Of a stretch of 64,000 bases of DNA, positions 1-64,000 are shown piece by piece. A model generated the notes under the pieces. It had not been told where the DNA came from. It saw nothing but the letters and a program-made list of their open reading frames with translations, and searched no databases. The translations under genes were made by a program, and so were the position numbers. The stretch covers positions 2,543,092-2,607,091 of the forward strand of contig NZ_AP019781.1 in NCBI RefSeq assembly GCF_019669965.1. Reading direction: 5' to 3'. How positions within the stretch are numbered: the first letter of the stretch is position 1; every line of letters begins with the position of its first letter. Source of the DNA: Methanoculleus chikugoensis (lineage in GTDB: Archaea; Halobacteriota; Methanomicrobia; Methanomicrobiales; Methanoculleaceae).

Positions 1-630
1 GGTGTAGACGACGCCGTCGGCCTTTGCACCGTCGAGATCGTAAGCGTAGGCGAGAACCGCGCACCCGGCGCCCCTGAGCCGGGAGGCGAACCGTTCGCAT
101 TCGAGAAAGAGGCCCGGACAGTTGTTGAGGAGGAAACTGATGAACGTCTCTTCGGTGCGGGGGAGCGTGGACGGGAAGGTCTTGTTGACGAACGATCCTT
201 TCACCGTCCCTGCGAGAAGGGCCGGGACGACCTCGTGGATCTCGCGGGCCAGCCCGGCGATATCGAGCGCCCGGAGCCGTGCCTCCATCAGAGGCCGGGC
301 TATCGCCTCGCCGGTAGCAGTCGCCCGTAAGACCGTCATGCCGTGCCAGGAGGCGGACTCGATGAGGCCGACCTGCCTGAGTGCAAAGAGCGGCCCGGAC
401 GTGTAGGCGTAACAGCTCTGTTCGACCACGCCCGCCCCTTCTCCCCGGGAAGACGCGCTGTTCTGGGCGATGTAGATGTAGAGGAGCGTCTCGACGATGT
501 CGCGAACCTCCTGCAGCCGGAAGTCCCGCAGGTAATCGGTGACGGCGGGAGGAAACGACTCCATCAGGGCCGGAATCTCGGCATCTGCATAGCCTGTGGC
601 TTTGAGTGCTTTGGCAAGGTCTGTTGACAC
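1..630 (-). CDS. Hypothetical protein, C-terminus cut by window edge
   Basis: An open frame runs from a GTG at 630-628 to the window edge, so the 3' end is missing and about 210 residues are visible. The start is chosen because GGTGA lies four bases upstream; another in-frame GTG lies at 666. The protein is soluble and mostly helical, with a middle part (around residues 60-110) that could be a winged-helix-like fold, but I do not recognise the family. It is transcribed away from the histidine kinase gene. No function is assigned. Confidence 0.6.
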   Translation of the reverse strand, partial: MSTDLAKALKATGYADAEIPALMESFPPAVTDYLRDFRLQEVRDIVETLLYIYIAQNSASSRGEGAGVVEQSCYAYTSGPLFALRQVGLIESASWHGMTVLRATATGEAIARPLMEARLRALDIAGLAREIHEVVPALLAGTVKGSFVNKTFPSTLPRTEETFISFLLNNCPGLFLECERFASRLRGAGCAVLAYAYDLDGAKADGVVYT

Positions 631-947
631 GGATTCACCAGCGGGTGGGTTCTTCTCGTGGTGCACGGTGAGCTGCACGACACCGCGTCACGCGACGCAG
701 CCCTGCAGGCGGCCGCATCAGTGAAGCGGGCAGTTGGAATAGTTTCGTTCTACGACCTATTAAACATAGGCAGTTTGCAGAAAATCGGCCGCATCCGGCA
801 GAATGCTCACGTATCAGGGAGGCACTCCGCTGCATCACCGGGGGAGAGGCGGCCGCCACATTCCCGCCGGATCTCCTGTGCCCGATCTCGCCTGAAGTCA
901 CCTGATTGACCCTGATATCCCACAACTCACCGGATTCCCGGGACATT
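631..947. other. Intergenic region between divergent genes
   Basis: No convincing gene. It separates the minus-strand hypothetical gene from the plus-strand histidine kinase. A CCTAT/ATAGG mini-hairpin near 757-771 overlaps an A/T-rich patch that could be the promoter of the minus-strand gene. Confidence 0.5.
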
Positions 948-967
948 AATTATGCACATAATTTTAT
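948..967 (+). promoter_or_regulatory. Palindrome and TATA region before the histidine kinase
   Basis: AATTATG and CATAATT form an inverted repeat with a two-base centre at 948-963. It overlaps the A/T-rich stretch ATAATTTTAT (958-967), a good archaeal TATA box about 45 bases before the GTG at 1008. A second TATA-like stretch lies at 981-988. The overlap suggests an operator, which is an inference. Confidence 0.4.
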
Positions 968-1007
968 GTTATTGCGACCATATATTTACCGCCGAGGTGG
1001 GCACCCC

Positions 1008-2450
1008 GTGACTACCCTTACCGAACACCAGCGAGTGGCCATCATCATGACGCTCCTCGCAATATCGATCTTCCTGACCTACTACTTCCACGCTATCCTG
1101 ATGCTCGGGACCGTCTTTTCGCACTTCTTCTACATCCCGATCATCCTGACCGCACTCTGGTGGGAGAAACGGAGCGTGCCGGTCGCTATCTTTCTCGGCG
1201 GGCTCGTCGTCGTCAGCAGCCTCCTCTACCAGCCCGAACTCCTGACCCTGAACGACTACGGACGTGCGCTGATGTTCGTCGTCATCGCCTTCGTCGTCGC
1301 GTCCCTCTCCGAACAGCTCAAAGGGCGGGAGCAGGAGGTGAAGAGACAGAGGGATCTCATGCAGCGTTACCTGGACGTGGCGGGCGTCCTCTTCGCCGTC
1401 ATCGGGACCGACCATACCATCCGGCTTGTCAACCGTCACGGGTGCGAACTCCTCGGCTACCGGGAGGAGGAACTGCTCGGGAAAGACTGGTTCGATACGC
1501 TCGTTCCCGGAGCGCTCCGGGAGGCGCGGCGGCGGGCTTTCGACGAGGCGATTGCCCGGAAAGCCGCACTGCCTGGGCAGCGGGAGCACCCCGTCGTCAC
1601 GCGGAGCGGCAACGAACTGATCCTCGCGTGGCAGGACACCGTGCTCACCGGCGACGACGACCGGCCGACCGGGATCATCGGGTCGGGCGCCGATATCACC
1701 GACCGTATCCGGGCAGAAGAGGGGTTGCGGAAAGCCCACGACGAGGCGAACCTCTACCTCGACATCATGACGCACGATATCAACAACGCGAACGCCGTCG
1801 CTCTCGGGTATGCCGACCTGCTCGAGACGACGCTCGGCGCGGGGAAGGAACGGGAGATGATCCGGAGACTCAAGGCCGGCGTCGACCGGAGCATCGAGAT
1901 CATCCAGAACGTCACGACGATAAGAAGACTGCATTCCCGTGAGACGGCGACGAAACCCGTCGACCTCGACGCGGTCGCCAGGGCCGAGATCGCCCACCAT
2001 CCCGGCGCCCGGATCGCGTATCAGGGAAGATCGGTCGGGGTCATGGCAGACGACCTTCTCTCCGAGGTCTTTGCGAATCTTATCGGCAACAGCGTCAAGT
2101 TTGGGGATCCGGGAGTCGAGATCGCCATCAGGGTCGAGGAGAGCGACGATCAGGTCGAGGTCTCGATAGAGGATACCGGGCCGGGGGTGCCCGACGCGGT
2201 CAAACCAACCCTTTTTGCTCGTTTTGCGCCGGGGAAAAACAGCAGGAGCGGGAAAGGGCTCGGGCTCTACATCACCCGCACCCTGATCGAACGCTACGGC
2301 GGCAGGGTATGGGTCGACGACCGGGTGCCGGGGCGCCCCGAATGCGGCGCGGCGTTCCGGTTCACCCTCCCCCGGTCGGGCCGGAGACAGAAACCCCCGG
2401 CTCCTCCCGCAACATCGACGGCCTGCCCGTTGGTCACCGCCAGACCTTGA
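1008..2450 (+). CDS. Membrane PAS sensor histidine kinase
   Basis: About 480 residues. The N-terminus (to about residue 90) has three or four hydrophobic membrane segments, followed by a short coiled linker, a PAS domain (about 118-235), a dimerisation helix with phospho-acceptor His256 in MTHDINN, and a HATPase domain (about 348-450). The HATPase shows the N box NLIGNSVKF, G1 box EDTGPGVPD and G2 box GKGLGLYI. The GTG at 1008 is preferred because GAGGTG lies seven bases upstream; the frame is open from a TTG at 906, but that would extend through the promoter. No response regulator is adjacent, so it is an orphan kinase. The 3' end overlaps the convergent DUF2124-like gene by 17 bp. Confidence 0.9.
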   Translation: MTTLTEHQRVAIIMTLLAISIFLTYYFHAILMLGTVFSHFFYIPIILTALWWEKRSVPVAIFLGGLVVVSSLLYQPELLTLNDYGRALMFVVIAFVVASLSEQLKGREQEVKRQRDLMQRYLDVAGVLFAVIGTDHTIRLVNRHGCELLGYREEELLGKDWFDTLVPGALREARRRAFDEAIARKAALPGQREHPVVTRSGNELILAWQDTVLTGDDDRPTGIIGSGADITDRIRAEEGLRKAHDEANLYLDIMTHDINNANAVALGYADLLETTLGAGKEREMIRRLKAGVDRSIEIIQNVTTIRRLHSRETATKPVDLDAVARAEIAHHPGARIAYQGRSVGVMADDLLSEVFANLIGNSVKFGDPGVEIAIRVEESDDQVEVSIEDTGPGVPDAVKPTLFARFAPGKNSRSGKGLGLYITRTLIERYGGRVWVDDRVPGRPECGAAFRFTLPRSGRRQKPPAPPATSTACPLVTARP

Positions 2451-2916
2451 CCGGATCGATGGCAGCGTCGATGATCAGGTCGAAGTCGAACGCATCGAGC
2501 CAGCCCATCTTCTCGAACATCCGCATGAAACAGATACCCACAACCTTCGCCCCGGGATGGGCCGCGACGATCGCCTGCACCGCTTCTTTCTCGACCGGGA
2601 CGCCCGGCATCGAGAGCCCGCCCATCAGGACGATCACCTTCGGATCGAGGCTGACCGTGTCGCCGGAGACCTGCATCCCGACACCCTCGACGGGACGAAC
2701 CGCCTTCGCCGCCGCTTCGTCCACGTATGGCACGTAGACCTGCTCAAGGGCGAGATCCCGGACGGCGAACCCCAGGAGTTCGATGAAGGGGGTGCAGGTG
2801 CCGGGGCAGCCGTAGTAGACGACCTGGTCGCCTGCAGCGAGACCCATCTCGCGGAGGTACGCCTTGAACGGCCGGAGCATCCCCGGGACGCCGGAAAGTT
2901 GCTCTTTTAGTTCCAT
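2434..2916 (-). CDS. DUF2124-like methanogen protein
   Basis: A 160-residue soluble protein that I match from memory to the DUF2124 family of methanogens; the function is unknown. Visible conserved-looking parts are a YYGCPGTCTPF segment (around residue 34), a strand-rich middle with VIVLMGGLSMPG, and GICFMRMFEKMGW near residue 127. A TATA-like GGTATATT lies about 25 bases before the ATG, so the message may be nearly leaderless. It is the last of three small minus-strand genes. The family call rests on recall, not a search. Confidence 0.8.
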   Translation of the reverse strand: MELKEQLSGVPGMLRPFKAYLREMGLAAGDQVVYYGCPGTCTPFIELLGFAVRDLALEQVYVPYVDEAAAKAVRPVEGVGMQVSGDTVSLDPKVIVLMGGLSMPGVPVEKEAVQAIVAAHPGAKVVGICFMRMFEKMGWLDAFDFDLIIDAAIDPVKVWR

Positions 2917-2967
2917 AGAGGTCTGGTTGTCGCCGGGGAATATACCGGTTCCGGATCGGGCCGGTTC

Positions 2968-3315
2968 TTAGAGCATCCCACACCCGGAGAGATGGTAAAG
3001 CCTCCTGACCCGCTCGGCCGCCTCCTCCGATACCGCTTCCTGGATACGGACGAGAATGGTCTCGATATCCTCTTCGGGCATGCACCCGAGGTCTTCGCGG
3101 CCGGAAAGGATCTGGTCGGTGAGGTATCCCCAGTCCTCGTCCGAGAGCCGGGCAACCCGTTCCGCAAAATCATCCTCGTCCGCTGCGATGTGGTTGGAGA
3201 CCGGGGGGAGGATCGAGTGGAACTCGTGGCCTGACTCCGGGCAGAGAATGCCGCTGTACTCGGGAGCCAGTTTTCGGAGGATAGCAAAGTCCTTCTCGTC
3301 AAGTTCGCGTGCCAT
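2968..3315 (-). CDS. Conserved hypothetical small acidic protein
   Basis: A 115-residue acidic, mostly helical protein with no membrane segment. It has two cysteines around residues 25 and 78 and a C-terminal SGCGML. No family is recognised. It lies between the tautomerase and the DUF2124-like gene on the same strand with gaps of about 50 bp, so the three may be co-transcribed. The coding call rests on uninterrupted length, strong codon-position GC bias and a plausible start; the Shine-Dalgarno site is weak. Confidence 0.7.
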   Translation of the reverse strand: MARELDEKDFAILRKLAPEYSGILCPESGHEFHSILPPVSNHIAADEDDFAERVARLSDEDWGYLTDQILSGREDLGCMPEEDIETILVRIQEAVSEEAAERVRRLYHLSGCGML

Positions 3316-3368
3316 GGTTTCGTCCGTTTATGGAGGTTCTTTCAGGAAAAAGTGTTCGACAGCAGGAA

Positions 3369-3554
3369 CTACGTCTCCGAGAGGAGTTTTCCCGCCCGGG
3401 CGATGCTCTCGGTCTTGAGTTCCTCAAAGAAGATGGTGACCACCTGTGGGTCGACGCCGAACGTCTTCGTGACCGCGGCGGTGATCTCGTCTGCGAGTAT
3501 CCGTTTCTGCTCAAGCGTCCGCCCTTCTGCCATACGAATGGTTATTACCGGCAT
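3369..3554 (-). CDS. 4-oxalocrotonate tautomerase family protein
   Basis: At 61 residues it has the family's usual length. It begins Met-Pro-Val-Ile-Thr, so that Pro becomes the N-terminal catalytic base after Met removal, and continues with the typical EQKRILADEITAAV helix and the VTIFFEEL strand. Members act as small hexameric or trimeric tautomerases, but the substrate here is unknown. A TATA-like GATAAATA (about 3583-3592 on the minus strand) lies about 30 bases upstream of the ATG. Confidence 0.9.
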   Translation of the reverse strand: MPVITIRMAEGRTLEQKRILADEITAAVTKTFGVDPQVVTIFFEELKTESIARAGKLLSET

Positions 3555-3605
3555 GATCTCTCAGAGGAGGGTAGGGCGGGGCGGTATTTATCGTTGCGCA
3601 GGCCG

Positions 3606-4493
3606 TCATCCGGCCGGCACCTCCTCCCCCATCGTGAGCCCCACGATATCCCTGACCGCCTGCCCGAACGGTTCCCACACAACCGGGGGCACCCGGCACC
3701 GTCCGGCGTTCACTATCCGGGCGGCCGCACCGATCACCTCGCGCTCGAGTATCCGGCCCAGCGTCTGCCGGGTTCCGTTGCTCCCCGGGACGCACCTGAG
3801 GAGGAGCGCCTCCGACCCCGGCCGGGAGTCCCGGGCCCCCGTGCCGGGTGCGCTGAGATCCGCGATGTCGTCGGCGACCTGCATCGCTTTCCCGGCGGCG
3901 AGACCGAACTCGCCGAACGCGGCGACGATCGCATCCTCCTCCCCCGTCGCCATGGCCCCCCAGGCGGCCGCGAGCGAGAAGAGACAGCCCGTCTTTCTGG
4001 CGACGACCGCGTCATAGAGGTCGGCCGGCGGGAGGTCCGGCCCCCCGAACATCTCCCAGACCACGCCCCGGGCCATCTTCCGCTGGACCGACGCGAGCAT
4101 CGTTACGTACCCGGCACCGTACGGGGCGGCGAGTGCGTAGGGGAGGGAAAGGATGCCGACGGCGTCGAGAACCGCCCGCCCGTCTCCCCGGGTGAGGTGG
4201 TGGGACGGGGCTCCCCGGCGGGCGGTATCCCCGTCCAGCATGTCGTCGAGGATGAGGCTTGCAGCGTGGGCGAGCTCGACGGCGCAGGCAAGGTCGAGCG
4301 CCTGCCGGGTGGGCGCCGCCGCAGGGGCGAGACCGGCGTGGATGTAGAGGAGGAGCCCTGCCCGCATCCGCTTTCCCTTCAGGAGAAGAGGGAGGACGCC
4401 CGGATCGATATCGGCATCGCTGCCCGCCGTCTCTGCGATCCGGCGGTTGACTGCAGGACGTATCCCCACAAGGAACTCGCGAAACGGTATCAT
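3606..4493 (-). CDS. Polyprenyl synthetase family protein
   Basis: A 295-residue member of the trans-isoprenyl diphosphate synthase family. The first Asp-rich motif is DDMLD (residues 83-87) and the second DDIAD (208-212), both needed to bind Mg-diphosphate; GKRMR at 40-44 matches the IPP-binding region. The family condenses IPP with an allylic diphosphate to make chains for archaeal lipids or carriers. It is slightly shorter than canonical GGPP synthases and the second motif is followed by a variable loop, so chain length and even activity are uncertain. It starts 56 bp from the divergent APH-like gene. Confidence 0.88.
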   Translation of the reverse strand: MIPFREFLVGIRPAVNRRIAETAGSDADIDPGVLPLLLKGKRMRAGLLLYIHAGLAPAAAPTRQALDLACAVELAHAASLILDDMLDGDTARRGAPSHHLTRGDGRAVLDAVGILSLPYALAAPYGAGYVTMLASVQRKMARGVVWEMFGGPDLPPADLYDAVVARKTGCLFSLAAAWGAMATGEEDAIVAAFGEFGLAAGKAMQVADDIADLSAPGTGARDSRPGSEALLLRCVPGSNGTRQTLGRILEREVIGAAARIVNAGRCRVPPVVWEPFGQAVRDIVGLTMGEEVPAG

Positions 4494-4549
4494 GGCTCGT
4501 CACCCACACCGATGCCGGCGCACCCGGTTAATGTCCGGACGGTAAAAAG

Positions 4550-5608
4550 GTGTGGGTCGGTGCCGGCGGTATCTTCATTGTCCTGCAGAGCCCCCGGAGT
4601 CGCTCGGTGGCACGGCAGGTGATCGCCGGGAATGGATATCTGGAGGCCGGCGACGCGTTCGGGGACTGGCTCGCGGGCGCCCTCACCGACCGGCTGGCCG
4701 GATGGCGCGGGAGGATCCGGGTCTGCCGGATGGAGCCCGCATCCCACGTCGTCTGCCGCTACGAGTTTGGGACGGGGCTCTCTGTGGTCGGCAAATTCTT
4801 CGGCGCGCCGACCGGCGCGAGAACCCGCTACAACGCGGACGCGGCGATGAGGAACGAGTTCTTGAGGCTCCGCCATCTCTCCGGCTGGATCCGCGTCCCC
4901 CATGCCGTCGCTACGAGCAGCCGGTTTCAGTCCGTCCTCGTGACCGAACACATCCCCGGCCCGACCCTCCGGGAACTCCTCGATGCGGGTGCATCCCTGT
5001 ATGACCCCCTGACCGGCGTCGCGCACCTGCTCCGCCGGCTCCACGACAGCACGCGGACTTCCTGCAGGCGGGAGCGCGACTTCGCCTACGTCCACGCGAT
5101 CCTCGACCAGAACAACCTCCCGGGTTCTCGGAGGAAGCGGTTCGACCGCCTGCTCGGGGCGTGGTGGCACGGCACGCGGCTCGACCGGGCAGGGTGCATG
5201 GTTCACGGCGACGCAACGCCCGGCAACTACCTCTTCGACGGCGGGATCTGCGCAATCGACTTCGAGGGGGCCCATCACGCCCACCCGGTCCGCGACCTCG
5301 GCATCCTCGCCGCGGAACTCAGGGCATCGGGCGGGAGCACTACGACTGCCGAAGACTACGGCCGGAGCGTAAATTCATCACACAATGCCTTTGCATCGGG
5401 CGGGAGCACTACGACTGCCGAAGACTACATCGGCCACCTGCTCTGGCATTATAGCGGTAGCGAGGATGAGTTCCGGCACCACACCGCCGTCCTCCCCTTC
5501 TTCATGGCGCTCGGCTACCTCAGGATAGCCCGGCTGCCCTGGCGGGCGGCGGAACGCGACTGGCTTTTAGCGGAGGCGGAGGCGTGTCTTTGCGCGATCC
5601 ACCGGTAG
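4550..5608 (+). CDS. APH-like phosphotransferase/kinase
   Basis: About 352 residues from the longest start. It has a protein-kinase-like fold of the aminoglycoside phosphotransferase (APH) group: the catalytic loop is VHGDATPGNYL (His219, Asp221) and the metal-binding motif is IDFE (Asp237). The substrate is unknown; archaeal relatives include lipid, sugar and small-molecule kinases. Neighbouring genes (prenyl synthase on one side, HAD phosphatase overlapping by 25 bp on the other) fit a small-molecule or lipid role, which is only an inference. The start is uncertain: GTG codons at 4607 and 4619 are also in frame, and the GTG at 4550 lacks a Shine-Dalgarno site. A 69-bp in-frame duplication-insertion lies after the metal motif. 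Confidence 0.8.
   Translation: MWVGAGGIFIVLQSPRSRSVARQVIAGNGYLEAGDAFGDWLAGALTDRLAGWRGRIRVCRMEPASHVVCRYEFGTGLSVVGKFFGAPTGARTRYNADAAMRNEFLRLRHLSGWIRVPHAVATSSRFQSVLVTEHIPGPTLRELLDAGASLYDPLTGVAHLLRRLHDSTRTSCRRERDFAYVHAILDQNNLPGSRRKRFDRLLGAWWHGTRLDRAGCMVHGDATPGNYLFDGGICAIDFEGAHHAHPVRDLGILAAELRASGGSTTTAEDYGRSVNSSHNAFASGGSTTTAEDYIGHLLWHYSGSEDEFRHHTAVLPFFMALGYLRIARLPWRAAERDWLLAEAEACLCAIHR
5324..5428 (+). repeat. Exact 36-bp direct repeat inside the APH-like gene
   Basis: Positions 5324-5359 and 5393-5428 are identical over 36 bp, separated by 33 bp (5360-5392) of A/T-richer sequence unlike the rest of the gene. The extra 69 bp keeps the frame and gives the peptide ASGGSTTTAEDY twice with a linker of 11 residues between the copies. 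Removing 69 bp would restore a continuous kinase C-lobe, so this is probably a recent duplication with inserted filler. Confidence 0.95.
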
Positions 5609-6246
5609 CGGGGGTGCTCTTCGACTGCTACGGGACGCTCGTCGACGTCCTGACCGACGAGCGCGATATCGAGACCTACCGGTGCCTCTCGCGGTGGCTG
5701 ATCTACCAGGGGGTCAGGATCGCCCCGGAAGTCCTGCGGGACCTCTACACCTGCCGGGTAGAGGAGGCGCTCGAACGGATCGGGGAGCCCCACCCGGAGG
5801 TGCGGGTCGAGGAGATCTTTGCCGATATCTGTGCCGAACACGCCGTCTGGAGGGTCGATACGGCCCTGCTCGGCGCCGAGTCCGCCCGGGCGTTCCGGGC
5901 CGCATCGCTCCGGCGCCTCGGCGTCATAAAGAAGAGCGAAAGGCTGCTCGACCTCTTCAGCGGGAAGAAGACGGGGATCGTCTCGAACGGGCAGCGGGTC
6001 TTCTCGGAGCAGGAGATGCGGATGCTCGGGCTCTACGACCGTCTCGGCTTCGTCATCTTCTCCTCAGACCTCGGCTACCAGAAACCGGATCCCCGGATTT
6101 ACGCTGCGGCACTCGGGCGGATAGGGCTTTCTGCCCCCGAAGTCCTCTTCATCGGGGACAATCCCGAGAACGACGTCGATGCTCCCCGGAGGCTCGGGAT
6201 GCAGGCGCTGCACGTCGAGGAGGCGTGGATGCGCTACGGGGTGTAA
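5584..6246 (+). CDS. HAD family hydrolase
   Basis: About 220 residues. Motif I is FDCYGT (nucleophile Asp14), motif II is VSNGQ, the motif III Lys lies in SSDLGYQKPDP and motif IV is FIGDNPENDV, so all four HAD phosphatase motifs are present with a helical cap between I and II. It resembles the YjjG/2-haloacid dehalogenase-like subgroup; the substrate is not predictable. The GTG start has a strong GGAGG six bases upstream and lies inside the end of the APH-like gene, so translation is probably coupled. Confidence 0.9.
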   Translation: MSLRDPPVAGVLFDCYGTLVDVLTDERDIETYRCLSRWLIYQGVRIAPEVLRDLYTCRVEEALERIGEPHPEVRVEEIFADICAEHAVWRVDTALLGAESARAFRAASLRRLGVIKKSERLLDLFSGKKTGIVSNGQRVFSEQEMRMLGLYDRLGFVIFSSDLGYQKPDPRIYAAALGRIGLSAPEVLFIGDNPENDVDAPRRLGMQALHVEEAWMRYGV

Positions 6247-6382
6247 GATCGGCGAACTCACACCACCGGGGCAGGATCCGGGATGCATATGCCCCAAGGT
6301 TGTCCCAAACACTTTCGCCGGGAGGGGGCGCCCGTTCGAAGACCATCGGTCTTCTCAAACTCCGTTTTTTTGGAACATCGTT

Positions 6383-6532
6383 CTCCGGAGCGGAGTTGGA
6401 GCACCGAAGGTGCGAGCCGCGGCTGTCCACAGGACGGGAGCGTGAGAAGCCGTAGGCTTCGAGCCGCGAAAGACGCGAAGAGAAGTAATTACCGACATCA
6501 GGAACTTCGCGATCTTCGCGGCTTCGCGTGAG
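6383..6532 (-). repeat. Mosaic hairpin element, copy A
   Basis: Non-coding. Perfect mini-hairpins lie at 6383-6390 (CTCCGGAG), 6401-6413 (GCACC/GGTGC), 6425-6435 (GTCC/GGAC) and 6446-6460 (GAAGCC/GGCTTC). They are separated by short linkers that, on the minus strand, read like TCACGCTCC and AGCCGCGGCTC. The region ends in imperfect inverted copies of CCGCGAAnnnCGCGAAG (6464-6480 and 6504-6520) and then CTTCGCGTGAG. The same modules occur at 12.1-12.5 kb and 18.5 kb. The rest of 6247-6582 holds no gene. Confidence 0.75.
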
Positions 6533-6581
6533 GTGCCGCAAAAAAAGAGTATATCCCCGTTTTTCATCGACTGCGGGGCCG

Positions 6582-7406
6582 CTACACCAACTGCGCCCGG
6601 ATGTGCTGCACCGTCTCGGGATACTGCTTCTCGAGCCGGTTCTTCTTGAGGTTCTCCCGCACAATCCACCGGATATCCTGATCGTCGAGGGTCGCAAGCT
6701 GCCGCAGGTACTCAAAGCCGGGCGTGGGGAGGGCGGCGATGACCACGCTGAGCGTGTAGCCGAGCGATTTTCGGAGCGCACGGAACGCCTCGGACCGCCT
6801 CTCTTTTGCGGTGTAGATCCGGATCAGGATCTTCCGGTGGAACCGGAGCGCCGCCTCTGCGAGGTCGGGTTCCGCCAGGAGATCCGGTTCGGCAATCCCC
6901 GCAACCGCAGCCCGCATGGCAAGCCAGGAACCCCCCTCCACCCAGCCCTCCAGCTCCGAAACCGTCGTGTCGCGTTGCCGGGAGAGGAGAACCTGAAGCC
7001 CCATCGCCACCGCCTCCCTGATCCGCCACCGCGGATCGACGGAGGCCTCCCCGAGGTGCCTGAGCGCCGCCTCGACGCATCCCGGCGAGACCGACCCGAT
7101 CGCCCCGACGCCCCGAACACCGCAGAACCCGAGAAACTCGTGCGGGTCGCCTGTCGGGGCATCCTCCGGCGCAACGCAGGCAAGCTCGACGCAGAGGTTC
7201 CACAGCAGGTGCCGGTCGTCGGGATCGGCAACGGCAAATTCCTGCACGGTTCCGGCAAACGCCGCCGCAAGTTCCAGGTTTGCCCGGGGTCCGGGAAGGC
7301 GGCTCTCCGCGACAAGGTAGGCAAGAAGATCCCCGGCATCGCCGCTCGAGAGAAAACCCGTGAGCAGCCGGGAAACCTCCTTGATATGGGTCTCTTTACG
7401 GGTCAT
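6582..7406 (-). CDS. HEAT-like helical repeat protein
   Basis: 274 residues, almost entirely helical, with no membrane segment. Paired helices with Asp/Arg turn residues, such as VDPRWRIREAVAMGL and LDDQDIRWIVRENLKKNRL, are typical of HEAT or DNA-alkylation-repair-like superhelices. No catalytic residues are evident, so a scaffold or protein-binding role is likely. It lies 42 bp downstream of a small GTPase gene on the same strand, suggesting that the two proteins work together. The exact family is not identified. Confidence 0.75.
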   Translation of the reverse strand: MTRKETHIKEVSRLLTGFLSSGDAGDLLAYLVAESRLPGPRANLELAAAFAGTVQEFAVADPDDRHLLWNLCVELACVAPEDAPTGDPHEFLGFCGVRGVGAIGSVSPGCVEAALRHLGEASVDPRWRIREAVAMGLQVLLSRQRDTTVSELEGWVEGGSWLAMRAAVAGIAEPDLLAEPDLAEAALRFHRKILIRIYTAKERRSEAFRALRKSLGYTLSVVIAALPTPGFEYLRQLATLDDQDIRWIVRENLKKNRLEKQYPETVQHIRAQLV

Positions 7407-7448
7407 TGTCCGTAGAGAAGAACGACCTCGGGGCAGTAAAAATGATCG

Positions 7449-7934
7449 CTACCGCGCAGTCAGGGTTGCGACGAAGGCGTCAAGTGCCGCATGGACGTTC
7501 TCCCCGTTCCGCGCGGAGATCGGATGCACCATCTCCCCCGGGAGGGCGTGGCTGACGGCCTCGGGCACCGCACCGGGACTGTCGCACTTGTTTGCCATGA
7601 ACGCGAGCGGCACGTCGAGAGCCTTCAACTGGTCGTAGAGATGCCGCGTCATCGCGTCCACGCCCGTCGTGGCGTCCACAACGATGATCGCGCCGTCCAT
7701 CCCCCGCGAGATGATCTGCCGGACAAACTCGAACCGCTCCTGCCCCGGTGTCCCGAAGAGGAAGACGGCCTTGTCTCTCACCGTCAATCTGCCGAAATCG
7801 AATGCAACGGTCGTGGGGCCTTCTTCCGAGGATGCCTCGATGTGACGGCTGCGGGGGTCGAGCGCCTGGATGAAACTGGACTTGCCCGCATTGAAGGAAC
7901 CGAAAACGACAATCTTGAGCCTGCCTTCTGCCAT
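7449..7934 (-). CDS. Small Ras-like GTP-binding protein
   Basis: 161 residues from the ATG at 7934. The G1 loop GSFNAGKSS lies at 12-20, a switch I Thr pair at 41-42, a G3 region reading LFGTPGQERF (61-68), G4 NKCD at 115-118 and G5 ISARNG near 139. The DxxG Asp of G3 is replaced by Gly, as I recall for the Cvn/MglA-like prokaryotic GTPases, so a regulatory switch role is likely. The frame is open further upstream (to 8117) but that part overlaps a promoter region and looks non-coding. It is followed by the HEAT-like gene. Confidence 0.88.
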   Translation of the reverse strand: MAEGRLKIVVFGSFNAGKSSFIQALDPRSRHIEASSEEGPTTVAFDFGRLTVRDKAVFLFGTPGQERFEFVRQIISRGMDGAIIVVDATTGVDAMTRHLYDQLKALDVPLAFMANKCDSPGAVPEAVSHALPGEMVHPISARNGENVHAALDAFVATLTAR

Positions 7935-8143
7935 TAACCTTCTATATGCACCGGGATGTTTTAGAGTTTCGTTATGGCGGCGCCGTGGCGAAGGATGGGA
8001 GCGTATCCGGCCACCGTCAAGAAAAATATTTTCCCTGCATCCCGGCAGAGAGGAAACGATCGTAACCTCGCTCCGACGGGGCTTCTGCGCTCCCCGGCGC
8101 AAGCGCCCAATATCCATATAACCGGCGGCTCCAAGGTATTGGT

Positions 8144-8497
8144 ATGGAGCCGGACGAAGTCGATTCGGTCGCGCATGAGATCATGGCCACCCTGGACAAC
8201 CTCTTCCTTGCGGAGAAACAGGCGCGGCTCCAGGTCTCCGCACTCGAGGAACGGCAGTATCCTCTGGCCGCGACGTTCGAGATGGTCAGCGGCATGGATA
8301 CGGAGACCGCTATCGAGGAAGCGCTTGCCGGGTTCGGCTTTGAGTACCACGCCATCGACGAAGACGCCGAACTCTGGATCTCGGACGACCACGGCCTGAT
8401 GGTTTTCCTCTACTTCACCGCACCGGACGGGCGGTACTACAACTACCGGATCGTCGCGTTCGACGTCGTCGGCGAGGAAGAAGAACTGCCTGCGTGA
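8144..8497 (+). CDS. Conserved hypothetical protein
   Basis: A 117-residue acidic soluble protein with a helical N-terminus and a strand-rich C-terminal half (DAELWISDDHGLMVFLYF). No family is recognised. A TATA-like CATATAAC at about 8115-8122 lies about 25 bases before the ATG, which suggests a leaderless message and supports this start. It is divergent from the GTPase gene. Confidence 0.7.
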   Translation: MEPDEVDSVAHEIMATLDNLFLAEKQARLQVSALEERQYPLAATFEMVSGMDTETAIEEALAGFGFEYHAIDEDAELWISDDHGLMVFLYFTAPDGRYYNYRIVAFDVVGEEEELPA

Positions 8498-8550
8498 CCG
8501 GCGCGGGGGACGGCAACCCCCCCGGCGGCAGGGCGGAAAGGTGGCGTGGC

Positions 8551-8560
8551 AGGTGCTATA
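8551..8560 (+). promoter_or_regulatory. TATA box of the HEAT-aminopeptidase operon
   Basis: GCTATATACC lies 48-57 bases before the ATG at 8608. Expected transcription start is near 8580, giving a short leader that contains the GGAGGAGT ribosome binding site at 8596-8603. Confidence 0.5.
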
Positions 8561-8607
8561 TACCGTAAACGACATCTTGTGTGCGACGAGAATCTGGAGG
8601 AGTTAAG

Positions 8608-9138
8608 ATGGAGCGCTCGGTAAAACGCCTCATGGAGGACAGGGAGAAACGGCGCGAGGAGAACATCGGCAAGTACATCGAGCAACTCTCGGACGAGAGC
8701 ACCCCCTACCGGCTGCGGGCGGCCGAGGCGCTCGGGGAGTGCGCCGATCCCCGCGCGGTCGAGCCGCTGATCGCCGCCCTCGCTGACCGCGAGAACGAGG
8801 TCAGGTGGGTCGCCGCACAGGCGCTCGGGAGGCTGCGCGACGCACGGGCGGTCGAACCGCTCCTCGTTCTCCTCGGTGACCCCGACCGGTGGGCGCGGCG
8901 CGGTGCCGCCTGGTCGCTCGGCGAGATCGGCGATCAACGCGCGGTCGAGCCCCTCCTCGGCCTTCTCGGGGACAGAAAGAAGGACGTCAGGGCGGCCGCC
9001 GCCGACGCGCTCGGGAAGCTCCGCGACCGGCGGGCGTCAGGCACCCTCTCCGCCGCGCTCGAGGGCGAGGAGGAACCCGAGGTCCGGACGGCGATCCGCC
9101 GTGCCCTCCGCGAGATCACCGGCGAGGCGGGATTTTGA
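8608..9138 (+). CDS. HEAT repeat (PBS-lyase-like) protein
   Basis: 176 residues. After a charged N-terminal helix it is built of about four 31-residue E-Z type HEAT units, each carrying variations of DPRAVEPLIAAL and VRxxAAxALGxL. Such units form protein-binding superhelices. The ATG at 8608 is chosen because GGAGGAGT sits just upstream; the frame extends to 8581. The TGA stop overlaps the TTG start of the aminopeptidase gene by four bases, so the proteins are translationally coupled and may interact. Confidence 0.88.
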   Translation: MERSVKRLMEDREKRREENIGKYIEQLSDESTPYRLRAAEALGECADPRAVEPLIAALADRENEVRWVAAQALGRLRDARAVEPLLVLLGDPDRWARRGAAWSLGEIGDQRAVEPLLGLLGDRKKDVRAAAADALGKLRDRRASGTLSAALEGEEEPEVRTAIRRALREITGEAGF

Positions 9139-11990
9139 CCGGAGAAGGCGGGGAGCGGAGGCTCTTTCGCTACTACCCGGAGGACTTCGGGGCGCTCCCC
9201 GTCCGGGTCGTCCACATGGATCTCGTCTTCGACGTCTACGACGGCCACACCCGGGTCGTCTCCGCTCTCACCGCCGAGACCCTTGACGCGCCGCTCTCAT
9301 CGCTCTCCCTGAACGCCCGCGACCTGGATATCCTCCGCGTGGAGTCCGCCGGATACGCCGTCACCCACACCTACGACCGGGACGCGGCGACCCTCACCGT
9401 CGCCTTCGATCCCCCCGTCCCGCCCCGGGCACAGTTCACCCTCGATACCGAGACGATCTGCCGGCCGAGCACCCACGTCCTCGAAGGCCTCTACTACGAC
9501 GGGCGATGCCCCGGCGGGCCGCCCACCCAGATCACCCAGTGCCAGCAGTGGGGGTTCCAGCGGCTGGTCCCCTGCCTCGACGACATGACCGCGAAGTGCA
9601 CCTACACGACGACGATCGTCGCGGATAATGGGTATACGGCCACCATCTCAAACGGCGACCCGGCAGGAGCCCGGATCCCCTGCGCACCCGGGCGCTCCGT
9701 GCAGAGGTACGAGAACACCAGAACCCCGATGGCGCCTTACCTCTTCTTCCTCGGGATGGGGTGCTACGACACCCACCGGCGCGAGTTCGAGTATCCCGAC
9801 GGGCGGACGTTCGCCTTCGAACTCCTCGCGAAACCCGGTTCCGACCCGGAGGAAGCGGAGCGTGCGCTTGAGATCCTCGCGGACGGGGTGATGTGGGTTC
9901 ACCTCTTCACCGGCCCGGCGCAGTACCGCGACCGCGAGACCCGGGAAGAGGTGTGGCGGCTCGTGCGGGTGCGCGACGAGGCGAAACGTTCCGGGGATCC
10001 TGGGGCGCTCGAAGAGACCAGGAAGATGCTCAAAAAACTCATCTCGACCATCACCCCGGGCTACGCCTACACGGGGGCGGTCTACCGGGAGATCGCCATG
10101 CAGAACTCCGACTTCGGCGGGATGGAGAACGTCGGGAACACGACGATCGCCGCGAACCGGATCATGCCCGGGCCCGACACCACCGACCCGGCCTTCGAGT
10201 ACCTGGTCCGGGTGAAGGTCCACGAGTACTACCACAACGAAAACGGCTCCGAGGTGACCGGGTGGAGCCCGTTCGAGATCTGGCTGAACGAGGCCGTGAC
10301 CGTCCACGTCGAGAACCAGCACCACGCCTTCTTCTTCGGCGAGGCCTACTCCCGCATCAAGACCGTGCTCGACCTCCTCGACCCCGCGGCCGGGACGCTC
10401 ACGCTCGACCGGGGAGCAGGATCGATGCCGATCGAGCCGGACGGTTTCAACGACCCGAACGACCTCATCACGGGCGTCACCTACGTGAAAGCCCCTGAGT
10501 TCGTCAGAATGATCGAGACGCTGATGGGAAAAGTTGCGTTCGCCGAAGCGCTCGGCCGCTACCACGACCGGTTCCGGCACGCGAATGCCTCGCGGGCCGA
10601 CTGGATACGCTGCATGGAGGAGGTCTCGGGGCAGGAGTTCACGGGAATGGCTGCGGTCTGGCTGAAGGAGAAGGAGTACCCGATACTCACGGTATCCCCC
10701 GCGTACGACCCGGCCGCCCGCCGGTTCACCCTCGCCTACCGCCAGAGCCGAACGCCTGCCGGCCGTCTCTGGGAGTTCCCGTTCCGGTTCGCGCTCGTCG
10801 ACGCCAGGGGCGGGGAGATCCGGGAGGCGACCGTCCGGATCGCCGACGAGGCCGGAGAGATCGTCCTCGACGGCGTCGATAGACCCGCGTTCCTCTCGCT
10901 CAACCGCGGCTACTCCTTCTATGGGAAGACGGCATACCGGCCGCCGGAGGACGAACTCTACCTCCAGGTCGAGAGGGACCCTGATATCGTCGGCCGGTTC
11001 ACCGCGTTCCTCGCGCTCGCCGACCGGGAGATGCTCCGGCTCCTCGAAGATCCGGGCGCAGCCGTCTCCGACCGGTTCGCCGACCTCTGCGCCGCACTCC
11101 TCGCCGACGACTCCCTCATGGAGGAGGCGGGCGGGCAGTTCCTGACCGTCTTCCCCTCGGTGGAGGACGAGCGGTTCGCTCACCGTTACCGGGCGCTCCA
11201 TGACGCCCGAAGAGCGATCCTTACCGCCGTCGCCGCCCGGGGCGGCGAGACCCTCCTCCGTGTTTACCGGCAGGCGGCAAAAGACACTCCCGCCGCGCCG
11301 GGCGGCCTGGAGGAAGAGGCCGCGGCAATCCGGAACCGGCAGAGGAAGAACGCCTGTCTCTCGCTCCTCGCGACCCGGGACACCCCGGAGGTTCACCAAC
11401 TCCTTCTTCGCCAGTTCCGGGAAGCGACGGCCGCAACCGACCGTCTCACCGCGTTTTCGCTGATCCTCGAGAGCAGCGCTCCGGAACGGCAGGAGATCCT
11501 CGAATCGTTTGCGGCAGAGTCGGCAAAAAGCCCCGTCGCGTGGGAATCCTTCCTCGCCGCCGTCGCCGGAAGCGACTGCGACGACCTCGTCCCCATTCTT
11601 GAGCGGATCGAGTCCTCGCCGGCCTTCGCATTCGAGCAGGCCGACCAGCAGCGGGCGCTCTATGGGCGGTTCGCGCTGAACAGGAAGCGGTCGCTCGAAA
11701 CCGAAGACGGGCGGGCCTACCTTGCAGAGGTGCTCCGGCGGCTCGCCCCGGTCAACGAGTACAGCACCGTCCGGGCTCTCGATGCGTTTGCATTCATCGA
11801 CGGGATGGAGCCCCGCCACCGGGTTCCGGCAGTCGCGGTGCTTGCAGACCTCCTCTCCAGCCTCGATCCGGGCGCGCAGCCCGCGGTCTACAACAACGCC
11901 CGCCGCTTCCTCCTCGGCGCCCCGGAGGCAGTCCGCGCCTACGAGGAGGAGCACGGGGCGATCCCGGCCCTCCGGGAACTCAATACCTGA
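9135..11990 (+). CDS. M1 family metallo-aminopeptidase (PepN-like)
   Basis: 951 residues from a TTG overlapping the preceding stop. The zinc site is HEYYH (363-367) with the third ligand Glu386 exactly 18 residues later in NEAVT, and the exopeptidase motif is GGMEN (328-332), a variant of GAMEN. An N-terminal beta domain precedes the catalytic domain, and the C-terminal half (from about 640) is a helical repeat region as in PepN. It should remove N-terminal residues from peptides in the cytoplasm. The open frame reaches back to 8889 inside the HEAT gene, but that part is out of register with real coding. No signal peptide is visible. Confidence 0.9.
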   Translation: MTGEGGERRLFRYYPEDFGALPVRVVHMDLVFDVYDGHTRVVSALTAETLDAPLSSLSLNARDLDILRVESAGYAVTHTYDRDAATLTVAFDPPVPPRAQFTLDTETICRPSTHVLEGLYYDGRCPGGPPTQITQCQQWGFQRLVPCLDDMTAKCTYTTTIVADNGYTATISNGDPAGARIPCAPGRSVQRYENTRTPMAPYLFFLGMGCYDTHRREFEYPDGRTFAFELLAKPGSDPEEAERALEILADGVMWVHLFTGPAQYRDRETREEVWRLVRVRDEAKRSGDPGALEETRKMLKKLISTITPGYAYTGAVYREIAMQNSDFGGMENVGNTTIAANRIMPGPDTTDPAFEYLVRVKVHEYYHNENGSEVTGWSPFEIWLNEAVTVHVENQHHAFFFGEAYSRIKTVLDLLDPAAGTLTLDRGAGSMPIEPDGFNDPNDLITGVTYVKAPEFVRMIETLMGKVAFAEALGRYHDRFRHANASRADWIRCMEEVSGQEFTGMAAVWLKEKEYPILTVSPAYDPAARRFTLAYRQSRTPAGRLWEFPFRFALVDARGGEIREATVRIADEAGEIVLDGVDRPAFLSLNRGYSFYGKTAYRPPEDELYLQVERDPDIVGRFTAFLALADREMLRLLEDPGAAVSDRFADLCAALLADDSLMEEAGGQFLTVFPSVEDERFAHRYRALHDARRAILTAVAARGGETLLRVYRQAAKDTPAAPGGLEEEAAAIRNRQRKNACLSLLATRDTPEVHQLLLRQFREATAATDRLTAFSLILESSAPERQEILESFAAESAKSPVAWESFLAAVAGSDCDDLVPILERIESSPAFAFEQADQQRALYGRFALNRKRSLETEDGRAYLAEVLRRLAPVNEYSTVRALDAFAFIDGMEPRHRVPAVAVLADLLSSLDPGAQPAVYNNARRFLLGAPEAVRAYEEEHGAIPALRELNT

Positions 11991-12084
11991 AACCATCTCA
12001 AAACCCTCAAGACGGGGAGGGAGAGCCGTTCGCAACGGTAGGTGCAACCCGGAAGATAGGAGCGTGTTGATACATCCCTTCGCG

Positions 12085-12474
12085 GCTTCGCGCTCTTCGC
12101 ACCTGCGGTGCTCATGCTCCGTTCCTTGCGGAACGTCCCACTTCGCGTGAGGCCGTATTGTCGCTCAGCCCCGCCATCTCACGCGAAGTGCGAGCGCAGC
12201 GAGCTTGAGCACCGTAGGTGCGAGCCGCGAAGAACGCGAAGATCGGTTGTCCGAGAGCAACTCCCCTTCGAAGCCTGATGGCTTCTCATGCTCGCTCCCC
12301 ACAGGAGGTCGCACTTCGAAGCCTGATGGCTTCTCATGCTCGCTACACTCGCACTTCACACCTAACGGTGCTCATGCTCCTGCCATTCTGGCAGTCACAC
12401 TTCACACCTAACGGTGCTCGAACTCCGGCCCTTCGGCCTGTCGCACTTCGCTGCTTCGCGTCCATCGCGTGAGC
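12085..12474 (+). repeat. Mosaic hairpin element, copy B (long array)
   Basis: A 390-bp non-coding array of short perfect hairpins: 12099-12111, 12121-12134, 12209-12221, 12270-12285, 12295-12307, 12318-12333, 12359-12370, 12380-12394, 12405-12416 and 12427-12438. The linkers alternate between CTCATGCTC and TCGCACTTC. A 31-bp direct repeat lies at 12266-12296 and 12314-12344 (period 48), and a second repeat around the CACC/GGTG hairpins has period 46. CTTCGCGTGAG at 12141-12151 is inverted at 12178-12188. The array ends with CGCTGCTTCGCGTCC and CGCGTGAGC near 12474. The whole gap 11991-12561 holds no gene. Confidence 0.85.
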
Positions 12475-12561
12475 CGGTAATGCATGGATCATCGGGAGGG
12501 GATTCGACCTCAGGAAGAGGCAGTATACAGAACCCGGCCCTCCGGGAACCCGACCCCTGAC

Positions 12562-13401
12562 CTACCCGTACCCGAGGCGCAGCCCGACGCCGGTCTCCCG
12601 GACGTTTGCTACCCGTGCAAGAGCAATCTTTGCCGCAAGGTCGGTGCAGTGGCAGGGGTGGAGGGCTGCCGGCCGCACCTCCGCGAAATAGTCGAGGATA
12701 CCCTCTATCTGCTCCGGTGGCGCATCGAGGAGATGGAACCCGCCGATGACGTCGGCGACCCGGTCCTCGTTGCAGACCTCGCGCGCCTGCTCGACAATCG
12801 AGCAGATCCCCGAGTGAGAGCAGCCGGTTACGATGACAAGCCCCTCCGCGGTCTTGCAGGCGAGCGCGGTGTCGTCGAGGACGGTGTCGTCCCGGATGCC
12901 GTCGGGGGTGTAGACGTAGCCGCATGGGGGCGCCCTCTCGAACTCGAACCGCCGCTCGATCTCGCCGAGGAAGACCAGGTTCTCAGTCAGCCAGAGGGAG
13001 GCCGGTGTGAGGAGGACATTCCCGTGCCGGAAGAGTTCCTCGACCGAGAGATGACACCCGATCTCCCCGACGCCGTTGCAACTCCGGGTGAGGAACGCAT
13101 CCGGATGGGCGATGAACGCGGGTTCGACACGTTCGCGGCCCTCGAAGATCGCCTCGGTATGGAGCCTGAGGAGGGCATCGAGGCCCCAGGTGTGATCGAG
13201 GTGGCCGTGGGAGATGACGACGTCATCGACGCGGAGGAGGTCGATCCCCATCTTTTGGGCGTTGGCGACGAAGATGCCCGAGTAGCCCGCATCGAAGAGA
13301 AACCGGGTTCCGCCGTCCTCAATGTGAATGGAGAGCCCCGGTTCTGCGAGGAAGTAGCGATCGGTGAGGGTGGCGTTATCCACGAGGACCGCGAGTTTCA
13401 T
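12562..13401 (-). CDS. MBL-fold hydrolase, RFAP-synthase-related family
   Basis: 279 residues. The metallo-beta-lactamase fold shows SHGHLDH (His65, His67, Asp69, His70), TGCSHSGI and a C-terminal HPCHC. This pattern belongs to the family annotated as 7,8-dihydropterin-6-yl-methyl-aminobenzene 5'-phosphate synthase-like, many members of which have no proven role. The ATG at 13401 is preferred over 13419 because GGAGG lies eight bases upstream. A link to methanopterin biosynthesis is family-based inference only. Confidence 0.85.
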   Translation of the reverse strand: MKLAVLVDNATLTDRYFLAEPGLSIHIEDGGTRFLFDAGYSGIFVANAQKMGIDLLRVDDVVISHGHLDHTWGLDALLRLHTEAIFEGRERVEPAFIAHPDAFLTRSCNGVGEIGCHLSVEELFRHGNVLLTPASLWLTENLVFLGEIERRFEFERAPPCGYVYTPDGIRDDTVLDDTALACKTAEGLVIVTGCSHSGICSIVEQAREVCNEDRVADVIGGFHLLDAPPEQIEGILDYFAEVRPAALHPCHCTDLAAKIALARVANVRETGVGLRLGYG

Positions 13402-13565
13402 CTCGAGCGCCTCCGGCATGTAGCGACGGAAGTGGCGCCCCGGGGCGCTGCTTCGGCCGCAAACGAGTCCATGCAGGTACTGGGGACGTCGCGGTTAAGA
13501 AAGTATCCTGCGGCCGCCGGAGAAAAGAAGTCGCTCCCCGCGAAACGCTATGGAGGAGGAATACC

Positions 13566-13958
13566 ATGATGGAATCGGGTTATGAGACCTTCTCTCCCGG
13601 AGAACCTGAGGAACTCAAACCGCTCGGCCTCGCAGCCGGGATGCGGCTCGGGCTCGACCGTCTGAGAGACCTGCAGGAGCACCGCGATATAGAGGTCATC
13701 CTCTACTTCGACGAAGACCTCGCCCGGAACTCGACGCTTGAGGCCGATTACGCGGACTTCCGGATCGTCCCGGTGCAGGCCCGGCCGTTCATGCCGCTCG
13801 CGGTCTTTCTCCGGGTGATCGCGGAGCGGGATCCGGAGTTCTCGGAGCGCACGTGCCGGGAGCCCCCGGTGGTCGAGGTTCTCGAGACCGGGATGCTCAA
13901 CCGCCACTCGGGGTGTGTCGCCTGTACGCGGCCGTACGTGAAAGGACTGCTGCTGTAA
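13566..13958 (+). CDS. Hypothetical protein with C-terminal CxxC
   Basis: 130 residues with a strong GGAGGAGG site before the ATG. It is soluble and acidic in its first half; the C-terminus has RHSGCVACTRPYVKG, a CxxC pair that could bind a metal or be redox-active. No family is recognised. It stands alone between two minus-strand genes and ends eight bases from the convergent 2H phosphoesterase gene. Confidence 0.75.
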   Translation: MMESGYETFSPGEPEELKPLGLAAGMRLGLDRLRDLQEHRDIEVILYFDEDLARNSTLEADYADFRIVPVQARPFMPLAVFLRVIAERDPEFSERTCREPPVVEVLETGMLNRHSGCVACTRPYVKGLLL

Positions 13959-13965
13959 TCCCGTT

Positions 13966-14631
13966 CTACCGGCGCGCCGCTGCCCCGGCGCGGCCGCCGT
14001 GTGCCCGGAGACCGAGATCGAACGCTGCAAGGACCCGGCGGCAGGTGCAGTGGCTCCCGAGGTGACAGAGAGCCGCCTTCGTCACCTCGAACCGGACGGG
14101 GAAGTCGATACCGGGGATGATCTCCGGGAGATCGCCGAACCCGAGCGTGATGTGCGGCGAGTAGCGCTCGTACGCGGAGGTTTTCGGGAACCGCAGGAGG
14201 CAGTCGACGGACGGTGCGGACGCTTCCCCGGAGAAGGCTGAAGACCCCGCCGAAGGCGCCTGATGCGGCATCACTGCGTTCATCACGGTCTTGTGAAAGA
14301 GCTGGAGGATCTCCGCCCTGAGGATGTGGAAGGTGGAGACGGTCTCGCCCGCGTTCTTGCGGTGCTTTGCAACGGCGTCGATGGTCAGGGCCATGGGGGA
14401 GCAGCGCTGCGTAATCCGCTCAACCTTCGCGGCGATCTCCGGGATATCCCTGCTTCGTGCCGGGAGCATCGCGACCGATATGTGCGGGAGGCAGCCCTCC
14501 CGGTCGAGACGTATCCCTCCGTCCGGGTTGCCGGCGAGCAGCGTCCGGTTCGCGCCGATCGCCAGATCCATGATCGGGCCGGGCGGAAGGAGGACGAGAT
14601 CGACGGCGATCGTTTCGGGAAGTTCGTGCAT
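13966..14631 (-). CDS. 2H phosphoesterase (2'-5' RNA ligase-like)
   Basis: 221 residues. Two His-x-Ser/Thr motifs define the 2H superfamily: LPHISVAM (His50, Ser52) and YSPHITLGFG (His160, Thr162), spaced as expected for the bilobal fold. Members act on 2',5' or cyclic phosphodiester bonds in RNA or nucleotides. The closest subgroup cannot be determined by eye. The C-terminal tail is rich in Arg and Ala. Confidence 0.82.
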   Translation of the reverse strand: MHELPETIAVDLVLLPPGPIMDLAIGANRTLLAGNPDGGIRLDREGCLPHISVAMLPARSRDIPEIAAKVERITQRCSPMALTIDAVAKHRKNAGETVSTFHILRAEILQLFHKTVMNAVMPHQAPSAGSSAFSGEASAPSVDCLLRFPKTSAYERYSPHITLGFGDLPEIIPGIDFPVRFEVTKAALCHLGSHCTCRRVLAAFDLGLRAHGGRAGAAARR

Positions 14632-14710
14632 GGTGCCGAAGAGAGCGGCGGGGTAAAAAAGCGTTTTCCTCCGGAAATTTACTTCCCGCCGGGTGACGCC
14701 CCGGCCGCGA

Positions 14711-14911
14711 TCACCACCTCACACCGAAGATCGGCTCCTCCTCGACGAGGTTCGTGATCCTTCGGACGCTCGCCTCCATCGGCATCTCCTCTCCACTGCA
14801 GAGCCCGAGTTTGAGCTGTTCCAGGCCTGCAGCCACCGAGTCGTCCTTCGAACGAACGCCGCTTACCGTCACCCTGAACGTCAGCGTCACCAGCCATTGG
14901 GTCGCCTCCAT
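14711..14911 (-). CDS. Small hypothetical protein
   Basis: 66 residues with GGGGGAGAG directly before the ATG. It starts with two strand-like segments (QWLVTLTFRVTV) and ends EEEPIFGVRW. It may be one subunit of a small oligomeric protein; the family is unknown. It lies 79 bp upstream of the 2H phosphoesterase gene on the same strand, so the two may be co-transcribed. Confidence 0.55.
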   Translation of the reverse strand: MEATQWLVTLTFRVTVSGVRSKDDSVAAGLEQLKLGLCSGEEMPMEASVRRITNLVEEEPIFGVRW

Positions 14912-15241
14912 CTCTCCCCCCTCACGATGGGAACGGAGTATACCGCCTGTGGGTCATAAAAGCAGCTCATGACCGGGGAGGTTGTGCACCGGATACCCCG
15001 CGACAGGAATGGCAAAAAATGGGGGACTGATGAGTGAGAACGGAGAGCAGCACGGCATTATGAGAACGTACAGAGGTGTTGAAGCGTTTCATCACGCATG
15101 GAGGTATCTTTGCGGTCACGTATCCGGTCCGTACCGGCTCAACCGTATCCCGACCATAATATATTTCTTAGGTAATATAATGTTTACGCGGTGCCCGGCA
15201 GATCGCGCCACCCTGAACGGGTGAGAACAGTCATGCACAAC
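14912..15241. other. Intergenic region, no convincing gene
   Basis: Holds an A/T-rich stretch with TATA-like sequence near 15155-15180 and a small GGTCAT/ATGACC inverted repeat near 14950-14975. A short open frame on the plus strand runs through the TATA-like sequence and has no homologous-looking content. Confidence 0.5.
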
Positions 15242-15274
15242 GATTATATATAACCACCAGGAGTCCAGGACTCC
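15242..15274 (+). promoter_or_regulatory. TATA box plus perfect palindrome of the CARDB-ABC operon
   Basis: A TATA box GATTATATATAACC lies at 15243-15256. GGAGTCC at 15260-15266 is mirrored by GGACTCC at 15268-15274 around one central base. The palindrome fills the space between the TATA box and the expected start site near 15275, a classic place for an archaeal repressor to block polymerase. A GGGAGGGATGGGGAG ribosome binding region follows. Confidence 0.5.
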
Positions 15275-15301
15275 GACGATCTGCCCGGGAGGGATGGGGA
15301 G

Positions 15302-16573
15302 ATGAACCAGGTATCCGCGGCTGCGCCCCGAAGGGGCATAAGAAGGCTGAAGATCAGTTATCTCGTGAGCGCACTCATTCTCATCCTGCTCCTCGCCCCG
15401 GCAGCAACGGCCGCCCCGTCGGTGATCGTCTCCAACTTCACCGTCACTCCTGCTGTCCTGATGCCCGGCGACGAAGGGACGATCACCGTGGTGCTCACGA
15501 GCACCGCTTTGCCGACCGCGGGATCGCCGCTCAACATCCGGCTCGACACCGGCACCGGGGAGGCGAACACCTCGGCGGAGACGGAGGAGAACGCCTACAT
15601 CGAGAGCGTGCTCCTGCACAGTACGGACGTCGAGGTCATGACAGGAAGTTTCCAGGACATCGGCGAGATCGGCCCCGGCCAGTCCTTCCCGGTCACGTTC
15701 CGGATTCGCGCCCCGGGAGACGAGGGGATCTACTTCCCGGAGGTCTGGGTCAGCGTGCGGGACGGGGCCAATCTACGGTACCCCATACCGGTGAACGTCG
15801 GCACCGCATACGCCATAGCCAAGCGGCCGGCGCTCCGGGTGGAGAGAACCGTTCCGGCGTCCGTTAACCCGGGCGACCCCTTCAACGTCGCGCTGACCAT
15901 CCATAACGACGGCCAGGCCACCGCGAACGACATCTCCGTCGGCGTCAACGCGACCTCCGGCGGGATCGCCCCGCAGAACGCGGAGAACTACTACATTCCC
16001 GAACTCGAGGCGGGGGGAGACGCCGCCCTGAACCTGACCTTCGAGACCGATACCAGCGCACCGCTCGGGCTTACGCCGATCCTCGTCACCGTCGACTACC
16101 GGGGCGCCGACCTCGCGCCGTCGAGGCAGGTCGCGACGATCGGAGTTCCCATCGTCGGCAAAGCCGAGATGGGCGTCGCCTCCATCAGGACCGAGCCCGC
16201 CCGGATCACCGCCGGGGAGACGGTCGACCTGACGATCCGGCTGGAGAACACCGGGACAGCGGACGCGAAATCAGTCAGGGCGACCATCGAGGGTCTCGCT
16301 CTCTCAGGCTCAAAAGAAGCGTTCCTCGGGACGATCGAGCCGGGAAACGACGGGCCCGCCATCTTCTCACTCGTTGCCGACGAGGCGGGGGAGTTCGGCT
16401 ACACCCTCGTCGTCCGGTATACCGACGACTACGGAGAGCATACGGTCAGGCAGGCCCTGCAGGTCGTTGTTGCCGGGCAAAACCCGGTTCCGATGATCGC
16501 GGTCGCGGCAGCCGTTCTCATTGTCGCCGCCGCGGCCGCGCTCTACTGGTACCGACGACGAAAGGGGGAGTGA
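15302..16573 (+). CDS. Secreted membrane-anchored CARDB/COG1361-like protein
   Basis: 423 residues. A signal-peptide-like hydrophobic segment (about 18-38) ends at AAP. Three or more Ig-like beta domains follow (about 40-160, 170-285, 290-390), with repeated NPGDPFNVALTIHNDG-type strands seen in CARDB or NEW3 modules. A C-terminal membrane helix (about 396-417) ends in YRRRKGE. It contains several Asn-x-Ser/Thr sites. It is the first gene of an operon with an ABC permease and ATPase and is probably an extracellular partner of that transporter. Confidence 0.85.
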   Translation: MNQVSAAAPRRGIRRLKISYLVSALILILLLAPAATAAPSVIVSNFTVTPAVLMPGDEGTITVVLTSTALPTAGSPLNIRLDTGTGEANTSAETEENAYIESVLLHSTDVEVMTGSFQDIGEIGPGQSFPVTFRIRAPGDEGIYFPEVWVSVRDGANLRYPIPVNVGTAYAIAKRPALRVERTVPASVNPGDPFNVALTIHNDGQATANDISVGVNATSGGIAPQNAENYYIPELEAGGDAALNLTFETDTSAPLGLTPILVTVDYRGADLAPSRQVATIGVPIVGKAEMGVASIRTEPARITAGETVDLTIRLENTGTADAKSVRATIEGLALSGSKEAFLGTIEPGNDGPAIFSLVADEAGEFGYTLVVRYTDDYGEHTVRQALQVVVAGQNPVPMIAVAAAVLIVAAAAALYWYRRRKGE

Positions 16574-16578
16574 CCCCG

Positions 16579-17781
16579 GTGTTTTCAGGTATCAGGGTCT
16601 CCGCGTTCCTGGCGTGGAAGTCGATCCAGCGCGGGAGCAGGGGGACGCTCGCCCTCACCATCATGATCATCGCTCTCATCTTCGTGAACCTAGTCTTTCT
16701 CCCCTCCATCATCTCCGGGGTCGTCGTGACCTTCGATACCCAGTCGATCGACTTCGACCTCGGAAACCTGGTCATCGAGCCCCGGGAAGGCAACCGGTAC
16801 ATCGACGGCGTGGACGGCCTCCAGAAGAAGATCGAGCAGATCCCGGGGATCACGGGGACGTCTCCCCGGATAACCGCCGGAGCGACGTTCTTTTACCGGG
16901 GGCGCAACGCCGCGAGCACGCTCTACGGCATAACCCCGGAAGACGAGCGATCGGTGACCAGGATCGCCGACTACATGACCGCGGGTGAGTTCCTCTCGGG
17001 CGGCGATACTGACGCGATCATCATCGGCGCGACCCTCGCGGGGACGGAAGGGGTGGAGGAGGGGGGCCTCCCTTCACTTGAGGGGGTCGAGGTCGGCGAT
17101 TCGGTAGATGTGGCCTATCCGAACGGCGCAACAAGGACCTACCGGGTGAAGGGGATCTTCGAGACCCAGTCTTTCGGCGTCGATACGGCGGCCTTCGTCA
17201 CCACCCGCGAGATGAGCGGGGTGCTCGGGCTCGATAACCAGGCATCCATGATCCTGGTCAAGACCGCGGTCAACGGCAGGGAAGAGGAGTACAAGACGGA
17301 GATCCTCTCCTACGGCGTCCAGGAGGAGGTTCTGACGTTCCGGGAGAAGTCGGGAGGGTTCGTCGACCAGGCGATCCGGAGTTTCAACATCATCAACGCC
17401 ATCTCGACACTCGTCAGCCTGATCATCGCCATCGTGGTGGTCTTCATCGTGATCTTCATCAACACCGTGAACCGGCGCCGCCAGATCGGGATCCTGAAAG
17501 CAATCGGCATCGACCAGCAGATCATCATCAACTCCTACGTCCTCCAGGTGCTCTTCATCACCGCCGTCGGGGCGCTCGTCGGGATCGGGCTGAACGCCGG
17601 GGTGACGACCTACCTGACCGCCTACCCGCTCGTCTTCCCCGGCGGCCCGGTCTACCCGGATGTGGAGGTGTCTGCCATCCTCCGGAGCATCGGGAGCCTC
17701 TTCGGGGTCTCGCTGGTGGCAGGCTACATCCCGGCGTGGCGGATCGCGCGGGAGGATATCCTCTCCGCAATCAGGGGATGA
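16579..17781 (+). CDS. ABC transporter permease, MacB/LolCE-like
   Basis: About 400 residues: one N-terminal membrane helix (about 25-48), a large extracytoplasmic domain (MacB-PCD-like, about 50-255) and three C-terminal helices in the FtsX-like domain, with the typical RRRQIGILKAIGI segment between helices. Such permeases handle lipoproteins, peptides or signalling and form the membrane part of type VII ABC systems. The GTG at 16579 has a GGGGGAG site eight bases upstream; a GTG at 16570 overlapping the previous stop is the alternative. Confidence 0.88.
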   Translation: MFSGIRVSAFLAWKSIQRGSRGTLALTIMIIALIFVNLVFLPSIISGVVVTFDTQSIDFDLGNLVIEPREGNRYIDGVDGLQKKIEQIPGITGTSPRITAGATFFYRGRNAASTLYGITPEDERSVTRIADYMTAGEFLSGGDTDAIIIGATLAGTEGVEEGGLPSLEGVEVGDSVDVAYPNGATRTYRVKGIFETQSFGVDTAAFVTTREMSGVLGLDNQASMILVKTAVNGREEEYKTEILSYGVQEEVLTFREKSGGFVDQAIRSFNIINAISTLVSLIIAIVVVFIVIFINTVNRRRQIGILKAIGIDQQIIINSYVLQVLFITAVGALVGIGLNAGVTTYLTAYPLVFPGGPVYPDVEVSAILRSIGSLFGVSLVAGYIPAWRIAREDILSAIRG

Positions 17782-17785
17782 GGCG

Positions 17786-18472
17786 ATGATCGTCGCAGAA
17801 AACCTCACGAGAGTCTACACGATGGGGAAGGTGGAAGTCCGTGCCCTCGCGGGCGTCTCGCTCGAGGTCGCAAAAGGCGAGTTCGTCGGGATCATGGGGG
17901 CGAGCGGCAGCGGGAAGTCAACGCTCCTCCATATCCTCGGGCTCCTCGATCGCCCCACCTCCGGTTCGGTCACGATCGACGGGACGGATGTCCTCACCCT
18001 CTCCGACCACCAGCGAACCCTTTTCCGGCTGAACCGGCTCGGCTACGTCTTCCAGGACTACGCGCTGATCGGGGAGCTCACCGCGCTTGAGAACGTCTAC
18101 CTGACGTCGCTCGTCCGGGGCGCATCGAAGGACGAGTACATCGAGCGGAGCGCCGAGATCCTTCGGCGGGTCGGCCTCGGCGACCGGATGGATCACCGGC
18201 AGAGCGAACTCTCCGGCGGCGAGCAGCAGCGCGTGGCGATAGCCCGGGCGCTCGTGAACAGTCCGAGTATCCTGCTCGCCGACGAACCCTGCGCGAACCT
18301 CGACAGCCAGACCTCGAAGAGCATCCTCGACCTCTTTGCACGGTTAAACGAGGACCTCGACCAGACGATCGTGATGGTCTCGCACGAGGACTGGCACAAG
18401 GAGTACTTCTGCCGGATCGTCACCCTCCGGGACGGCCTGATCGGGGATATGGTGGAGTGCAGGAAGGCGTGA
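17786..18472 (+). CDS. ABC transporter ATP-binding protein, LolD/MacB-like
   Basis: 228 residues with all ABC ATPase motifs: Walker A GASGSGKST (38-46), Q-loop VFQDY (88-92), signature LSGGEQQ (142-148), Walker B ILLADEP (162-168) and H-loop His200. It energises the permease encoded four bases upstream. The ATG at 17786 is preceded by GGGGATGAGG. The stop is immediately followed by mosaic hairpin element C, which may form the 3' end of the transcript. Confidence 0.93.
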   Translation: MIVAENLTRVYTMGKVEVRALAGVSLEVAKGEFVGIMGASGSGKSTLLHILGLLDRPTSGSVTIDGTDVLTLSDHQRTLFRLNRLGYVFQDYALIGELTALENVYLTSLVRGASKDEYIERSAEILRRVGLGDRMDHRQSELSGGEQQRVAIARALVNSPSILLADEPCANLDSQTSKSILDLFARLNEDLDQTIVMVSHEDWHKEYFCRIVTLRDGLIGDMVECRKA

Positions 18473-18540
18473 CATGCTCCACGGGCTGGAGTTTCATGCA
18501 GAGTCCGTAGCGAATGTCTCACTTCGCGTCTTCGCGTGAG
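18473..18540 (+). repeat. Mosaic hairpin element, copy C (short)
   Basis: It begins directly after the ATPase stop with CATGCTCC, then a perfect hairpin CTCCA/TGGAG (18477-18491), the linker TTTCATGC, a degenerate hairpin, and the terminus CACTTCGCGTCTTCGCGTGAG in two overlapping parts at 18520-18540. Linkers and terminus match copies A and B. No coding potential. Confidence 0.75.
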
Positions 18541-18716
18541 TTTTCAGTAAAGGAGGATGACGAAGCATCACCCGAAGTGCGACGTAATTAGAGCATTCGC
18601 CACCCTGCATGTGTCCTGGAGCATGAACGTACGCCCACCCATGCACGCTGAGCAGAAAAAAACGGCGCCGATATTTTTATATTGGACGCAGTATACAAAC
18701 CCGGCCGGCGAGAGGC

Positions 18717-18893
18717 ATGCAGGAACAGAAGACATTCAGGTGCAAAGATCTCGGCCTTGCGTGCGAGTTCGAGGAGAAGGCCGAGAACGAGAACGAGCTG
18801 ATGAAGCGGGTCGAGGGGCACGTTCAGACCGCCCACCAGATGAACCCGGAGCAGCCTGAAGTGCAGGAGAAGATCCGCAAGGCGATGCGGTGA
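18717..18893 (+). CDS. DUF1059 family small protein
   Basis: 58 residues. The pattern FRCKDLGLACEFEEKAENE, then HVQTAHQM and a C-terminal KIRKAMR, matches the DUF1059 family of small proteins, of unknown function. A TATA-like ATATTTTTATATTG at about 18671-18684 supports an independent promoter. GAGAGG lies just before the ATG. Confidence 0.82.
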   Translation: MQEQKTFRCKDLGLACEFEEKAENENELMKRVEGHVQTAHQMNPEQPEVQEKIRKAMR

Positions 18894-18966
18894 GGGGGCA
18901 CAGCGTCCCCGAAGCTTTTTCACCATCACCGGCCAGCACCTCAGGGGAACAGCAGGTTCTTTTCCG

Positions 18967-19578
18967 ATGAAGATCACCGGGACCGGCATGGCACACCACA
19001 CGCGTTCCCGGAGACATCTGCCCGAGGATGAAGCCGCCCGGCGGCGCTGGCAGCACCCCGAGTCCATCCTCGAAGGGATCGGGCTTGCCTTCGGCTCGAC
19101 CTTCATCGACGTCGGGTGCGGAGAGGGGTTCTTCGCGCTCCCGGCTGCGAGGATGGTCGGGCCGCACGGCCGCGTCTGCGGAATCGATATCGACGCCGAA
19201 GCGCTGGATCTCCTGCAGGAGAAGGCATTTCGTGAGGGGCTCGACAACGTCGTCCTCCACCGGGGGATGGCCGAAGAGATTGTTCTCTGCAGCGGTTGCG
19301 CGGACGTCGTCTTCTTCGGCATCGACCTCCACGACTTCGTCGACCCGGTTCGGGTGCTCCGGAATGCAAACCGGATGGTATCCGGATCCGGCCTGATCGT
19401 CGACATGGACTGGAAGAAGGAGCCGCTCCCTCTCGGTCCGCCGCCCGGAAAGAAGTTCAGCCCGGAGCATGCGGCGGCGCTGATGACGGAGGCAGGACTG
19501 GAGGTCAGGGCGGTGGCGGAGTCAGGGCCGTATCATTACATCGTCACGGCCGTGGCGGGGGATAAAAAGAAGGGATAG
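18967..19578 (+). CDS. Class I SAM-dependent methyltransferase
   Basis: 203 residues. Motif I is FIDVGCGEGFFALPAA (about 46-61), followed by GIDIDAEAL with the acidic residue that binds the ribose of SAM, and FFGIDLHDF as motif IV. The fold and the PYHYIVTAVA end resemble Methyltransf_25/UbiE-type small-molecule enzymes; the substrate is unknown. A second in-frame ATG at 18988 is a possible start. It converges on the lipoprotein gene with a three-base gap. Confidence 0.87.
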   Translation: MKITGTGMAHHTRSRRHLPEDEAARRRWQHPESILEGIGLAFGSTFIDVGCGEGFFALPAARMVGPHGRVCGIDIDAEALDLLQEKAFREGLDNVVLHRGMAEEIVLCSGCADVVFFGIDLHDFVDPVRVLRNANRMVSGSGLIVDMDWKKEPLPLGPPPGKKFSPEHAAALMTEAGLEVRAVAESGPYHYIVTAVAGDKKKG

Positions 19579-19581
19579 GGG

Positions 19582-20193
19582 TTACTTCAGGTTCGCGATG
19601 CCGCCGTAGTTGACGGCGTTCACGAACGCATCGAGATCCGATTTGGAGCCGCCTTCGACGCTGATATAGACCATGAACCGGTCGTTCACGCCGACCCAGG
19701 TGCCGTAGGAGTCAGGCTTATTGAAGTACTCCCAGGACGGGTAGCCGCCGGCCTTCCCCTGCTTGTAGTAGCCCTCGGTCGACTCGAACGAGATCATCGA
19801 GTCCCAGGACTGCCAGTAGCCCACGTCGTAGTAGGCCGAATCCTGGATCAAGATCGTCGCCCAGGCATTCTCCTTGCCGTATTCACGGGACGCCCAGGTC
19901 CACTGGCTATCCTCGACCGTCCAAGACGCCCCGACAGGCTCTTCTGCAGTCCAGCCTGCAGGCGCATTCGGGAGGTACGCGATCAACGCCGTATACGAGA
20001 CCGCGGTCACGCTGCCCGGGACGCCCCCGGGAGCTGAGGTACCGCTGGCGGTGACGCTGGTGGTGGCCGCCGGGCCAGTTCCAGAGGAGGCGTCGCCGGT
20101 CGTATCCGTTGTACCCGTACAGCCTGCCGTCATGAGGCAGAGCGCGAGCAGCGCAAAGAGTCCCAGAACCATTGCTGGTGAGATTTTTTTCAT
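19582..20193 (-). CDS. Secreted lipoprotein of unknown function
   Basis: 203 residues. An N-terminal signal peptide with a TAGC lipobox (Cys24) is followed by a Thr/Ser/Gly-rich linker to about residue 55 and then a folded domain rich in Trp and Tyr, with WTAEEPVGASWTVEDSQWTW and a repeated YGK/GYW theme. The protein is likely anchored outside the membrane. A TATA-like stretch near 20222-20240 on the minus strand lies about 35 bases upstream of the ATG. Family not recognised. Confidence 0.85.
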   Translation of the reverse strand: MKKISPAMVLGLFALLALCLMTAGCTGTTDTTGDASSGTGPAATTSVTASGTSAPGGVPGSVTAVSYTALIAYLPNAPAGWTAEEPVGASWTVEDSQWTWASREYGKENAWATILIQDSAYYDVGYWQSWDSMISFESTEGYYKQGKAGGYPSWEYFNKPDSYGTWVGVNDRFMVYISVEGGSKSDLDAFVNAVNYGGIANLK

Positions 20194-20413
20194 AATAATG
20201 CCCTCTGAACGACCAGAATGATAGAATAATATTTATAGATTGTTATTTTGCTTCGCCGACCGTTCTAATCAGCCGAAAACCGTTTTGGAGCATGCACGAA
20301 TCTCCCGCTAAAGGGCAGGCTCCGAAACGATAGAATCCGGATACACCCGGACGGCGAATATCGTTTCCAGGAGTTTAAGAAAACTATTTAACCATTCCGA
20401 GATACCTTACCGC

Positions 20414-20857
20414 ATGATTCAGAAAAAAAGCATCTGCAGCGTCCTGGTTGCAGGATTGCTGGTAATGTGCCTCCTCGGTGCCGGTTGCACGTCGCAGCCG
20501 GAAGAGGGAACCCCGACCGCGACGCCCACACCCGCCGCGACGGGGGAGTACGTCTTCAACGAGACGAACAACAACGAGACCGTCACCCTCCCGGCCGGAA
20601 GCGAGATCGCGATCAGGCTTGACGAGAACCCGACGACCGGCTTTTCGTGGAACGTCACATCGTCTGCCGGACTCGAGTACGTGAACGACACCTACATCGC
20701 GCCGGAGACCGAACTCGTGGGCGCAGGAGGGGTGCACGTATGGCAGTACCTCGCCGCCGAGCCCGGCGCCGCCGAGTTCACCGCGATCTACAAGCGCCCC
20801 TGGGAAGAGACGACCGGCAACGAGACCACGTTCTCGATGGCATTCATCATCGAGTAA
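20414..20857 (+). CDS. Chagasin-like (I42) protease inhibitor lipoprotein
   Basis: 147 residues. A lipobox GAGC (Cys25) follows the signal helix, then a Pro/Thr linker. The folded part carries the three inhibitor loops of the chagasin family in order: NPTTGF (72-77), GAGG (103-106) and RPW (128-130). Chagasins block papain-like cysteine peptidases, so this one probably acts at the cell surface. The TATA-like CTATTTAACC near 20385 lies about 27 bases before the ATG. Confidence 0.9.
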   Translation: MIQKKSICSVLVAGLLVMCLLGAGCTSQPEEGTPTATPTPAATGEYVFNETNNNETVTLPAGSEIAIRLDENPTTGFSWNVTSSAGLEYVNDTYIAPETELVGAGGVHVWQYLAAEPGAAEFTAIYKRPWEETTGNETTFSMAFIIE

Positions 20858-20916
20858 CCTGCGCACGTTCCCCCGCAACCGTGCGGGGGACAAAGACCCC
20901 TCTTTTGGGAGCCGGG

Positions 20917-22374
20917 TCACCCCAGGAACCTGCGCCGGTGCGCGGCCGAGAGAATGAGCGAACTCAACCTCCCGGTCTCGTTCTCGCGGAGCGCCCGGGC
21001 GATCTCGCCCGTGATCTCCGCATGCTCCGCGTCCGGTTCGACATCCACCAGGTCGGCCACCCTCTCCGCAAGTTCCCGGGGGACGAAACCGGTCTCCGTA
21101 TTGAGGAACCGGGCGGCGGCCCTCAGGTCCTCGTCGAAGTTGATGTAGGTGTCCCTGAGAAACCCGATGTCCGCATCGTCCAGCGCATCCAGGCCAAGAA
21201 CCTCGGGAGGGAGACCGATCGAGTAGAGGGCCGCGGTGAACTTGATCGCCCGCGGCAGGGTGATCCCGCCGGTGCTCCGGGCGTAGCCGAAGAGGCCGAT
21301 GTGCAGTTTCCGCTTCCGCCTCTCGGGCACATACCGGGCAACCCGGTTGATCACGGGGGCAAGCGGCCCGAGCCGCCGCTCGTATGCCTGGGTATACCTC
21401 CCGATCAGGTCGAGAGCCGCTGCCTCGTCGACGGGCCGGGGGCGGCCGGGCCTTCGCTCCTCCAGCCTCCGGACCGCATTCTGGACATCCTCAAGCGGGT
21501 GATCGTACTTGAATGCCGACTGGACGGTGAACGTGTGGACGCTCGGGTACTCGGTGGTAACCCGACCGACGGTCCCCGGGGAGAGACCGCCCCGAAACGG
21601 CGCCGAACCCACCCCAATGATGGGATAGATCCGTGTCCCCGTCTCCTCTGAGACCTCCTGGATGTGCAGGAGCGCGATCTTGTTCAGAAGAACCGCGCTG
21701 ACGAGCCCGTAGTTCATCGCCGGGTCGGATCGGGCAAGGAAGACGCGCTGGTCGGCGATATCCTTGCCTTCGAGGTAGCGCCTGACCGTGGTATGCGCAT
21801 CCAACATATGGTCCATCTCCTCAAAGAGTGGGATCACGTTGATCCGGTTCGGCCGGAACCTCCCGATCCAGTCCGCGATGGTCAAGCCCCCTTCCCCAAG
21901 GCTTCTCTCCTGCTTCCCGACGACGATGTCGGTGTAATAACGATAGATATTATCGATAGCGGCGTGAGACGCCGTCATCGGGAGGATCACCTCGAATATC
22001 GGGGGACACTCGTCCCCGTAGAAGAGGCACGCCGTATCGAACGACCGCGGGATGCTCTCAAGCGTCTCGAGGAGTATCTTCGCCTCGGCCGTCTCGACCT
22101 CGGGGTTCGGGACCCGGAGCGTCAGGAAGACGTCCCGGCCGAGCCTCTTCTCCCGGAAGTAGGTGTCGTACCGGGAGAGGAGTTTCCTGACCACGAAGTT
22201 GTCGACCTCTTTTCCCTCGCAGTCCCACATCTGCTCGGTGCACCCCAGGTGAGAGTAGGCGTAGTACGCCTCCTGGACCTCGTCGTCGCCGCCGAGCTCC
22301 GGGCTCTCGGCAAAAAACGGCAGGTTGACGTTGTCGGGGTGCTGGGTGCTCATGCACTGCGGTATCCGTACCAT
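20917..22374 (-). CDS. ppcA: Phosphoenolpyruvate carboxylase, archaeal type
   Basis: 485 residues, the length of archaeal PEPC rather than the 900-residue bacterial enzyme. It begins with the family hallmark IPQCMSTQHPDNVN and contains SHLGCTEQMWDCEGKE and the GVGSAPFRGGLSPG glycine-rich segment. It carboxylates PEP to oxaloacetate, the anaplerotic entry for biosynthesis in methanogens. An 11-bp inverted repeat lies 38-73 bases upstream of the start and could affect its expression. Confidence 0.95.
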   Translation of the reverse strand: MVRIPQCMSTQHPDNVNLPFFAESPELGGDDEVQEAYYAYSHLGCTEQMWDCEGKEVDNFVVRKLLSRYDTYFREKRLGRDVFLTLRVPNPEVETAEAKILLETLESIPRSFDTACLFYGDECPPIFEVILPMTASHAAIDNIYRYYTDIVVGKQERSLGEGGLTIADWIGRFRPNRINVIPLFEEMDHMLDAHTTVRRYLEGKDIADQRVFLARSDPAMNYGLVSAVLLNKIALLHIQEVSEETGTRIYPIIGVGSAPFRGGLSPGTVGRVTTEYPSVHTFTVQSAFKYDHPLEDVQNAVRRLEERRPGRPRPVDEAAALDLIGRYTQAYERRLGPLAPVINRVARYVPERRKRKLHIGLFGYARSTGGITLPRAIKFTAALYSIGLPPEVLGLDALDDADIGFLRDTYINFDEDLRAAARFLNTETGFVPRELAERVADLVDVEPDAEHAEITGEIARALRENETGRLSSLILSAAHRRRFLG

Positions 22375-22411
22375 AGAGTTTAGCGCTCCTTCATAGCGGG
22401 GACCGGGCGTC

Positions 22412-22447
22412 TCATGTCAACCCCTCTTTGGTTTACGGTTGACATGA
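22412..22447 (-). terminator. 11-bp perfect inverted repeat between MBL gene and ppcA
   Basis: TCATGTCAACC (22412-22422) pairs with GGTTGACATGA (22437-22447) around a 14-base loop. On the minus strand it follows the MBL gene by 35 bases with a T-run just before it, so it may be a terminator. It could also be an operator of ppcA. Confidence 0.4.
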
Positions 22448-22481
22448 AAAACTCTTCGGTCGCCTCCTGTCCCACCGCGGT

Positions 22482-23264
22482 TCATTCCCGGGCCTTCCGC
22501 TCCGTCCTCCCGCCGTCGAACCATCTCCACACCTCCGTTCCCGGCCACGGCCCCCCGCGTGCCGCATAAACCCGTTCCGGCCCGAAGGCAAGAAGATCCA
22601 GAAGGCTCCTCCTTGCCGCCGCGGGATCGTCTATCCTGAAGGGCAACCGGGGTCTTCCGCCCGGGAAGAGGGTGGAGAGGAGATCGCCGACGATGGCGGT
22701 GCCGCCGGCGAGGAGAACCGATACCGAGCCGGGGGTATGTCCCGGCGTGGGGACGATCCTGCCCCGGAGACCAAACGCCCCAAGGTCGGCAATGCCCTCG
22801 ATGATGATATCGGGCTCAACACCCCCCGGACCGGAGACGACCTTCCTTTCGCGCACAAGCCGGATCAGGCCCGGGACGACCCGGGCGGGGAAGCGCAGGC
22901 CGTCGACCCCGAGGCGGACGGCAGCGGCATCGCCCTCGTGAACGGCGACCGGTGCGCCGGTCAGTTCCCGGAGCGCGTCGGCACTCCCGTAATTCTCCGG
23001 ATGCCCGTGCGTGACCAGGATCAACGAGACCTCGTCGCGCCTGATGCCCGCCTGCTTCATCACGGCCAGGATGGCCGCCTCATCCCCGGGATTGCCGGTA
23101 TCGACCAGGAGCACATTCCGGTCCCTGACGATGAACGCGGTGGTCGCGCCGAGCGGCACGGCGACGACCGCCGGAAGAGAGCGGGCGGCGAGGCTCTTCG
23201 TCTTCTGCTCCAGAACCCGCCCGCCCCCGGCAGAACCCACCGTACTCCGACTGTCGGCCTTCAT
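22482..23264 (-). CDS. MBL-fold protein with altered metal motif
   Basis: 260 residues. The first metal motif reads THGHPENYGSA (His86, His88, Glu90, Asn91) where active members have HxHxDH, so the second-site Asp and His are changed to Glu and Asn. His176 (PGHTPGS) and Asp194 (VGDLLS) are kept, but the final His is replaced in YAARGGPWPG. It may bind one metal or none. The N-terminal 30 residues are low complexity, so a later start is possible. Confidence 0.78.
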   Translation of the reverse strand: MKADSRSTVGSAGGGRVLEQKTKSLAARSLPAVVAVPLGATTAFIVRDRNVLLVDTGNPGDEAAILAVMKQAGIRRDEVSLILVTHGHPENYGSADALRELTGAPVAVHEGDAAAVRLGVDGLRFPARVVPGLIRLVRERKVVSGPGGVEPDIIIEGIADLGAFGLRGRIVPTPGHTPGSVSVLLAGGTAIVGDLLSTLFPGGRPRLPFRIDDPAAARRSLLDLLAFGPERVYAARGGPWPGTEVWRWFDGGRTERKARE

Positions 23265-23404
23265 AGCATCCTCACCCCGGGATGCCTTCTCTCTACATCA
23301 ATGATTCGGTCGGAACGAGGAGAATACATGAAGTGTATCGCGAATGGGCCGGGATCAGGCAGAGTTGCCGGACAGGAACCGCTGTCTCCGGCAACTTTCA
23401 ATAT

Positions 23405-23414
23405 GCATATATAT
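23405..23414 (+). promoter_or_regulatory. TATA box of the DUF3821-like gene
   Basis: GCATATATATCG surrounds 23405-23414, about 25 bases before the ATG at 23436, which implies a nearly leaderless message and supports this start rather than the longer open frame. Confidence 0.5.
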
Positions 23415-23435
23415 CGTAAAAACGAGTCTGGAACC

Positions 23436-23978
23436 ATGGCGTATGAGAAATCGACATCCCGACATCTCCTCGTGATCCTCGTAGTCCTTTCCCTGGCGCT
23501 CGTCGTCCCGGCAGCCGCACAGGAGACCGGTACACGATTGGTGCAGCCCGGCGATACGATCGAGGTGGAGGCCGAACCGATCGTCCTCGACCTCATAGGG
23601 CTCCGCAAAGCGGATTCGTTCAACCCGATCACGGAACTCCGGAAGTACCAGGACGACAACCCTGCAAAATCGATCAGGCGGGTTATCGGCGTCCCGAAGG
23701 ACAGCTACTTCACGATCAACGTCTATACGTTCAAAGGGTATTACGGGCGATATTTTCCGTATAGTAAGGAAGACGGCCTGATTCACGAGAACAGCATCGT
23801 GTTCGTCCACGCTCCGCCTCCCACGGCCACAGAGACCGCTGCCGAGGTCACGGAGACGCCCTCGGAGACATCGACGGCCACGACCACGCAGGAACCGACC
23901 CGGGCGCCGCTCCCGGGACTGATCGCGATCGCCGCGATCGCTCTCGCCGGACTGCTTGGCGCAGCGCAGAAACGGTAG
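23436..23978 (+). CDS. Secreted DUF3821-like surface protein
   Basis: 180 residues. A signal peptide (about 8-28, ending AAAQ) precedes a beta-rich domain of about 95 residues with GDTIEVEAEPIVLDLIGL and YYGRYFPYSK. This resembles DUF3821, found in Methanomicrobiales surface proteins, by recall only. A Thr/Glu/Pro-rich stalk (about 130-160) and a C-terminal hydrophobic segment ending AAQKR follow, as in membrane-anchored archaeal surface proteins. The stalk is a likely glycosylation region. Confidence 0.8.
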   Translation: MAYEKSTSRHLLVILVVLSLALVVPAAAQETGTRLVQPGDTIEVEAEPIVLDLIGLRKADSFNPITELRKYQDDNPAKSIRRVIGVPKDSYFTINVYTFKGYYGRYFPYSKEDGLIHENSIVFVHAPPPTATETAAEVTETPSETSTATTTQEPTRAPLPGLIAIAAIALAGLLGAAQKR

Positions 23979-23999
23979 ACAGACTCCACGATATCGTTT

Positions 24000-24022
24000 G
24001 GGGAGGCACCGCGGACCTCCCC
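24000..24022 (+). terminator. Hairpin after the DUF3821-like gene
   Basis: GGGGAGG (24000-24006) pairs with CCTCCCC (24016-24022) around nine bases, 22 bases past the stop codon. No T-run follows, so a terminator role is uncertain. The remainder of 24023-24325 holds a TATA-like TATTATATACA at 24094-24104 and no convincing gene. Confidence 0.35.
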
Positions 24023-24325
24023 GACCGGTAAAACGGGCTGCCGGTCAGCCTCGCAACCGTTCATAGGGGACGCCTCTCCCGGCTGCAGGTCGGTATTATA
24101 TACAACCATCCCTACTTCCCCACCCGAGGAAGGATCACCCGTGCAGGATCCCGGCACCGCCCGGTCACCATTTCTCGCGAGACGTCCCTCTCATCGAATC
24201 GGTGCCGATATAGGGACACTGCAGGTGTTTGCAAGATGGGTGAGCACTTTCTCCGTGAATGAAGGGAACCTGCCCGGCCGGTGCTCAGGAGGAGCGGCGA
24301 GAGGGGGTTCCGGGAGGCTCTAACG

Positions 24326-25228
24326 ATGAACGGATGTAACCTCTATGCACCGGCGGTGGCCCTGATCGCCCTCGCCCTTCTCGCCGGTGTCGCAACGGCC
24401 GCGGAGCACCGGGTCACCAACGCCACAGTCGACCAGGTCTATTCAACGGTCCTTGCCGACCGCATCCTCTGGTCCGACAACCGAACCGGGGACTACGATG
24501 TCTACCTCTACAACCTGACCGGGGAGAGCGAACGCGCGCTCTCACCGCCGGAGACAGACCAGTTCGCCGCAGCGCTCCCCGCCGGGATGGGGATGAGCGG
24601 CGACCGGATCGTCTGGGAGGACAACCGGAGCGGGAACCGGGACATCTACCTCTACGACCTGGCCGCAGGGGAGGAGAGGCAGATCACGAACGGATCCGGT
24701 TATGAGGTCAATCCCGCCATCGCCGGAGACTGGATCGTCTGGCAGGACGACCGGAACGGCAACTGGGATATCTACCTCTACGACCTCGCTACCGGACAGG
24801 AGAACCGGATCACGGATAACGAGAGCGCGCAGATGACTCCCGCCGTCACGGAGAGCATGGTCGTCTGGAACGACTACCGGAACGGCAACTGGGACATCTA
24901 CGCCTGGACCCCCGATGAGGGGGCGCCGTCCGCACCGTCTGCGCCGTCTCCCCCCTCCGCGCCGGGGCCGGGCCTGACTCCCACCTCGCCCGGAGTGCCC
25001 GGAGTGCCCGGAGTGCCCGGAGTGCCCGGTGCAACCACCCGTCCGACAGCTGCAACGCCGACGGCTACTCCGACGGCGACAGCCACACCGACGCCTGAAG
25101 CAACGGTGACCATGCCGCCCGATGACCTGACGGAGACCCTGACGCCCACAAGAACCCTGCCGCCGAGAACCTTCCCGCCGGTGACCTTCGTAACCCTCGA
25201 ACCAACCCAGACACCGTTCCTCCTGTGA
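24326..25228 (+). CDS. Secreted TolB-like beta-propeller protein
   Basis: 300 residues from an ATG with GGGAGG nine bases upstream. A signal peptide (to about residue 24) precedes four propeller-like repeats of about 45 residues, each with WxDxRxGNxDIYLYDL (around 55, 100, 145, 190). The C-terminal 100 residues are a Pro/Thr/Ser-rich stalk that includes four GVP units (SPGVPGVPGVPGVPG) and PSAPSAPSPPSAP. No clear C-terminal membrane helix is visible. TolB-like propellers bind proteins or sugars; the target is unknown. Confidence 0.87.
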   Translation: MNGCNLYAPAVALIALALLAGVATAAEHRVTNATVDQVYSTVLADRILWSDNRTGDYDVYLYNLTGESERALSPPETDQFAAALPAGMGMSGDRIVWEDNRSGNRDIYLYDLAAGEERQITNGSGYEVNPAIAGDWIVWQDDRNGNWDIYLYDLATGQENRITDNESAQMTPAVTESMVVWNDYRNGNWDIYAWTPDEGAPSAPSAPSPPSAPGPGLTPTSPGVPGVPGVPGVPGATTRPTAATPTATPTATATPTPEATVTMPPDDLTETLTPTRTLPPRTFPPVTFVTLEPTQTPFLL

Positions 25229-25268
25229 CGGGGACCGGGCGGGGCATGCCGTGAGGCTGTCCCGGATA

Positions 25269-25295
25269 CGAGGGGTTCCTCACTACAACCCCTCG
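25269..25295. terminator. Bidirectional hairpin between convergent genes
   Basis: CGAGGGGTT (25269-25277) pairs with AACCCCTCG (25287-25295) around nine bases. It lies between the convergent propeller gene and fusA, the expected place for a shared terminator or RNA-stabilising hairpin. Confidence 0.45.
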
Positions 25296-25411
25296 CTTCA
25301 GGACATCCGGCGCCACGCTCTCTGTATCGCAAGACGGACCCGGCAGGCATCGGCCGGAGGCATCCGCTCGCAGGGACGAAAAACAAAAATGGGAGGGTAT
25401 CGGGGAGGTGA

Positions 25412-27604
25412 TTACGCCAGGTAGTCGTCCGGACGCGGGAGCTGTTCCTTCAAGCCCTTGCGCTTGCGGATAGCCTTAACCACGTCGTTCACGATACCGG
25501 AGGGGACCAGTTCGAACCCGGCGAACTCGGTGCTCCACATCGCACGGCCTTCGGTGGCGGACCGGATATCTCCGGCAAACCCGAAGAGTTCGGCGACCGG
25601 GGCCCTGCCGACGATCGTCATCGTGTCGCCTTCACTCAGCATGTCGAAGACCTGACCGCGCCGACCCTGGATCTGCGAGGTTGCTGCACCCATCTGGTCG
25701 CTCGGGACGGTGATCTGGATCTTCTGGATCGGTTCGAGGAGCGAGTCGCCGGCCATCAGGATGCCTGCCTTGACGGCGCTCCTGACCGCCGGGATGACCT
25801 GCGCGGGACCACGGTGGATGGCGTCCTCGTGGAGTTTCACGTCCACCAGCCGGATCTTCAGGTTCTGGACCAGCTCGTCGGCGAGCGGGCCGCCGCGGAG
25901 CGCTTCGCGCCATCCGTCGAGGACCAGTTCCATCGTCTCGTTGAGGTACTGGATACCCTTCGTCATGTCGATGAACATGTTGCTGCCCTCGATCGCCTTG
26001 ATGTTCTTGGCCTCCTCCTTGTCCATGCCGGCAGCAGCGAGAATGTCACGCCGCTCGACCGCCTGCTGGTGCATCGAGACCTCGCCCTCCTGGATCAGTT
26101 TCACGATCGCGGGGTCCATCGGTTCGAGCTCGATATAGAACCGGTTGTGGCGGTTCGGCGACTTTCCTTCGACCGGGCCTGCAGTGCCCGTGGCCGTCTC
26201 GCGGTAGACGACGATCGGCGGAGAGGTGATGATCTCGACGCCCTTGTCGCGCTTGATACGGCCGGTGATGATCTCGAGATGGAGCTCGCCCATGCCGCTG
26301 ATCAGGTGCTCGCCGGTCTCCTCGTTGATCGAGACCTGCACCGTCGGGTCCTCCTTCGCCACCTGGCGGAGAACCTCGACGAGTTTCGGGAGATCCTTCA
26401 TGCTCTTCGCCTCGACGGCGACGGTCATGACCGGCTCCGAGTAGTGCTTCAGCGACTCGAAGGGAGTCATCTCAATGAGCGTCGTGACGGTCGAACCGAC
26501 GATGGCGTCTTTTAAGCCCGTCACGGCGGCGATGTTACCGGCGGCCAGCTCGTCCACCTCGATCCGCTCGGCACCCATGAAGATGCCGACCTGAGCGAGA
26601 CGGTTCGCGCGCTTCGCCGCACCTATGATGTAGCACTCGGTGCCCCGGCGGAGCGTCCCCGAGAAGAGACGGCCGGTGGCGACCTCGCCCGCGTGCGGGT
26701 CGAACGAGATATCGGTGACCATCATGCAGACAGGTCCGTTCGGGTCGCAGGCGACCATGGCCTTGCCCTCGGCGGTGTTGTAGTCCCCGTGCCAGATGAT
26801 ATGGGTACGCCGGTCCTGGGCCTGAAGGGGGTTCGGCAGATGTTTGACCACCATGTCGAGGAGGACGGCGTGCAGCGGGCTGTTCTTTGCCAGCCACTTC
26901 ATGTCGCCGGAGTTGCACTTCTCAAAGACGTCCTTGAACGAGACCCCGCTCTTCTTCATGAAGGGGACGGAGACGGCCCAGTTGTAGAGCGCGGAGCCGA
27001 AGGAGACGGTGCCCTTCGCGGCATCGAGCTTCCAGCCCTCGTTGTACATCTTCTCGTTCATGCCCTTGATCAACTTGTTGACCTTGTCGATCACCTTCGC
27101 AAGGCGGATCTGCATCTCCTGCTCGTCCACCTTGAGTTCGTTGACCAGCCGGTCGACCTTGTTGATGAAGAGAACCGGGCGGACACCCTCTTTGAGGGCC
27201 TGCCGGAGCACCGTCTCCGTCTGGGGCATGGTGCCTTCGACCGCGTCCACCACAACGACGGCGCCGTCCACCGCACGCATGGCGCGGGTCACGTCACCGC
27301 CGAAATCCACGTGGCCGGGGGTATCGATCATGTTGATGAGATACTCTTCCCCGCCGTACTCGTGAACCATCGAGACGTTGCTCGCATCGATGGTGATACC
27401 GCGTGCCTGTTCCTCCTCGTCGGAGTCCATGAAGAGCTGCCGGCCGGCAAGCTCCTCACTGATCATGCCCGCGCCGGCGAGCAGGTTGTCTGAGAGTGTT
27501 GTCTTTCCGTGATCGATGTGGGCGACGATACCGATGTTCCGGATGTGCTCCGGCTTGTCCATCAGCTCCGTCACCCGCTCTACCATCTTCTTTCGTCGGG
27601 TCAT
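25412..27604 (-). CDS. fusA: Translation elongation factor aEF-2
   Basis: 730 residues, full length. The G domain shows AHIDHGKTT (G1, about residue 31), DTPGHVDFG (G3) and NKVDR (G4). Domains II-V follow, including [14 protein letters not shown] and a C-terminal [17 protein letters not shown]. The His in the [13 protein letters not shown]-like region is the expected diphthamide neighbourhood, but the modified residue cannot be confirmed by eye. It drives ribosomal translocation and is the last gene of an S12-S7-EF2 operon. Confidence 0.97.
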
Positions 27605-27628
27605 GTTTCACCAAAAAAATAAAGGGTA

Positions 27629-28222
27629 TTAGCGAGCAGCCTTTGCGATACGCTCTCTTTCTTCTTTCTTCGAGACGGCGTAGGAACGGGTGTCGCCGTT
27701 CGCGGCTGCAATCAGTTCTTCGGCAAGCGCTTCGCTCACGCTCTTCTTCTTCTTGTGGCTCGCCTGCAGGACACCGGCGGTGATGAACCGGAGCGCGGTG
27801 TCGACACGGCGCTGGGGAGCGGTATCGACCGACTTCGGGACGTTGATGCCGCCGTACTTCAGCCGGACGGTCTCCTCGCGGGGCCCGGTGTTCGCGACTG
27901 CGTCCACCAGCACCTGGACCGGGTTCTTCTTCGTCTTCTTGTTGATGATCTCGAAGGCGTCCCGGACGATGCGGATGGCGAGTTCCTTCTTGCCGGTGTT
28001 GTTCTCGGTCTGCATTATCTTGTTGATCAGCCGCTCGACGATCAGCATGTTGCTCTTGTTGAACTGCTGGCCGACGAGCTTGCCACAGGAGTGCGGCACG
28101 ATCATCGTGTGCAGGTTCACGTAGCGGGCAAGGCTCGGATCCTGGATCTCCACCTCGCTCATGTCCCAGCGGTTGAAGAGGAGTTGCTGTGCCCCTGCCC
28201 CCGCTTCTGCTGCTTCTACCAT
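27629..28222 (-). CDS. rpsG: 30S ribosomal protein S7
   Basis: 197 residues, typical of archaeal S7 with an N-terminal extension. The [19 protein letters not shown] segment and the C-terminal [13 protein letters not shown] are clear family features. It binds the 3' domain of 16S rRNA. It lies five bases after rpsL and 24 bases before fusA on the minus strand, so the three are co-transcribed. Confidence 0.96.
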
Positions 28223-28227
28223 ACCAC

Positions 28228-28656
28228 TTACCTCCGCGGCTTCTCCTTGCGGCCCACGACCATCTCGTGCAGGCTGACGTTGTTCACCTTGGTCACGACG
28301 AACCGGACGCCGGGGATATCACCTTTCGACCTGCCCAGTCTGCCGCCGATGCCCTCGATCTCGACTTCATCGTGCTCGTCGATGAAGTTGATGGCACCGT
28401 CGCCGACGGCGAACGCGGTTACCTGACGACCGTTCTTGATCAGCTGTACGCGGACGCACTTCCTGATCGCAGAGTTCGGCTGCTTTGCCTCGACACCCAC
28501 CTTCTCGAGAACGATCCCGCGACCCTGCGGCGCTCCCTCAAGGGGGTCAGCTTTTACATCGAGCCCGAGCTGACGACGCGCGTAGTTGGTGTCATGCCAC
28601 CGGTTATTATTTGCGTCGCGCTTCAGTTTTCGGGCTGCAAATTTTCCATTTCCCAT
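28228..28656 (-). CDS. rpsL: 30S ribosomal protein S12
   Basis: 142 residues with the S12 hallmarks [19 protein letters not shown] and [13 protein letters not shown]. It helps decoding accuracy in the ribosomal A site. It is the first gene of the operon; the promoter contains a TATA box and a perfect 14-bp palindrome. Confidence 0.97.
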
Positions 28657-28714
28657 CGAATACCCTCGAACTAGTTGAATTTGTGGATAGGAGCAACTCC
28701 TGGTGTGCTATAAA

Positions 28715-28742
28715 GCAACGCGCGTTGCGGATTTATATATTG
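28715..28742 (-). promoter_or_regulatory. TATA box with adjacent 14-bp palindrome upstream of rpsL
   Basis: On the minus strand the TATA box (TATATAAAT, at about 28731-28740) is followed by the perfect palindrome GCAACGCGCGTTGC (28715-28728). The start site is expected near 28710, so the palindrome lies between TATA box and start site, a typical repressor position. A further TATA-like CTTTATAG overlaps 28709-28715. Confidence 0.55.
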
Positions 28743-28792
28743 TGGAACCCGCTTGCACGCCGATCTTCCGCCTTAACTATTTGATCGGGAGC

Positions 28793-28810
28793 TGATATAA
28801 TATTATATCC
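28793..28810 (+). promoter_or_regulatory. TATA box of the preQ0 operon
   Basis: TGATATAATATTATATCC lies 20-37 bases before the queD ATG at 28830, which points to a leaderless or nearly leaderless message. Confidence 0.55.
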
Positions 28811-28829
28811 TGGCGGGCAACCTTCATTG

Positions 28830-29243
28830 ATGACAACCCGGATATACAAAGAGGTTTTTTTCGAGGCGACCCACCGCCTGATCCATTACCGGGGGAAGTG
28901 TTTCCGGCTGCACGGCCACCAGTGGCGCGTGGAAGTCTGGATCGAAGGGGCGACCGATGGACGCACGGGGATTGTGCTCGACTACAACTGCATCAAAGAG
29001 GTCGTCGGGCGGTTCGACCACCAGGTGATCCTGAACAGGGACGACCCCATGGCGGCGTGCATCGAGGAGTTCCACCCGGTCGTCACCACCGATGGCGACC
29101 CGACAAGCGAGCACCTCGCAGGGCTGCTAGCGGAGATGATCGACGCCGAGGCCGCGCGGCAGGGACACGACGCTCGCGTCGCGAAGATCCGGGTCTGGGA
29201 GTCGACGACCTGCTACGCAGAGCGCACCTATGATCGTCAGTGA
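28830..29243 (+). CDS. queD: 6-carboxytetrahydropterin synthase (QueD-like)
   Basis: 137 residues of the 6-pyruvoyl-tetrahydropterin synthase family. Zinc ligands are visible as EATHRL (His15) and LHGHQW (two His about residues 28 and 30); the proton-relay triad is partly seen in FDHQVIL and the C-terminal WEST. It converts dihydroneopterin triphosphate to 6-carboxytetrahydropterin, the first committed step to preQ0 and then archaeosine in tRNA. It overlaps queE by 14 bp. Confidence 0.92.
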   Translation: MTTRIYKEVFFEATHRLIHYRGKCFRLHGHQWRVEVWIEGATDGRTGIVLDYNCIKEVVGRFDHQVILNRDDPMAACIEEFHPVVTTDGDPTSEHLAGLLAEMIDAEAARQGHDARVAKIRVWESTTCYAERTYDRQ

Positions 29244-29838
29244 GATTTTCCGGAGCCTCCAGGGGGAGGGGAAGAACCAGGGCCGGCCCTGCACGTTCGT
29301 CCGGCTCGCCGGGTGCAACCTCAGGTGCGCCTGGTGCGACACCCCTTACGCCTATGAAGGCAGGGAAGAGATGAGTGTTGCGCAGATCCTCGACCGGGTC
29401 TGGCTGCTCCGCGGGACGCATATCTGCATCACCGGCGGGGAGCCGCTCCTGCAGCGGGAGGAGGTGCTCAAACTCCTCGAAAAGTTCCGCCTGCACGGGT
29501 ATACCGTCGAGATCGAGACGAACGGCACCTGCGACTTCCGCGAGATGCAGGCTTATGCCTCCATCTGCATGGACGTGAAATGCCCCTCGTCCGGAGAGAA
29601 GAGCGATCTCTCGCTCCTTCCCTACATCACCCCGCGCGACTGCGTCAAGTTCGTGGTGGCGGACGAAGACGACCTCCTCTACGCCCGGGCGGTGACAGCA
29701 CGCTACGAGATCCGGGGCGAAGTCTTCATCTCGCCGGTGGAGGGTTCCGACTACCGTGCCGTCGCGGACTACATCGTCGAGGAGAACCTCCCGGTGAGGT
29801 TCCAGGTGCAGCTCCACAAGATCCTGGGGGTAAAATGA
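29230..29838 (+). CDS. queE: 7-carboxy-7-deazaguanine synthase (QueE)
   Basis: 202 residues. This radical SAM enzyme carries the cluster motif CNLRCAWC (C-x3-C-x2-C at about residues 30-37), preceded by the typical [12 protein letters not shown], with TGGEPLL as the SAM-binding glycine-rich loop. It rearranges 6-carboxytetrahydropterin to 7-carboxy-7-deazaguanine. Its stop overlaps the queC start by four bases. Confidence 0.95.
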
Positions 29839-30503
29839 AGAGAGCGGTATGCCTTCTCTCGGGCGGCATGGACTCCACCACGCTCGCCTACGTCGCGAAG
29901 GATATGGGCTACGATATCATCGCGCTCCACTTCACCTACGGCCAGCGGACGGAGGAAAAAGAGCGGGAGTGCGCCCGCGCCGTCGCGAAAAGACTCGATG
30001 CGCTCGACTTCGTCGAGATCGGCCTCGAATACTTCAGAGCAATCGGGGCATCGAGCCTGACGGATACCTCGATACCGGTCGAGGAGTATGCCGGCGAGGA
30101 AGAGAGCGTCCCGAGCACGTATGTGCCCTTCCGCAACGCCAACCTCCTCGCCATCGCGACCAGCCTCGCGGAAGCCCGCCGGGCGGAGGCGATATTCATC
30201 GGCGTCCAGACCGCCGACTACCCGGGTTATCCTGACTGCCGGCCGGAGTTCATCGAGGCGTTTCAGCGGGCGGTCGACCTCGGCACGGCGGCGGATCCGC
30301 GGATCACCCTGATGACGCCGTTCGTCCGGATGTCGAAGGTGGATATCGTCAGGACGGGGCTCGCGCTCGGCGTCCCCTACGAACTGACCTGGTCGTGCTA
30401 CCAGAAGAACGATCGGGCCTGCGGGGTCTGCTCCTCCTGCCACTACCGGCGGGAGGCGTTCCGCGAACTCGGGCTCGAAGACCCGATCGAGTACGAGGTG
30501 TGA
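29835..30503 (+). CDS. queC: 7-cyano-7-deazaguanine synthase (QueC)
   Basis: 222 residues. The ATP PP-loop SGGMDS is at 9-14, and the zinc cluster [15 protein letters not shown] lies near the C-terminus. It turns 7-carboxy-7-deazaguanine into preQ0 with ammonia and ATP. In archaea preQ0 is inserted at position 15 of tRNA by TGT and becomes archaeosine. The ATG overlaps the queE stop; the frame is open further upstream only as a shadow. Confidence 0.96.
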
Positions 30504-31000
30504 TGGTGGAGATCTACCGGGGCAAGAGGCTCAGTATCGAGACGAGGGAGTTCACCCTCCCGAACGGCACGAAGAAGGAGCGGATCGTCGTCCGTCCCGG
30601 CGGCGCGGTCGCGATCCTCCCGGTCGAGGGGGACGACTGCTACCTCCTCCGCCAGTACCGGTTCGCCGTCGACGACTACATCTATGAGGCGCCGGCAGGC
30701 ACCCTCGACGAGGGTGAGGAGCCGCACGAGACCGCATACCGGGAACTGATCGAGGAGACCGGGATGAAAGCCGAGACTTTCGTCCCGAAAGGCTGGATCT
30801 ACCCCTCTCCCGGCTACACCGACGAGCGGATCTGGCTCTACCTCGCAGAGGGGCTCTCCCCGTGCTCCGACTACCAGATGGACGACGACGAGGTGATCGA
30901 AGTCGTCCGCGTCCCCGTCGGGGACGTAAAGGCGATGATCGAGGACGGGAGGATCGTCGATGCAAAGACGATCTGCCTGGTCTGCCGGTGCCTGGGGTGA
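30503..31000 (+). CDS. NUDIX hydrolase, ADP-ribose pyrophosphatase-like
   Basis: 165 residues. The Nudix box runs from Gly66 to Gly87 and fits G-x5-E-x7-REL-x-EE-x-G exactly. The preceding YRFAVDDYIYEAPAG strand is typical of ADP-ribose pyrophosphatases. The ATG overlaps the queC stop and GAGGTG lies just before it, so it is part of the que operon. A housekeeping role cleaning up nucleotide by-products is possible. Confidence 0.9.
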   Translation: MVEIYRGKRLSIETREFTLPNGTKKERIVVRPGGAVAILPVEGDDCYLLRQYRFAVDDYIYEAPAGTLDEGEEPHETAYRELIEETGMKAETFVPKGWIYPSPGYTDERIWLYLAEGLSPCSDYQMDDDEVIEVVRVPVGDVKAMIEDGRIVDAKTICLVCRCLG

Positions 31001-31065
31001 AGGTGCGGGAGGGATCGGAGAATGTGCGCAGATTTATGCCGTCCCCGGAGAAACACATAGTAGCT

Positions 31066-31078
31066 TCGATATATGAAC
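31066..31078 (+). promoter_or_regulatory. Probable TATA box of the prf1 operon
   Basis: CTTCGATATATGA lies about 30-40 bases before the prf1 ATG at 31106. GGTGAA, a ribosome binding site, follows nearer the start. Confidence 0.4.
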
Positions 31079-31105
31079 AACCTTTGGCAAGCCTGGTGAA
31101 CCTCC

Positions 31106-32377
31106 ATGGAAGAGACGCAAGAGATGGATACCGCGCGGAAGCGCTACGAATTTAAAAAGATGCTCGAGAAGCTTGCGGAGAAGGAGGGGAGCGGCACCGA
31201 GCTGATAACACTCTATATACCTCCGGACAAGCAGATATACGACGTGACCGCCCAGCTCCGCGACGAGTTCGGGCAGTGTGCGAACATCAAGAGCAAACAG
31301 ACCCGTACCAACGTCCAGAGTGCCATATCCTCCATCCTCTCCCGCCTGAAATACTATAAGCGCCCGCCGGAGCACGGCATGGCGGTCTTCTGCGGCACGA
31401 TCAATATCGGCGGCGACCGCACCGACCTCGACTGTGAGATCATCGAGCCGCCCGAGCCGCTCAACACCTACATGTACCGGTGCAGTTCTTCGTTCGAACT
31501 CGAACCGCTGCAGCAGATGCTCGGGGAGAAGGAGGTCTACGGCCTGATCGTCCTCGACCGGCGGGAGGCCTACATCGGCTTCCTGCGGGGCAACCGGATC
31601 GAGCCGGTCCACGGTGTCACCTCGACGGTTCCCGGCAAGCAGCGGAAAGGAGGTCAGTCGAGCGTCCGGTTCCAGCGGTTGCGGCTGATCGCCATCAACG
31701 AGTTCTACAAGAAGATCGGCGACCGGGCGAGCGATATCTTCCTTGCCGAGAAGGACTTCTTCGAGCGGTTCAAGGGCGTGCTGATCGGCGGCCCGACCCC
31801 GACCAAGGAGGAGTTCGAGGCGGGCGGGTTCCTCCACCACGAGTTGCAGAAACGGATCATCGGGCTCTTCGACGTCTCCTACACGAATGAGTCGGGGCTG
31901 GCCGAACTCGTCGAGAACGCGTCGGATGCCTTGAAAGGCCTCGACATCATCAAGGAGAAGAACGTGATGAACCGGTTCCTCCAGGAACTGGTGAAGGACG
32001 ATGGAGCGTCCTCCTACGGCGAGGAGAGCGTCAGGAAGAACCTGGAGCTCGGCGCCGTCGACACCCTCCTCCTCTCCGACAAACTCCGGCGAGCCCGGCT
32101 GAAACTTGCCTGCCCGAACGATGACTACACCGAGGAGCAGACGGTCAGCCTCGAGCCGGGCAAACACATCAAAGACCTCGACTTCGGCACCTGCCCGAAA
32201 GACGGTGCATCGCTCTACGTGGCCGAGGAGAGCGATATCATCGACGAACTGACCGCGCTCGCCGACCAGAGCAGCACGACGGTCAAGATCATATCGGACG
32301 ACTTCGAAGAAGGTTCGATGCTCTACAATGCATTCGGCGGGATCGCTGCAATCCTGCGCTACAGGACAGGATACTGA
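31106..32377 (+). CDS. prf1: Peptide chain release factor aRF1
   Basis: 423 residues. The stop-codon-recognition motif NIKS is at 60-63 and the peptidyl-tRNA hydrolysis motif GGQ at 182-184, followed by SSVRFQRLR. The order of domains (N, M, C) matches archaeal and eukaryotic class I factors. It decodes all three stop codons. GGTGAA sits six bases before the ATG. The stop overlaps the argS start, so it begins a translation-related operon. Confidence 0.97.
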   Translation: MEETQEMDTARKRYEFKKMLEKLAEKEGSGTELITLYIPPDKQIYDVTAQLRDEFGQCANIKSKQTRTNVQSAISSILSRLKYYKRPPEHGMAVFCGTINIGGDRTDLDCEIIEPPEPLNTYMYRCSSSFELEPLQQMLGEKEVYGLIVLDRREAYIGFLRGNRIEPVHGVTSTVPGKQRKGGQSSVRFQRLRLIAINEFYKKIGDRASDIFLAEKDFFERFKGVLIGGPTPTKEEFEAGGFLHHELQKRIIGLFDVSYTNESGLAELVENASDALKGLDIIKEKNVMNRFLQELVKDDGASSYGEESVRKNLELGAVDTLLLSDKLRRARLKLACPNDDYTEEQTVSLEPGKHIKDLDFGTCPKDGASLYVAEESDIIDELTALADQSSTTVKIISDDFEEGSMLYNAFGGIAAILRYRTGY

Positions 32378-34044
32378 TGATGTATCAGGAGAAGTACCAC
32401 CAGATCGAGCGCATGCTCCGGGCATGCACCGGCGAGGAGGACGTCCTCCTCACGACAGGCGGGGATCACGCCGATCTCGCCTCCACGATAGCGTTTAAAC
32501 TCGCGAAGATTGAGAAGCGGGCTCCCCAGAAGATCGCTGCCGATATCGCGGAGAAACTCTCGGGGAACCCTGACCTTGGGGACATCCGGGTCGAGGCGGC
32601 CGGACCCTACGTCAACTTCCGGTTCGGCCCGTCACTCCTCGGAGAAGCGGTCAGGGAGGCGGTCGAGCCCGGCTACGGGGCCCTCCAGCGCCGTTCCGGC
32701 AGGGTCGTGCTCGAACACACGAGCGCGAACCCGAACGGCCCCCTCCATGTTGGCCACATAAGAAACACCGTCATCGGCGACACCCTTGCCCGGGCGTTCC
32801 GCAAGGCCGGGCACCCGCTTGAGGTGCAGTATTATCTCAATGATATGGGCCGCCAGATCGCCATCGTCTCGTGGGGGTTCGACCACCTCGATATCCCCCG
32901 CAAAGACGGCGAGAAGGAGGATCACTACGTCGCCCGGGTCTACATCGCGGCGAACCGGGAGATCGAGAAGAACCCGGGCATAACCGAAGAGATCGACCGC
33001 CTCATGCAGAAGGTGGAGCGCGGCGATGCCGAGACCGTCGCGAAGTTCCGGAGAGCCGTCTCCCTCTGCGCGAAGGGGATCAAGGCGACCCTCGCCGCCC
33101 TGAACGCCCACCACGACCGGTTCGTCTGGGAGAGCGATTTCGTCCGGATCGGTGATGTCGACCGGATCGTCGAGCAGGTCCGGCGGCTGCCGCAGGCCCA
33201 CGAGGACGAGACGCTCTGGGTCGACCTCACCGCGCAGGGGTTCGAGAAGAAGTACATCCTCCGGAGGAGCGACGGCACCTCGGTCTACAGCACCCGGGAC
33301 CTCGCCTACCACACCTGGAAAGGGCGCAACTACGACCGGCTGATCGACGTCCTCGGGGCGGACCACAAACTGATCGGCGCCCAGCTCCGGGCCACCCTCG
33401 AACTCCTCGGCGAGAAGCCGCCCGAGATTGTCTTCTTCGAGTTCGTCTCCCTCCCCGAAGGCTCGATGAGCACCCGGGCGGGCAAGTTCGTCTCGGCGGA
33501 CGCGTTGATCGAGGAGGTTGCCGCGAAGGCGTTCGAAGAAGTGACCACCCGCCGGCCGGAACTCCCCGAGGAGGAACGGTGCTCGATCGCAAAATCGGTC
33601 GCCATCGCCGCCATCCGCTACGACATCGTGAAGGTCTCTCCCGAGAAGAGCACGGTCTTTGACTGGAAAGAGGCGCTGGACTTCGAGCGGCAGAGCGGCC
33701 CCTACATCCAGTACGCCCACGCCCGGGCCTGCAGCATCCTCGATAAGGCCGGCGAGTTCGAGCGGGCCTACACGCTTGAGACCGACCACGAGGTCGCGCT
33801 CGCCCGGCACCTTGCCCGGTTCCCGGCCGTCATCGAGCAGACCGTGCAGGAACTCCGCCCGCACCTCCTCGCCGCTTACGCCCGCGAACTCGCCGACCTC
33901 TTCAACGCCTTCTACCACTACGACCCGGTCTTGAAGAGTGAGGGCGAGACGCGGAACAGCCGTCTCGCGCTCGTGGATGCGGTCAGGAACACCTTGCAGG
34001 AGTCGCTTGGGACTCTCGGGATCGATGCGCTCAGAAGCATGTAA
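32377..34044 (+). CDS. argS: Arginyl-tRNA synthetase
   Basis: 555 residues, class Ia synthetase. The HIGH signature is HVGH at 124-127 after EHTSANPNGPL. The catalytic loop includes FVSLPEGSMSTRAGK, and the C-terminal anticodon-binding helical domain ends LGIDALRSM. It charges tRNA-Arg. Two adjacent ATG codons (32377 and 32380) are possible starts. Its 3' end overlaps tyw1 by 20 bp. Confidence 0.96.
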   Translation: MMYQEKYHQIERMLRACTGEEDVLLTTGGDHADLASTIAFKLAKIEKRAPQKIAADIAEKLSGNPDLGDIRVEAAGPYVNFRFGPSLLGEAVREAVEPGYGALQRRSGRVVLEHTSANPNGPLHVGHIRNTVIGDTLARAFRKAGHPLEVQYYLNDMGRQIAIVSWGFDHLDIPRKDGEKEDHYVARVYIAANREIEKNPGITEEIDRLMQKVERGDAETVAKFRRAVSLCAKGIKATLAALNAHHDRFVWESDFVRIGDVDRIVEQVRRLPQAHEDETLWVDLTAQGFEKKYILRRSDGTSVYSTRDLAYHTWKGRNYDRLIDVLGADHKLIGAQLRATLELLGEKPPEIVFFEFVSLPEGSMSTRAGKFVSADALIEEVAAKAFEEVTTRRPELPEEERCSIAKSVAIAAIRYDIVKVSPEKSTVFDWKEALDFERQSGPYIQYAHARACSILDKAGEFERAYTLETDHEVALARHLARFPAVIEQTVQELRPHLLAAYARELADLFNAFYHYDPVLKSEGETRNSRLALVDAVRNTLQESLGTLGIDALRSM

Positions 34045-34918
34045 GGCTCTGCGGAAGCAGGGCTACCAGTTCATCACCCCGAACTCCTCGGCGGCCGTGA
34101 AACCCTGCATGTGGAACAAACGGGCGCTCAAGGGCGGGGAGATGTGCTACAAGGCGCAGTTCTACGGCATCGAGAGCCACCGCTGCGTCCAGATGACCCC
34201 GACCCTCAAGTGCAACCAGCACTGCCTCTTCTGCTGGCGGTCGTTCGAGCACGAGGTCGTTGAGGAAGAGGAGTGCCCGCCGGACGTGATCGTGGCAAAC
34301 CTCCGGCGCGTCCAGAAGAAGGCCCTCTCGGGCTACAAGGTCTCACCCTACGTCGAGCCCGGACAGTTTGCGGAGGCCCTCGACCCCACCATGGTCGCGA
34401 TATCCCTCTCAGGGGAGCCGACCTGCTACTCGCGCCTTCCGGAACTGGTCGACGCCCTCAGCGCGGACGGGTATACGACCTTCCTCGTCTCGAACGGCAC
34501 CCGACCTGACGTTCTCGCCCGGTGCCGGCCCTACCAGACCTACGTCTCCCTTGACGCCCCCGACCGGGAGACCTATCTCTCCCTCTGCCGGCCGATGGAG
34601 GATTACTGGGACTGCATACAGGAGAGCCTCGCCGGACTCCGGGGACGCCGGTCTGCCGTCCGCACCACGGTGGTGCGCGGCTACAACGACTTCTCCCCCG
34701 AGCGCTACGCGGCACTCTATCAGGACTCCGGCGCCCGGTTCATCGAAGTAAAGGGTTATATGCATCTGGGGTACAGTAGGAATCGACTGCAGAGGGACCG
34801 AATGCCAGAACACCACGAGATTCGGGCGTTCGCCGAGAAAATAACGGAGCACTGCGACTATGCCATCAAGGATGAGAGCCCGGTGAGCCGGGTCGTCTGT
34901 CTGGAGCAGAAGATATGA
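34025..34918 (+). CDS. taw1: tRNA 4-demethylwyosine synthase (TYW1)
   Basis: 297 residues. Radical SAM motif CNQHCLFC with Cys63, Cys67 and Cys70, plus upstream Cys residues at about 24 and 39 that build the second cluster of this family. [14 protein letters not shown] is the glycine-rich loop. It makes 4-demethylwyosine from m1G37 of tRNA-Phe and pyruvate. The start at 34025 lies within argS, implying translational coupling. It overlaps sepS by four bases. Confidence 0.94.
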
Positions 34919-36510
34919 GATTTGATGTGGAAGCGTTCAAAAAGAGAGCGAGAGAGGACTTCGAGCATGCCTGGCATGAAGGGCCGTCGGTTCTGACACC
35001 GGCCGGGGTCTCCGGCCGGTACCCCCGGCTGAGGTACACCCGGGCGACACCGCACCCGATCTTCGAGATCGTGCAACGGCTCCGCGAGACCTACCTCGCG
35101 ATGGGGTTTGACGAGGCGATCAACCCCCTGATCGTCGAAGAATCGGACATCTACCGACAATTCGGCCCCGAGGCCATGGCCGTCCTCGACCGGGTCTTCT
35201 ACCTCGGCGGGCTGCCCCGGCCGAACGTCGGGATTGCAAGAAAGCAGATTGATGAGATCGAGGCCATCCTCGGCCGTGCACTCTCGCCCGGGACCGAGGA
35301 GAAACTCCGCGAGACCCTTCACGGCTACAAGAAGGGGACGATCGACGGCGACGAACTGACGCACGAACTCGCGGCCGTCCTCGAGGCCGACGACGCCGCC
35401 GTGGTCCACATCCTGGATGCGGTCTTCCCCGAGTTCCGGGAACTCGCACCCGAGTCGTCGCGCAACACCCTCCGGAGCCACATGACGAGCGGCTGGTTCC
35501 TGACGCTCTCCTCCCTCTGGGAGAAGCGTCATCTCCCGATACGGCTCTTCTCGATCGACCGGTGCTTCCGGCGGGAGCAGGAGGAGGGGCCCACCCGCCT
35601 GATGACCTACCACTCGGCCTCCTGCGTCGTTGCGGGCGAGGACGTCACCCTCGAAGAGGGGAAGGCCATCAGCGAAGCCCTCCTCTCGGCCTTCGGGTTT
35701 ACCGAGTTCCGGTTCCAGCCCGACGAGAAGCGCTCGAAGTACTACATGCCCGAGACCCAGACGGAGGTCTACGCCCGTCACCCGGTCCTCGGCTGGGTCG
35801 AGGTCGCCACCTTCGGGATCTACTCCCCCTCGGCGCTCGCGGAGTATGGGATCGGCGTGCCGGTGATGAACCTCGGCCTCGGGGTGGAGCGGCTTGCGAT
35901 GATCGCCTACCAGTCAAACGACGTCCGCCAGCTCACCTACCCGCAGTTCTTCCCACAGGAGATCTCCGACCGCGAGATCGCCGGCGCCGTCCACCTCCGC
36001 GAAGAGCCGAGATCCGTGGCCGGAAAGCAGATGGCGGAGGCGATCCGTGATGTGGCCGCCGAGCACGCAACCGCGCCGGGGCCGTGCGCATTCACAGCGT
36101 GGAAGGGCGAGATCGCCGGAAGAGAGGTCGAGGTGATCGTCGAGGAGCCCGAGTCCAACACGAAACTCTGCGGGCCGGCCTGCGCAAACGAGGTCTACGT
36201 GCACGACGGCTCGGTGCTCGGCGTCCCGGATATCGAGAAGTGGGCGAAGGTCCGACAGGAAGGCGTCTCCACCGGGATAACCTACCTCGACGCGGTATCG
36301 AGCCTCGCCGCCGCCCGGATCGAGGAGGCGGCACGGTGCGGCGAAGGGACGCACGTCCAGGTGAAGATGTCGAAACTCCCCTCCGACGTCAACCTGCGGA
36401 TCGAGGAGTACGCGATGCGGTACATCACCGACCACAACAAAAAAGTGGATCTCCGGGGCCCGGTCTTCCTGACGGTCAGGTCCGTCATCCCGGGGCAGCC
36501 GACTCAATAA
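34915..36510 (+). CDS. sepS: O-phosphoserine--tRNA(Cys) ligase (SepRS)
   Basis: 531 residues, the normal length of SepRS. Class II motifs are visible: [12 protein letters not shown] as motif 2 and [12 protein letters not shown] as motif 3, plus [13 protein letters not shown], which is typical of the phosphoserine site. It charges tRNA-Cys with phosphoserine, which SepCysS (not in this window) converts to Cys; the pathway is typical of methanogens. It overlaps otsAB at its 3' end by 26 bp in convergent orientation. Confidence 0.96.
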
Positions 36511-38743
36511 CGCTCTTCTCCCTCCCCGGCCTCTCTTTTTTTCCGGAGACGCACCCCCTATCGCCCTCGATGCACTTTTTCAAGAGGGGCAGCACGTCCC
36601 GCTGGGCGACCAGGTTGAACCTGGCCCTGCTCGGAGCAAGCCCGACCTTGATCGAGTAGGCGTCCGGCGGCATCGCCTCGAAGAGGTCTTCATCCGTCCG
36701 GTCGTCCCCGATGGCGAGGATGAACTCCCAGGCGTTCCGGGAGACCCAGTTCAGCGCCGCCCTGCCCTTGTTGATGACGTTGTTCTTGATCTCGATGACC
36801 TTGTTCCCGTCCATGACGCCGACATTGAGGTTCGATGTCAGGTGCAGGAGGTCGTCTTTGAGGTCTTTCGCCCGCTGCGCCCCGAGCAGAGGCTCGGTTC
36901 TCCGGTAGTGCCAGACGAGGGAGTAGTCCTTCTCCTCGATGAAGGCGCCGGGCGTACGATCCGTATAGAGTTCGAGGAGCGGGTAGATCTCTCCTTTCCA
37001 CTCGTCCGAGAGTGCCTCAGACATCCGCCACTCCCCGGAGCGCTCTTTCACCCAGACGCCGTGCTCGGCGATGATCCCGATATCCAGCTCCCCGAACCAG
37101 GTATCCAGCGTGGACCGGTCCCTGCCGCTGATCACCACCACCTCGTTTCCGGGCGTCCGGGAGAGGGACGTGAGCACCTCCCGTGTTACGTCGCCGGGAA
37201 CCGCCTTCTGCGGCCTTGAGGCGAACGGAACCAGGGTGCCGTCGTAGTCGAGGAGGAGGAGACGGTCGTTCGCGGCACTATAATCCGCGATCAGTTCGTC
37301 CCTGATAGCGGGGGTGACGATCTGTTCGGAGCGTTCGACCCGGACCGCCCGGGCGTCGCCCAGGCGTACGAGGAAGTCGCCGACCCAGTGCTCGATGTCG
37401 TAGCGCATCAACCTCTTCTGCATCGTCCGGTTCCGCTCGATCTGCTCCTTCTCCGGCATGGCGAGCGCCGTCTCGATCGCCTCGATCACCGCGTCCTGGT
37501 CGTTCGGGTTGACGATGATCGCTTCGCCGAGCTCCTCGGCCGCCCCTGCCATCTCGGAGAGGATGAGGACGCCCGTGCCGTCGGTCCTCGTGGCGACGTA
37601 CTCCTTCGCCATCAGGTTCATGCCGTCCCGGAGCGGCGTCACCAGGGCGACGTCGGCGGCGCTGTAGAACGCCACCAACGTCTCGAACGGGAGGAAGTTG
37701 TAGAAGTAGCGAACGGGAACCCAGTCGGTCGTCCCGTACTTCCCGTTGATTCGGCCGACAAGTTCGTCGATCCGCTTCTTCAGCCTCTTGTAACTGTTGA
37801 CGCTTGTCCTGGACGGGACGGCAACGACGACGAGGGAGACCTTCCCCTGGTACTCCGGCTTCTTCTCAAGGAGCGTGTCGAACGCCTCGAGTCGGAGCGG
37901 GATCCCCTTCGTGTAGTCCAGGCGATCGAAGGAGAGGATGATCTTGCGCTTCCCGTATTTCTGCCGGATCCGGGTTATCTCCTTCTGGACAGGGGCGCTG
38001 CCCGCGGAGTCGGCGAACCGGTGGTAATCGATGCCCATCGGGAAGAGGTCGGTCCGCACCACCCGGGTGCCGGTCCGGACCTCCCCGAAGGAGTGTTCAT
38101 AACCGAGGATCCGCCGGACGCTGGAGAGGAAGTGGCGGACGTAGCCGTAGGTATGGAACCCGATGAGGTCTGCGCCGAGGAGGCCGGCGAGGATCTCGTC
38201 CCTCCAGGGCAGGTGCCGGAAGACCTCGAACGACGGGAAGGGGATGTGGTGGAAGTAGCCGATCTCGGCATCGGGGAGACGCTCCCGGAGCATCTGCGGG
38301 AGGAGCATCAGGTGGTAGTCGTGAACCCAGATGGTGTCGTCGGGCCGGGCCACCTCCATCACGGCGTCGCAGAACTTCTCGTTCACCCGCTGGTAGACCT
38401 GCCATGTCTTCGGGTCGTACTCTGCATAGAGGTTAAAGTAGTGGAGGAGCGGCCAGAGGGTATTGTTGCAGAACCCGTCGTAGTAGTGCCTGATATCGTA
38501 CGGGGAGAGGAAGACCGGGTGGCACTGCTCTTTTCTGAGCGTATCGACGATCCGGTCTCTCTCTTCGCTCTGCTGCCTCTGGATGTTCATGCCGGGCCAC
38601 CCGACCCAGAGACTCTCGTAGGATTTGTAAAACGAACCGACCCCGGTGGCAAGGCCGCCGACGCTCCGCTGGAGATGGATATCGCCGTTCTTGCGGGATA
38701 TGCTGACCGGAAGCCTGTTTGAGACTATCAGTAACCGATTCAT
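36485..38743 (-). CDS. otsAB: Fused trehalose-6-phosphate synthase/phosphatase
   Basis: 752 residues from the ATG at 38743. The N-terminal GT20 synthase (about 1-470) carries [20 protein letters not shown] and [11 protein letters not shown]. The C-terminal HAD phosphatase (about 490-740) carries DYDGTLVPF with nucleophile Asp499 and general acid Asp501, and [10 protein letters not shown]. Together they would make trehalose from UDP-glucose and glucose-6-phosphate, useful as an osmolyte. Such fusions occur in some archaea and bacteria. An upstream in-frame ATG at 38794 lies before a weak Shine-Dalgarno site. Confidence 0.94.
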
Positions 38744-39048
38744 GGTTCGACCCTGTTCACGATAGGATATGATCAGCCACCCAAGGAATCTCAACCAAAA
38801 TTAAGTTTTTGGAGAAATCTCGAAAAATTACAGACATCAGAGATTGAGGGGCCTACCCTTCTGCCCTGCTCTGCCGTTGCCCGGAGAACCCGTGCATACC
38901 GTGAACGCCCAAACGCGGCGATTCCGCCGGGGCATCCCCGGGAATGGCTGCATGTCCCCCTTCCGGTTCTCCGGAAGCGTGAGGAAGCAGGATATCTACG
39001 GCAGATCCGGCATCCCGTCCCCGCAACCTGCGTCCGGCACCGACAACG
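38744..39048. other. Intergenic region between otsAB and the DUF2178-like gene
   Basis: The part next to otsAB is A/T-rich with TATA-like sequence near 38797-38812 on the minus strand, a plausible promoter. A 72-codon open frame at 38844-39062 has no supporting signals. Nothing else recognised. Confidence 0.45.
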
Positions 39049-39085
39049 TTATATTATTCTAACACCATGTTAGATATACCTAACA
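39049..39085 (+). promoter_or_regulatory. TATA box with palindromic operator
   Basis: TATA box TTATATTAT at 39049-39057 is followed directly by CTAACA-CCA-TGTTAG (39059-39073), a six-bp inverted repeat, and by a third half-site CTAACA at 39080-39085. An AGGTGA ribosome binding site follows. The array probably binds the HTH regulator encoded at 39531. Confidence 0.6.
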
Positions 39086-39094
39086 GGTGACGTA

Positions 39095-39481
39095 ATGAAG
39101 AGACGATACGCGATACAGATTGCAGCGGGAGCGGTTCTCAGCGCTGCAGGCATCCTCCTTCCGTTCCTCGTGGGCGGAACGGAGGCTCTCTCCTCGATCC
39201 TGGTGACGATCGGTCTCGTGACCCTCGCGGTGGCCGTGGTTCGGTACTGGAGGTTCCGGGACGAACCGGAGAAAGACGAGCGGACGCAGAAGATCGGGGC
39301 ATACGCCATCTCCTACTCCTGGCTTCTCACCATCGTCTTCCTCGCAATCCTCTTCTGGGTGGACTACCTCAGGCTGCTCGCCCTCACGGTCGAGAGCGTG
39401 CTGCTCTCCGCCATCCTGCTGATGGGGCTCTCCGCACGGCTCTTCCAGTGGTACCTCTTCCGGCAGGGGGACGTGGCGTGA
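39095..39481 (+). CDS. DUF2178-like four-helix membrane protein
   Basis: 128 residues. Four hydrophobic helices (about 6-26, 31-49, 72-93, 98-115) with a charged loop between helices 2 and 3 ([19 protein letters not shown]). This layout, together with a small HTH gene downstream, matches what I recall of DUF2178 membrane proteins; function unknown. An operator-like palindrome lies in its promoter. Confidence 0.8.
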
Positions 39482-39530
39482 GGCAGGCAGACACCGCCGA
39501 AAAGAGTCTCTTCCGGAAGGGGGATGCAAG

Positions 39531-39737
39531 GTGAAGACGCGAATCCGGGAACTGCGGGCGAAGACAGGGATCACCCAGGAGGAACTGGCGCAACAGGTCG
39601 GGGTCAGGAGGGAGACCATCGTCTTCCTCGAGAAGGGAAAGTACAACCCTTCCCTGAAACTCGCCTACAAGGTGGCCCGGACACTCGGCTCCACCATCGA
39701 GGAGGTCTTCATCTTCGAAGAGGAGGATCTGGCATGA
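39531..39737 (+). CDS. Cro/CI (XRE)-type HTH regulator
   Basis: 68 residues, almost only an HTH domain: [20 protein letters not shown] is helix 2-turn-helix 3, then [20 protein letters not shown]. The GTG start has GGGGGATGCAAG upstream. It resembles the small regulators paired with DUF2178-type membrane genes and probably controls its own operon through the palindrome at 39059-39085. Confidence 0.9.
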
Positions 39738-39956
39738 GCGTACCCTACAGGTGACTGAACGGCAGGTTACGACAACACGGGAACAAACCGCAAAAAGATA
39801 TTGGGGGCAATTTCTAAGGTTGGAACCGCCGTTTAAAAACATTTTGCTCTGCGATTCACCCCCTTTAGCCCCCTATTCGCGAATAAGCACAGATTACACA
39901 CGATACCGGGCGTTTGAGTTTTTATTGTTCGGTGAACATATAATCCAGAAATATAC

Positions 39957-41075
39957 TCATTTTTCGGGCCGAGCGCGGTACGGAGGAAGGATTGTTTCGA
40001 CACCCCGGGGATTTGTCTCGATAATTTCCTCCCTGCCGCCCCCTTCAGGCCGCTCCCGGCCGGGTGCCGCACCACCATCGCCATCCCCCCGGAGAAGGGC
40101 GAAGAGCCGGGCAAGCGAGACGATGTCCTGCCGGTTATGCTCCACGACCGGGACAAGCGGGCCGGGGCTTCCGGTCCGACGGTAGGTCTCGTAGAACTCC
40201 GGCACCATCCTGCTCGGGACGTCGTCCGCCCGGGCGACGCCGAGAACCCCCGTCTCCAGCGCACCAAGCCGGCAGGAGGTGAGCGAGTCCTTCCAGCGCC
40301 TGCGTGCGAAGTGGAGAACGTCGAAGTGGGGAAGGGCGAGGTCTGCCGGGATGCCGTGGCAGGCGAGCCGATCCCGGATGTAGGGGACGTCGAACGCCCG
40401 GCCGTTGAAGGTGACGAGGGCCGTCCCCTCCGCCTCCAGGTCGGGCAGGACGGCAGCGAGCGCCGCTTCCTCTTCTTCGACCGACCTTGAGAGGTACTGT
40501 CGGACAGTGATCGACCCGCCGCTCACCCGGGCAAGGCCGATGAGGATGATCGGCCGCGAGAAGAGCCCCAGCGTCTCGATATCGAGGAAGACGAAATCTT
40601 CGGGTGCGTGAAATCGGCTGGCCTCGAGGAGGAGCGGATCGCTCCTTCGCCGCCGCCGCTCGATCTCCGCCACGAGATCGCGGGTATCCGCTATCGAATC
40701 GAGAAGCCGGGCGGCATCCCGGCAGTAGCGAGGGTGCCCCATGAGAGCGGCGATCGTCCGGCAGCCCCGCTCCTCCAGCCGCCGCCGGGTCGCTTCGCCG
40801 ATGCCGCGGACCAGGGTGAGGTCGCCGAGAATGGCCGATGTCGCCCGATCGGGGTCCCGGGCGTCAAGGCTCATGGGGGTCCGGGACTCGACGACATAGC
40901 ACGTCCCGGAAGGGCAGGCCATCTCACGGCCGCAGAAGACGTCCTCGACCGCCCGGCCCCGGTATCCGGCGACGAGGTCGTCCCGGAGCCTTCGGGCCCT
41001 CTCGTCTTCGGAACTATGGATAAAGGGCGGCCGGAAGCCCGGGGCAGACCTCCAGCTATCAAACGGGTATGCCAT
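39957..41075 (-). CDS. RNase H-like (YprB-type) nuclease with HhH region
   Basis: 372 residues. A helix-hairpin-helix-like region (about 84-112, LTLVRGIGEATRRRLEERG) precedes a DEDD exonuclease domain with FLDIETLG (Asp165, Glu167), TFNGRAFDVPYI and HNRQDIVSL, the motif set of YprB family proteins. It likely degrades DNA or RNA 3' ends. Cys48, Cys54 and Cys59 in the N-terminus could be a metal site. The C-terminal 50 residues are low complexity. Confidence 0.85.
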   Translation of the reverse strand: MAYPFDSWRSAPGFRPPFIHSSEDERARRLRDDLVAGYRGRAVEDVFCGREMACPSGTCYVVESRTPMSLDARDPDRATSAILGDLTLVRGIGEATRRRLEERGCRTIAALMGHPRYCRDAARLLDSIADTRDLVAEIERRRRRSDPLLLEASRFHAPEDFVFLDIETLGLFSRPIILIGLARVSGGSITVRQYLSRSVEEEEAALAAVLPDLEAEGTALVTFNGRAFDVPYIRDRLACHGIPADLALPHFDVLHFARRRWKDSLTSCRLGALETGVLGVARADDVPSRMVPEFYETYRRTGSPGPLVPVVEHNRQDIVSLARLFALLRGDGDGGAAPGRERPEGGGREEIIETNPRGVETILPPYRARPEK

Positions 41076-41157
41076 CTTCCCGGCCAGGGTTGGATTCTCC
41101 CGGCCTTCAACCTGCCTGCCGCATGGCGAAAGTGAACGGTGGACCGGGGTCCCCGCA

Positions 41158-41661
41158 TCACTCCCACCGTGCAGGTTTCACCGCGATCGAGCACGCTGCG
41201 TCGCCGGCGCAGATGGCGCTCCGGTAATTAGGGGCGTAGTTCGGGTTCAGGCCGGATATCGCGGCGTTCGTGTAGGCGTGGCAGGCATTGCAGGCTACGA
41301 GCGGGTTCTCGCCCTGCTCCTCTGCCCGGGCGGTCATCCCACACCCGCTGACGGTCAGGAGCGCCTCTCCCGGCACCGGGTCTTTGACCTCGTACCGGTA
41401 TTCCGGCCCGAAGAGCAGTCTCGTCGCCGCCGAAAACACTTCCGCAACCTCCCGGGCGTTCCCGAGCGGCATTCCGAAAGCACGGGCTATGACGCCCGCT
41501 TCCCGGCCCTGCTCCTCCCACACCGCCCGCTCAACCTCGTTGTAGAGCTGGTCGTCGGCGCCGTCCCTGATGGCTCTCCGGTAGGCAAGCGGCAGTGCGG
41601 AGACCTCCCGGACGGCGAGTTTCCATCGCACGTCCACAAGAATTCGCTCGGATGCATCCAT
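41158..41661 (-). CDS. Cysteine-rich hypothetical protein
   Basis: 167 residues. The N-terminal half is helical; the C-terminal half has Cys residues in VSGCGM, ACNACHAYTN, SAICAGDAACS. The six-Cys pattern suggests a metal cluster. A relation to amino-thiazoline-carboxylate hydrolase-like proteins is possible but not certain. It stands between the nuclease gene and a divergent HAD gene and seems to have its own promoter. Confidence 0.72.
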   Translation of the reverse strand: MDASERILVDVRWKLAVREVSALPLAYRRAIRDGADDQLYNEVERAVWEEQGREAGVIARAFGMPLGNAREVAEVFSAATRLLFGPEYRYEVKDPVPGEALLTVSGCGMTARAEEQGENPLVACNACHAYTNAAISGLNPNYAPNYRSAICAGDAACSIAVKPARWE

Positions 41662-41792
41662 CTTCTCATCCCCTCCTCATGACGGTCTTCGGATCGGGGA
41701 CGGTATACCTGCAACCCCATGGAGGTTCTCACGGATCTGCCGCCCCTCCCGGGCACCGCATAAATACTCCCGCGGACAACAGAGGGGGAGAT

Positions 41793-42560
41793 ATGAAGAT
41801 CGGAGCAGTCCTGATCGACATCGACGGCGTCCTCTACGTCGGCGATCGACCGGTCGCCGGAGCCGGGGAAGCGCTCCGGGAACTCGACCGGCGGGGGATA
41901 CCCTACCGGTTCGTCTCCAACACCACCCGCCGCTCCCGCCGTTCGGTTGCCCAACGCCTGCAGATCCTCGGTTACGCCATCCCGGAACCCTGGATCGTCA
42001 CCGCACCGGTCGCTGCCGCCGCACACCTGCGGGAAGGGGGCCGGACCCGGTGCTTCCTCCTCACCACCCCCGACGCCCGGACGGACTTCAAGGAGGCCGG
42101 GATCGTAGCCGTGGAGGAGGGGGCCGATGCGGTCGTGGTCGCCGACGCGGCCGACGGTCTCACCTACGAGCGCCTGAACCTGGCGTTCCGCCTCCTCATG
42201 GAGGGCGCGGACCTCATCGCGCTCGAGAAGGACCGGTACTGGATGGGAGCGGACGGGCTGATGCTCTCCGCCGGGCCCTTCGTTACCGCGCTCGAGTACG
42301 CCGCCGGGAAAGAGGCGGAGGTGATCGGGAAACCCTCTCCGGCGTTCTTCCTGCATGCGCTCCGGGAGATCGGGGCTGAGCCCCGTGAGGCGGCGATGGT
42401 CGGCGACGATATCATTACCGATATCGGCGGCGCCCGGGCCTGCGGCATGAAGGGCATCCTGGTGAAGACCGGCAAGTACCGGGGAGAGGCCGTCCGTGCT
42501 TCAGGCATCGAGCCCGACCTCGTCATCGACTCGCTCGCGGACCTCCCGGAGTATATCTGA
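41793..42560 (+). CDS. HAD-IIA family phosphatase
   Basis: 255 residues. Motif I IDIDGVLYVG (Asp9, Asp11), FVSNTT as motif II, IGKPSPAFF with the motif III Lys and MVGDDIITDI as motif IV. The large cap between II and III is typical of HAD subfamily IIA (HDHD2-like). The substrate is unknown; relatives act on nucleotide monophosphates or p-nitrophenyl phosphate. AGAGGGGGAG precedes the ATG at 41793; the frame is open to 41595 but that part is non-coding. Confidence 0.9.
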   Translation: MKIGAVLIDIDGVLYVGDRPVAGAGEALRELDRRGIPYRFVSNTTRRSRRSVAQRLQILGYAIPEPWIVTAPVAAAAHLREGGRTRCFLLTTPDARTDFKEAGIVAVEEGADAVVVADAADGLTYERLNLAFRLLMEGADLIALEKDRYWMGADGLMLSAGPFVTALEYAAGKEAEVIGKPSPAFFLHALREIGAEPREAAMVGDDIITDIGGARACGMKGILVKTGKYRGEAVRASGIEPDLVIDSLADLPEYI

Positions 42561-42564
42561 TCCT

Positions 42565-43683
42565 ATGCGGCGACGAATCCTCATCGCGCTCGCCCTCGCC
42601 GCCGCGATCCTCGCGGCCGGGTGCCTGGGCGGCCTCCCCGGGCTTGGAGAGCGCCGGGGAGAGGTCGTCCCGCCGGCGATCGTGCCGGTCGAGGGGGCGG
42701 CCCCGGGGGAAGCCCCGGTCTACACCTTCCCCTTCGGTGACGGGGAGGAGACGATCCGGATCGAGCCCGACCTCGCGGTCTACGCCGGTGCAAAAGAGGC
42801 CGACCGGCAACTCTACCTCTACAAAGACCTCCCCGAAGAAGAGTGGATCCCGATCTATTACCTGGCGTTCGCGAACGACCCCCACCAGGAATCCTTCTAT
42901 ACCGACCTGCTCGCGGCTCTCCGCGAGATCCGGGACCGGGAGAGACTCGACGACGACCGTTACCTCGAACTGATCGCCGTGTTTGTGCAGTCGATCCGGT
43001 ATGAGACCGACGCCTCGATCGTGGAGCCGAAGTTCCCGATCGAGACCTACGTGGACGGCGAGGGGGATTGCGACGACAAGAGCCTCCTCCTCGCCGGGCT
43101 CCTCGCACGGGAAGGCTACGGGGTCGCGCTCCTCTACTTCGGAGAGGAGGAGCATATGGCCGTCGGGGTGAAGAGCGCCGGGTGCCGCTACCGTAACACC
43201 TCTTACGCCTACATCGAGACGACGAACCGGAGCTACGCGGGCATCCCGCCTGCGGCGCTCGCGGACGGGACGGTCCTCTCCTCCGATCCGCTCGTGATAC
43301 CGGTCGGGGACGGAACCGGGTCTTACACAGCCTGTGAGGAGATCGAGACGATCGAGCGTGCCCTCTCCGGATCGCGCGACCGGGTCGGGGAACTCGAAGA
43401 GGAACTTACCGTGCGCACCCGTGAACTCAAGGCGGACTGGGAGGAACTCGCGGCCCTGGACTCAAAGATGGCGGAGCTCGCCCGATCGGGAAATATCCGG
43501 GAGTACAACCGGCTCGTCCCGGAATACAACCGGATGGCCGGCGGTTACAACGATGCGGTAGAGGCCTACAACGTCGTGCTCGATGAGGCGGAGGCTACCG
43601 TGAACCTCCACAACCACCTCGCCGGCCACGCTCACGACCGGCCCGGGTCGTACCTTTTAGCCCGCGAGTACCTTACGGGGTGA
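42565..43683 (+). CDS. Transglutaminase-like lipoprotein
   Basis: 372 residues. Lipobox AAGC (Cys18). The central domain has VDGEGDCDDKSLLLAGLL with the likely nucleophile Cys and EEEHMAVGV with the catalytic His, which is the transglutaminase/bacterial-cysteine-peptidase core. The C-terminal 110 residues form a coiled coil (about 275-350). It probably acts outside the membrane, possibly on peptides; whether it is a peptidase or crosslinking enzyme cannot be told. It starts four bases after the HAD gene. Confidence 0.87.
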   Translation: MRRRILIALALAAAILAAGCLGGLPGLGERRGEVVPPAIVPVEGAAPGEAPVYTFPFGDGEETIRIEPDLAVYAGAKEADRQLYLYKDLPEEEWIPIYYLAFANDPHQESFYTDLLAALREIRDRERLDDDRYLELIAVFVQSIRYETDASIVEPKFPIETYVDGEGDCDDKSLLLAGLLAREGYGVALLYFGEEEHMAVGVKSAGCRYRNTSYAYIETTNRSYAGIPPAALADGTVLSSDPLVIPVGDGTGSYTACEEIETIERALSGSRDRVGELEEELTVRTRELKADWEELAALDSKMAELARSGNIREYNRLVPEYNRMAGGYNDAVEAYNVVLDEAEATVNLHNHLAGHAHDRPGSYLLAREYLTG

Positions 43684-44087
43684 CCGGGAGAGGACTTACG
43701 CGAGGCTCTCCACCACAAGGAGGGGGCGATCTGCCGGAGCGTCGGAGGCGAAGTACGCCGCCTTACGCATCTGGCTGCGCCGAACAACGGTCGGATACCG
43801 GGCGGCCCGCTCGGCGATGCAGGCAAACGTTGAGAATGCAGATTGTTCCATACATGAAACGGAGCGAGGGCGCTACTTAACCGTAGGCCGCGTGCGGGGT
43901 GAAAGTGAACTGCCGGAATTCTGCCTCCAATCCCGCCCCCAATACAAATAAAAGACAATTATCAGGAACAGACCTCAAAAATCGACACGATATCGGCGCA
44001 GATCAACCTACCGCCGGCCGAAACGGCAACTGTTCCGTTGGCAAGTGTTAATGTATCCCCTGACAAATACATGAAACGGAGTGCCGT
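43684..44087. other. Intergenic region before sufC
   Basis: 404 bp without a convincing gene. ATACATGAAACGGAG occurs exactly at 43850-43864 and 44067-44081, the second copy just before the sufC start. A/T-rich sequence near 43940-43965 and GTTAATGTATCC near 44047-44058 could be promoter elements of the suf operon. Confidence 0.5.
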
Positions 44088-44819
44088 ATGCTGGATATCA
44101 GTGATTTGCACGTGGATGTGGAAGGCACCGAGAAACTCCACGATATCAACCTCCATATCGGGCAGGGGGAGACCCATATCCTGATGGGGCCGAACGGTTC
44201 GGGGAAGAGTACGCTGCTCAAAGCCATCATGGGGTTCGGCGGCTACACGATCACGTCCGGATCCATCGTATTTAAGGGAACGGACATCACCGAGATGCCG
44301 ATCCACGAGCGCGCCCATCTCGGGATCGGCATGATGTTTCAGCACCCGCCCGCGATATCGGGGCTGAAACTCGGAAAGCTCCTCACCGCCACGTCTCATC
44401 TCGGCAGCGACGCGATCGAGGCGCTCGCGCAGACGGTCAATATGGAGCGCTTTCTCGCCCGGGACACCAACGTCGGGTTCTCCGGCGGCGAGATCAAACG
44501 GAGCGAGGTTCTGCAATTGAAGGTCCAGCAGCCCGATTTCCTCATGCTCGACGAGCCGGAGAGCGGCGTCGACCTCGAGAACATGGGCCTGATGGGGAAA
44601 GAGATCGCGAACCTCCTCGAAAAGGATGTCCATATCGTCAACCGCCGCAAGAGCGGCCTCATCATCACCCACACCGGCTACATCCTCGACTACCTCGAGG
44701 CCGACCAGGGGCACGTGCTCATCGACGGCCGGATCCGGTGCCACGGAAACCCCCGCGAGATCCTGCGCGTGGTCAAAGAGAAAGGATACGGAGAGTGTCT
44801 GCGTTGCAAACAGATGTAG
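44088..44819 (+). CDS. sufC: Fe-S assembly ATPase SufC
   Basis: 243 residues of ABC ATPase with Walker A GPNGSGKST (34-42), Q-loop MMFQHPP, signature FSGGEIKR and Walker B LMLDEPESGVDL, which is the SufC-specific version. It couples ATP use to cluster assembly with SufB. The C-terminus ends with CLRCKQM, a CxxC that is unusual for SufC but seen in archaeal members. It overlaps sufB by 25 bp. Confidence 0.95.
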   Translation: MLDISDLHVDVEGTEKLHDINLHIGQGETHILMGPNGSGKSTLLKAIMGFGGYTITSGSIVFKGTDITEMPIHERAHLGIGMMFQHPPAISGLKLGKLLTATSHLGSDAIEALAQTVNMERFLARDTNVGFSGGEIKRSEVLQLKVQQPDFLMLDEPESGVDLENMGLMGKEIANLLEKDVHIVNRRKSGLIITHTGYILDYLEADQGHVLIDGRIRCHGNPREILRVVKEKGYGECLRCKQM

Positions 44820-45916
44820 GCGACATCGAACGGCTCCCGGAGAAAGACCGGGAACGCCTCGCCCTGACCGGTCTCGAGGTCGGGATGCAGAACCGGTGCG
44901 GGAGTTTCTTCCAGATCGACCAGAACGTGATCCAGACCACCTGCGGGGCCGAAGGGATCGAGATGATCCCCATCAAGGCCGCTCTCGAGAAGTACGACTG
45001 GGTGAAGGACTACTACTGGAACGCCGTTCCGAAGGATAAGGACAAATACACAGAATACCTTGCGAAGCAGGAGAACCCGCAGGGCCTCGTCGTCATCGCC
45101 CATGAAGGGGTGAAGGTCGAGATGCCCCTTCAGGCCTGCCTCTTTCTGCGCGACGAGCCGGTGCAGCACGTCCACAACCTCTTCATCGCGAGAGAAGGCT
45201 CGGAGATCAACATCATCTCCGGCTGCGCGAGTTCCTGGCAGAAGGAGCACGGGGCGCATATCGGGGTGACCGAGATCTACGTCGGCAAAGGCGCCAAGGT
45301 CACGTCCACGATGATCCACAACTGGAACCCCGGGATCAGCGTCTTCCCGCGGAGCGCCACCGTCGTCGAGGAGCACGGAACGTTCCTCTCGAACTACGTC
45401 TGCATGCAGCCGGTCAGGAAGGTCGACATGTACCCGACGGCCCGCCTGATCGGGAAGAACGCCGTCGCCCGGTTCTCGAGCATCGTCGTCGCGACACCGG
45501 GATCGACCCTCGATCTCGGCTCCCGTGCCATCCTCGGCGCCGAGCATACGAGCGCCGAACTGACCACCCGGGCGATCACCACCGGCGGCACCATCATCTC
45601 CCGCGGCCACATCCTCGGCGAGAAGGACGAGACCCGGGGCCACATCGAGTGCAAGGGCCTGATCTTGAAAGACGGCATCATCCACGCCATCCCCGAGATC
45701 GAAGGAACGCTGACCGGCACCGAACTCTCCCATGAGGCTGCGGTCGGAAAGATCGCCCGCCACGAGATCGAGTACCTCATGGCCCGGGGGCTCTCCGAGG
45801 AGGAGGCCACCGCAACTATTATACGCGGGTTTCTGGATGTGAAGATCAGCGGTCTGCCTGCGGTCCTGCAGGAGCAGATCGACGCCGCGATCGATAAAGC
45901 TGAATCAGGATTCTGA
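44795..45916 (+). CDS. sufB: Fe-S assembly scaffold SufB/SufD
   Basis: 373 residues of the right-handed beta-helix SufB/D family: IISGCASSWQKEHGAHIGVTE, the HNWNPG segment and the HEAAVGKI..EEEATATIIRGFL end. It is the scaffold partner of SufC. Only one SufB/D gene is present here, so a homodimer with SufC is likely (the archaeal minimal SufBC). The GTG at 44795 overlaps sufC; a TTG at 44804 is an alternative start. Confidence 0.94.
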   Translation: MSALQTDVGDIERLPEKDRERLALTGLEVGMQNRCGSFFQIDQNVIQTTCGAEGIEMIPIKAALEKYDWVKDYYWNAVPKDKDKYTEYLAKQENPQGLVVIAHEGVKVEMPLQACLFLRDEPVQHVHNLFIAREGSEINIISGCASSWQKEHGAHIGVTEIYVGKGAKVTSTMIHNWNPGISVFPRSATVVEEHGTFLSNYVCMQPVRKVDMYPTARLIGKNAVARFSSIVVATPGSTLDLGSRAILGAEHTSAELTTRAITTGGTIISRGHILGEKDETRGHIECKGLILKDGIIHAIPEIEGTLTGTELSHEAAVGKIARHEIEYLMARGLSEEEATATIIRGFLDVKISGLPAVLQEQIDAAIDKAESGF

Positions 45917-45932
45917 TTCGGGAGACGGGAGG

Positions 45933-46595
45933 ATGGAGGCCGATCCCTATAGACGGGAGCGCGAGGAGATGGTAGAGTTCCAGATCCGGGCCCGGGGAAT
46001 CGGTGACGAACGGGTGCTCGCCGCGATGCGGAAGATCCCCCGCCACCTCTTCGTGCCCAAAAACCTCGAACGCGCTGCCTACGAAGACCAGCCGCTCCCC
46101 ATCGGGGAAGGGCAGACCATCTCCCAGCCCTACATCGTCGCCGTCATGACCGAACAACTGGAGATCCGCTCCCACGACCGCGTCCTCGAGATCGGGACCG
46201 GCAGCGGCTACCAGGCGGCAATCCTCGCCGAACTCGCCGGGAAGGTCGTCTCCGTCGAACGCCTCGCCCACCTCGCCGACCGGGCACGGGAGAACCTCGC
46301 CCGGGCAGAGGTCACCGGTGTCGAGATCGTCGTCGGCGACGGCACGCAGGGCTATCCGCCGGAGGCACCCTACGACGCCATCGTCGTCACGGCGGCATCG
46401 CCCGAGATCCCCGGCCCCCTGGTAGAGCAACTCGCCGAAGGCGGGCGATTGATCGCTCCCGTCGGGCCACGCGAATGCCAGGATCTCGTCAAACTCGTCA
46501 AACGCGAGGGGAGCGTGGAGACAGTCCCGCTCGGCGGCGTCTGCTTCGTGCCGCTGATCGGGCAGTTCGGGTGGCAGGGAGAGATATCCCCGTGA
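45933..46595 (+). CDS. pcm: Protein-L-isoaspartate O-methyltransferase
   Basis: 220 residues. The SAM-binding motif is VLEIGTGSGYQAAIL (about 88-102), preceded by the family's GEGQTISQPYIVAVMTE. It repairs isoaspartyl residues in aged proteins. It follows sufB after 16 bp with GGGAGG before the ATG. The start overlaps no gene. The stop overlaps the cyclase gene start. Confidence 0.95.
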   Translation: MEADPYRREREEMVEFQIRARGIGDERVLAAMRKIPRHLFVPKNLERAAYEDQPLPIGEGQTISQPYIVAVMTEQLEIRSHDRVLEIGTGSGYQAAILAELAGKVVSVERLAHLADRARENLARAEVTGVEIVVGDGTQGYPPEAPYDAIVVTAASPEIPGPLVEQLAEGGRLIAPVGPRECQDLVKLVKREGSVETVPLGGVCFVPLIGQFGWQGEISP

Positions 46596-47206
46596 CGATC
46601 TACGACATCACCCGGGACCTCTCCGGGGACGCCGTCCTCTACCCGGGAGACGTCCGGCCCCGGTTCCATGAGATCGACAACGGACAGTACCGCGTGACCG
46701 AGATGGTGCTCGGGAGTCATACCGGGACGCACATCGACGCCCCGTCGCACTACATCGAGGGAGGACTGACGGTCGACGAGATCCCGCCCGCGGTGCTGAT
46801 GGGGCCCGCACGGGTGCTCGACTGTAGCGACATCGGGGAGGTCATCGAACCCGGGCATCTCGCTGGCCGCCTCGACGGCGCGAGGACGATCCTCATAAAG
46901 ACATGGTTTTCGGGGCGGCGGGAGTTCGACCCCGGGTACCCGGCGCTCTCCCCCGAAGCGGCGGAGATGACCGTCGAGGCCGGGATCGTCTGCCTCGGGA
47001 TCGATACCCCGTCGATCGAGTCGTTCAACGGCGACGGTTCCGTCCACCGCCTGCTGCTCGGGAGCGGGACGGTCATCCTCGAACTGCTTGACCTCTCCAG
47101 CGTGCCGGAAGGAGACTATCACATGACGGCACTCCCCCTGCGGCTCAAAGGCATCGACGGATCGCCAGTGCGGGCAATTTTATCGGATATGGAGGAAGAA
47201 CCATGA
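46592..47206 (+). CDS. Cyclase/kynurenine-formamidase family metal hydrolase
   Basis: 204 residues. The family motif HTGTHIDAPSHY (about 43-54) supplies metal ligands, with Asp18 region YPGDVRP and later LGIDTPSIE. Members hydrolyse amides such as N-formylkynurenine, but many have unknown substrates. The GTG at 46592 overlaps the pcm stop (GTGA), so it is coupled to pcm. Confidence 0.88.
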   Translation: MTIYDITRDLSGDAVLYPGDVRPRFHEIDNGQYRVTEMVLGSHTGTHIDAPSHYIEGGLTVDEIPPAVLMGPARVLDCSDIGEVIEPGHLAGRLDGARTILIKTWFSGRREFDPGYPALSPEAAEMTVEAGIVCLGIDTPSIESFNGDGSVHRLLLGSGTVILELLDLSSVPEGDYHMTALPLRLKGIDGSPVRAILSDMEEEP

Positions 47207-47808
47207 GTTTCTGGAACAGTGCAATCGAGAGGCTGGAGACGATCCTCGCGGACAGCGGGTGCGAGGACGGCATCGTGACGCTCAGCGTGAATCACGACGC
47301 GGACGTCTGCCAGTACCCGAAAGGCGTCGCTATGGAGGGGCACTTCGGCGGGCGGAGCGGACAGTTCATCACGAGCGAGCCGGTCCGGGCAAACACCCGG
47401 ATCTCCTTTATGTTCGGTGCGCCGCTCAAAAATCAGAAGCAGCGAGGCGCGGCAGGCGCGATCGTCAACACCGTCTCGGCGTTCCTCTGCCTGGCGCGGA
47501 GACTCCAGCCCTGCACCCCCGACTGCTACGCCCCCTGCCTTGCGGAACTCTCCCGCGAGGTCGCGGGAAAACGGGTCTACCTCGTCGGCCCGATGCCGGT
47601 GCTCGAGCGGGCGCTTGCATCACAGATCGTTGATACGCCGGAGGCGGCCGATATCCTCCTGGTCGGCGGAGACGGCATGACGAGCGATGCGGGGGTCGCC
47701 TGCATCGACGAGTACCGGGAGAAGAAACGGATGATATTCCTCGGACCCTCGGCCGCCGGGGTCAGCGGCCTTATCAATCTCGAGCACTGGTGTCCCTACG
47801 GACGATGA
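47203..47808 (+). CDS. Conserved hypothetical protein, DUF364-like at best
   Basis: 201 residues, soluble. A NHDADVC segment, a CTPDCYAPCL cluster of three Cys, and an FLGPSAAGVSGLINLEHWCPYG end are the visible marks. The end is reminiscent of DUF364 heavy-metal-chelation-like proteins but not clearly so. It overlaps the cyclase gene by four bases, in the same operon as pcm. No function assigned. Confidence 0.75.
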   Translation: MSFWNSAIERLETILADSGCEDGIVTLSVNHDADVCQYPKGVAMEGHFGGRSGQFITSEPVRANTRISFMFGAPLKNQKQRGAAGAIVNTVSAFLCLARRLQPCTPDCYAPCLAELSREVAGKRVYLVGPMPVLERALASQIVDTPEAADILLVGGDGMTSDAGVACIDEYREKKRMIFLGPSAAGVSGLINLEHWCPYGR

Positions 47809-47845
47809 ATACCTTTTTTTAGGAAAGAAAGGATTATACAGGAGT
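47809..47845 (+). terminator. Poly-T stretch after the pcm operon
   Basis: CCTTTTTTTA at about 47813-47822 follows the stop codon at once and fits an archaeal U-run terminator. AGGAG just before the glmM ATG is in the same short gap. Confidence 0.45.
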
Positions 47846-49102
47846 ATGCTTTTCGGCTCTTCCGGCATCCGGCAGGAGTTCGGCCCCGGCCTCGTCGACC
47901 TCGCGCTCCGCGTCGGAGCGGCCGTCGCAGCCGGAGCTTCGGGGATCGTCGTCGGCCGGGACACCCGCACGACCAGCGAACTGCTTGAGCACGCTGTTGT
48001 CTCCGGGATGCTCTCGGTCGGTGCAACCGTTTATTCCTGCGGGATCGCGCCCACGCCGACGGTCGCGCACGCTACGCGGAATACGGACGCAGGATGCATG
48101 ATCACCGCCTCCCATAACCCCGAGTCCTACAACGGGGTCAAACTGCTCAACCCCGACGGGTCGTCGTTCACCCTCCGACAGCAGGCGGCGATCGAAGACG
48201 GAGTCGCGGGCACACACCGGAGAACCTGGGACAAGCAGGGGCATGCCCGGCCCATCGACGCGGTGGACGCGCACCGGGAGGCGATCCTCGATAAGGTCAG
48301 TCTCTCCCGCCCCATCACGGCCGTGCTCGACTGCGGCAACGGCGCCGGAAGCGTCATCACCCCCGACATCCTCGCCGCGGCCGGGGCAACCGTGATCGGC
48401 CTGAACTGCAACGTCATGGGAAGGTTCTCCCGGCCGTCGGAACCGCTCGAGGCAAACCTCCCCTACATCGGCGAGATCGTCCGGCGCCGGGGTGCCGCAT
48501 GCGCAGTGATCCACGACGGCGACGCCGACCGGATGATGGCGTTCGACGAGCGCGGCCGCTATATCGACGGCGATCACCTCCTCATGCTCTTTGCGAAGTA
48601 TCTCGACCGCAAACGCGTCGTCACCACCGTCGACGCCTCGATGGCGATCGAGGAGGTCGCGGAAGTCCGCCGCACGCCGGTCGGCGACAGTTTCGTTTCC
48701 GAAGAACTCCTCTCCTGGGGGGACTTCGGCGGCGAGGCGTCGGGGAGCTGGATCTTTCCCCGGCACTCCTACTGCCCGGACGGGATCTACGCCGCGGCCC
48801 TCCTCTGCGAGATCGCGTCGGAGTGGTCGATCGCCGAGGAACTCGACCGGATGCCCCGCTACACCCTTCTGCGGGAGTCGTACCGGATCAACGCCCCGCG
48901 GGAGGTCATGGGGGCGATGGGGGCCGATGAGCCGACGCACGGGGTCCGGTTCGAGGATGAAGACGGCTGGTACCTGATCCGGGCAAGCGGCACCGAACCG
49001 AAGGTCCGGATCACGGCCGAGGGAAGAACACCCGCAAAGGCGAAAGAGATGCTTGACGCGGGGCACGCCGCCCTTGAGAAGGCGAAACATACTCTGGAGT
49101 AA
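47846..49102 (+). CDS. glmM: Phosphoglucosamine mutase-like phosphohexomutase
   Basis: 418 residues. The active-site Ser89 lies in TASHNPESYNG, the metal loop is DGDADR (224-229), the sugar loop reads EASGSWIFP and the phosphate loop RASGTEPKVRI. In this cluster it most likely converts GlcN-6-P to GlcN-1-P, between GlmS and GlmU. Mannose or glucose phosphates could also be substrates. It starts the UDP-sugar operon. Confidence 0.9.
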   Translation: MLFGSSGIRQEFGPGLVDLALRVGAAVAAGASGIVVGRDTRTTSELLEHAVVSGMLSVGATVYSCGIAPTPTVAHATRNTDAGCMITASHNPESYNGVKLLNPDGSSFTLRQQAAIEDGVAGTHRRTWDKQGHARPIDAVDAHREAILDKVSLSRPITAVLDCGNGAGSVITPDILAAAGATVIGLNCNVMGRFSRPSEPLEANLPYIGEIVRRRGAACAVIHDGDADRMMAFDERGRYIDGDHLLMLFAKYLDRKRVVTTVDASMAIEEVAEVRRTPVGDSFVSEELLSWGDFGGEASGSWIFPRHSYCPDGIYAAALLCEIASEWSIAEELDRMPRYTLLRESYRINAPREVMGAMGADEPTHGVRFEDEDGWYLIRASGTEPKVRITAEGRTPAKAKEMLDAGHAALEKAKHTLE

Positions 49103-49105
49103 TAT

Positions 49106-50305
49106 ATGCAGTGTGTCGTACTGGCAGCAGGAGAGGGGAAACGGATGCGGCCCCTGACCGCCCGGCGCCCGAAAGTGATGCTTCCGATAGCAAACCGGCC
49201 GATGATGGAGCACCTGGTCGTCGCGGCCCGCGATGCAGGAATCACCGACTTCATCTTCGTCGTCGGGTACTTTGAACGCGAGATCCGAAACCACTTCGGG
49301 GACGGCAGCAGCCTTGGCGTGAAGATCGCCTACGTGACCCAGCGCCACCAGCTCGGCACCGCCGACGCCCTGCGGGTGACGGCAGGGTTGATCGACGACC
49401 GGTTCCTCCTCTTGAACGGGGATATGATCCTCAGATCCGACGATATCAGGAAATTCTGCCGGATGGATGCTCCGTGCGTGGGAATTCACGAGACCGACCA
49501 CCCGCAGGACTACGGCGTGGTGACCGTCGAAGGGAACCGCATCACCGGCCTCGAGGAGAAGTCCGAGGAGCCGAAGAGCAACCTGATCAACGCGGGCGCC
49601 TACCTCTTCGACCCCGGCATCTTCGACCTTCTAGCGGGCATAAAAGTATCGGGCCGGGGCGAGTTCGAGCTGACCGACGCGCTCGAGACCTACATCAGGG
49701 AGGGGACGCTCAGGGCATACCCGCTCGCCTACTGGCTCGATGTGGGGCAGCCGTGGGATCTCCTCGACGCAAACGAGGGGCTTCTCGCCTCGATCCGCCA
49801 CGAACGGCACGGCACCGTCGAGGACGGATGCACCGTCCCGGAGACGGTCAGCATCGGGAAAGGGACGGTTATCCGGGCCGGAACCTATATCGAGGGCTCC
49901 TGCGTCATCGGCGAGAACTGCGTCATCGGCCCCCACGCCTATATCCGGGGCTCCACCGCCATCGGGGATAACTGCCATATCGGGCACGCGACCGAACTCA
50001 AGAACTCCATCATCATGCCGGGGACGAAGATCCCCCACTTCAACTACATCGGCGACAGCATCGTCGGGAGCGGCTGCAACTTCGGGGCGGGCACCAAGGT
50101 CGCAAACCTCAGGCACGACAACGGATCGGTGAAAGTCTGCGGGAAGACCACCGGCAGGAGGAAGTTCGGCGCCATCATCGGCGACGACGTCCTCTTCGGG
50201 ATCAACTGCTCGGTCAACGTCGGGTGCCTCGTCGGCAGCGGAAGCCGGGTGGCTCCCCACTCCCTCGTTGAAGGGTGCGTCGAGGAGAACTCAGTCATCA
50301 GGTGA
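49106..50305 (+). CDS. glmU: Bifunctional sugar-1-P nucleotidylyl/acetyltransferase, GlmU-like 1
   Basis: 399 residues. N-terminal nucleotidylyltransferase with the Mg-binding LAAGEGKRMRPLT (7-19) and NGDM motif; C-terminal left-handed beta-helix (about 240-395) with YIGDSIVGSGCNFGAGTKVAN, the acetyltransferase active region. It should acetylate GlcN-1-P and join it to UTP. It begins three bases after glmM. Confidence 0.9.
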   Translation: MQCVVLAAGEGKRMRPLTARRPKVMLPIANRPMMEHLVVAARDAGITDFIFVVGYFEREIRNHFGDGSSLGVKIAYVTQRHQLGTADALRVTAGLIDDRFLLLNGDMILRSDDIRKFCRMDAPCVGIHETDHPQDYGVVTVEGNRITGLEEKSEEPKSNLINAGAYLFDPGIFDLLAGIKVSGRGEFELTDALETYIREGTLRAYPLAYWLDVGQPWDLLDANEGLLASIRHERHGTVEDGCTVPETVSIGKGTVIRAGTYIEGSCVIGENCVIGPHAYIRGSTAIGDNCHIGHATELKNSIIMPGTKIPHFNYIGDSIVGSGCNFGAGTKVANLRHDNGSVKVCGKTTGRRKFGAIIGDDVLFGINCSVNVGCLVGSGSRVAPHSLVEGCVEENSVIR

Positions 50306-50309
50306 TATG

Positions 50310-51461
50310 ATGCAGGCAGTCATTCTAGCAGCGGGAGAAGGGAGCCGTCTGCGGCCGCTGACGAGGAGCAAGCCCAAGGCCATGCTCCCGGTCGCGAACC
50401 GGCCGATCATCGAGTACGTCATCGACGCCCTTCTCGAGAACGGAATCCGCGATATTGTGGTGGTGGTCGGCTACCGGAAGGAAGAGGTCATCCGGCACCT
50501 CAACCGGCTCGACGCCCCCATCCAGGTCGTCGTGCAGGAGCGCCAGCTCGGAACCGCGGATGCTCTCCGGGCTGCCGAATCGGAGATCGCGGACGACTTC
50601 CTGGTTCTTCCCGGCGACAACTACATCAACGCCGGATCGATAGCACGGATCAAGGAGGAGCGGAACGCCATGCTTGTCGCCGAGCACCCGAACCCCTCGA
50701 ACTTCGGGGTCGTGGTGATCAGGAACGGCATCGTCCGCGAGATCGTTGAGAAACCCGAAGACGCCCCGACGTTCACGGTATCGACCGGGATCTACTCCTT
50801 CACCCCCGACGTCTTCTCCTATCTCCAGACGAACGAGATCCCCGACGCCCTCGCCGCCATGATCGCGTCGGGCCGGCGGATACGCGCAATCCCGGCGGAC
50901 GACTGGCAGGACGCCGTCTACCCCTGGGATCTCCTGAAACTGAACAGCCGGATGCTTCGGGGGGTCAGGCCCGGGATCGCAGGGGAGGTCGACGCATCCG
51001 TCATCCGCCGGGGCACCGTGCGTATCGGCGCCGGAACGACCGTGGGGCCGAACACCGTCATCTATGGTCCCGCCGTCATCGGGAGCAACTGCAACATCGG
51101 TCCGAACACCGTGATCATGCCCGATACGAGCATCGGCGACCGGGTGGTGCTTGAACCGTTCACCTACGTTGCCGACTCGCTCATCATGAACGACGTCACG
51201 ATCGGGTCGCATTCGAGGATCGTCTCGGCAGTCCTCGGCCAGGGGTGCATCCTCGCCGACCATACCACCACCTACCCCTCCGCGAGTTTCATCGAGGTCG
51301 GAGGCCACGTCCAGAAGGAGGAGTTCGGCGCAGTCCTCGGTGAGGGAGTACGCGCGGCACCATTCACAACGTTTAAGAACTGCATCGCAGGTAACAATGT
51401 CACCGTCGGTGAGCGGAAGACAGTGGTCGGCCTCATCGAGGACGGCACGCGGGTGATGTAG
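50310..51461 (+). CDS. Sugar-1-P nucleotidylyltransferase, GlmU-like 2
   Basis: About 383 residues, also an N-terminal LAAGEGSRLRPLTRSKPKAML domain (GlmU/RmlA-like) and a C-terminal beta-helix with fewer acetyltransferase hallmarks; the end is TFKNCIAGNNVTVGERKTVVG. It is a tandem paralog of the previous gene, perhaps for a different sugar or for glucose-1-phosphate. The ATG at 50310 is preferred; ATG 50307 is adjacent. AGGTGAT is directly upstream. Confidence 0.88.
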   Translation: MQAVILAAGEGSRLRPLTRSKPKAMLPVANRPIIEYVIDALLENGIRDIVVVVGYRKEEVIRHLNRLDAPIQVVVQERQLGTADALRAAESEIADDFLVLPGDNYINAGSIARIKEERNAMLVAEHPNPSNFGVVVIRNGIVREIVEKPEDAPTFTVSTGIYSFTPDVFSYLQTNEIPDALAAMIASGRRIRAIPADDWQDAVYPWDLLKLNSRMLRGVRPGIAGEVDASVIRRGTVRIGAGTTVGPNTVIYGPAVIGSNCNIGPNTVIMPDTSIGDRVVLEPFTYVADSLIMNDVTIGSHSRIVSAVLGQGCILADHTTTYPSASFIEVGGHVQKEEFGAVLGEGVRAAPFTTFKNCIAGNNVTVGERKTVVGLIEDGTRVM

Positions 51462-53201
51462 ATGTGCGGGATCGTCGGCTATATCGGGAGACGGGATGCA
51501 ACCCCGATCCTGATCCAGGGTTTGAAACGGCTCGAATACCGGGGTTACGACTCTTTCGGCATCGCGACGGTCGGGAGCGCGATCGAGGTCTACAAGAAGA
51601 CCGGCCGCATCTCGGACGGCGAGGCCGGAGCTGCCCATCTCACCGGATCCACCGGGATCGGGCATACCCGGTGGGCCACCCACGGCGAGCCGAACGATCT
51701 CAACGCCCACCCGCACACCGACTGCTCGGGCAGGATCGCCGTGGTGCACAACGGGGTCATCGAGAACTACGGCGAACTGAAACGGCAGCTTGAAGAGCGC
51801 GGCCATACGTTCCGGTCGGAGACCGATACCGAGGTGATCGCCCACCTCATTGAGGAGCATTACGACGGCGATCTCCTCGCGGCGGTCAACGCGACCCTCC
51901 CCCTGCTCCGGGGCTCGTATGCCGTCCTCGTGATCGCGGAGGATACGCAGCAAATCGTCGCCGCCCGCGACGCGAGCCCGCTCGTCCTCGGCGTCGGGGA
52001 TGCCGAGATCTTCGCCGCCTCGGACATGACGCCGCTTCTTGAATACACCGAACGCGTGATCTTCCTCGAAGACGGCGACGTCGCCGATCTCGCGCCCGGC
52101 CGCTACACCATCTACCATGACGGCCGGATGGTGGAGCGCCCGATCGAACTGATCAACTGGTGCGTCGAGGATACCCGGAAGGGCGGGTTCGCCCATTACA
52201 TGTTAAAGGAGATCTACGAGCAGCCCCAGTCCTTCTACGAGACGATCCGGGCAGGCATCGACGACCGCGTGCGGCGGATGGTCATGGAGGCGGACGAGAT
52301 CACCCTGGTCGCGTGCGGGACGTCCTACCACACCGCCCTGGTCTTCAAGTACCTGGCCGAACCGCTCTGCGGCATACCGGTGCGGGTCGAGGTGGGGTCG
52401 GAGTTCAAGTACTTCACCCCGCCCCTCCACGGCCTCGTGATCGCGGTCTCGCAGTCGGGGGAGACGGCGGACACAATCGCCGCCCTGAAGATGGCGAAAG
52501 CCCGCAACTGCCCGACGCTCGCCATCACCAACATGCAGGGGAGCACGGTCACCCGGGTTGCGGACGAGACCCTCCTGATGCGGGCCGGCCCCGAGATCGG
52601 CGTCGCCGCGACCAAGTCCTACACGGCGCAGCTTGCGGCGCTGATGCAGATCGTCAACCTCCGCTGCGAGGGGGCGTTCGACGATGCCCTCTCGCACGCG
52701 CACCTGGCCATCGGCGACGTCCTCCTCCAGGATATCCACGAGGCGGTCGCCCTCTGCTCGAAGGCCGAACACGTCTTCTTCGTGGGAAGGGGGCCGTTCT
52801 ACCCGGTTTCGATGGAAGGCGCCCTGAAGATGAAGGAGATCAGTTACGTCCACGCCGAGGGGTATGCGGCGGGAGAACTCAAGCACGGGCCGTTTGCCCT
52901 GCTCACTCCCGAGACGCCGGTCGTCGCCGTCTGCACCCCGGGCCCGACCTACGGCGTGATGGCCTCGAACATCAAGGAGATGAAGGCAAGGAAAGCCCCG
53001 GTCATCGCGCTTGGGGTTGCCGGGGATACGGAACTCGCCGAGATCGTGGACATCTTCATCCCCATTCCGAACACGCACCATCTGGTGCAGGTACTGACCG
53101 CGTCGGTCGTCCTGCAGCTGCTTGCCTACCATACCGCATGTGCCCTGCAGCGGGACGTCGACAAACCGCGAAACCTGGCAAAGAGCGTGACCGTTGAATG
53201 A
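51462..53201 (+). CDS. glmS: Glutamine--fructose-6-phosphate aminotransferase
   Basis: 579 residues. N-terminal Cys2 is the glutaminase nucleophile in MCGIVGYIG; HTRWATHG and HNGVIENY follow. Two SIS isomerase domains complete the enzyme, and the C-terminus ends DKPRNLAKSVTVE as in all GlmS proteins. It makes glucosamine-6-phosphate from Fru-6-P and Gln and starts the UDP-GlcNAc pathway. It begins right after the preceding stop and overlaps the next gene by four bases. Confidence 0.96.
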   Translation: MCGIVGYIGRRDATPILIQGLKRLEYRGYDSFGIATVGSAIEVYKKTGRISDGEAGAAHLTGSTGIGHTRWATHGEPNDLNAHPHTDCSGRIAVVHNGVIENYGELKRQLEERGHTFRSETDTEVIAHLIEEHYDGDLLAAVNATLPLLRGSYAVLVIAEDTQQIVAARDASPLVLGVGDAEIFAASDMTPLLEYTERVIFLEDGDVADLAPGRYTIYHDGRMVERPIELINWCVEDTRKGGFAHYMLKEIYEQPQSFYETIRAGIDDRVRRMVMEADEITLVACGTSYHTALVFKYLAEPLCGIPVRVEVGSEFKYFTPPLHGLVIAVSQSGETADTIAALKMAKARNCPTLAITNMQGSTVTRVADETLLMRAGPEIGVAATKSYTAQLAALMQIVNLRCEGAFDDALSHAHLAIGDVLLQDIHEAVALCSKAEHVFFVGRGPFYPVSMEGALKMKEISYVHAEGYAAGELKHGPFALLTPETPVVAVCTPGPTYGVMASNIKEMKARKAPVIALGVAGDTELAEIVDIFIPIPNTHHLVQVLTASVVLQLLAYHTACALQRDVDKPRNLAKSVTVE

Positions 53202-53791
53202 TTAAGCACGGACGTAACGCTCTCGGCGAGGGGGCGACGATATTCGAACCGGTGACCCTCGGGTTTCCCTCCCGCGACCGGATGGGAGAGAGCGACTACC
53301 CCGGCACCACCATCGGGAGGGGCGCCGTCCTCCGGTCGGGCACGATCATCTACTGCGACGTCGTGATCGGCGATGCCTTTCAGACCGGCCACAACGTGCT
53401 GATCCGCGAAAAGACGGCCATCGGCGACCGGGTCGCGATCGGGACGGCGGCGGTGATCGAGGGCGACTGCACGATCGGCGACGACGTCCGGCTCCAGAGT
53501 CTGGTCTACATCCCCACCGGCGCCCGGATCGGCAACCGGGTCTTCATCGGCCCGAACGCCGTGCTGACGAACGACCGCTACCCGCCCGGCCCGCACGAAT
53601 CCCTCCGGGGGCCGGTGATCGGGGACGACGCGGTCATCGGTGCGAACGCAACGATCCTCCCCGGCGTCGTCGTCGGTGAGGGGGCGTTCGTCGCCGCGGG
53701 CGCGGTGGTGACGAAGGACGTCCCGCCGGGGATGCTCGCGGTGGGCGCGCCGGCGCGGTTCCGGCCGCTGCCTCCGGGGGCGGTCCGGTGA
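53198..53791 (+). CDS. WbpD-like sugar N-acetyltransferase
   Basis: 197 residues, left-handed beta-helix hexapeptide repeats for the whole length, ending in VVVGEGAFVAAGAVVTKDVPPG. The pattern and the N-terminal LGFPSRDRMGESDYPG resemble UDP-2-acetamido-3-amino-glucuronate N-acetyltransferases (WbpD/WlbB). It would acetylate the 3-amino group made by the next gene product. Other acyltransferase roles remain possible. Confidence 0.83.
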   Translation: MIKHGRNALGEGATIFEPVTLGFPSRDRMGESDYPGTTIGRGAVLRSGTIIYCDVVIGDAFQTGHNVLIREKTAIGDRVAIGTAAVIEGDCTIGDDVRLQSLVYIPTGARIGNRVFIGPNAVLTNDRYPPGPHESLRGPVIGDDAVIGANATILPGVVVGEGAFVAAGAVVTKDVPPGMLAVGAPARFRPLPPGAVR

Positions 53792-54879
53792 TGCGGGAGA
53801 TCCCCGTCGCCCGCCCGCTCGTCGGGGAGGAGGAGGTCGAGGCTGTCGCCCGCGTGATGCGGTCGGGGATGCTCGCCCAGGGCTCGGTCGTCACGGAGTT
53901 CGAGTCGCGGTTTGCGGACTACTGCGGCGCCGCCCACGCCGTCGGTGTCAACTCGGGCACCGCGGCGCTCCACACGGCCCTCCTTGCCGCCGGCGTCGGG
54001 CCGGGGGACTCGGTGGTGGTCCCGGCGTTCACGTTCTTTGCGACGGCATCTGCTGTCTCGATCTGCGGGGCGACGCCGCTTTTTGCGGACGTGGATCCGG
54101 AGACATTCAACATCGACCCGGAGTCGGTCAAAGACCTCATCCGTCCCGACACCCGGGCGGTCATCGGGGTGCATCTCTTCGGGCAGCCGTTCGACATCGG
54201 AGCCGTCCGCGAGGTCTGCGAGGACCGCGAGATCGTCCTCATCGAGGACGCGGCCCAGGCGCACGGCGCAGAGTACCACGGGAGACGGGCGGGAAGCCTT
54301 GCCGACATTGGCTGCTTCTCGTTCTACCCGACGAAGAACATGACCACCGGCGAGGGGGGCATGGTCACGACCGACGACGATGCCCTTGCGGAGAAGATCA
54401 GGCTCCTCATCAACCACGGGCAGAGCCGGAAGTACCTCCACACGGTTATCGGCTACAACTACCGGATGACGAACATCGCCGCCGCGATCGGCCTCGTGCA
54501 ATTCGGGCGGCTCGAAGAGTTCAACAAGCGCCGGATTCATAACGCCCGCTACCTCGACCACCATCTCGCGGGCACGGGGCTCGCGACGCCCTGCGTCGCA
54601 CCGGGCGTCCGGCACGTCTACCACCAGTACGTCGTGAAGGTCCCCGGCGATTACGTGCTCTCAAGGGACGCGTTCATGAGCGCCCTCGCGGATCGGGGGA
54701 TCGGAACCGCCGTCCACTACCCCATCCCCGTCAACCGACAGCCCGTCTACGAGAACACGCACGCTTCCTGCCCGGTATCGGACGACCTCGCGGCATCGGT
54801 CGTGAGCCTGCCCGTCCACCCGGCGGTGACGGACGAGGATCTCGCGTATATCCGCGATACGGTTCGGGGGCTCCCGTAA
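53791..54879 (+). CDS. DegT/DnrJ/EryC1 aminotransferase, WbpE-like
   Basis: 362 residues, PLP-dependent sugar aminotransferase. The PLP Lys182 lies in SFYPTKNMTTGEGG; DAAQAHGA carries the Asp that binds the pyridine nitrogen. It likely transfers an amino group from Glu to a 3-keto sugar. In this operon, next to a WbpD-like gene, UDP-diacetamido-uronate is a reasonable product. The ATG at 53791 is preferred; a GTG at 53788 is next to it. Confidence 0.88.
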   Translation: MREIPVARPLVGEEEVEAVARVMRSGMLAQGSVVTEFESRFADYCGAAHAVGVNSGTAALHTALLAAGVGPGDSVVVPAFTFFATASAVSICGATPLFADVDPETFNIDPESVKDLIRPDTRAVIGVHLFGQPFDIGAVREVCEDREIVLIEDAAQAHGAEYHGRRAGSLADIGCFSFYPTKNMTTGEGGMVTTDDDALAEKIRLLINHGQSRKYLHTVIGYNYRMTNIAAAIGLVQFGRLEEFNKRRIHNARYLDHHLAGTGLATPCVAPGVRHVYHQYVVKVPGDYVLSRDAFMSALADRGIGTAVHYPIPVNRQPVYENTHASCPVSDDLAASVVSLPVHPAVTDEDLAYIRDTVRGLP

Positions 54880-55101
54880 CCGGGTAGCGGGACGTACCCG
54901 GCCTCAAGCCGCCCGGACCCGGTCTTACCCCCTGTCTTCGTGACCGGGAGGTACCGCCAACGGCGCGTCTTGAGATACGAACGATCGCTTTCGCGAAGGG
55001 AGAGGAAAGAGCACCATACAACGAGAAAAAGGAGAACGCAATGAGGACGAACCACTCCCTCTATTCCCAAACGATAAATACCAATCCCATAGATTAATTT
55101 C

Positions 55102-56223
55102 ATGCTTCTCTGGATCGGCCTGGGGCTCCTCGCGGCTGCGGTCGTACCCTACGTCATCTTCTTTATCGGGATCCATATCGGAAAAAAGCCGGAAAAACCG
55201 CCGGCACTCAGTGAATACCCCCCGATAAGCATCGTCATATCCGCCTATAACGAAGAGGCCGTAATCCTGAAGCGGGTCGATAATATTCTCGCGTCCTCGT
55301 ACCCGGCGGACCGGTACGAGGTGATCTTCGTAGACGACTGCTCCTCCGACAACACCAGAGCGCTTGCACTGGACGCCTTCGAGAAGGCCGGCATCGATCA
55401 CCGGATCATCGCGAACACGGAGCGTCTGGGCACGAACCGGTCGTACAACAAAGCAATTTTAGCAGCACGTTTTCCGATCGTCGTCACCACAGACGCGGAC
55501 GTCTTTTTCGAGCGCGAGGCTCTCGAACGCCTCATCGGCCGGCTCGTCAGCGATGAGCGTATCGCTGCGGTCTGCGGCGACCTTTACCCCCTCCCCGGCG
55601 ACGGGTCTCACCCGGCGCAGATGGAGGGTGCTTACCGGAACTACTACGGGCGGATGTGCAGCTGGGAGAGCGCCGTCGACTCCACCTACGCCTTCAACGG
55701 CGCGCTCGTCGCGTTCAAGCGCGATCTGGTGACCCGGATCGACGACAGGCGGGGGGCCGACGATGCAAACACGGCGTTCGAGGCGATCCGCCGCGGATAC
55801 CTGGCGGTGTACGAGCCAGGCGCCCGGGTATACGAGGACGTGCCCCCGGACTTTCATCGGCAGTACCGCCAGAAGATCCGGCGGGCGACGCACCTGATCG
55901 AGGCAACTATTTCAAACCTCGATCTCCTGAGGCATCCCCGCCCGTTTTCGCGGTTCTTCTACCCCCTGCGGGTCTACATGTACCTCGCAACGCCGGCCCT
56001 CTTCTTCACCGGCAGCGTTCTCTTCGTTGTAGGGCTCGCCCTTGCATTCCCGCTCCTCGCCATCGGGGTGCTCGGCCTCTTCGCTCTGATTGGTTACTTC
56101 TGGAGGGGCAGCACGATCGTTTCCTTCGCCACAAATCAGGTTTATCTGGCAAAAGGACTGCTCAACCTCGGAAAAGATATGCGGGTGTGGGAGAGCACGT
56201 CTAACAAGGTAGGAACCGGGTAG
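55102..56223 (+). CDS. Membrane GT2 family glycosyltransferase
   Basis: 373 residues. One N-terminal helix (2-24), then a GT-A domain with VISAYNEE, VDDCSSDNT and the metal-binding DAD motif TTDADVFF. GADDANTAF is the catalytic acidic region and QYRQKIRRATH resembles the QxxRW motif. Two or three C-terminal helices (about 285-335) follow. It probably adds a sugar on the cytoplasmic face to a lipid-linked glycan or makes a polysaccharide. A TATA-like ACGATAAATACC at about 55070 lies upstream. Confidence 0.88.
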   Translation: MLLWIGLGLLAAAVVPYVIFFIGIHIGKKPEKPPALSEYPPISIVISAYNEEAVILKRVDNILASSYPADRYEVIFVDDCSSDNTRALALDAFEKAGIDHRIIANTERLGTNRSYNKAILAARFPIVVTTDADVFFEREALERLIGRLVSDERIAAVCGDLYPLPGDGSHPAQMEGAYRNYYGRMCSWESAVDSTYAFNGALVAFKRDLVTRIDDRRGADDANTAFEAIRRGYLAVYEPGARVYEDVPPDFHRQYRQKIRRATHLIEATISNLDLLRHPRPFSRFFYPLRVYMYLATPALFFTGSVLFVVGLALAFPLLAIGVLGLFALIGYFWRGSTIVSFATNQVYLAKGLLNLGKDMRVWESTSNKVGTG

Positions 56224-56348
56224 CCGGCCCTGTTACCCGGGTTCGCCGACGACCGGTTCCGGTCGCCATCGACAGACTCTATTCTATGTAACTCTGAGGT
56301 ACGACCGACCTTCCGACCGGATTAACGTGCTGCACGGAACGCCCTGCC

Positions 56349-56400
56349 GGATTATGTTTTCAATAATCCACTGCACCCCCGCCAAAACCCCGGTGCAGTG
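56349..56400. terminator. Two consecutive stem-loops before the GT4 gene
   Basis: GGATTAT (56349-56355) pairs with ATAATCC (56363-56369), and CACTGCACC (56369-56377) with GGTGCAGTG (56392-56400) around 14 bases. They lie in the gap 56224-56452, which holds no gene. They may end transcription from the GT2 gene or regulate the GT4 gene. Confidence 0.45.
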
Positions 56401-56452
56401 AAGCCGGGATCATCTTTAACTACTTCTAATCGATCGCAAGAGCGCAAGATCG

Positions 56453-57586
56453 ATGAAGATCCTCCTCGTCTCCACTCAGGACTACATCCACCACCCGATC
56501 CCCTCGAGGCACCACAACATCTTCGAGGAACTCGCGGCACGGCACGAGGTTCACGTCCCCCACTTCCATGTCAGCCGGGGCAAGGAGCGCGGGACCCACC
56601 TCCATGTCCACGAGGCGACCCGGTTTGCGGTCGAGAGCCCGTTCCTCCACTACACCCTGAACGCGCCCCACCATTACCGGGTCATCAGCGAGATCATCCG
56701 CGGCCACGATATCGACGTCGTCGTCGGGGCTCACGTCCTCGCGGGGACGGCGATGGTCCGGGCGGCAAAGAAGTACGGCGTCCCGGTGGTCTTCGACCTC
56801 AAAGACTGGTTCCCCGACTCCGCCGCCGCTTATTACAAAAACCCCGCCGTGAAGCGCCTGCTCCAAAAAGGCGTCCTCGCCATAACCCGCTACAACCTCG
56901 ACCACAGCGACGTCGTCACGACGGTCTCCCCCGGACTGGTCGAGAAACTCCACCGATACGGCTACGAGGCCGAGCTGATCACGAACGGGGTCAACACCGA
57001 CCTCTTCCGCCCGCTGGACGGCGGAACGATGCGGGCAAACCTCGGGATTGCCCCCGATGCCTTCGTTCTCGGGTTTGCCGGTGCCGTCGAACGGTGGTAT
57101 GCCCTCGACGAGGTGATCCGGGCACTCCCGGAGATCCGGAAGAGGCACCCGAATGCGGAACTCCTGATCGTCGGCGGCTCGCTCTTCACCGGCTACCTTG
57201 AGGAACTGCAGGCTCTCGCGGCGGACCTCGGGGTTAGCCGGCAGGTGCACTTCACCGGTGCCGTCGACTACCGCGACCTCCCCGGCTACATCGCGCCGAT
57301 GGACCTCTGCCTCATCCCGCTCTCCCCTCCCCAGTGGGTCGATATCGCTCTCCCCAACAAGTACTTCGAGTACTCGGCGTGCGGGAAACCGATCCTCTCC
57401 ACCCCCATCCCCGACATGCTCCGGATGGGCGGCGACCATATCGCCGTTTACCGGAACCGGGAAGAGTTCATCGAGAGGGTCGAGGAGGCAGTCCTCAGTC
57501 CGGGCCGAACGCCCGCCGGCGTGGAGGAGCACAGCTGGAAGAAGAAGGCCGAGGCGTTCGAGAAGGTCTTTGCACGACTGACGTGA
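56453..57586 (+). CDS. GT4 family glycosyltransferase
   Basis: 377 residues, GT-B fold. The C-terminal nucleotide-sugar region shows LGFAGAVERWYALDEVIRALP, LLIVGGS and the E-x7-E stretch KYFEYSACGKPILSTP. An N-terminal acceptor domain (1-190) has HHPIPSRHHNIFEEL. It should use an activated hexose or hexosamine in assembling the surface glycan. A copy of its last 67 bases occurs at 60661, part of a tandem duplication. Confidence 0.92.
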   Translation: MKILLVSTQDYIHHPIPSRHHNIFEELAARHEVHVPHFHVSRGKERGTHLHVHEATRFAVESPFLHYTLNAPHHYRVISEIIRGHDIDVVVGAHVLAGTAMVRAAKKYGVPVVFDLKDWFPDSAAAYYKNPAVKRLLQKGVLAITRYNLDHSDVVTTVSPGLVEKLHRYGYEAELITNGVNTDLFRPLDGGTMRANLGIAPDAFVLGFAGAVERWYALDEVIRALPEIRKRHPNAELLIVGGSLFTGYLEELQALAADLGVSRQVHFTGAVDYRDLPGYIAPMDLCLIPLSPPQWVDIALPNKYFEYSACGKPILSTPIPDMLRMGGDHIAVYRNREEFIERVEEAVLSPGRTPAGVEEHSWKKKAEAFEKVFARLT

Positions 57587-57679
57587 AAACCCCGGAAATT
57601 ACTTCGTTTTTGAGCACCCCCGGCACGCCAAGGTTATTAATGGCTCGAAGGGATACTGGCTCGTAACAAGGAGGGTCCA

Positions 57680-60331
57680 ATGGCTCACGCGGATCTCGGA
57701 AAGTACCGACCGTATATCATCATCGGTTTTATCATCCTGTTCACCCTGCTCGCGTTCTGGACGCGAGGTATCCCTTCGGAGGGTCTGGTGACCGCCGACG
57801 GTGTCAATCTCCTGGAAAATGACGCCTGGTACAACATCCGTCTGATCGAACAGACCGTTGCCAACTTCCCCGGCTACGCCTGGTTCGACGCGATGACGCT
57901 CTACCCGACCGGCGACGTCATCTACTGGGGGCCGCTCTTCATCGAGATCATATCGACGCTCTGTCTCCTCACCGGCGCATCGACACGGCCGGAGCTCATG
58001 GTGGTGGCGTCCTGGGTCCCGCCGCTGATGGCCGCGGCGATGGTGCCGGTCATTTACCTGCTCGGAAAGAAGATCGCCGACTGGAAGACCGGCCTCATCG
58101 CGGCGGGCCTCATCGCGGTCATCAGCGGGAACTACGCCTACCGCTCCCTCTTCGGCTTCGTCGACCACCATATCGCGGAGACGCTCTTCTCGACGATCTT
58201 CATCCTCGCCTATGTTGCGGCACTGCTCGTCACCCGTGACCACCCGTTCTCCCTCAAGGATCGCGGAACCCTCACGGTTGGGGGGTTGAAGGCCCCGGCG
58301 CTCGCCTCGGTGCTCGCGGGCGTCGGGTACCTCCTCGGGTACTTCAACATGCCGACGATGATCCTCTTCGCGCTCATCGTAACGACGTTCACCCTGATCC
58401 AGTTCCTCCTGGACTACTTCCAGGACCGGTCAAGCGACTACCTGGTCCTCGTAAACACTATCACCTTCGGTGTCGTGATCATCGGGACGGTAGCGTTCGG
58501 CTTCCCGCACCCCGGCTTCGACCTCTCCCGCTACACCGTCGGGCACGTCATCGCCTCCGCCGCCCTCATCGCCGGGACGCTCGTGCTCTACGGTCTTGCG
58601 ACCTACCTCCGCGGGCGGCCGAAGTATTACTTCCCGGCAGCGCTCACCGGCATCGCGGTCGTCGTCGTGGCGGCGCTCTACATCGCCCTCCCGGACGTCT
58701 ACAACCTCCTGATCGCAAGCCTCTTCGCGTTCTTCGGCGAGCAGCCGGTCACCACAACCGTCCAGGAGGCACGGGCCTGGTCATTCGATATGGCCTGGGC
58801 AGCGTTCAACTGGGGCCTCCTCCTTATGGCGGGCGGGATCGCCGCCCTGCTCTGGCGGAGCCGCGAGAAGGTGAACCCCGCCCACGTCTTCGTCCTCGTC
58901 TGGACGCTGATCATCCTCGCCTCGACGATGGCACACGTCCGGTACGAGTATTACCTCGCTGTCAACGTCGCCCTGCTCTCCGCCGTCTTTGCAGGCGCAG
59001 TCCTGAACATAGGGTGGAAAGATGTCACGCGCTTCGCGGGAACAGCAACGTCAGCCGCCCATACTGGCCCGGCAGCCGCCGGGAAGCGGGAGGAGCCGCC
59101 ACGAAAGAGGAAGAAGGGAGGGAAAGCCCCGGAGGCCAGAAAGCCGAAGGCTTCCTCCAAAGACCAGCCGGACTACCTGAAAGCAGGAGCGGTCATCGCG
59201 GTCGTCGTCGTGACGCTCCTCTTCGCGGGGAGTTCCCTCCAGGCGAACATCGCCCTGGCGAACAACGCCAGGTACGGCGGCGTCGACTCGCAGTGGATGG
59301 AGGCCCTCAAGTGGATGGGCACAAACACCCCCGACCCCGGTGTCGACTACTACGCCATCCTCAACCAGAAGACCTTCACCTACCCCGAGGAGTCCTACGG
59401 CGTCATGTCCTGGTGGGACTACGGCCACTGGATCACCCTCATCGCAAAACGAATCCCGAACAACAATCCCTTCCAGCACGGAGTTGCGGGGCCGAACGGA
59501 TCGGCCCGGTACTTCGTCTCGACCGATGAAGCCGCCGCAAACCGGATCCTCGACAACATCGGCACCCGCTACGTCGTCACCGATATCCAGCTCGCCACCG
59601 GGAAGTTCCATGCTCCGGTGACCTGGGCCGACGTGGGTCAGGAGCGCTTCCAGCCCTACTTCCTCCTCCCGGTGAGCGCGGGCTCGTCGGAGTACCAGGC
59701 GGTGCCGTTCAACACCCAGGAGTACTACCTGACGATGGTCTCCCGCCTCCACAACTTCGACGGGTCCATGACCGATCCGACGTCGCAGGTGATCTACGCC
59801 GAGTACCGTGACGCGGGCACGGCAAACACCTCCCTCCCGGTCATCACGCGCACCCAGCAGATGAACGCCACGGAAGGTGCCGCCGCGGTGGAGGCCTACA
59901 ACAGGAACGCGCCGGCGGGCTCGCACGCGACGCTCCTCGGCATGTACTACCAGTTCCGGGGCGACTCGATCCTCCAGCCGCTTGAGCGGGTGCCGGCGCT
60001 CCAGCACTACCGGCTCGTCCACGAGACACCCCAGAACGTCTACGGCAACGTCGGCGAAGACGGGCCGGACCTGAAAGCCGTCAAGATCTTCGAGTACGTT
60101 CCCGGGGCCGCGATCAGGGGCGAAGGGATCATCGAAGTTCCCATCGTCACGAACACCGGCCGAACGTTCAACTACCGGCAGGAGAGCGTGAACGGCACGT
60201 TCGTCGTCCCGTACGCAACGTCCGGATGGTCGGGCGAGGTGAAGGCGACCGGGCAGTACCGGATTGCGGGCACCGGCCAGACGTTCGATGTCACCGAAGA
60301 GGATATCCTGCAGGGACACACCATCAACTGA
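57680..60331 (+). CDS. aglB: Archaeal oligosaccharyltransferase AglB, copy 1
   Basis: 883 residues. About 12-13 membrane helices in the first 430 residues, with ENDAWYNIR (about 46-54) as the first acidic metal motif and FVDHHIAET as the second. A Lys-rich linker (about 455-490) leads to the soluble domain with the catalytic signature WWDYG at 578-582. It transfers the glycan from dolichyl phosphate to Asn in Asn-x-Ser/Thr. GGAGG precedes the ATG. The 3' third is nearly identical to copy 2. Confidence 0.95.
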   Translation: MAHADLGKYRPYIIIGFIILFTLLAFWTRGIPSEGLVTADGVNLLENDAWYNIRLIEQTVANFPGYAWFDAMTLYPTGDVIYWGPLFIEIISTLCLLTGASTRPELMVVASWVPPLMAAAMVPVIYLLGKKIADWKTGLIAAGLIAVISGNYAYRSLFGFVDHHIAETLFSTIFILAYVAALLVTRDHPFSLKDRGTLTVGGLKAPALASVLAGVGYLLGYFNMPTMILFALIVTTFTLIQFLLDYFQDRSSDYLVLVNTITFGVVIIGTVAFGFPHPGFDLSRYTVGHVIASAALIAGTLVLYGLATYLRGRPKYYFPAALTGIAVVVVAALYIALPDVYNLLIASLFAFFGEQPVTTTVQEARAWSFDMAWAAFNWGLLLMAGGIAALLWRSREKVNPAHVFVLVWTLIILASTMAHVRYEYYLAVNVALLSAVFAGAVLNIGWKDVTRFAGTATSAAHTGPAAAGKREEPPRKRKKGGKAPEARKPKASSKDQPDYLKAGAVIAVVVVTLLFAGSSLQANIALANNARYGGVDSQWMEALKWMGTNTPDPGVDYYAILNQKTFTYPEESYGVMSWWDYGHWITLIAKRIPNNNPFQHGVAGPNGSARYFVSTDEAAANRILDNIGTRYVVTDIQLATGKFHAPVTWADVGQERFQPYFLLPVSAGSSEYQAVPFNTQEYYLTMVSRLHNFDGSMTDPTSQVIYAEYRDAGTANTSLPVITRTQQMNATEGAAAVEAYNRNAPAGSHATLLGMYYQFRGDSILQPLERVPALQHYRLVHETPQNVYGNVGEDGPDLKAVKIFEYVPGAAIRGEGIIEVPIVTNTGRTFNYRQESVNGTFVVPYATSGWSGEVKATGQYRIAGTGQTFDVTEEDILQGHTIN

Positions 60332-60337
60332 ACGAGG

Positions 60338-60660
60338 ATGCGGTCTTCAGTCATCTACGGTGACGTCTTTACCAGGCACGACAGGAGGCCCACCCCGAGT
60401 TGGGTGCCCGGTTACGGGCGGCCCCCTCGGGGGTTCCCGATAACGTGCGATGGCGTGCCCCGATCCTGACCACCGAAGAAGATGACCCGGAGCAGGTCCA
60501 CGATCCCCGCTGCATCCGGTGGGTCAGGGAGATGGAACGGGGGACCTGTTTTTAGATGCAAATACCTATGTTGCCTGCCGCTCTTTCGACGTGGTATCCT
60601 ACGCCGCGTTGGAGCGCACACTCGACGGCGAGCGCCTCTTCGCCCGGGTCCGCCCTCCGG
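60338..60660 (+). pseudogene. Broken 5' fragment of the HDAC-family gene
   Basis: It matches the start of the gene at 63467: the same ATG seven bases after the aglB stop, MRSSVIYGDVFTRHD, then divergence. A missing T near 60388 shifts the frame, a base loss near 60555 creates TAG, and about 18 bases are missing near 60603. The match stops near 60655-60662, where sequence from the GT4 gene begins. Not functional. Confidence 0.85.
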
Positions 60661-60727
60661 TATAGAGGAGCACAGCCGAAAGAAGAAGGCCGAGGCGTTC
60701 GAGAAAGTCTTTGCATGGCTGACGTGA
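60661..60727 (+). pseudogene. 3' fragment of the GT4 glycosyltransferase gene
   Basis: It matches the last 67 bases of the GT4 gene (57520-57586), coding for EEHSxKKKAEAFEKVFAxLT and the stop, followed by the same intergenic sequence to the next aglB (GACGTGAAAAC and TTATTAATG). It marks the left end of the duplicated unit. Confidence 0.85.
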
Positions 60728-60820
60728 AAACGCCGAGACTCACCCTGTTTTCCAGCACCGCAGATACGCCAATATTATTAATGATTCAAGGGGAAACAGA
60801 TTCATACTAAGGAGTGTCCG

Positions 60821-63460
60821 ATGGCTCAGATGGATCTCAAAAAGTACCAACCATACATCATCATTGGTATCATCATCCTGTTCGCCCTGCTCACGCTCTG
60901 GACGCGGGGTATCCCTTCGGAAGGTCTGGTGACCGCCGAAGGCGTCAATCTCCTCGGCAACGACCCCTGGTACAAGGTCCGCCAGGTCGAGCAGACCGTT
61001 GCGAACTTCCCCGGTTACGCCTGGTTCGAAGCGATGACGCTCTACCCGACCGGCGACAACATCCACTGGGGGCCGCTCTTCGCCCAGATCATAGCGACGC
61101 TCTGTCTCCTCACTGGCGCATCGACGCGCCCCGAGATCATGGTGGTGGCGTCCTGGGTTCCGCCGCTGATGGCCGTGGCAATGGTGCCGGTCACCTATCT
61201 GCTTGCAAGAAAGATCGCCGACTGGAAGACCGGTCTCATCGCGGCAGGCCTGATTGCGGTCATCGGCAGCAACTACGCCTACCGATCTCTCTTCGGCTTC
61301 GTCGACCACCATATCGCGGAGACGCTCTTCTCGACGATCTTCGTCCTCGCCTACGTTGCGGCGCTGCTCGCGGCACGCGACCGATCGTTCTCCCCGAAGA
61401 ACTTCGAGACCCTGAAGATCCCGGTGATCACGGCGGCCCTCGCCGGTATCGCGTACCTCCTCGGGTACTTCAATATGCCGACGATGATCCTCTTCGCGCT
61501 CATCGTGGCAGCCTTCACCCTGGTTCAGTTCATCCTCGACTTCTTCGAGGGTAGATCGAGCGAGTATCTGGTTCTCATAAACGCCGTCGTCTTCGGCGTC
61601 GTCATCATCGGGGCGGCGGCATTCGGCTTCCCGCACTCCGGCTTCAGTCTCGTCTTCTACACCGTCGGGCACGCCGTCGCGTACGCCGCCCTCATCGCAG
61701 GCACGCTCGTGCTCTATGCGCTCTCGGTCTTCCTGAAAGACCGCCCGAAGTGCTACTTCCCGGCCGCGCTCGCGGCCGTCGCGGCGCTCGCCGTCGCGGT
61801 GCTCTACATCGCCCTTCCGGAGATCTACGATCTCCTGATAGCGAACCTCCTATCCTTCTTCGGCACTGGAGCCACGACCACGACCGTCCAGGAAGCCCGG
61901 GCCTGGTCGTTTGACGCGGCCTGGGCGACGTTCCACTGGGGCCTCGTCCTCACGGCCGGCGGGGCTGCCGCCCTCCTCTGGCAGAACCGCGAGCGGGTGA
62001 ACCCGGCCCACGTCTTCGTCCTGATCTGGACGGCGATCATCCTCGCTTCGACCGCCGCACACGTCCGGTACGAGTACTACCTCGCGGCAAACATCGCCCT
62101 GCTCGCGGCGGTCTTTGCAGGGGCGGTCATAGACGCAACCTGGAGAGATGTCGCACACTTCCTCGGGAGAGGGAGCGGCAGCAGGGCGTCTTCCGTTCCC
62201 GAAGTCACCGATAAACAGGAGACGTCGGCAAAGAAGGGCAAGAAGGGCGGTAAAGCGCCCGATGTCCGGAAGGCGAAGACCCCGAGAAGGGACCAGCCTG
62301 ATTACCTCAAGATCGGGGCGCTCGCCTTGGTCGCCGGCGTCACGCTCATCTTTGCGGGGACGTCCCTCCTCGGGAACATCGCCCTCGCCACCAGCGCGAA
62401 GTATGCCGGCATGGACTCGCAGTGGATGGAGGCCCTCGAGTGGATGGGCGAGAACACGCCCGACCCCGGCGTCGACTATTACGCGATCTACGACCCGAAT
62501 ACCTTCACCTACCCCGAAGAGTCCTACGGCGTCATGTCATGGTGGGACTTCGGGCACTGGATCACCTTCATTGCGAAGCGGATCCCGAACAACAACCCCT
62601 TCCAGCACGGGGTCTCCGGGCCGAACGGCTCCGCGGTCTATCTCGTCTCGACCGACGAAGCGGCCGCAAACCGGATCCTGGATACCATCGGCACCCGCTA
62701 CGTCATCACCGATATCGAGGTCGACACCGGGAAGTTCCATGCTCCGGTGACCTGGGCCGACGTGGGTCAGGAGCGCTTCCAGCCCTACTTCCTCCTCCCG
62801 GTGAGCGCGGGCTCGTCGGAGTACCAGGCGGTGCCGTTCAACACCCAGGAGTACTACCTGACGATGATCTCGCGGCTTCACAACTTCGACGGGTCCATGA
62901 CCGATCCGACGTCGCAGGTGATCTACGCCGAGTACCGTGACGCGGGCACGGCAAACACCTCCCTCCCGGTCATCACGCGCACCCAGCAGATGAACGCCAC
63001 GGAGGCTGCGGCCGCGGTGGAGGCCTACAACAGGAACGCGCCGGCAGGCTCTCATGCCACGCTCCTCGGCATGTACTACCAGTTCCGGGGCGACTCGATC
63101 CTCCAGCCGCTCGAGCGGGTGCCGGCGCTCCAGCACTACCGGCTCGTCCACGAGACACCCCAGAACGTCTACGGCAACGTCGGCGAAGACGGGCCCGACC
63201 TGAAAGCCGTCAAGATCTTCGAGTACGTCCCGGGTGCCCACATCAAGGGCGAAGGGATCATCGAAGTTCCCATCGTCACGAATACCGGCCGGATGTTCAC
63301 CTACCGGCAGGAGAGCGTGAACGGCACGTTCATCGTCCCGTACGCAACGTCCGGATGGTCGGGCGAGGTGAAGGCGACCGGGCAGTACCGGATTGCGGGC
63401 ACCGGCCAGACGTTCGATGTCACCGAAGAGGATATCCTGCAGGGACACACCATCAACTGA
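60821..63460 (+). CDS. aglB: Archaeal oligosaccharyltransferase AglB, copy 2
   Basis: 879 residues, same layout as copy 1: membrane domain, Lys-rich linker (about 452-488, very different in sequence from copy 1) and soluble domain with WWDFG at 574-578. GNDPWYKVRQVEQ replaces the first acidic motif ENDAWYNIRLIEQ. GGAGTG precedes the ATG. It probably works on other acceptors or conditions; it could also be a redundant copy. Confidence 0.94.
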   Translation: MAQMDLKKYQPYIIIGIIILFALLTLWTRGIPSEGLVTAEGVNLLGNDPWYKVRQVEQTVANFPGYAWFEAMTLYPTGDNIHWGPLFAQIIATLCLLTGASTRPEIMVVASWVPPLMAVAMVPVTYLLARKIADWKTGLIAAGLIAVIGSNYAYRSLFGFVDHHIAETLFSTIFVLAYVAALLAARDRSFSPKNFETLKIPVITAALAGIAYLLGYFNMPTMILFALIVAAFTLVQFILDFFEGRSSEYLVLINAVVFGVVIIGAAAFGFPHSGFSLVFYTVGHAVAYAALIAGTLVLYALSVFLKDRPKCYFPAALAAVAALAVAVLYIALPEIYDLLIANLLSFFGTGATTTTVQEARAWSFDAAWATFHWGLVLTAGGAAALLWQNRERVNPAHVFVLIWTAIILASTAAHVRYEYYLAANIALLAAVFAGAVIDATWRDVAHFLGRGSGSRASSVPEVTDKQETSAKKGKKGGKAPDVRKAKTPRRDQPDYLKIGALALVAGVTLIFAGTSLLGNIALATSAKYAGMDSQWMEALEWMGENTPDPGVDYYAIYDPNTFTYPEESYGVMSWWDFGHWITFIAKRIPNNNPFQHGVSGPNGSAVYLVSTDEAAANRILDTIGTRYVITDIEVDTGKFHAPVTWADVGQERFQPYFLLPVSAGSSEYQAVPFNTQEYYLTMISRLHNFDGSMTDPTSQVIYAEYRDAGTANTSLPVITRTQQMNATEAAAAVEAYNRNAPAGSHATLLGMYYQFRGDSILQPLERVPALQHYRLVHETPQNVYGNVGEDGPDLKAVKIFEYVPGAHIKGEGIIEVPIVTNTGRMFTYRQESVNGTFIVPYATSGWSGEVKATGQYRIAGTGQTFDVTEEDILQGHTIN

Positions 63461-63466
63461 ACGAGG

Positions 63467-64000
63467 ATGCGGTCTTCAGTCATCTACGGTGACGTCTTTA
63501 CCAGGCACGACATGGAGGCTCACCCCGAGTCGGGTGCCCGGTTGCGGGCGGCCCTCTCGGGGATCCCGAAGAACGTGAGGTGGCGCGCTCCCGTCCGCGC
63601 CACCGAGAGCGATCTCGAGCGGGTTCACGACCCGCGATACATCAGGTGGGTGCGGAAGATGGCGACGGGAACCTGTTTTCTGGATGTGAACACCTACGTC
63701 ACCTGCCACTCCTTCGATGCTGCATCCTATGCCGCCGGATCGACCTTTGCAGCAGTGGAGCGCACACTCGACGGCGAACACCTCTTCGCCCTGGTCCGTC
63801 CCCCGGGCCACCACGCTGAGCCCGATCGTGCGATGGGGTTCTGCATCTTCAACAACGCCGCCGTCGCGGCGGCGAAGGCGCTTTCATCGGTCGATCGGGT
63901 GGCGATCCTCGACTGGGACCTGCACCACGGCAACGGCACCCAGACGGCTTTTTACGGGAGCGACCGGGTCCTCTACTGCTCGGTGCACGAGGAGAACAGT
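63467..64000 (+). CDS. Histone deacetylase family protein, 3' end outside window
   Basis: 178 residues visible. Starts seven bases after aglB2. The active-site loops RPPGHHAEPDRAMGF and DWDLHHGNGTQ hold the charge-relay His pair and zinc ligands (Asp/His). It deacetylates acetyl-lysine or small molecules such as acetylpolyamines (AcuC/AphA group); the substrate is unknown. It lies next to the acetyl-sugar genes, but a role in glycan deacetylation is only speculation. Confidence 0.9.
   Translation, partial: MRSSVIYGDVFTRHDMEAHPESGARLRAALSGIPKNVRWRAPVRATESDLERVHDPRYIRWVRKMATGTCFLDVNTYVTCHSFDAASYAAGSTFAAVERTLDGEHLFALVRPPGHHAEPDRAMGFCIFNNAAVAAAKALSSVDRVAILDWDLHHGNGTQTAFYGSDRVLYCSVHEENS

Follow-up and report, generated by a model that had tools for sequence, protein, structure and literature searches.

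Several kinds of short hairpin-forming repeat have been described that resemble the sequences analysed here. Double-hairpin elements (DHE) are known from the mitochondria of Allomyces and Schizosaccharomyces, and PMC10085805, citing Paquin et al. 2000, presents them as pairs of small G+C-rich hairpins, a few tens of nucleotides long, that are mostly intergenic, optional between species and thought to be mobile, and for which an enzyme is not known. REP, BIME and REPIN sequences are short palindromic intergenic repeats that occur as pairs or mosaics in more than 100 copies (PMC3116915, PMC3733652). Integron attC sites and CALIN depend on shape over sequence, on a single folded strand and on a junction logic without duplication (PMC9668308). 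The repetitive hairpin-forming elements of sponge mitochondria proliferate and insert tandemly in spacers (PMC2800124).

Here we describe an array of small hairpins in an archaeal chromosome, that of Methanoculleus chikugoensis. The window, which is the whole stretch of DNA that was analysed, has a length of 64,000 nucleotides. A sequence-only reading of the window had reported ten short hairpins alternating with two linkers, direct repeats spaced by 48 and 46 nt and an internal inversion, and we find all of these in the sequence.

Composition of the array in the window

The array lies in a spacer of about 570 nt between two convergent genes, which encode an M1-family aminopeptidase (9141..11990, plus strand, start approximate; Pfam PF01433 and PF17432) and a metallo-beta-lactamase-fold protein (12562..13419, minus strand; Pfam PF00753). 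A Bacillus atrophaeus NRRL NRS 213 record (L099) contains a relative of the archaeal metallo-beta-lactamase-fold protein with 56% identity. The best bounds of the array are 12078-12473, and within them it is a mosaic of two repeats, with six cassettes, one of them inverted, nested in a palindromic outer repeat (CTTCGCGTGAG..CTCACGCGAAG). Both strands fold with z-scores of -7.0 to -8.1 relative to shuffled DNA. As had been claimed, the array is not a CRISPR, since it lacks an unchanging repeat that alternates with evenly sized unique spacers. A covariance model of the cassette (R1), built from 20 units of the same genome, recovers the window array with E-values down to 4e-16.

Each cassette is about 46-50 nt long and follows the plan CTTC, hairpin A, linker 1 (TCRWRCTC), hairpin B and linker 2 (TCGYWYTTC). 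Across the family the A stems include GCACC/GGTGC, GAAGCC/GGCTTC and GAAACCC/GGGTTTC, and the B stems include GTTCC, TGCC, GGATG, GGCC, GGTTC, TTTCCC, CTCCCC and GGTCC with their complements. The outer repeat has the plan CTTCGCGGCTTCGCG-NTCTTCGCGTGAG-(about 26 nt)-CTCACGCGAAG-CCGCGAAGAACGCGAAG. The stems had been called unrelated. The B hairpins do differ, but the six A hairpins of the window represent just two classes, one with GCACC or ACACC and one with GAAGCC, which occurs twice in identical form.

The left block of the outer repeat, CTTCGCGGCTTCGCGCTCTTC (12078..12098, plus strand), is free of cassettes at the orthologous locus of strain FWC-SCC3 (L077). In the window it is followed by cassette 1 (12099..12144, plus strand; R1 12094-12144, E 1.9e-15), with A hairpin GCACC-TGC-GGTGC, linker 1 TCATGCTC, B hairpin CGTTCC-TTGC-GGAACG and linker 2 TCCCACTTC. 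The outer palindrome, detected as an inverted repeat at 12141..12188, consists of CTTCGCGTGAG, a 26-nt loop and CTCACGCGAAG, and next to it lies the inverted cassette 2 (12189..12224, minus strand; R1 12185-12226, minus strand), which reads CTCGCACC-TAC-GGTGC-TCAAGCTC-GCTGCGCTCGCA. Cassette 3 (12270..12317, plus strand; R1 12265-12317, E 2.3e-14) has A hairpin GAAGCC-TGAT-GGCTTC, linker 1 TCATGCTC, a degenerate B hairpin GCTCCCCACAGGAGG and linker 2 TCGCACTTC. It shares a 31-nt repeat (D2), at a spacing of 48 nt, with cassette 4 (12318..12357, plus strand), which is listed in our unit table with the same A hairpin, GCTACAC in the place of B and linker 2 TCGCACTTC; thus cassette 4 and the inverted cassette both lack a proper B hairpin. 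Cassettes 5 and 6 are joined by a 46-nt repeat (D1). The former (12358..12403, plus strand; R1 E 3.8e-16) has A hairpin ACACC-TAAC-GGTGC, linker 1 TCATGCTC, B hairpin CTGCCA-TTC-TGGCAG and linker 2 TCACACTTC, and the latter (12404..12449, plus strand) has the same A hairpin with linker 1 TCGAACTC, B hairpin CGGCC-CTTC-GGCCTG and linker 2 TCGCACTTC. The right block of the outer repeat, GCTGCTTCGCGTCCATCGCGTGAG (12450..12473, plus strand), aligns with CATCTTCGCGTGAG of L077.

One terminus sequence had been thought to mark both ends of the array as well as the inversion. The internal part of this claim stands, since CTTCGCGTGAG is found at 12141-12151 and inverted at 12178-12188, but the two ends differ: the right end carries CATCGCGTGAG, with one mismatch to CTTCGCGTGAG, and the left end opens with the outer-repeat sequence CTTCGCGGCTTCGCG at 12078. 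A second cassette locus is visible in the sequence of the window at 6333..6465, with one cassette on each strand (R1 E 4e-11 and 2e-8) and fragments of the outer repeat.

Copy number and distribution

A BLAST search of the genome gave at least 93 matches at about 40 loci, so absence from the rest of the genome, which would have refuted the earlier reading, does not apply. Among the first 150 candidates scored with R1 we count at least 148 cassettes in the 2.62-Mb genome, and the outer-repeat arm CTTCGCGTGAG has at least 113 genome copies, against 2 for a reversed control. Cassettes are present in 33 of 35 Methanoculleus genomes; those with few or none (G010, G013, G019-G023, G027, G030, G033) are mostly genomes of 1.8-2.2 Mb. 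Order-wide, 64 of 232 genomes match R1, with mostly weak matches outside the genus, and in a sample of the phylum 26 of 393 genomes match, only two of them beyond the order. Other genera keep the linkers and have different A stems (e.g. GAAAACC/GGTTTTC). A search of phages and plasmids for the cassette gave no match, and in viral contigs a 14-base pattern rescored with R1 gave weak, chance-like matches (best E 0.004 over 716 kb). Our search of the literature, mostly of freely accessible papers, found no description of these repeats in Methanoculleus, and the family, abundant as it is, is apparently undescribed.

Gaps that contain arrays are convergent in 26 of 42 cases, compared with 12 of 82 other nearby gaps (p 1e-7, with approximate gene calls). 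In co-directional gaps the direction of the cassettes is random (25:19). This speaks against a function at sense 3' ends, and cassette orientation lends no support to the transcript-end role that had been considered for the array.

Several related arrangements were observed elsewhere. Locus L190 (G002) has two further tandem arrays, at 1609-1953 and 3190-3404, with 7.3 copies of a 47-nt unit and 2.8 copies of a 78-nt unit, respectively. At L051-L054 and L061 (e.g. genome positions 1514960-1515220) cassettes lie within yet another repeat, the third (GGGTGGGG...GTAGAGACAGGGGAGGGGG ... CTCCCCGTCAGCC), and this too has the look of a palindromic element dispersed in the genome. A 1.6-Mb genome from another genus of the family (G082) has 98 R1 matches. 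Many of its copies are identical and several lie where contigs end, which suggests that the cassettes multiplied in recent bursts and that the assembly broke at them.

Gain, loss and tandem growth at orthologous sites

Comparison of strains reveals empty, outer-repeat-only and filled states at orthologous sites. The orthologous spacer measures only about 17 nt, with no cassettes, in M. sediminis (L076) and in M. chikugoensis L21-II-0 (L098), and strain FWC-SCC3 (L077) has the outer repeat without cassettes. Sites that carry cassettes in the window are intact in L077: CTCTTCGC/GTGAG at the position equivalent to cassette 1, GCGAAG/CCGCG at that of cassette 2, and CTCTTCGC/ATCTTCGCG. A single cassette is present in bin B5_bin.3 (L082), at a fourth position that differs from these three. 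These empty and filled sites uphold the view of the array as a non-autonomous mobile mosaic. A 31-nt direct repeat, found by repeat search, has its left copy at the end of the aminopeptidase gene (11960..11990, plus strand) and its right copy at 12530..12560 (plus strand). It brackets the composite insert as a whole, not the individual cassettes, and is present once in the empty M. sediminis locus. In bin DJKA123_ANT-F21_bin.24 the same site (L084, spacer after 6837) is occupied by about 345 nt of unrelated inserted sequence, which identifies the spacer as prone to insertion.

Comparisons at further loci with G003, G006 (which we take to be M. marisnigri JR1) and G007 (presumably FWC-SCC3) gave more differences of a single cassette. 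In one of these a 46-nt cassette interrupts a B hairpin in its loop, and G003 has the same hairpin uninterrupted. We conclude that cassettes were gained singly at CTTCGC. The evidence for movement is comparative, and gain at some sites can be mimicked by loss between direct repeats. In its flanks L098 is closer to the window than L077 is and yet it is empty, so it is probable that cassettes were gained and also precisely lost.

Tandem growth, which had been proposed from the repeats of the window, is borne out by its 46- and 48-nt direct repeats and by G006, where 14 cassettes of 46 nt stand head to tail (L205 2996-3642) with a higher-order period of 139 nt. Some of these tandem units carry a hybrid B hairpin, CGGTCCTAGCGGAACG, with mismatched arms. 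The classes of A, linker 1 and B are combined with some freedom, GCACC being found with at least 11 classes of B, and the associations among them are still significant. This only partial mixing of classes, together with the covariation of the linkers described below, indicates that whole cassettes move and that hybrid hairpins are secondary. The notion of a cassette system with variable hairpins and conserved linkers is thus kept; that of constant linkers between freely exchanged hairpins is not, because the linkers themselves vary and covary.

Junctions between cassettes and their targets

The junctions were examined in 73 isolated cassettes, with tandem contexts removed. The hexamers to the left (before A) and to the right (after B) are uncorrelated (p 0.79 for the variable triplet; 3 exact identities compared with 1.9 expected). 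The left hexamer resembles a target (GCTCTT, GTTCTT, GTCCTT, CCCCTT) and the right one is mostly the cassette's own GCACTT, so that the CTTCG core is the sole sequence common to both junctions. An apparent correlation of left and right, of the kind that the target site duplication of a classical transposon or MITE would produce, disappeared once tandem contexts were removed, and we rejected such duplication. The junctions are unlike the product of a duplication-making transposase. They fit either a join made within a core or a template switch that happened twice at one short word. Two nested insertions deviate from the exact CTTCGC rule.

Pairing of the linkers and the folding strand

When B segments are picked by their linkers alone, 81% of their positions are paired, compared with 55% when their halves are shuffled (maximum 62%). 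The pairing extends into the linkers. Across B, position pair 4 of linkers 1 and 2 is paired in 140 cases (104 G-C, 36 A-T) with 94 expected, and pair 5 in 86 with 57 expected, and these counts were reached in 0 of 5000 shuffles. The pairing persists under shuffling within B classes (170 compared with 134, maximum 153 of 5000; and 108 compared with 87, maximum 102). The same test across hairpin A found no linker pairing. Two TC dinucleotides that face each other as an internal loop are unchanged in 66/67 and 64/67 cassettes. Since the linkers covary across B, B is the tip of a longer stem that contains a TC/TC internal loop.

Read on the complement, the loop becomes GA/GA and so forms tandem G.A, which is stable in both RNA and DNA. 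An excess of G.U on the reader's strand was sought and not found; there is an excess of A.C instead. At pair 4 there are 26 A.C and 1 G.T, spread across 12 B classes, at B pair 1 there are 25 and 6, and at B pairs 2-5 the bias is weaker, 15:7, all counted among related and hence not independent cassettes. A.C far above G.T on one strand corresponds to G.T or G.U on its complement. The tandem G.A and this bias together point to the strand complementary to the reader's as the one that folds.

Proposed explanation and its alternatives

We propose that the array consists of copies of a double-hairpin DNA repeat that is mobile and non-autonomous, conserved in structure and variable in sequence, whose folded strand is recognised by shape and joined at CTTCGC; we give this reading a probability of slightly above one half. 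According to this model the whole unit (A, linker 1, B and linker 2 ending in CTTCG) would insert beside a CTTCGC motif. Because CTTCGC occurs in the abundant outer repeat and at every cassette end, cassettes would also land on each other and so produce arrays, and unequal crossing-over or slippage may multiply the units afterwards. The form that is copied or inserted would be a folded single strand, 5'-CGAAGTGCGA-B-GAGCATGA-A-CGAAG, presumably single-stranded DNA and less likely RNA, recognised by its shape with the linkers as the outer helix, and a putative host recombination or replication activity would join it at the CTTCGC core. Convergent-gene gaps may be where insertions do least harm. 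It is rather doubtful that these are gene-less archaeal cassettes that a putative recombinase recognises by the fold of their single strand, with its variable stem at the tip, its tandem G.A and its paired linkers, and joins at CTTCGC; such a system would follow the logic of an integron with nothing left but the recombination site.

Candidate drivers were sought among the Methanoculleus genomes. A Y1/IS200 (RAYT) transposase was rejected as general driver in the genus, as none is found in G000-G009, this genome included, and only 2 of 25 array-rich genomes have one; it is commoner in array-poor genomes (5 of 10). A reverse transcriptase was rejected likewise, since PF00078 is confined to 3 of the 35 genomes and is absent here, and so was an integron integrase, with TIGR02249 above its cut-off in 0 of 35 genomes. 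The integrase search returned only Xer-like matches, also in array-poor species, and this genome has a single Xer-like recombinase (G000:C1:868909). An Rfam search found no family that matches the cassette array; its matches in the vicinity were limited to tRNA, sR3 and an L15 leader.

The main and strong rival, which we regard as a real though tentative possibility, is that the cassettes are passive products of replication, formed by template switching and slippage, which would act from one CTTCGC to another and inside hairpins, spreading units to new places and repairing stems (quasi-palindrome correction), with no factor that recognises the cassette. The junctions, which lack a target duplication, do look as if the template had been switched twice at one 6-mer, and tandem identical units, the 139-nt higher-order repeat and hybrid hairpins, which show recombination that does not always respect the unit, are in keeping with such a process; the lack of a candidate enzyme in the Y1, reverse transcriptase and integron integrase searches and the lack of a relation to gene direction agree with it as well. 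Passive switching accounts less readily for units that recur complete and in one phase at distant, scattered loci, and repair within a hairpin, acting across a loop, would not necessarily give rise to an invariant TC/TC loop or to covariation of the linkers. The large excess of A.C over G.T also speaks against it, as does the near-absence of the family beyond one order although CTTCGC is an ordinary sequence.

The structural evidence that favours a folded strand would also suit a functional structured RNA, e.g. a stability or end structure in the 3'-UTRs of convergent genes that recombination has spread and selection has maintained. Compensatory pairs are in line with this, as are the tandem G.A of one strand, tolerance of the G.U type and the location at convergent gene ends; given the random direction relative to co-directional genes (25 and 19), the empty spacers of close relatives and the absence of an Rfam match, we consider it improbable. 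Still less credible are two explanations that invoke a dedicated enzyme. Movement of REP/BIME/REPIN-like repeats by a Y1 (RAYT) transposase of the IS200/IS605 family would explain paired small palindromes, intergenic placement and more than 100 copies, and is very unlikely with Y1 absent here and from nearly all array-rich genomes and present in half of the array-poor ones. A gene-less integron-like array, with shape-recognised sites used by a tyrosine recombinase, would explain the right junction borne by the cassette, the arrays, and a variable tip stem with paired conserved linkers on one folded strand, which recalls attC logic; it is equally improbable, as the integrase matches of the 35 genomes are only Xer-like and not confined to array-rich species, cassette genes are lacking and no attC-core-like sequence was seen by eye.

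Comparison with known systems

Methanoculleus is a major genus of methanogens in biogas and in the ocean, and its cassettes combine insertions that can be dated by comparison with an exact junction rule and measurable covariation. It therefore becomes testable how hairpin repeats without an enzyme spread and keep perfect stems while their sequence changes. The cassettes also complicate genome assembly, as many R1 matches lie at contig ends of draft genomes (e.g. G082, G032).

The cassettes lack the GTAG/CGTC tag and the RAYT of REP and REPIN sequences. Their flanks are [CT]TCG and TCR.RCTC, the palindrome itself varies, and the stem sequence is not conserved, so the likeness is confined to short palindromic intergenic repeats in pairs or mosaics and in high copy number. 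With integron attC and CALIN they share the reliance on shape, one folded strand and a junction without duplication, but they are units of 46-50 nt that carry no cassette genes, have a different core and are found without an integron integrase. By the tested features the cassette family is a member of neither the REP nor the integron families. The sponge-mitochondrial elements likewise proliferate and insert tandemly in spacers; their stems are conserved and their loops vary, whereas in Methanoculleus the stems vary (PMC2800124).

The likeness to DHE is anatomical and is drawn from published descriptions. Like DHE, the cassettes have two adjacent hairpins in each short unit and are optional at orthologous sites. 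DHE are elements of fungal mitochondria with few copies, whereas the cassettes belong to an archaeal chromosome, form long arrays, use a CTTCGC site, have linkers that pair with each other and are hosted by a second repeat. By analogy, the family would work most like mitochondrial DHE, and it appears to share its logic with shape-recognised recombination sites.
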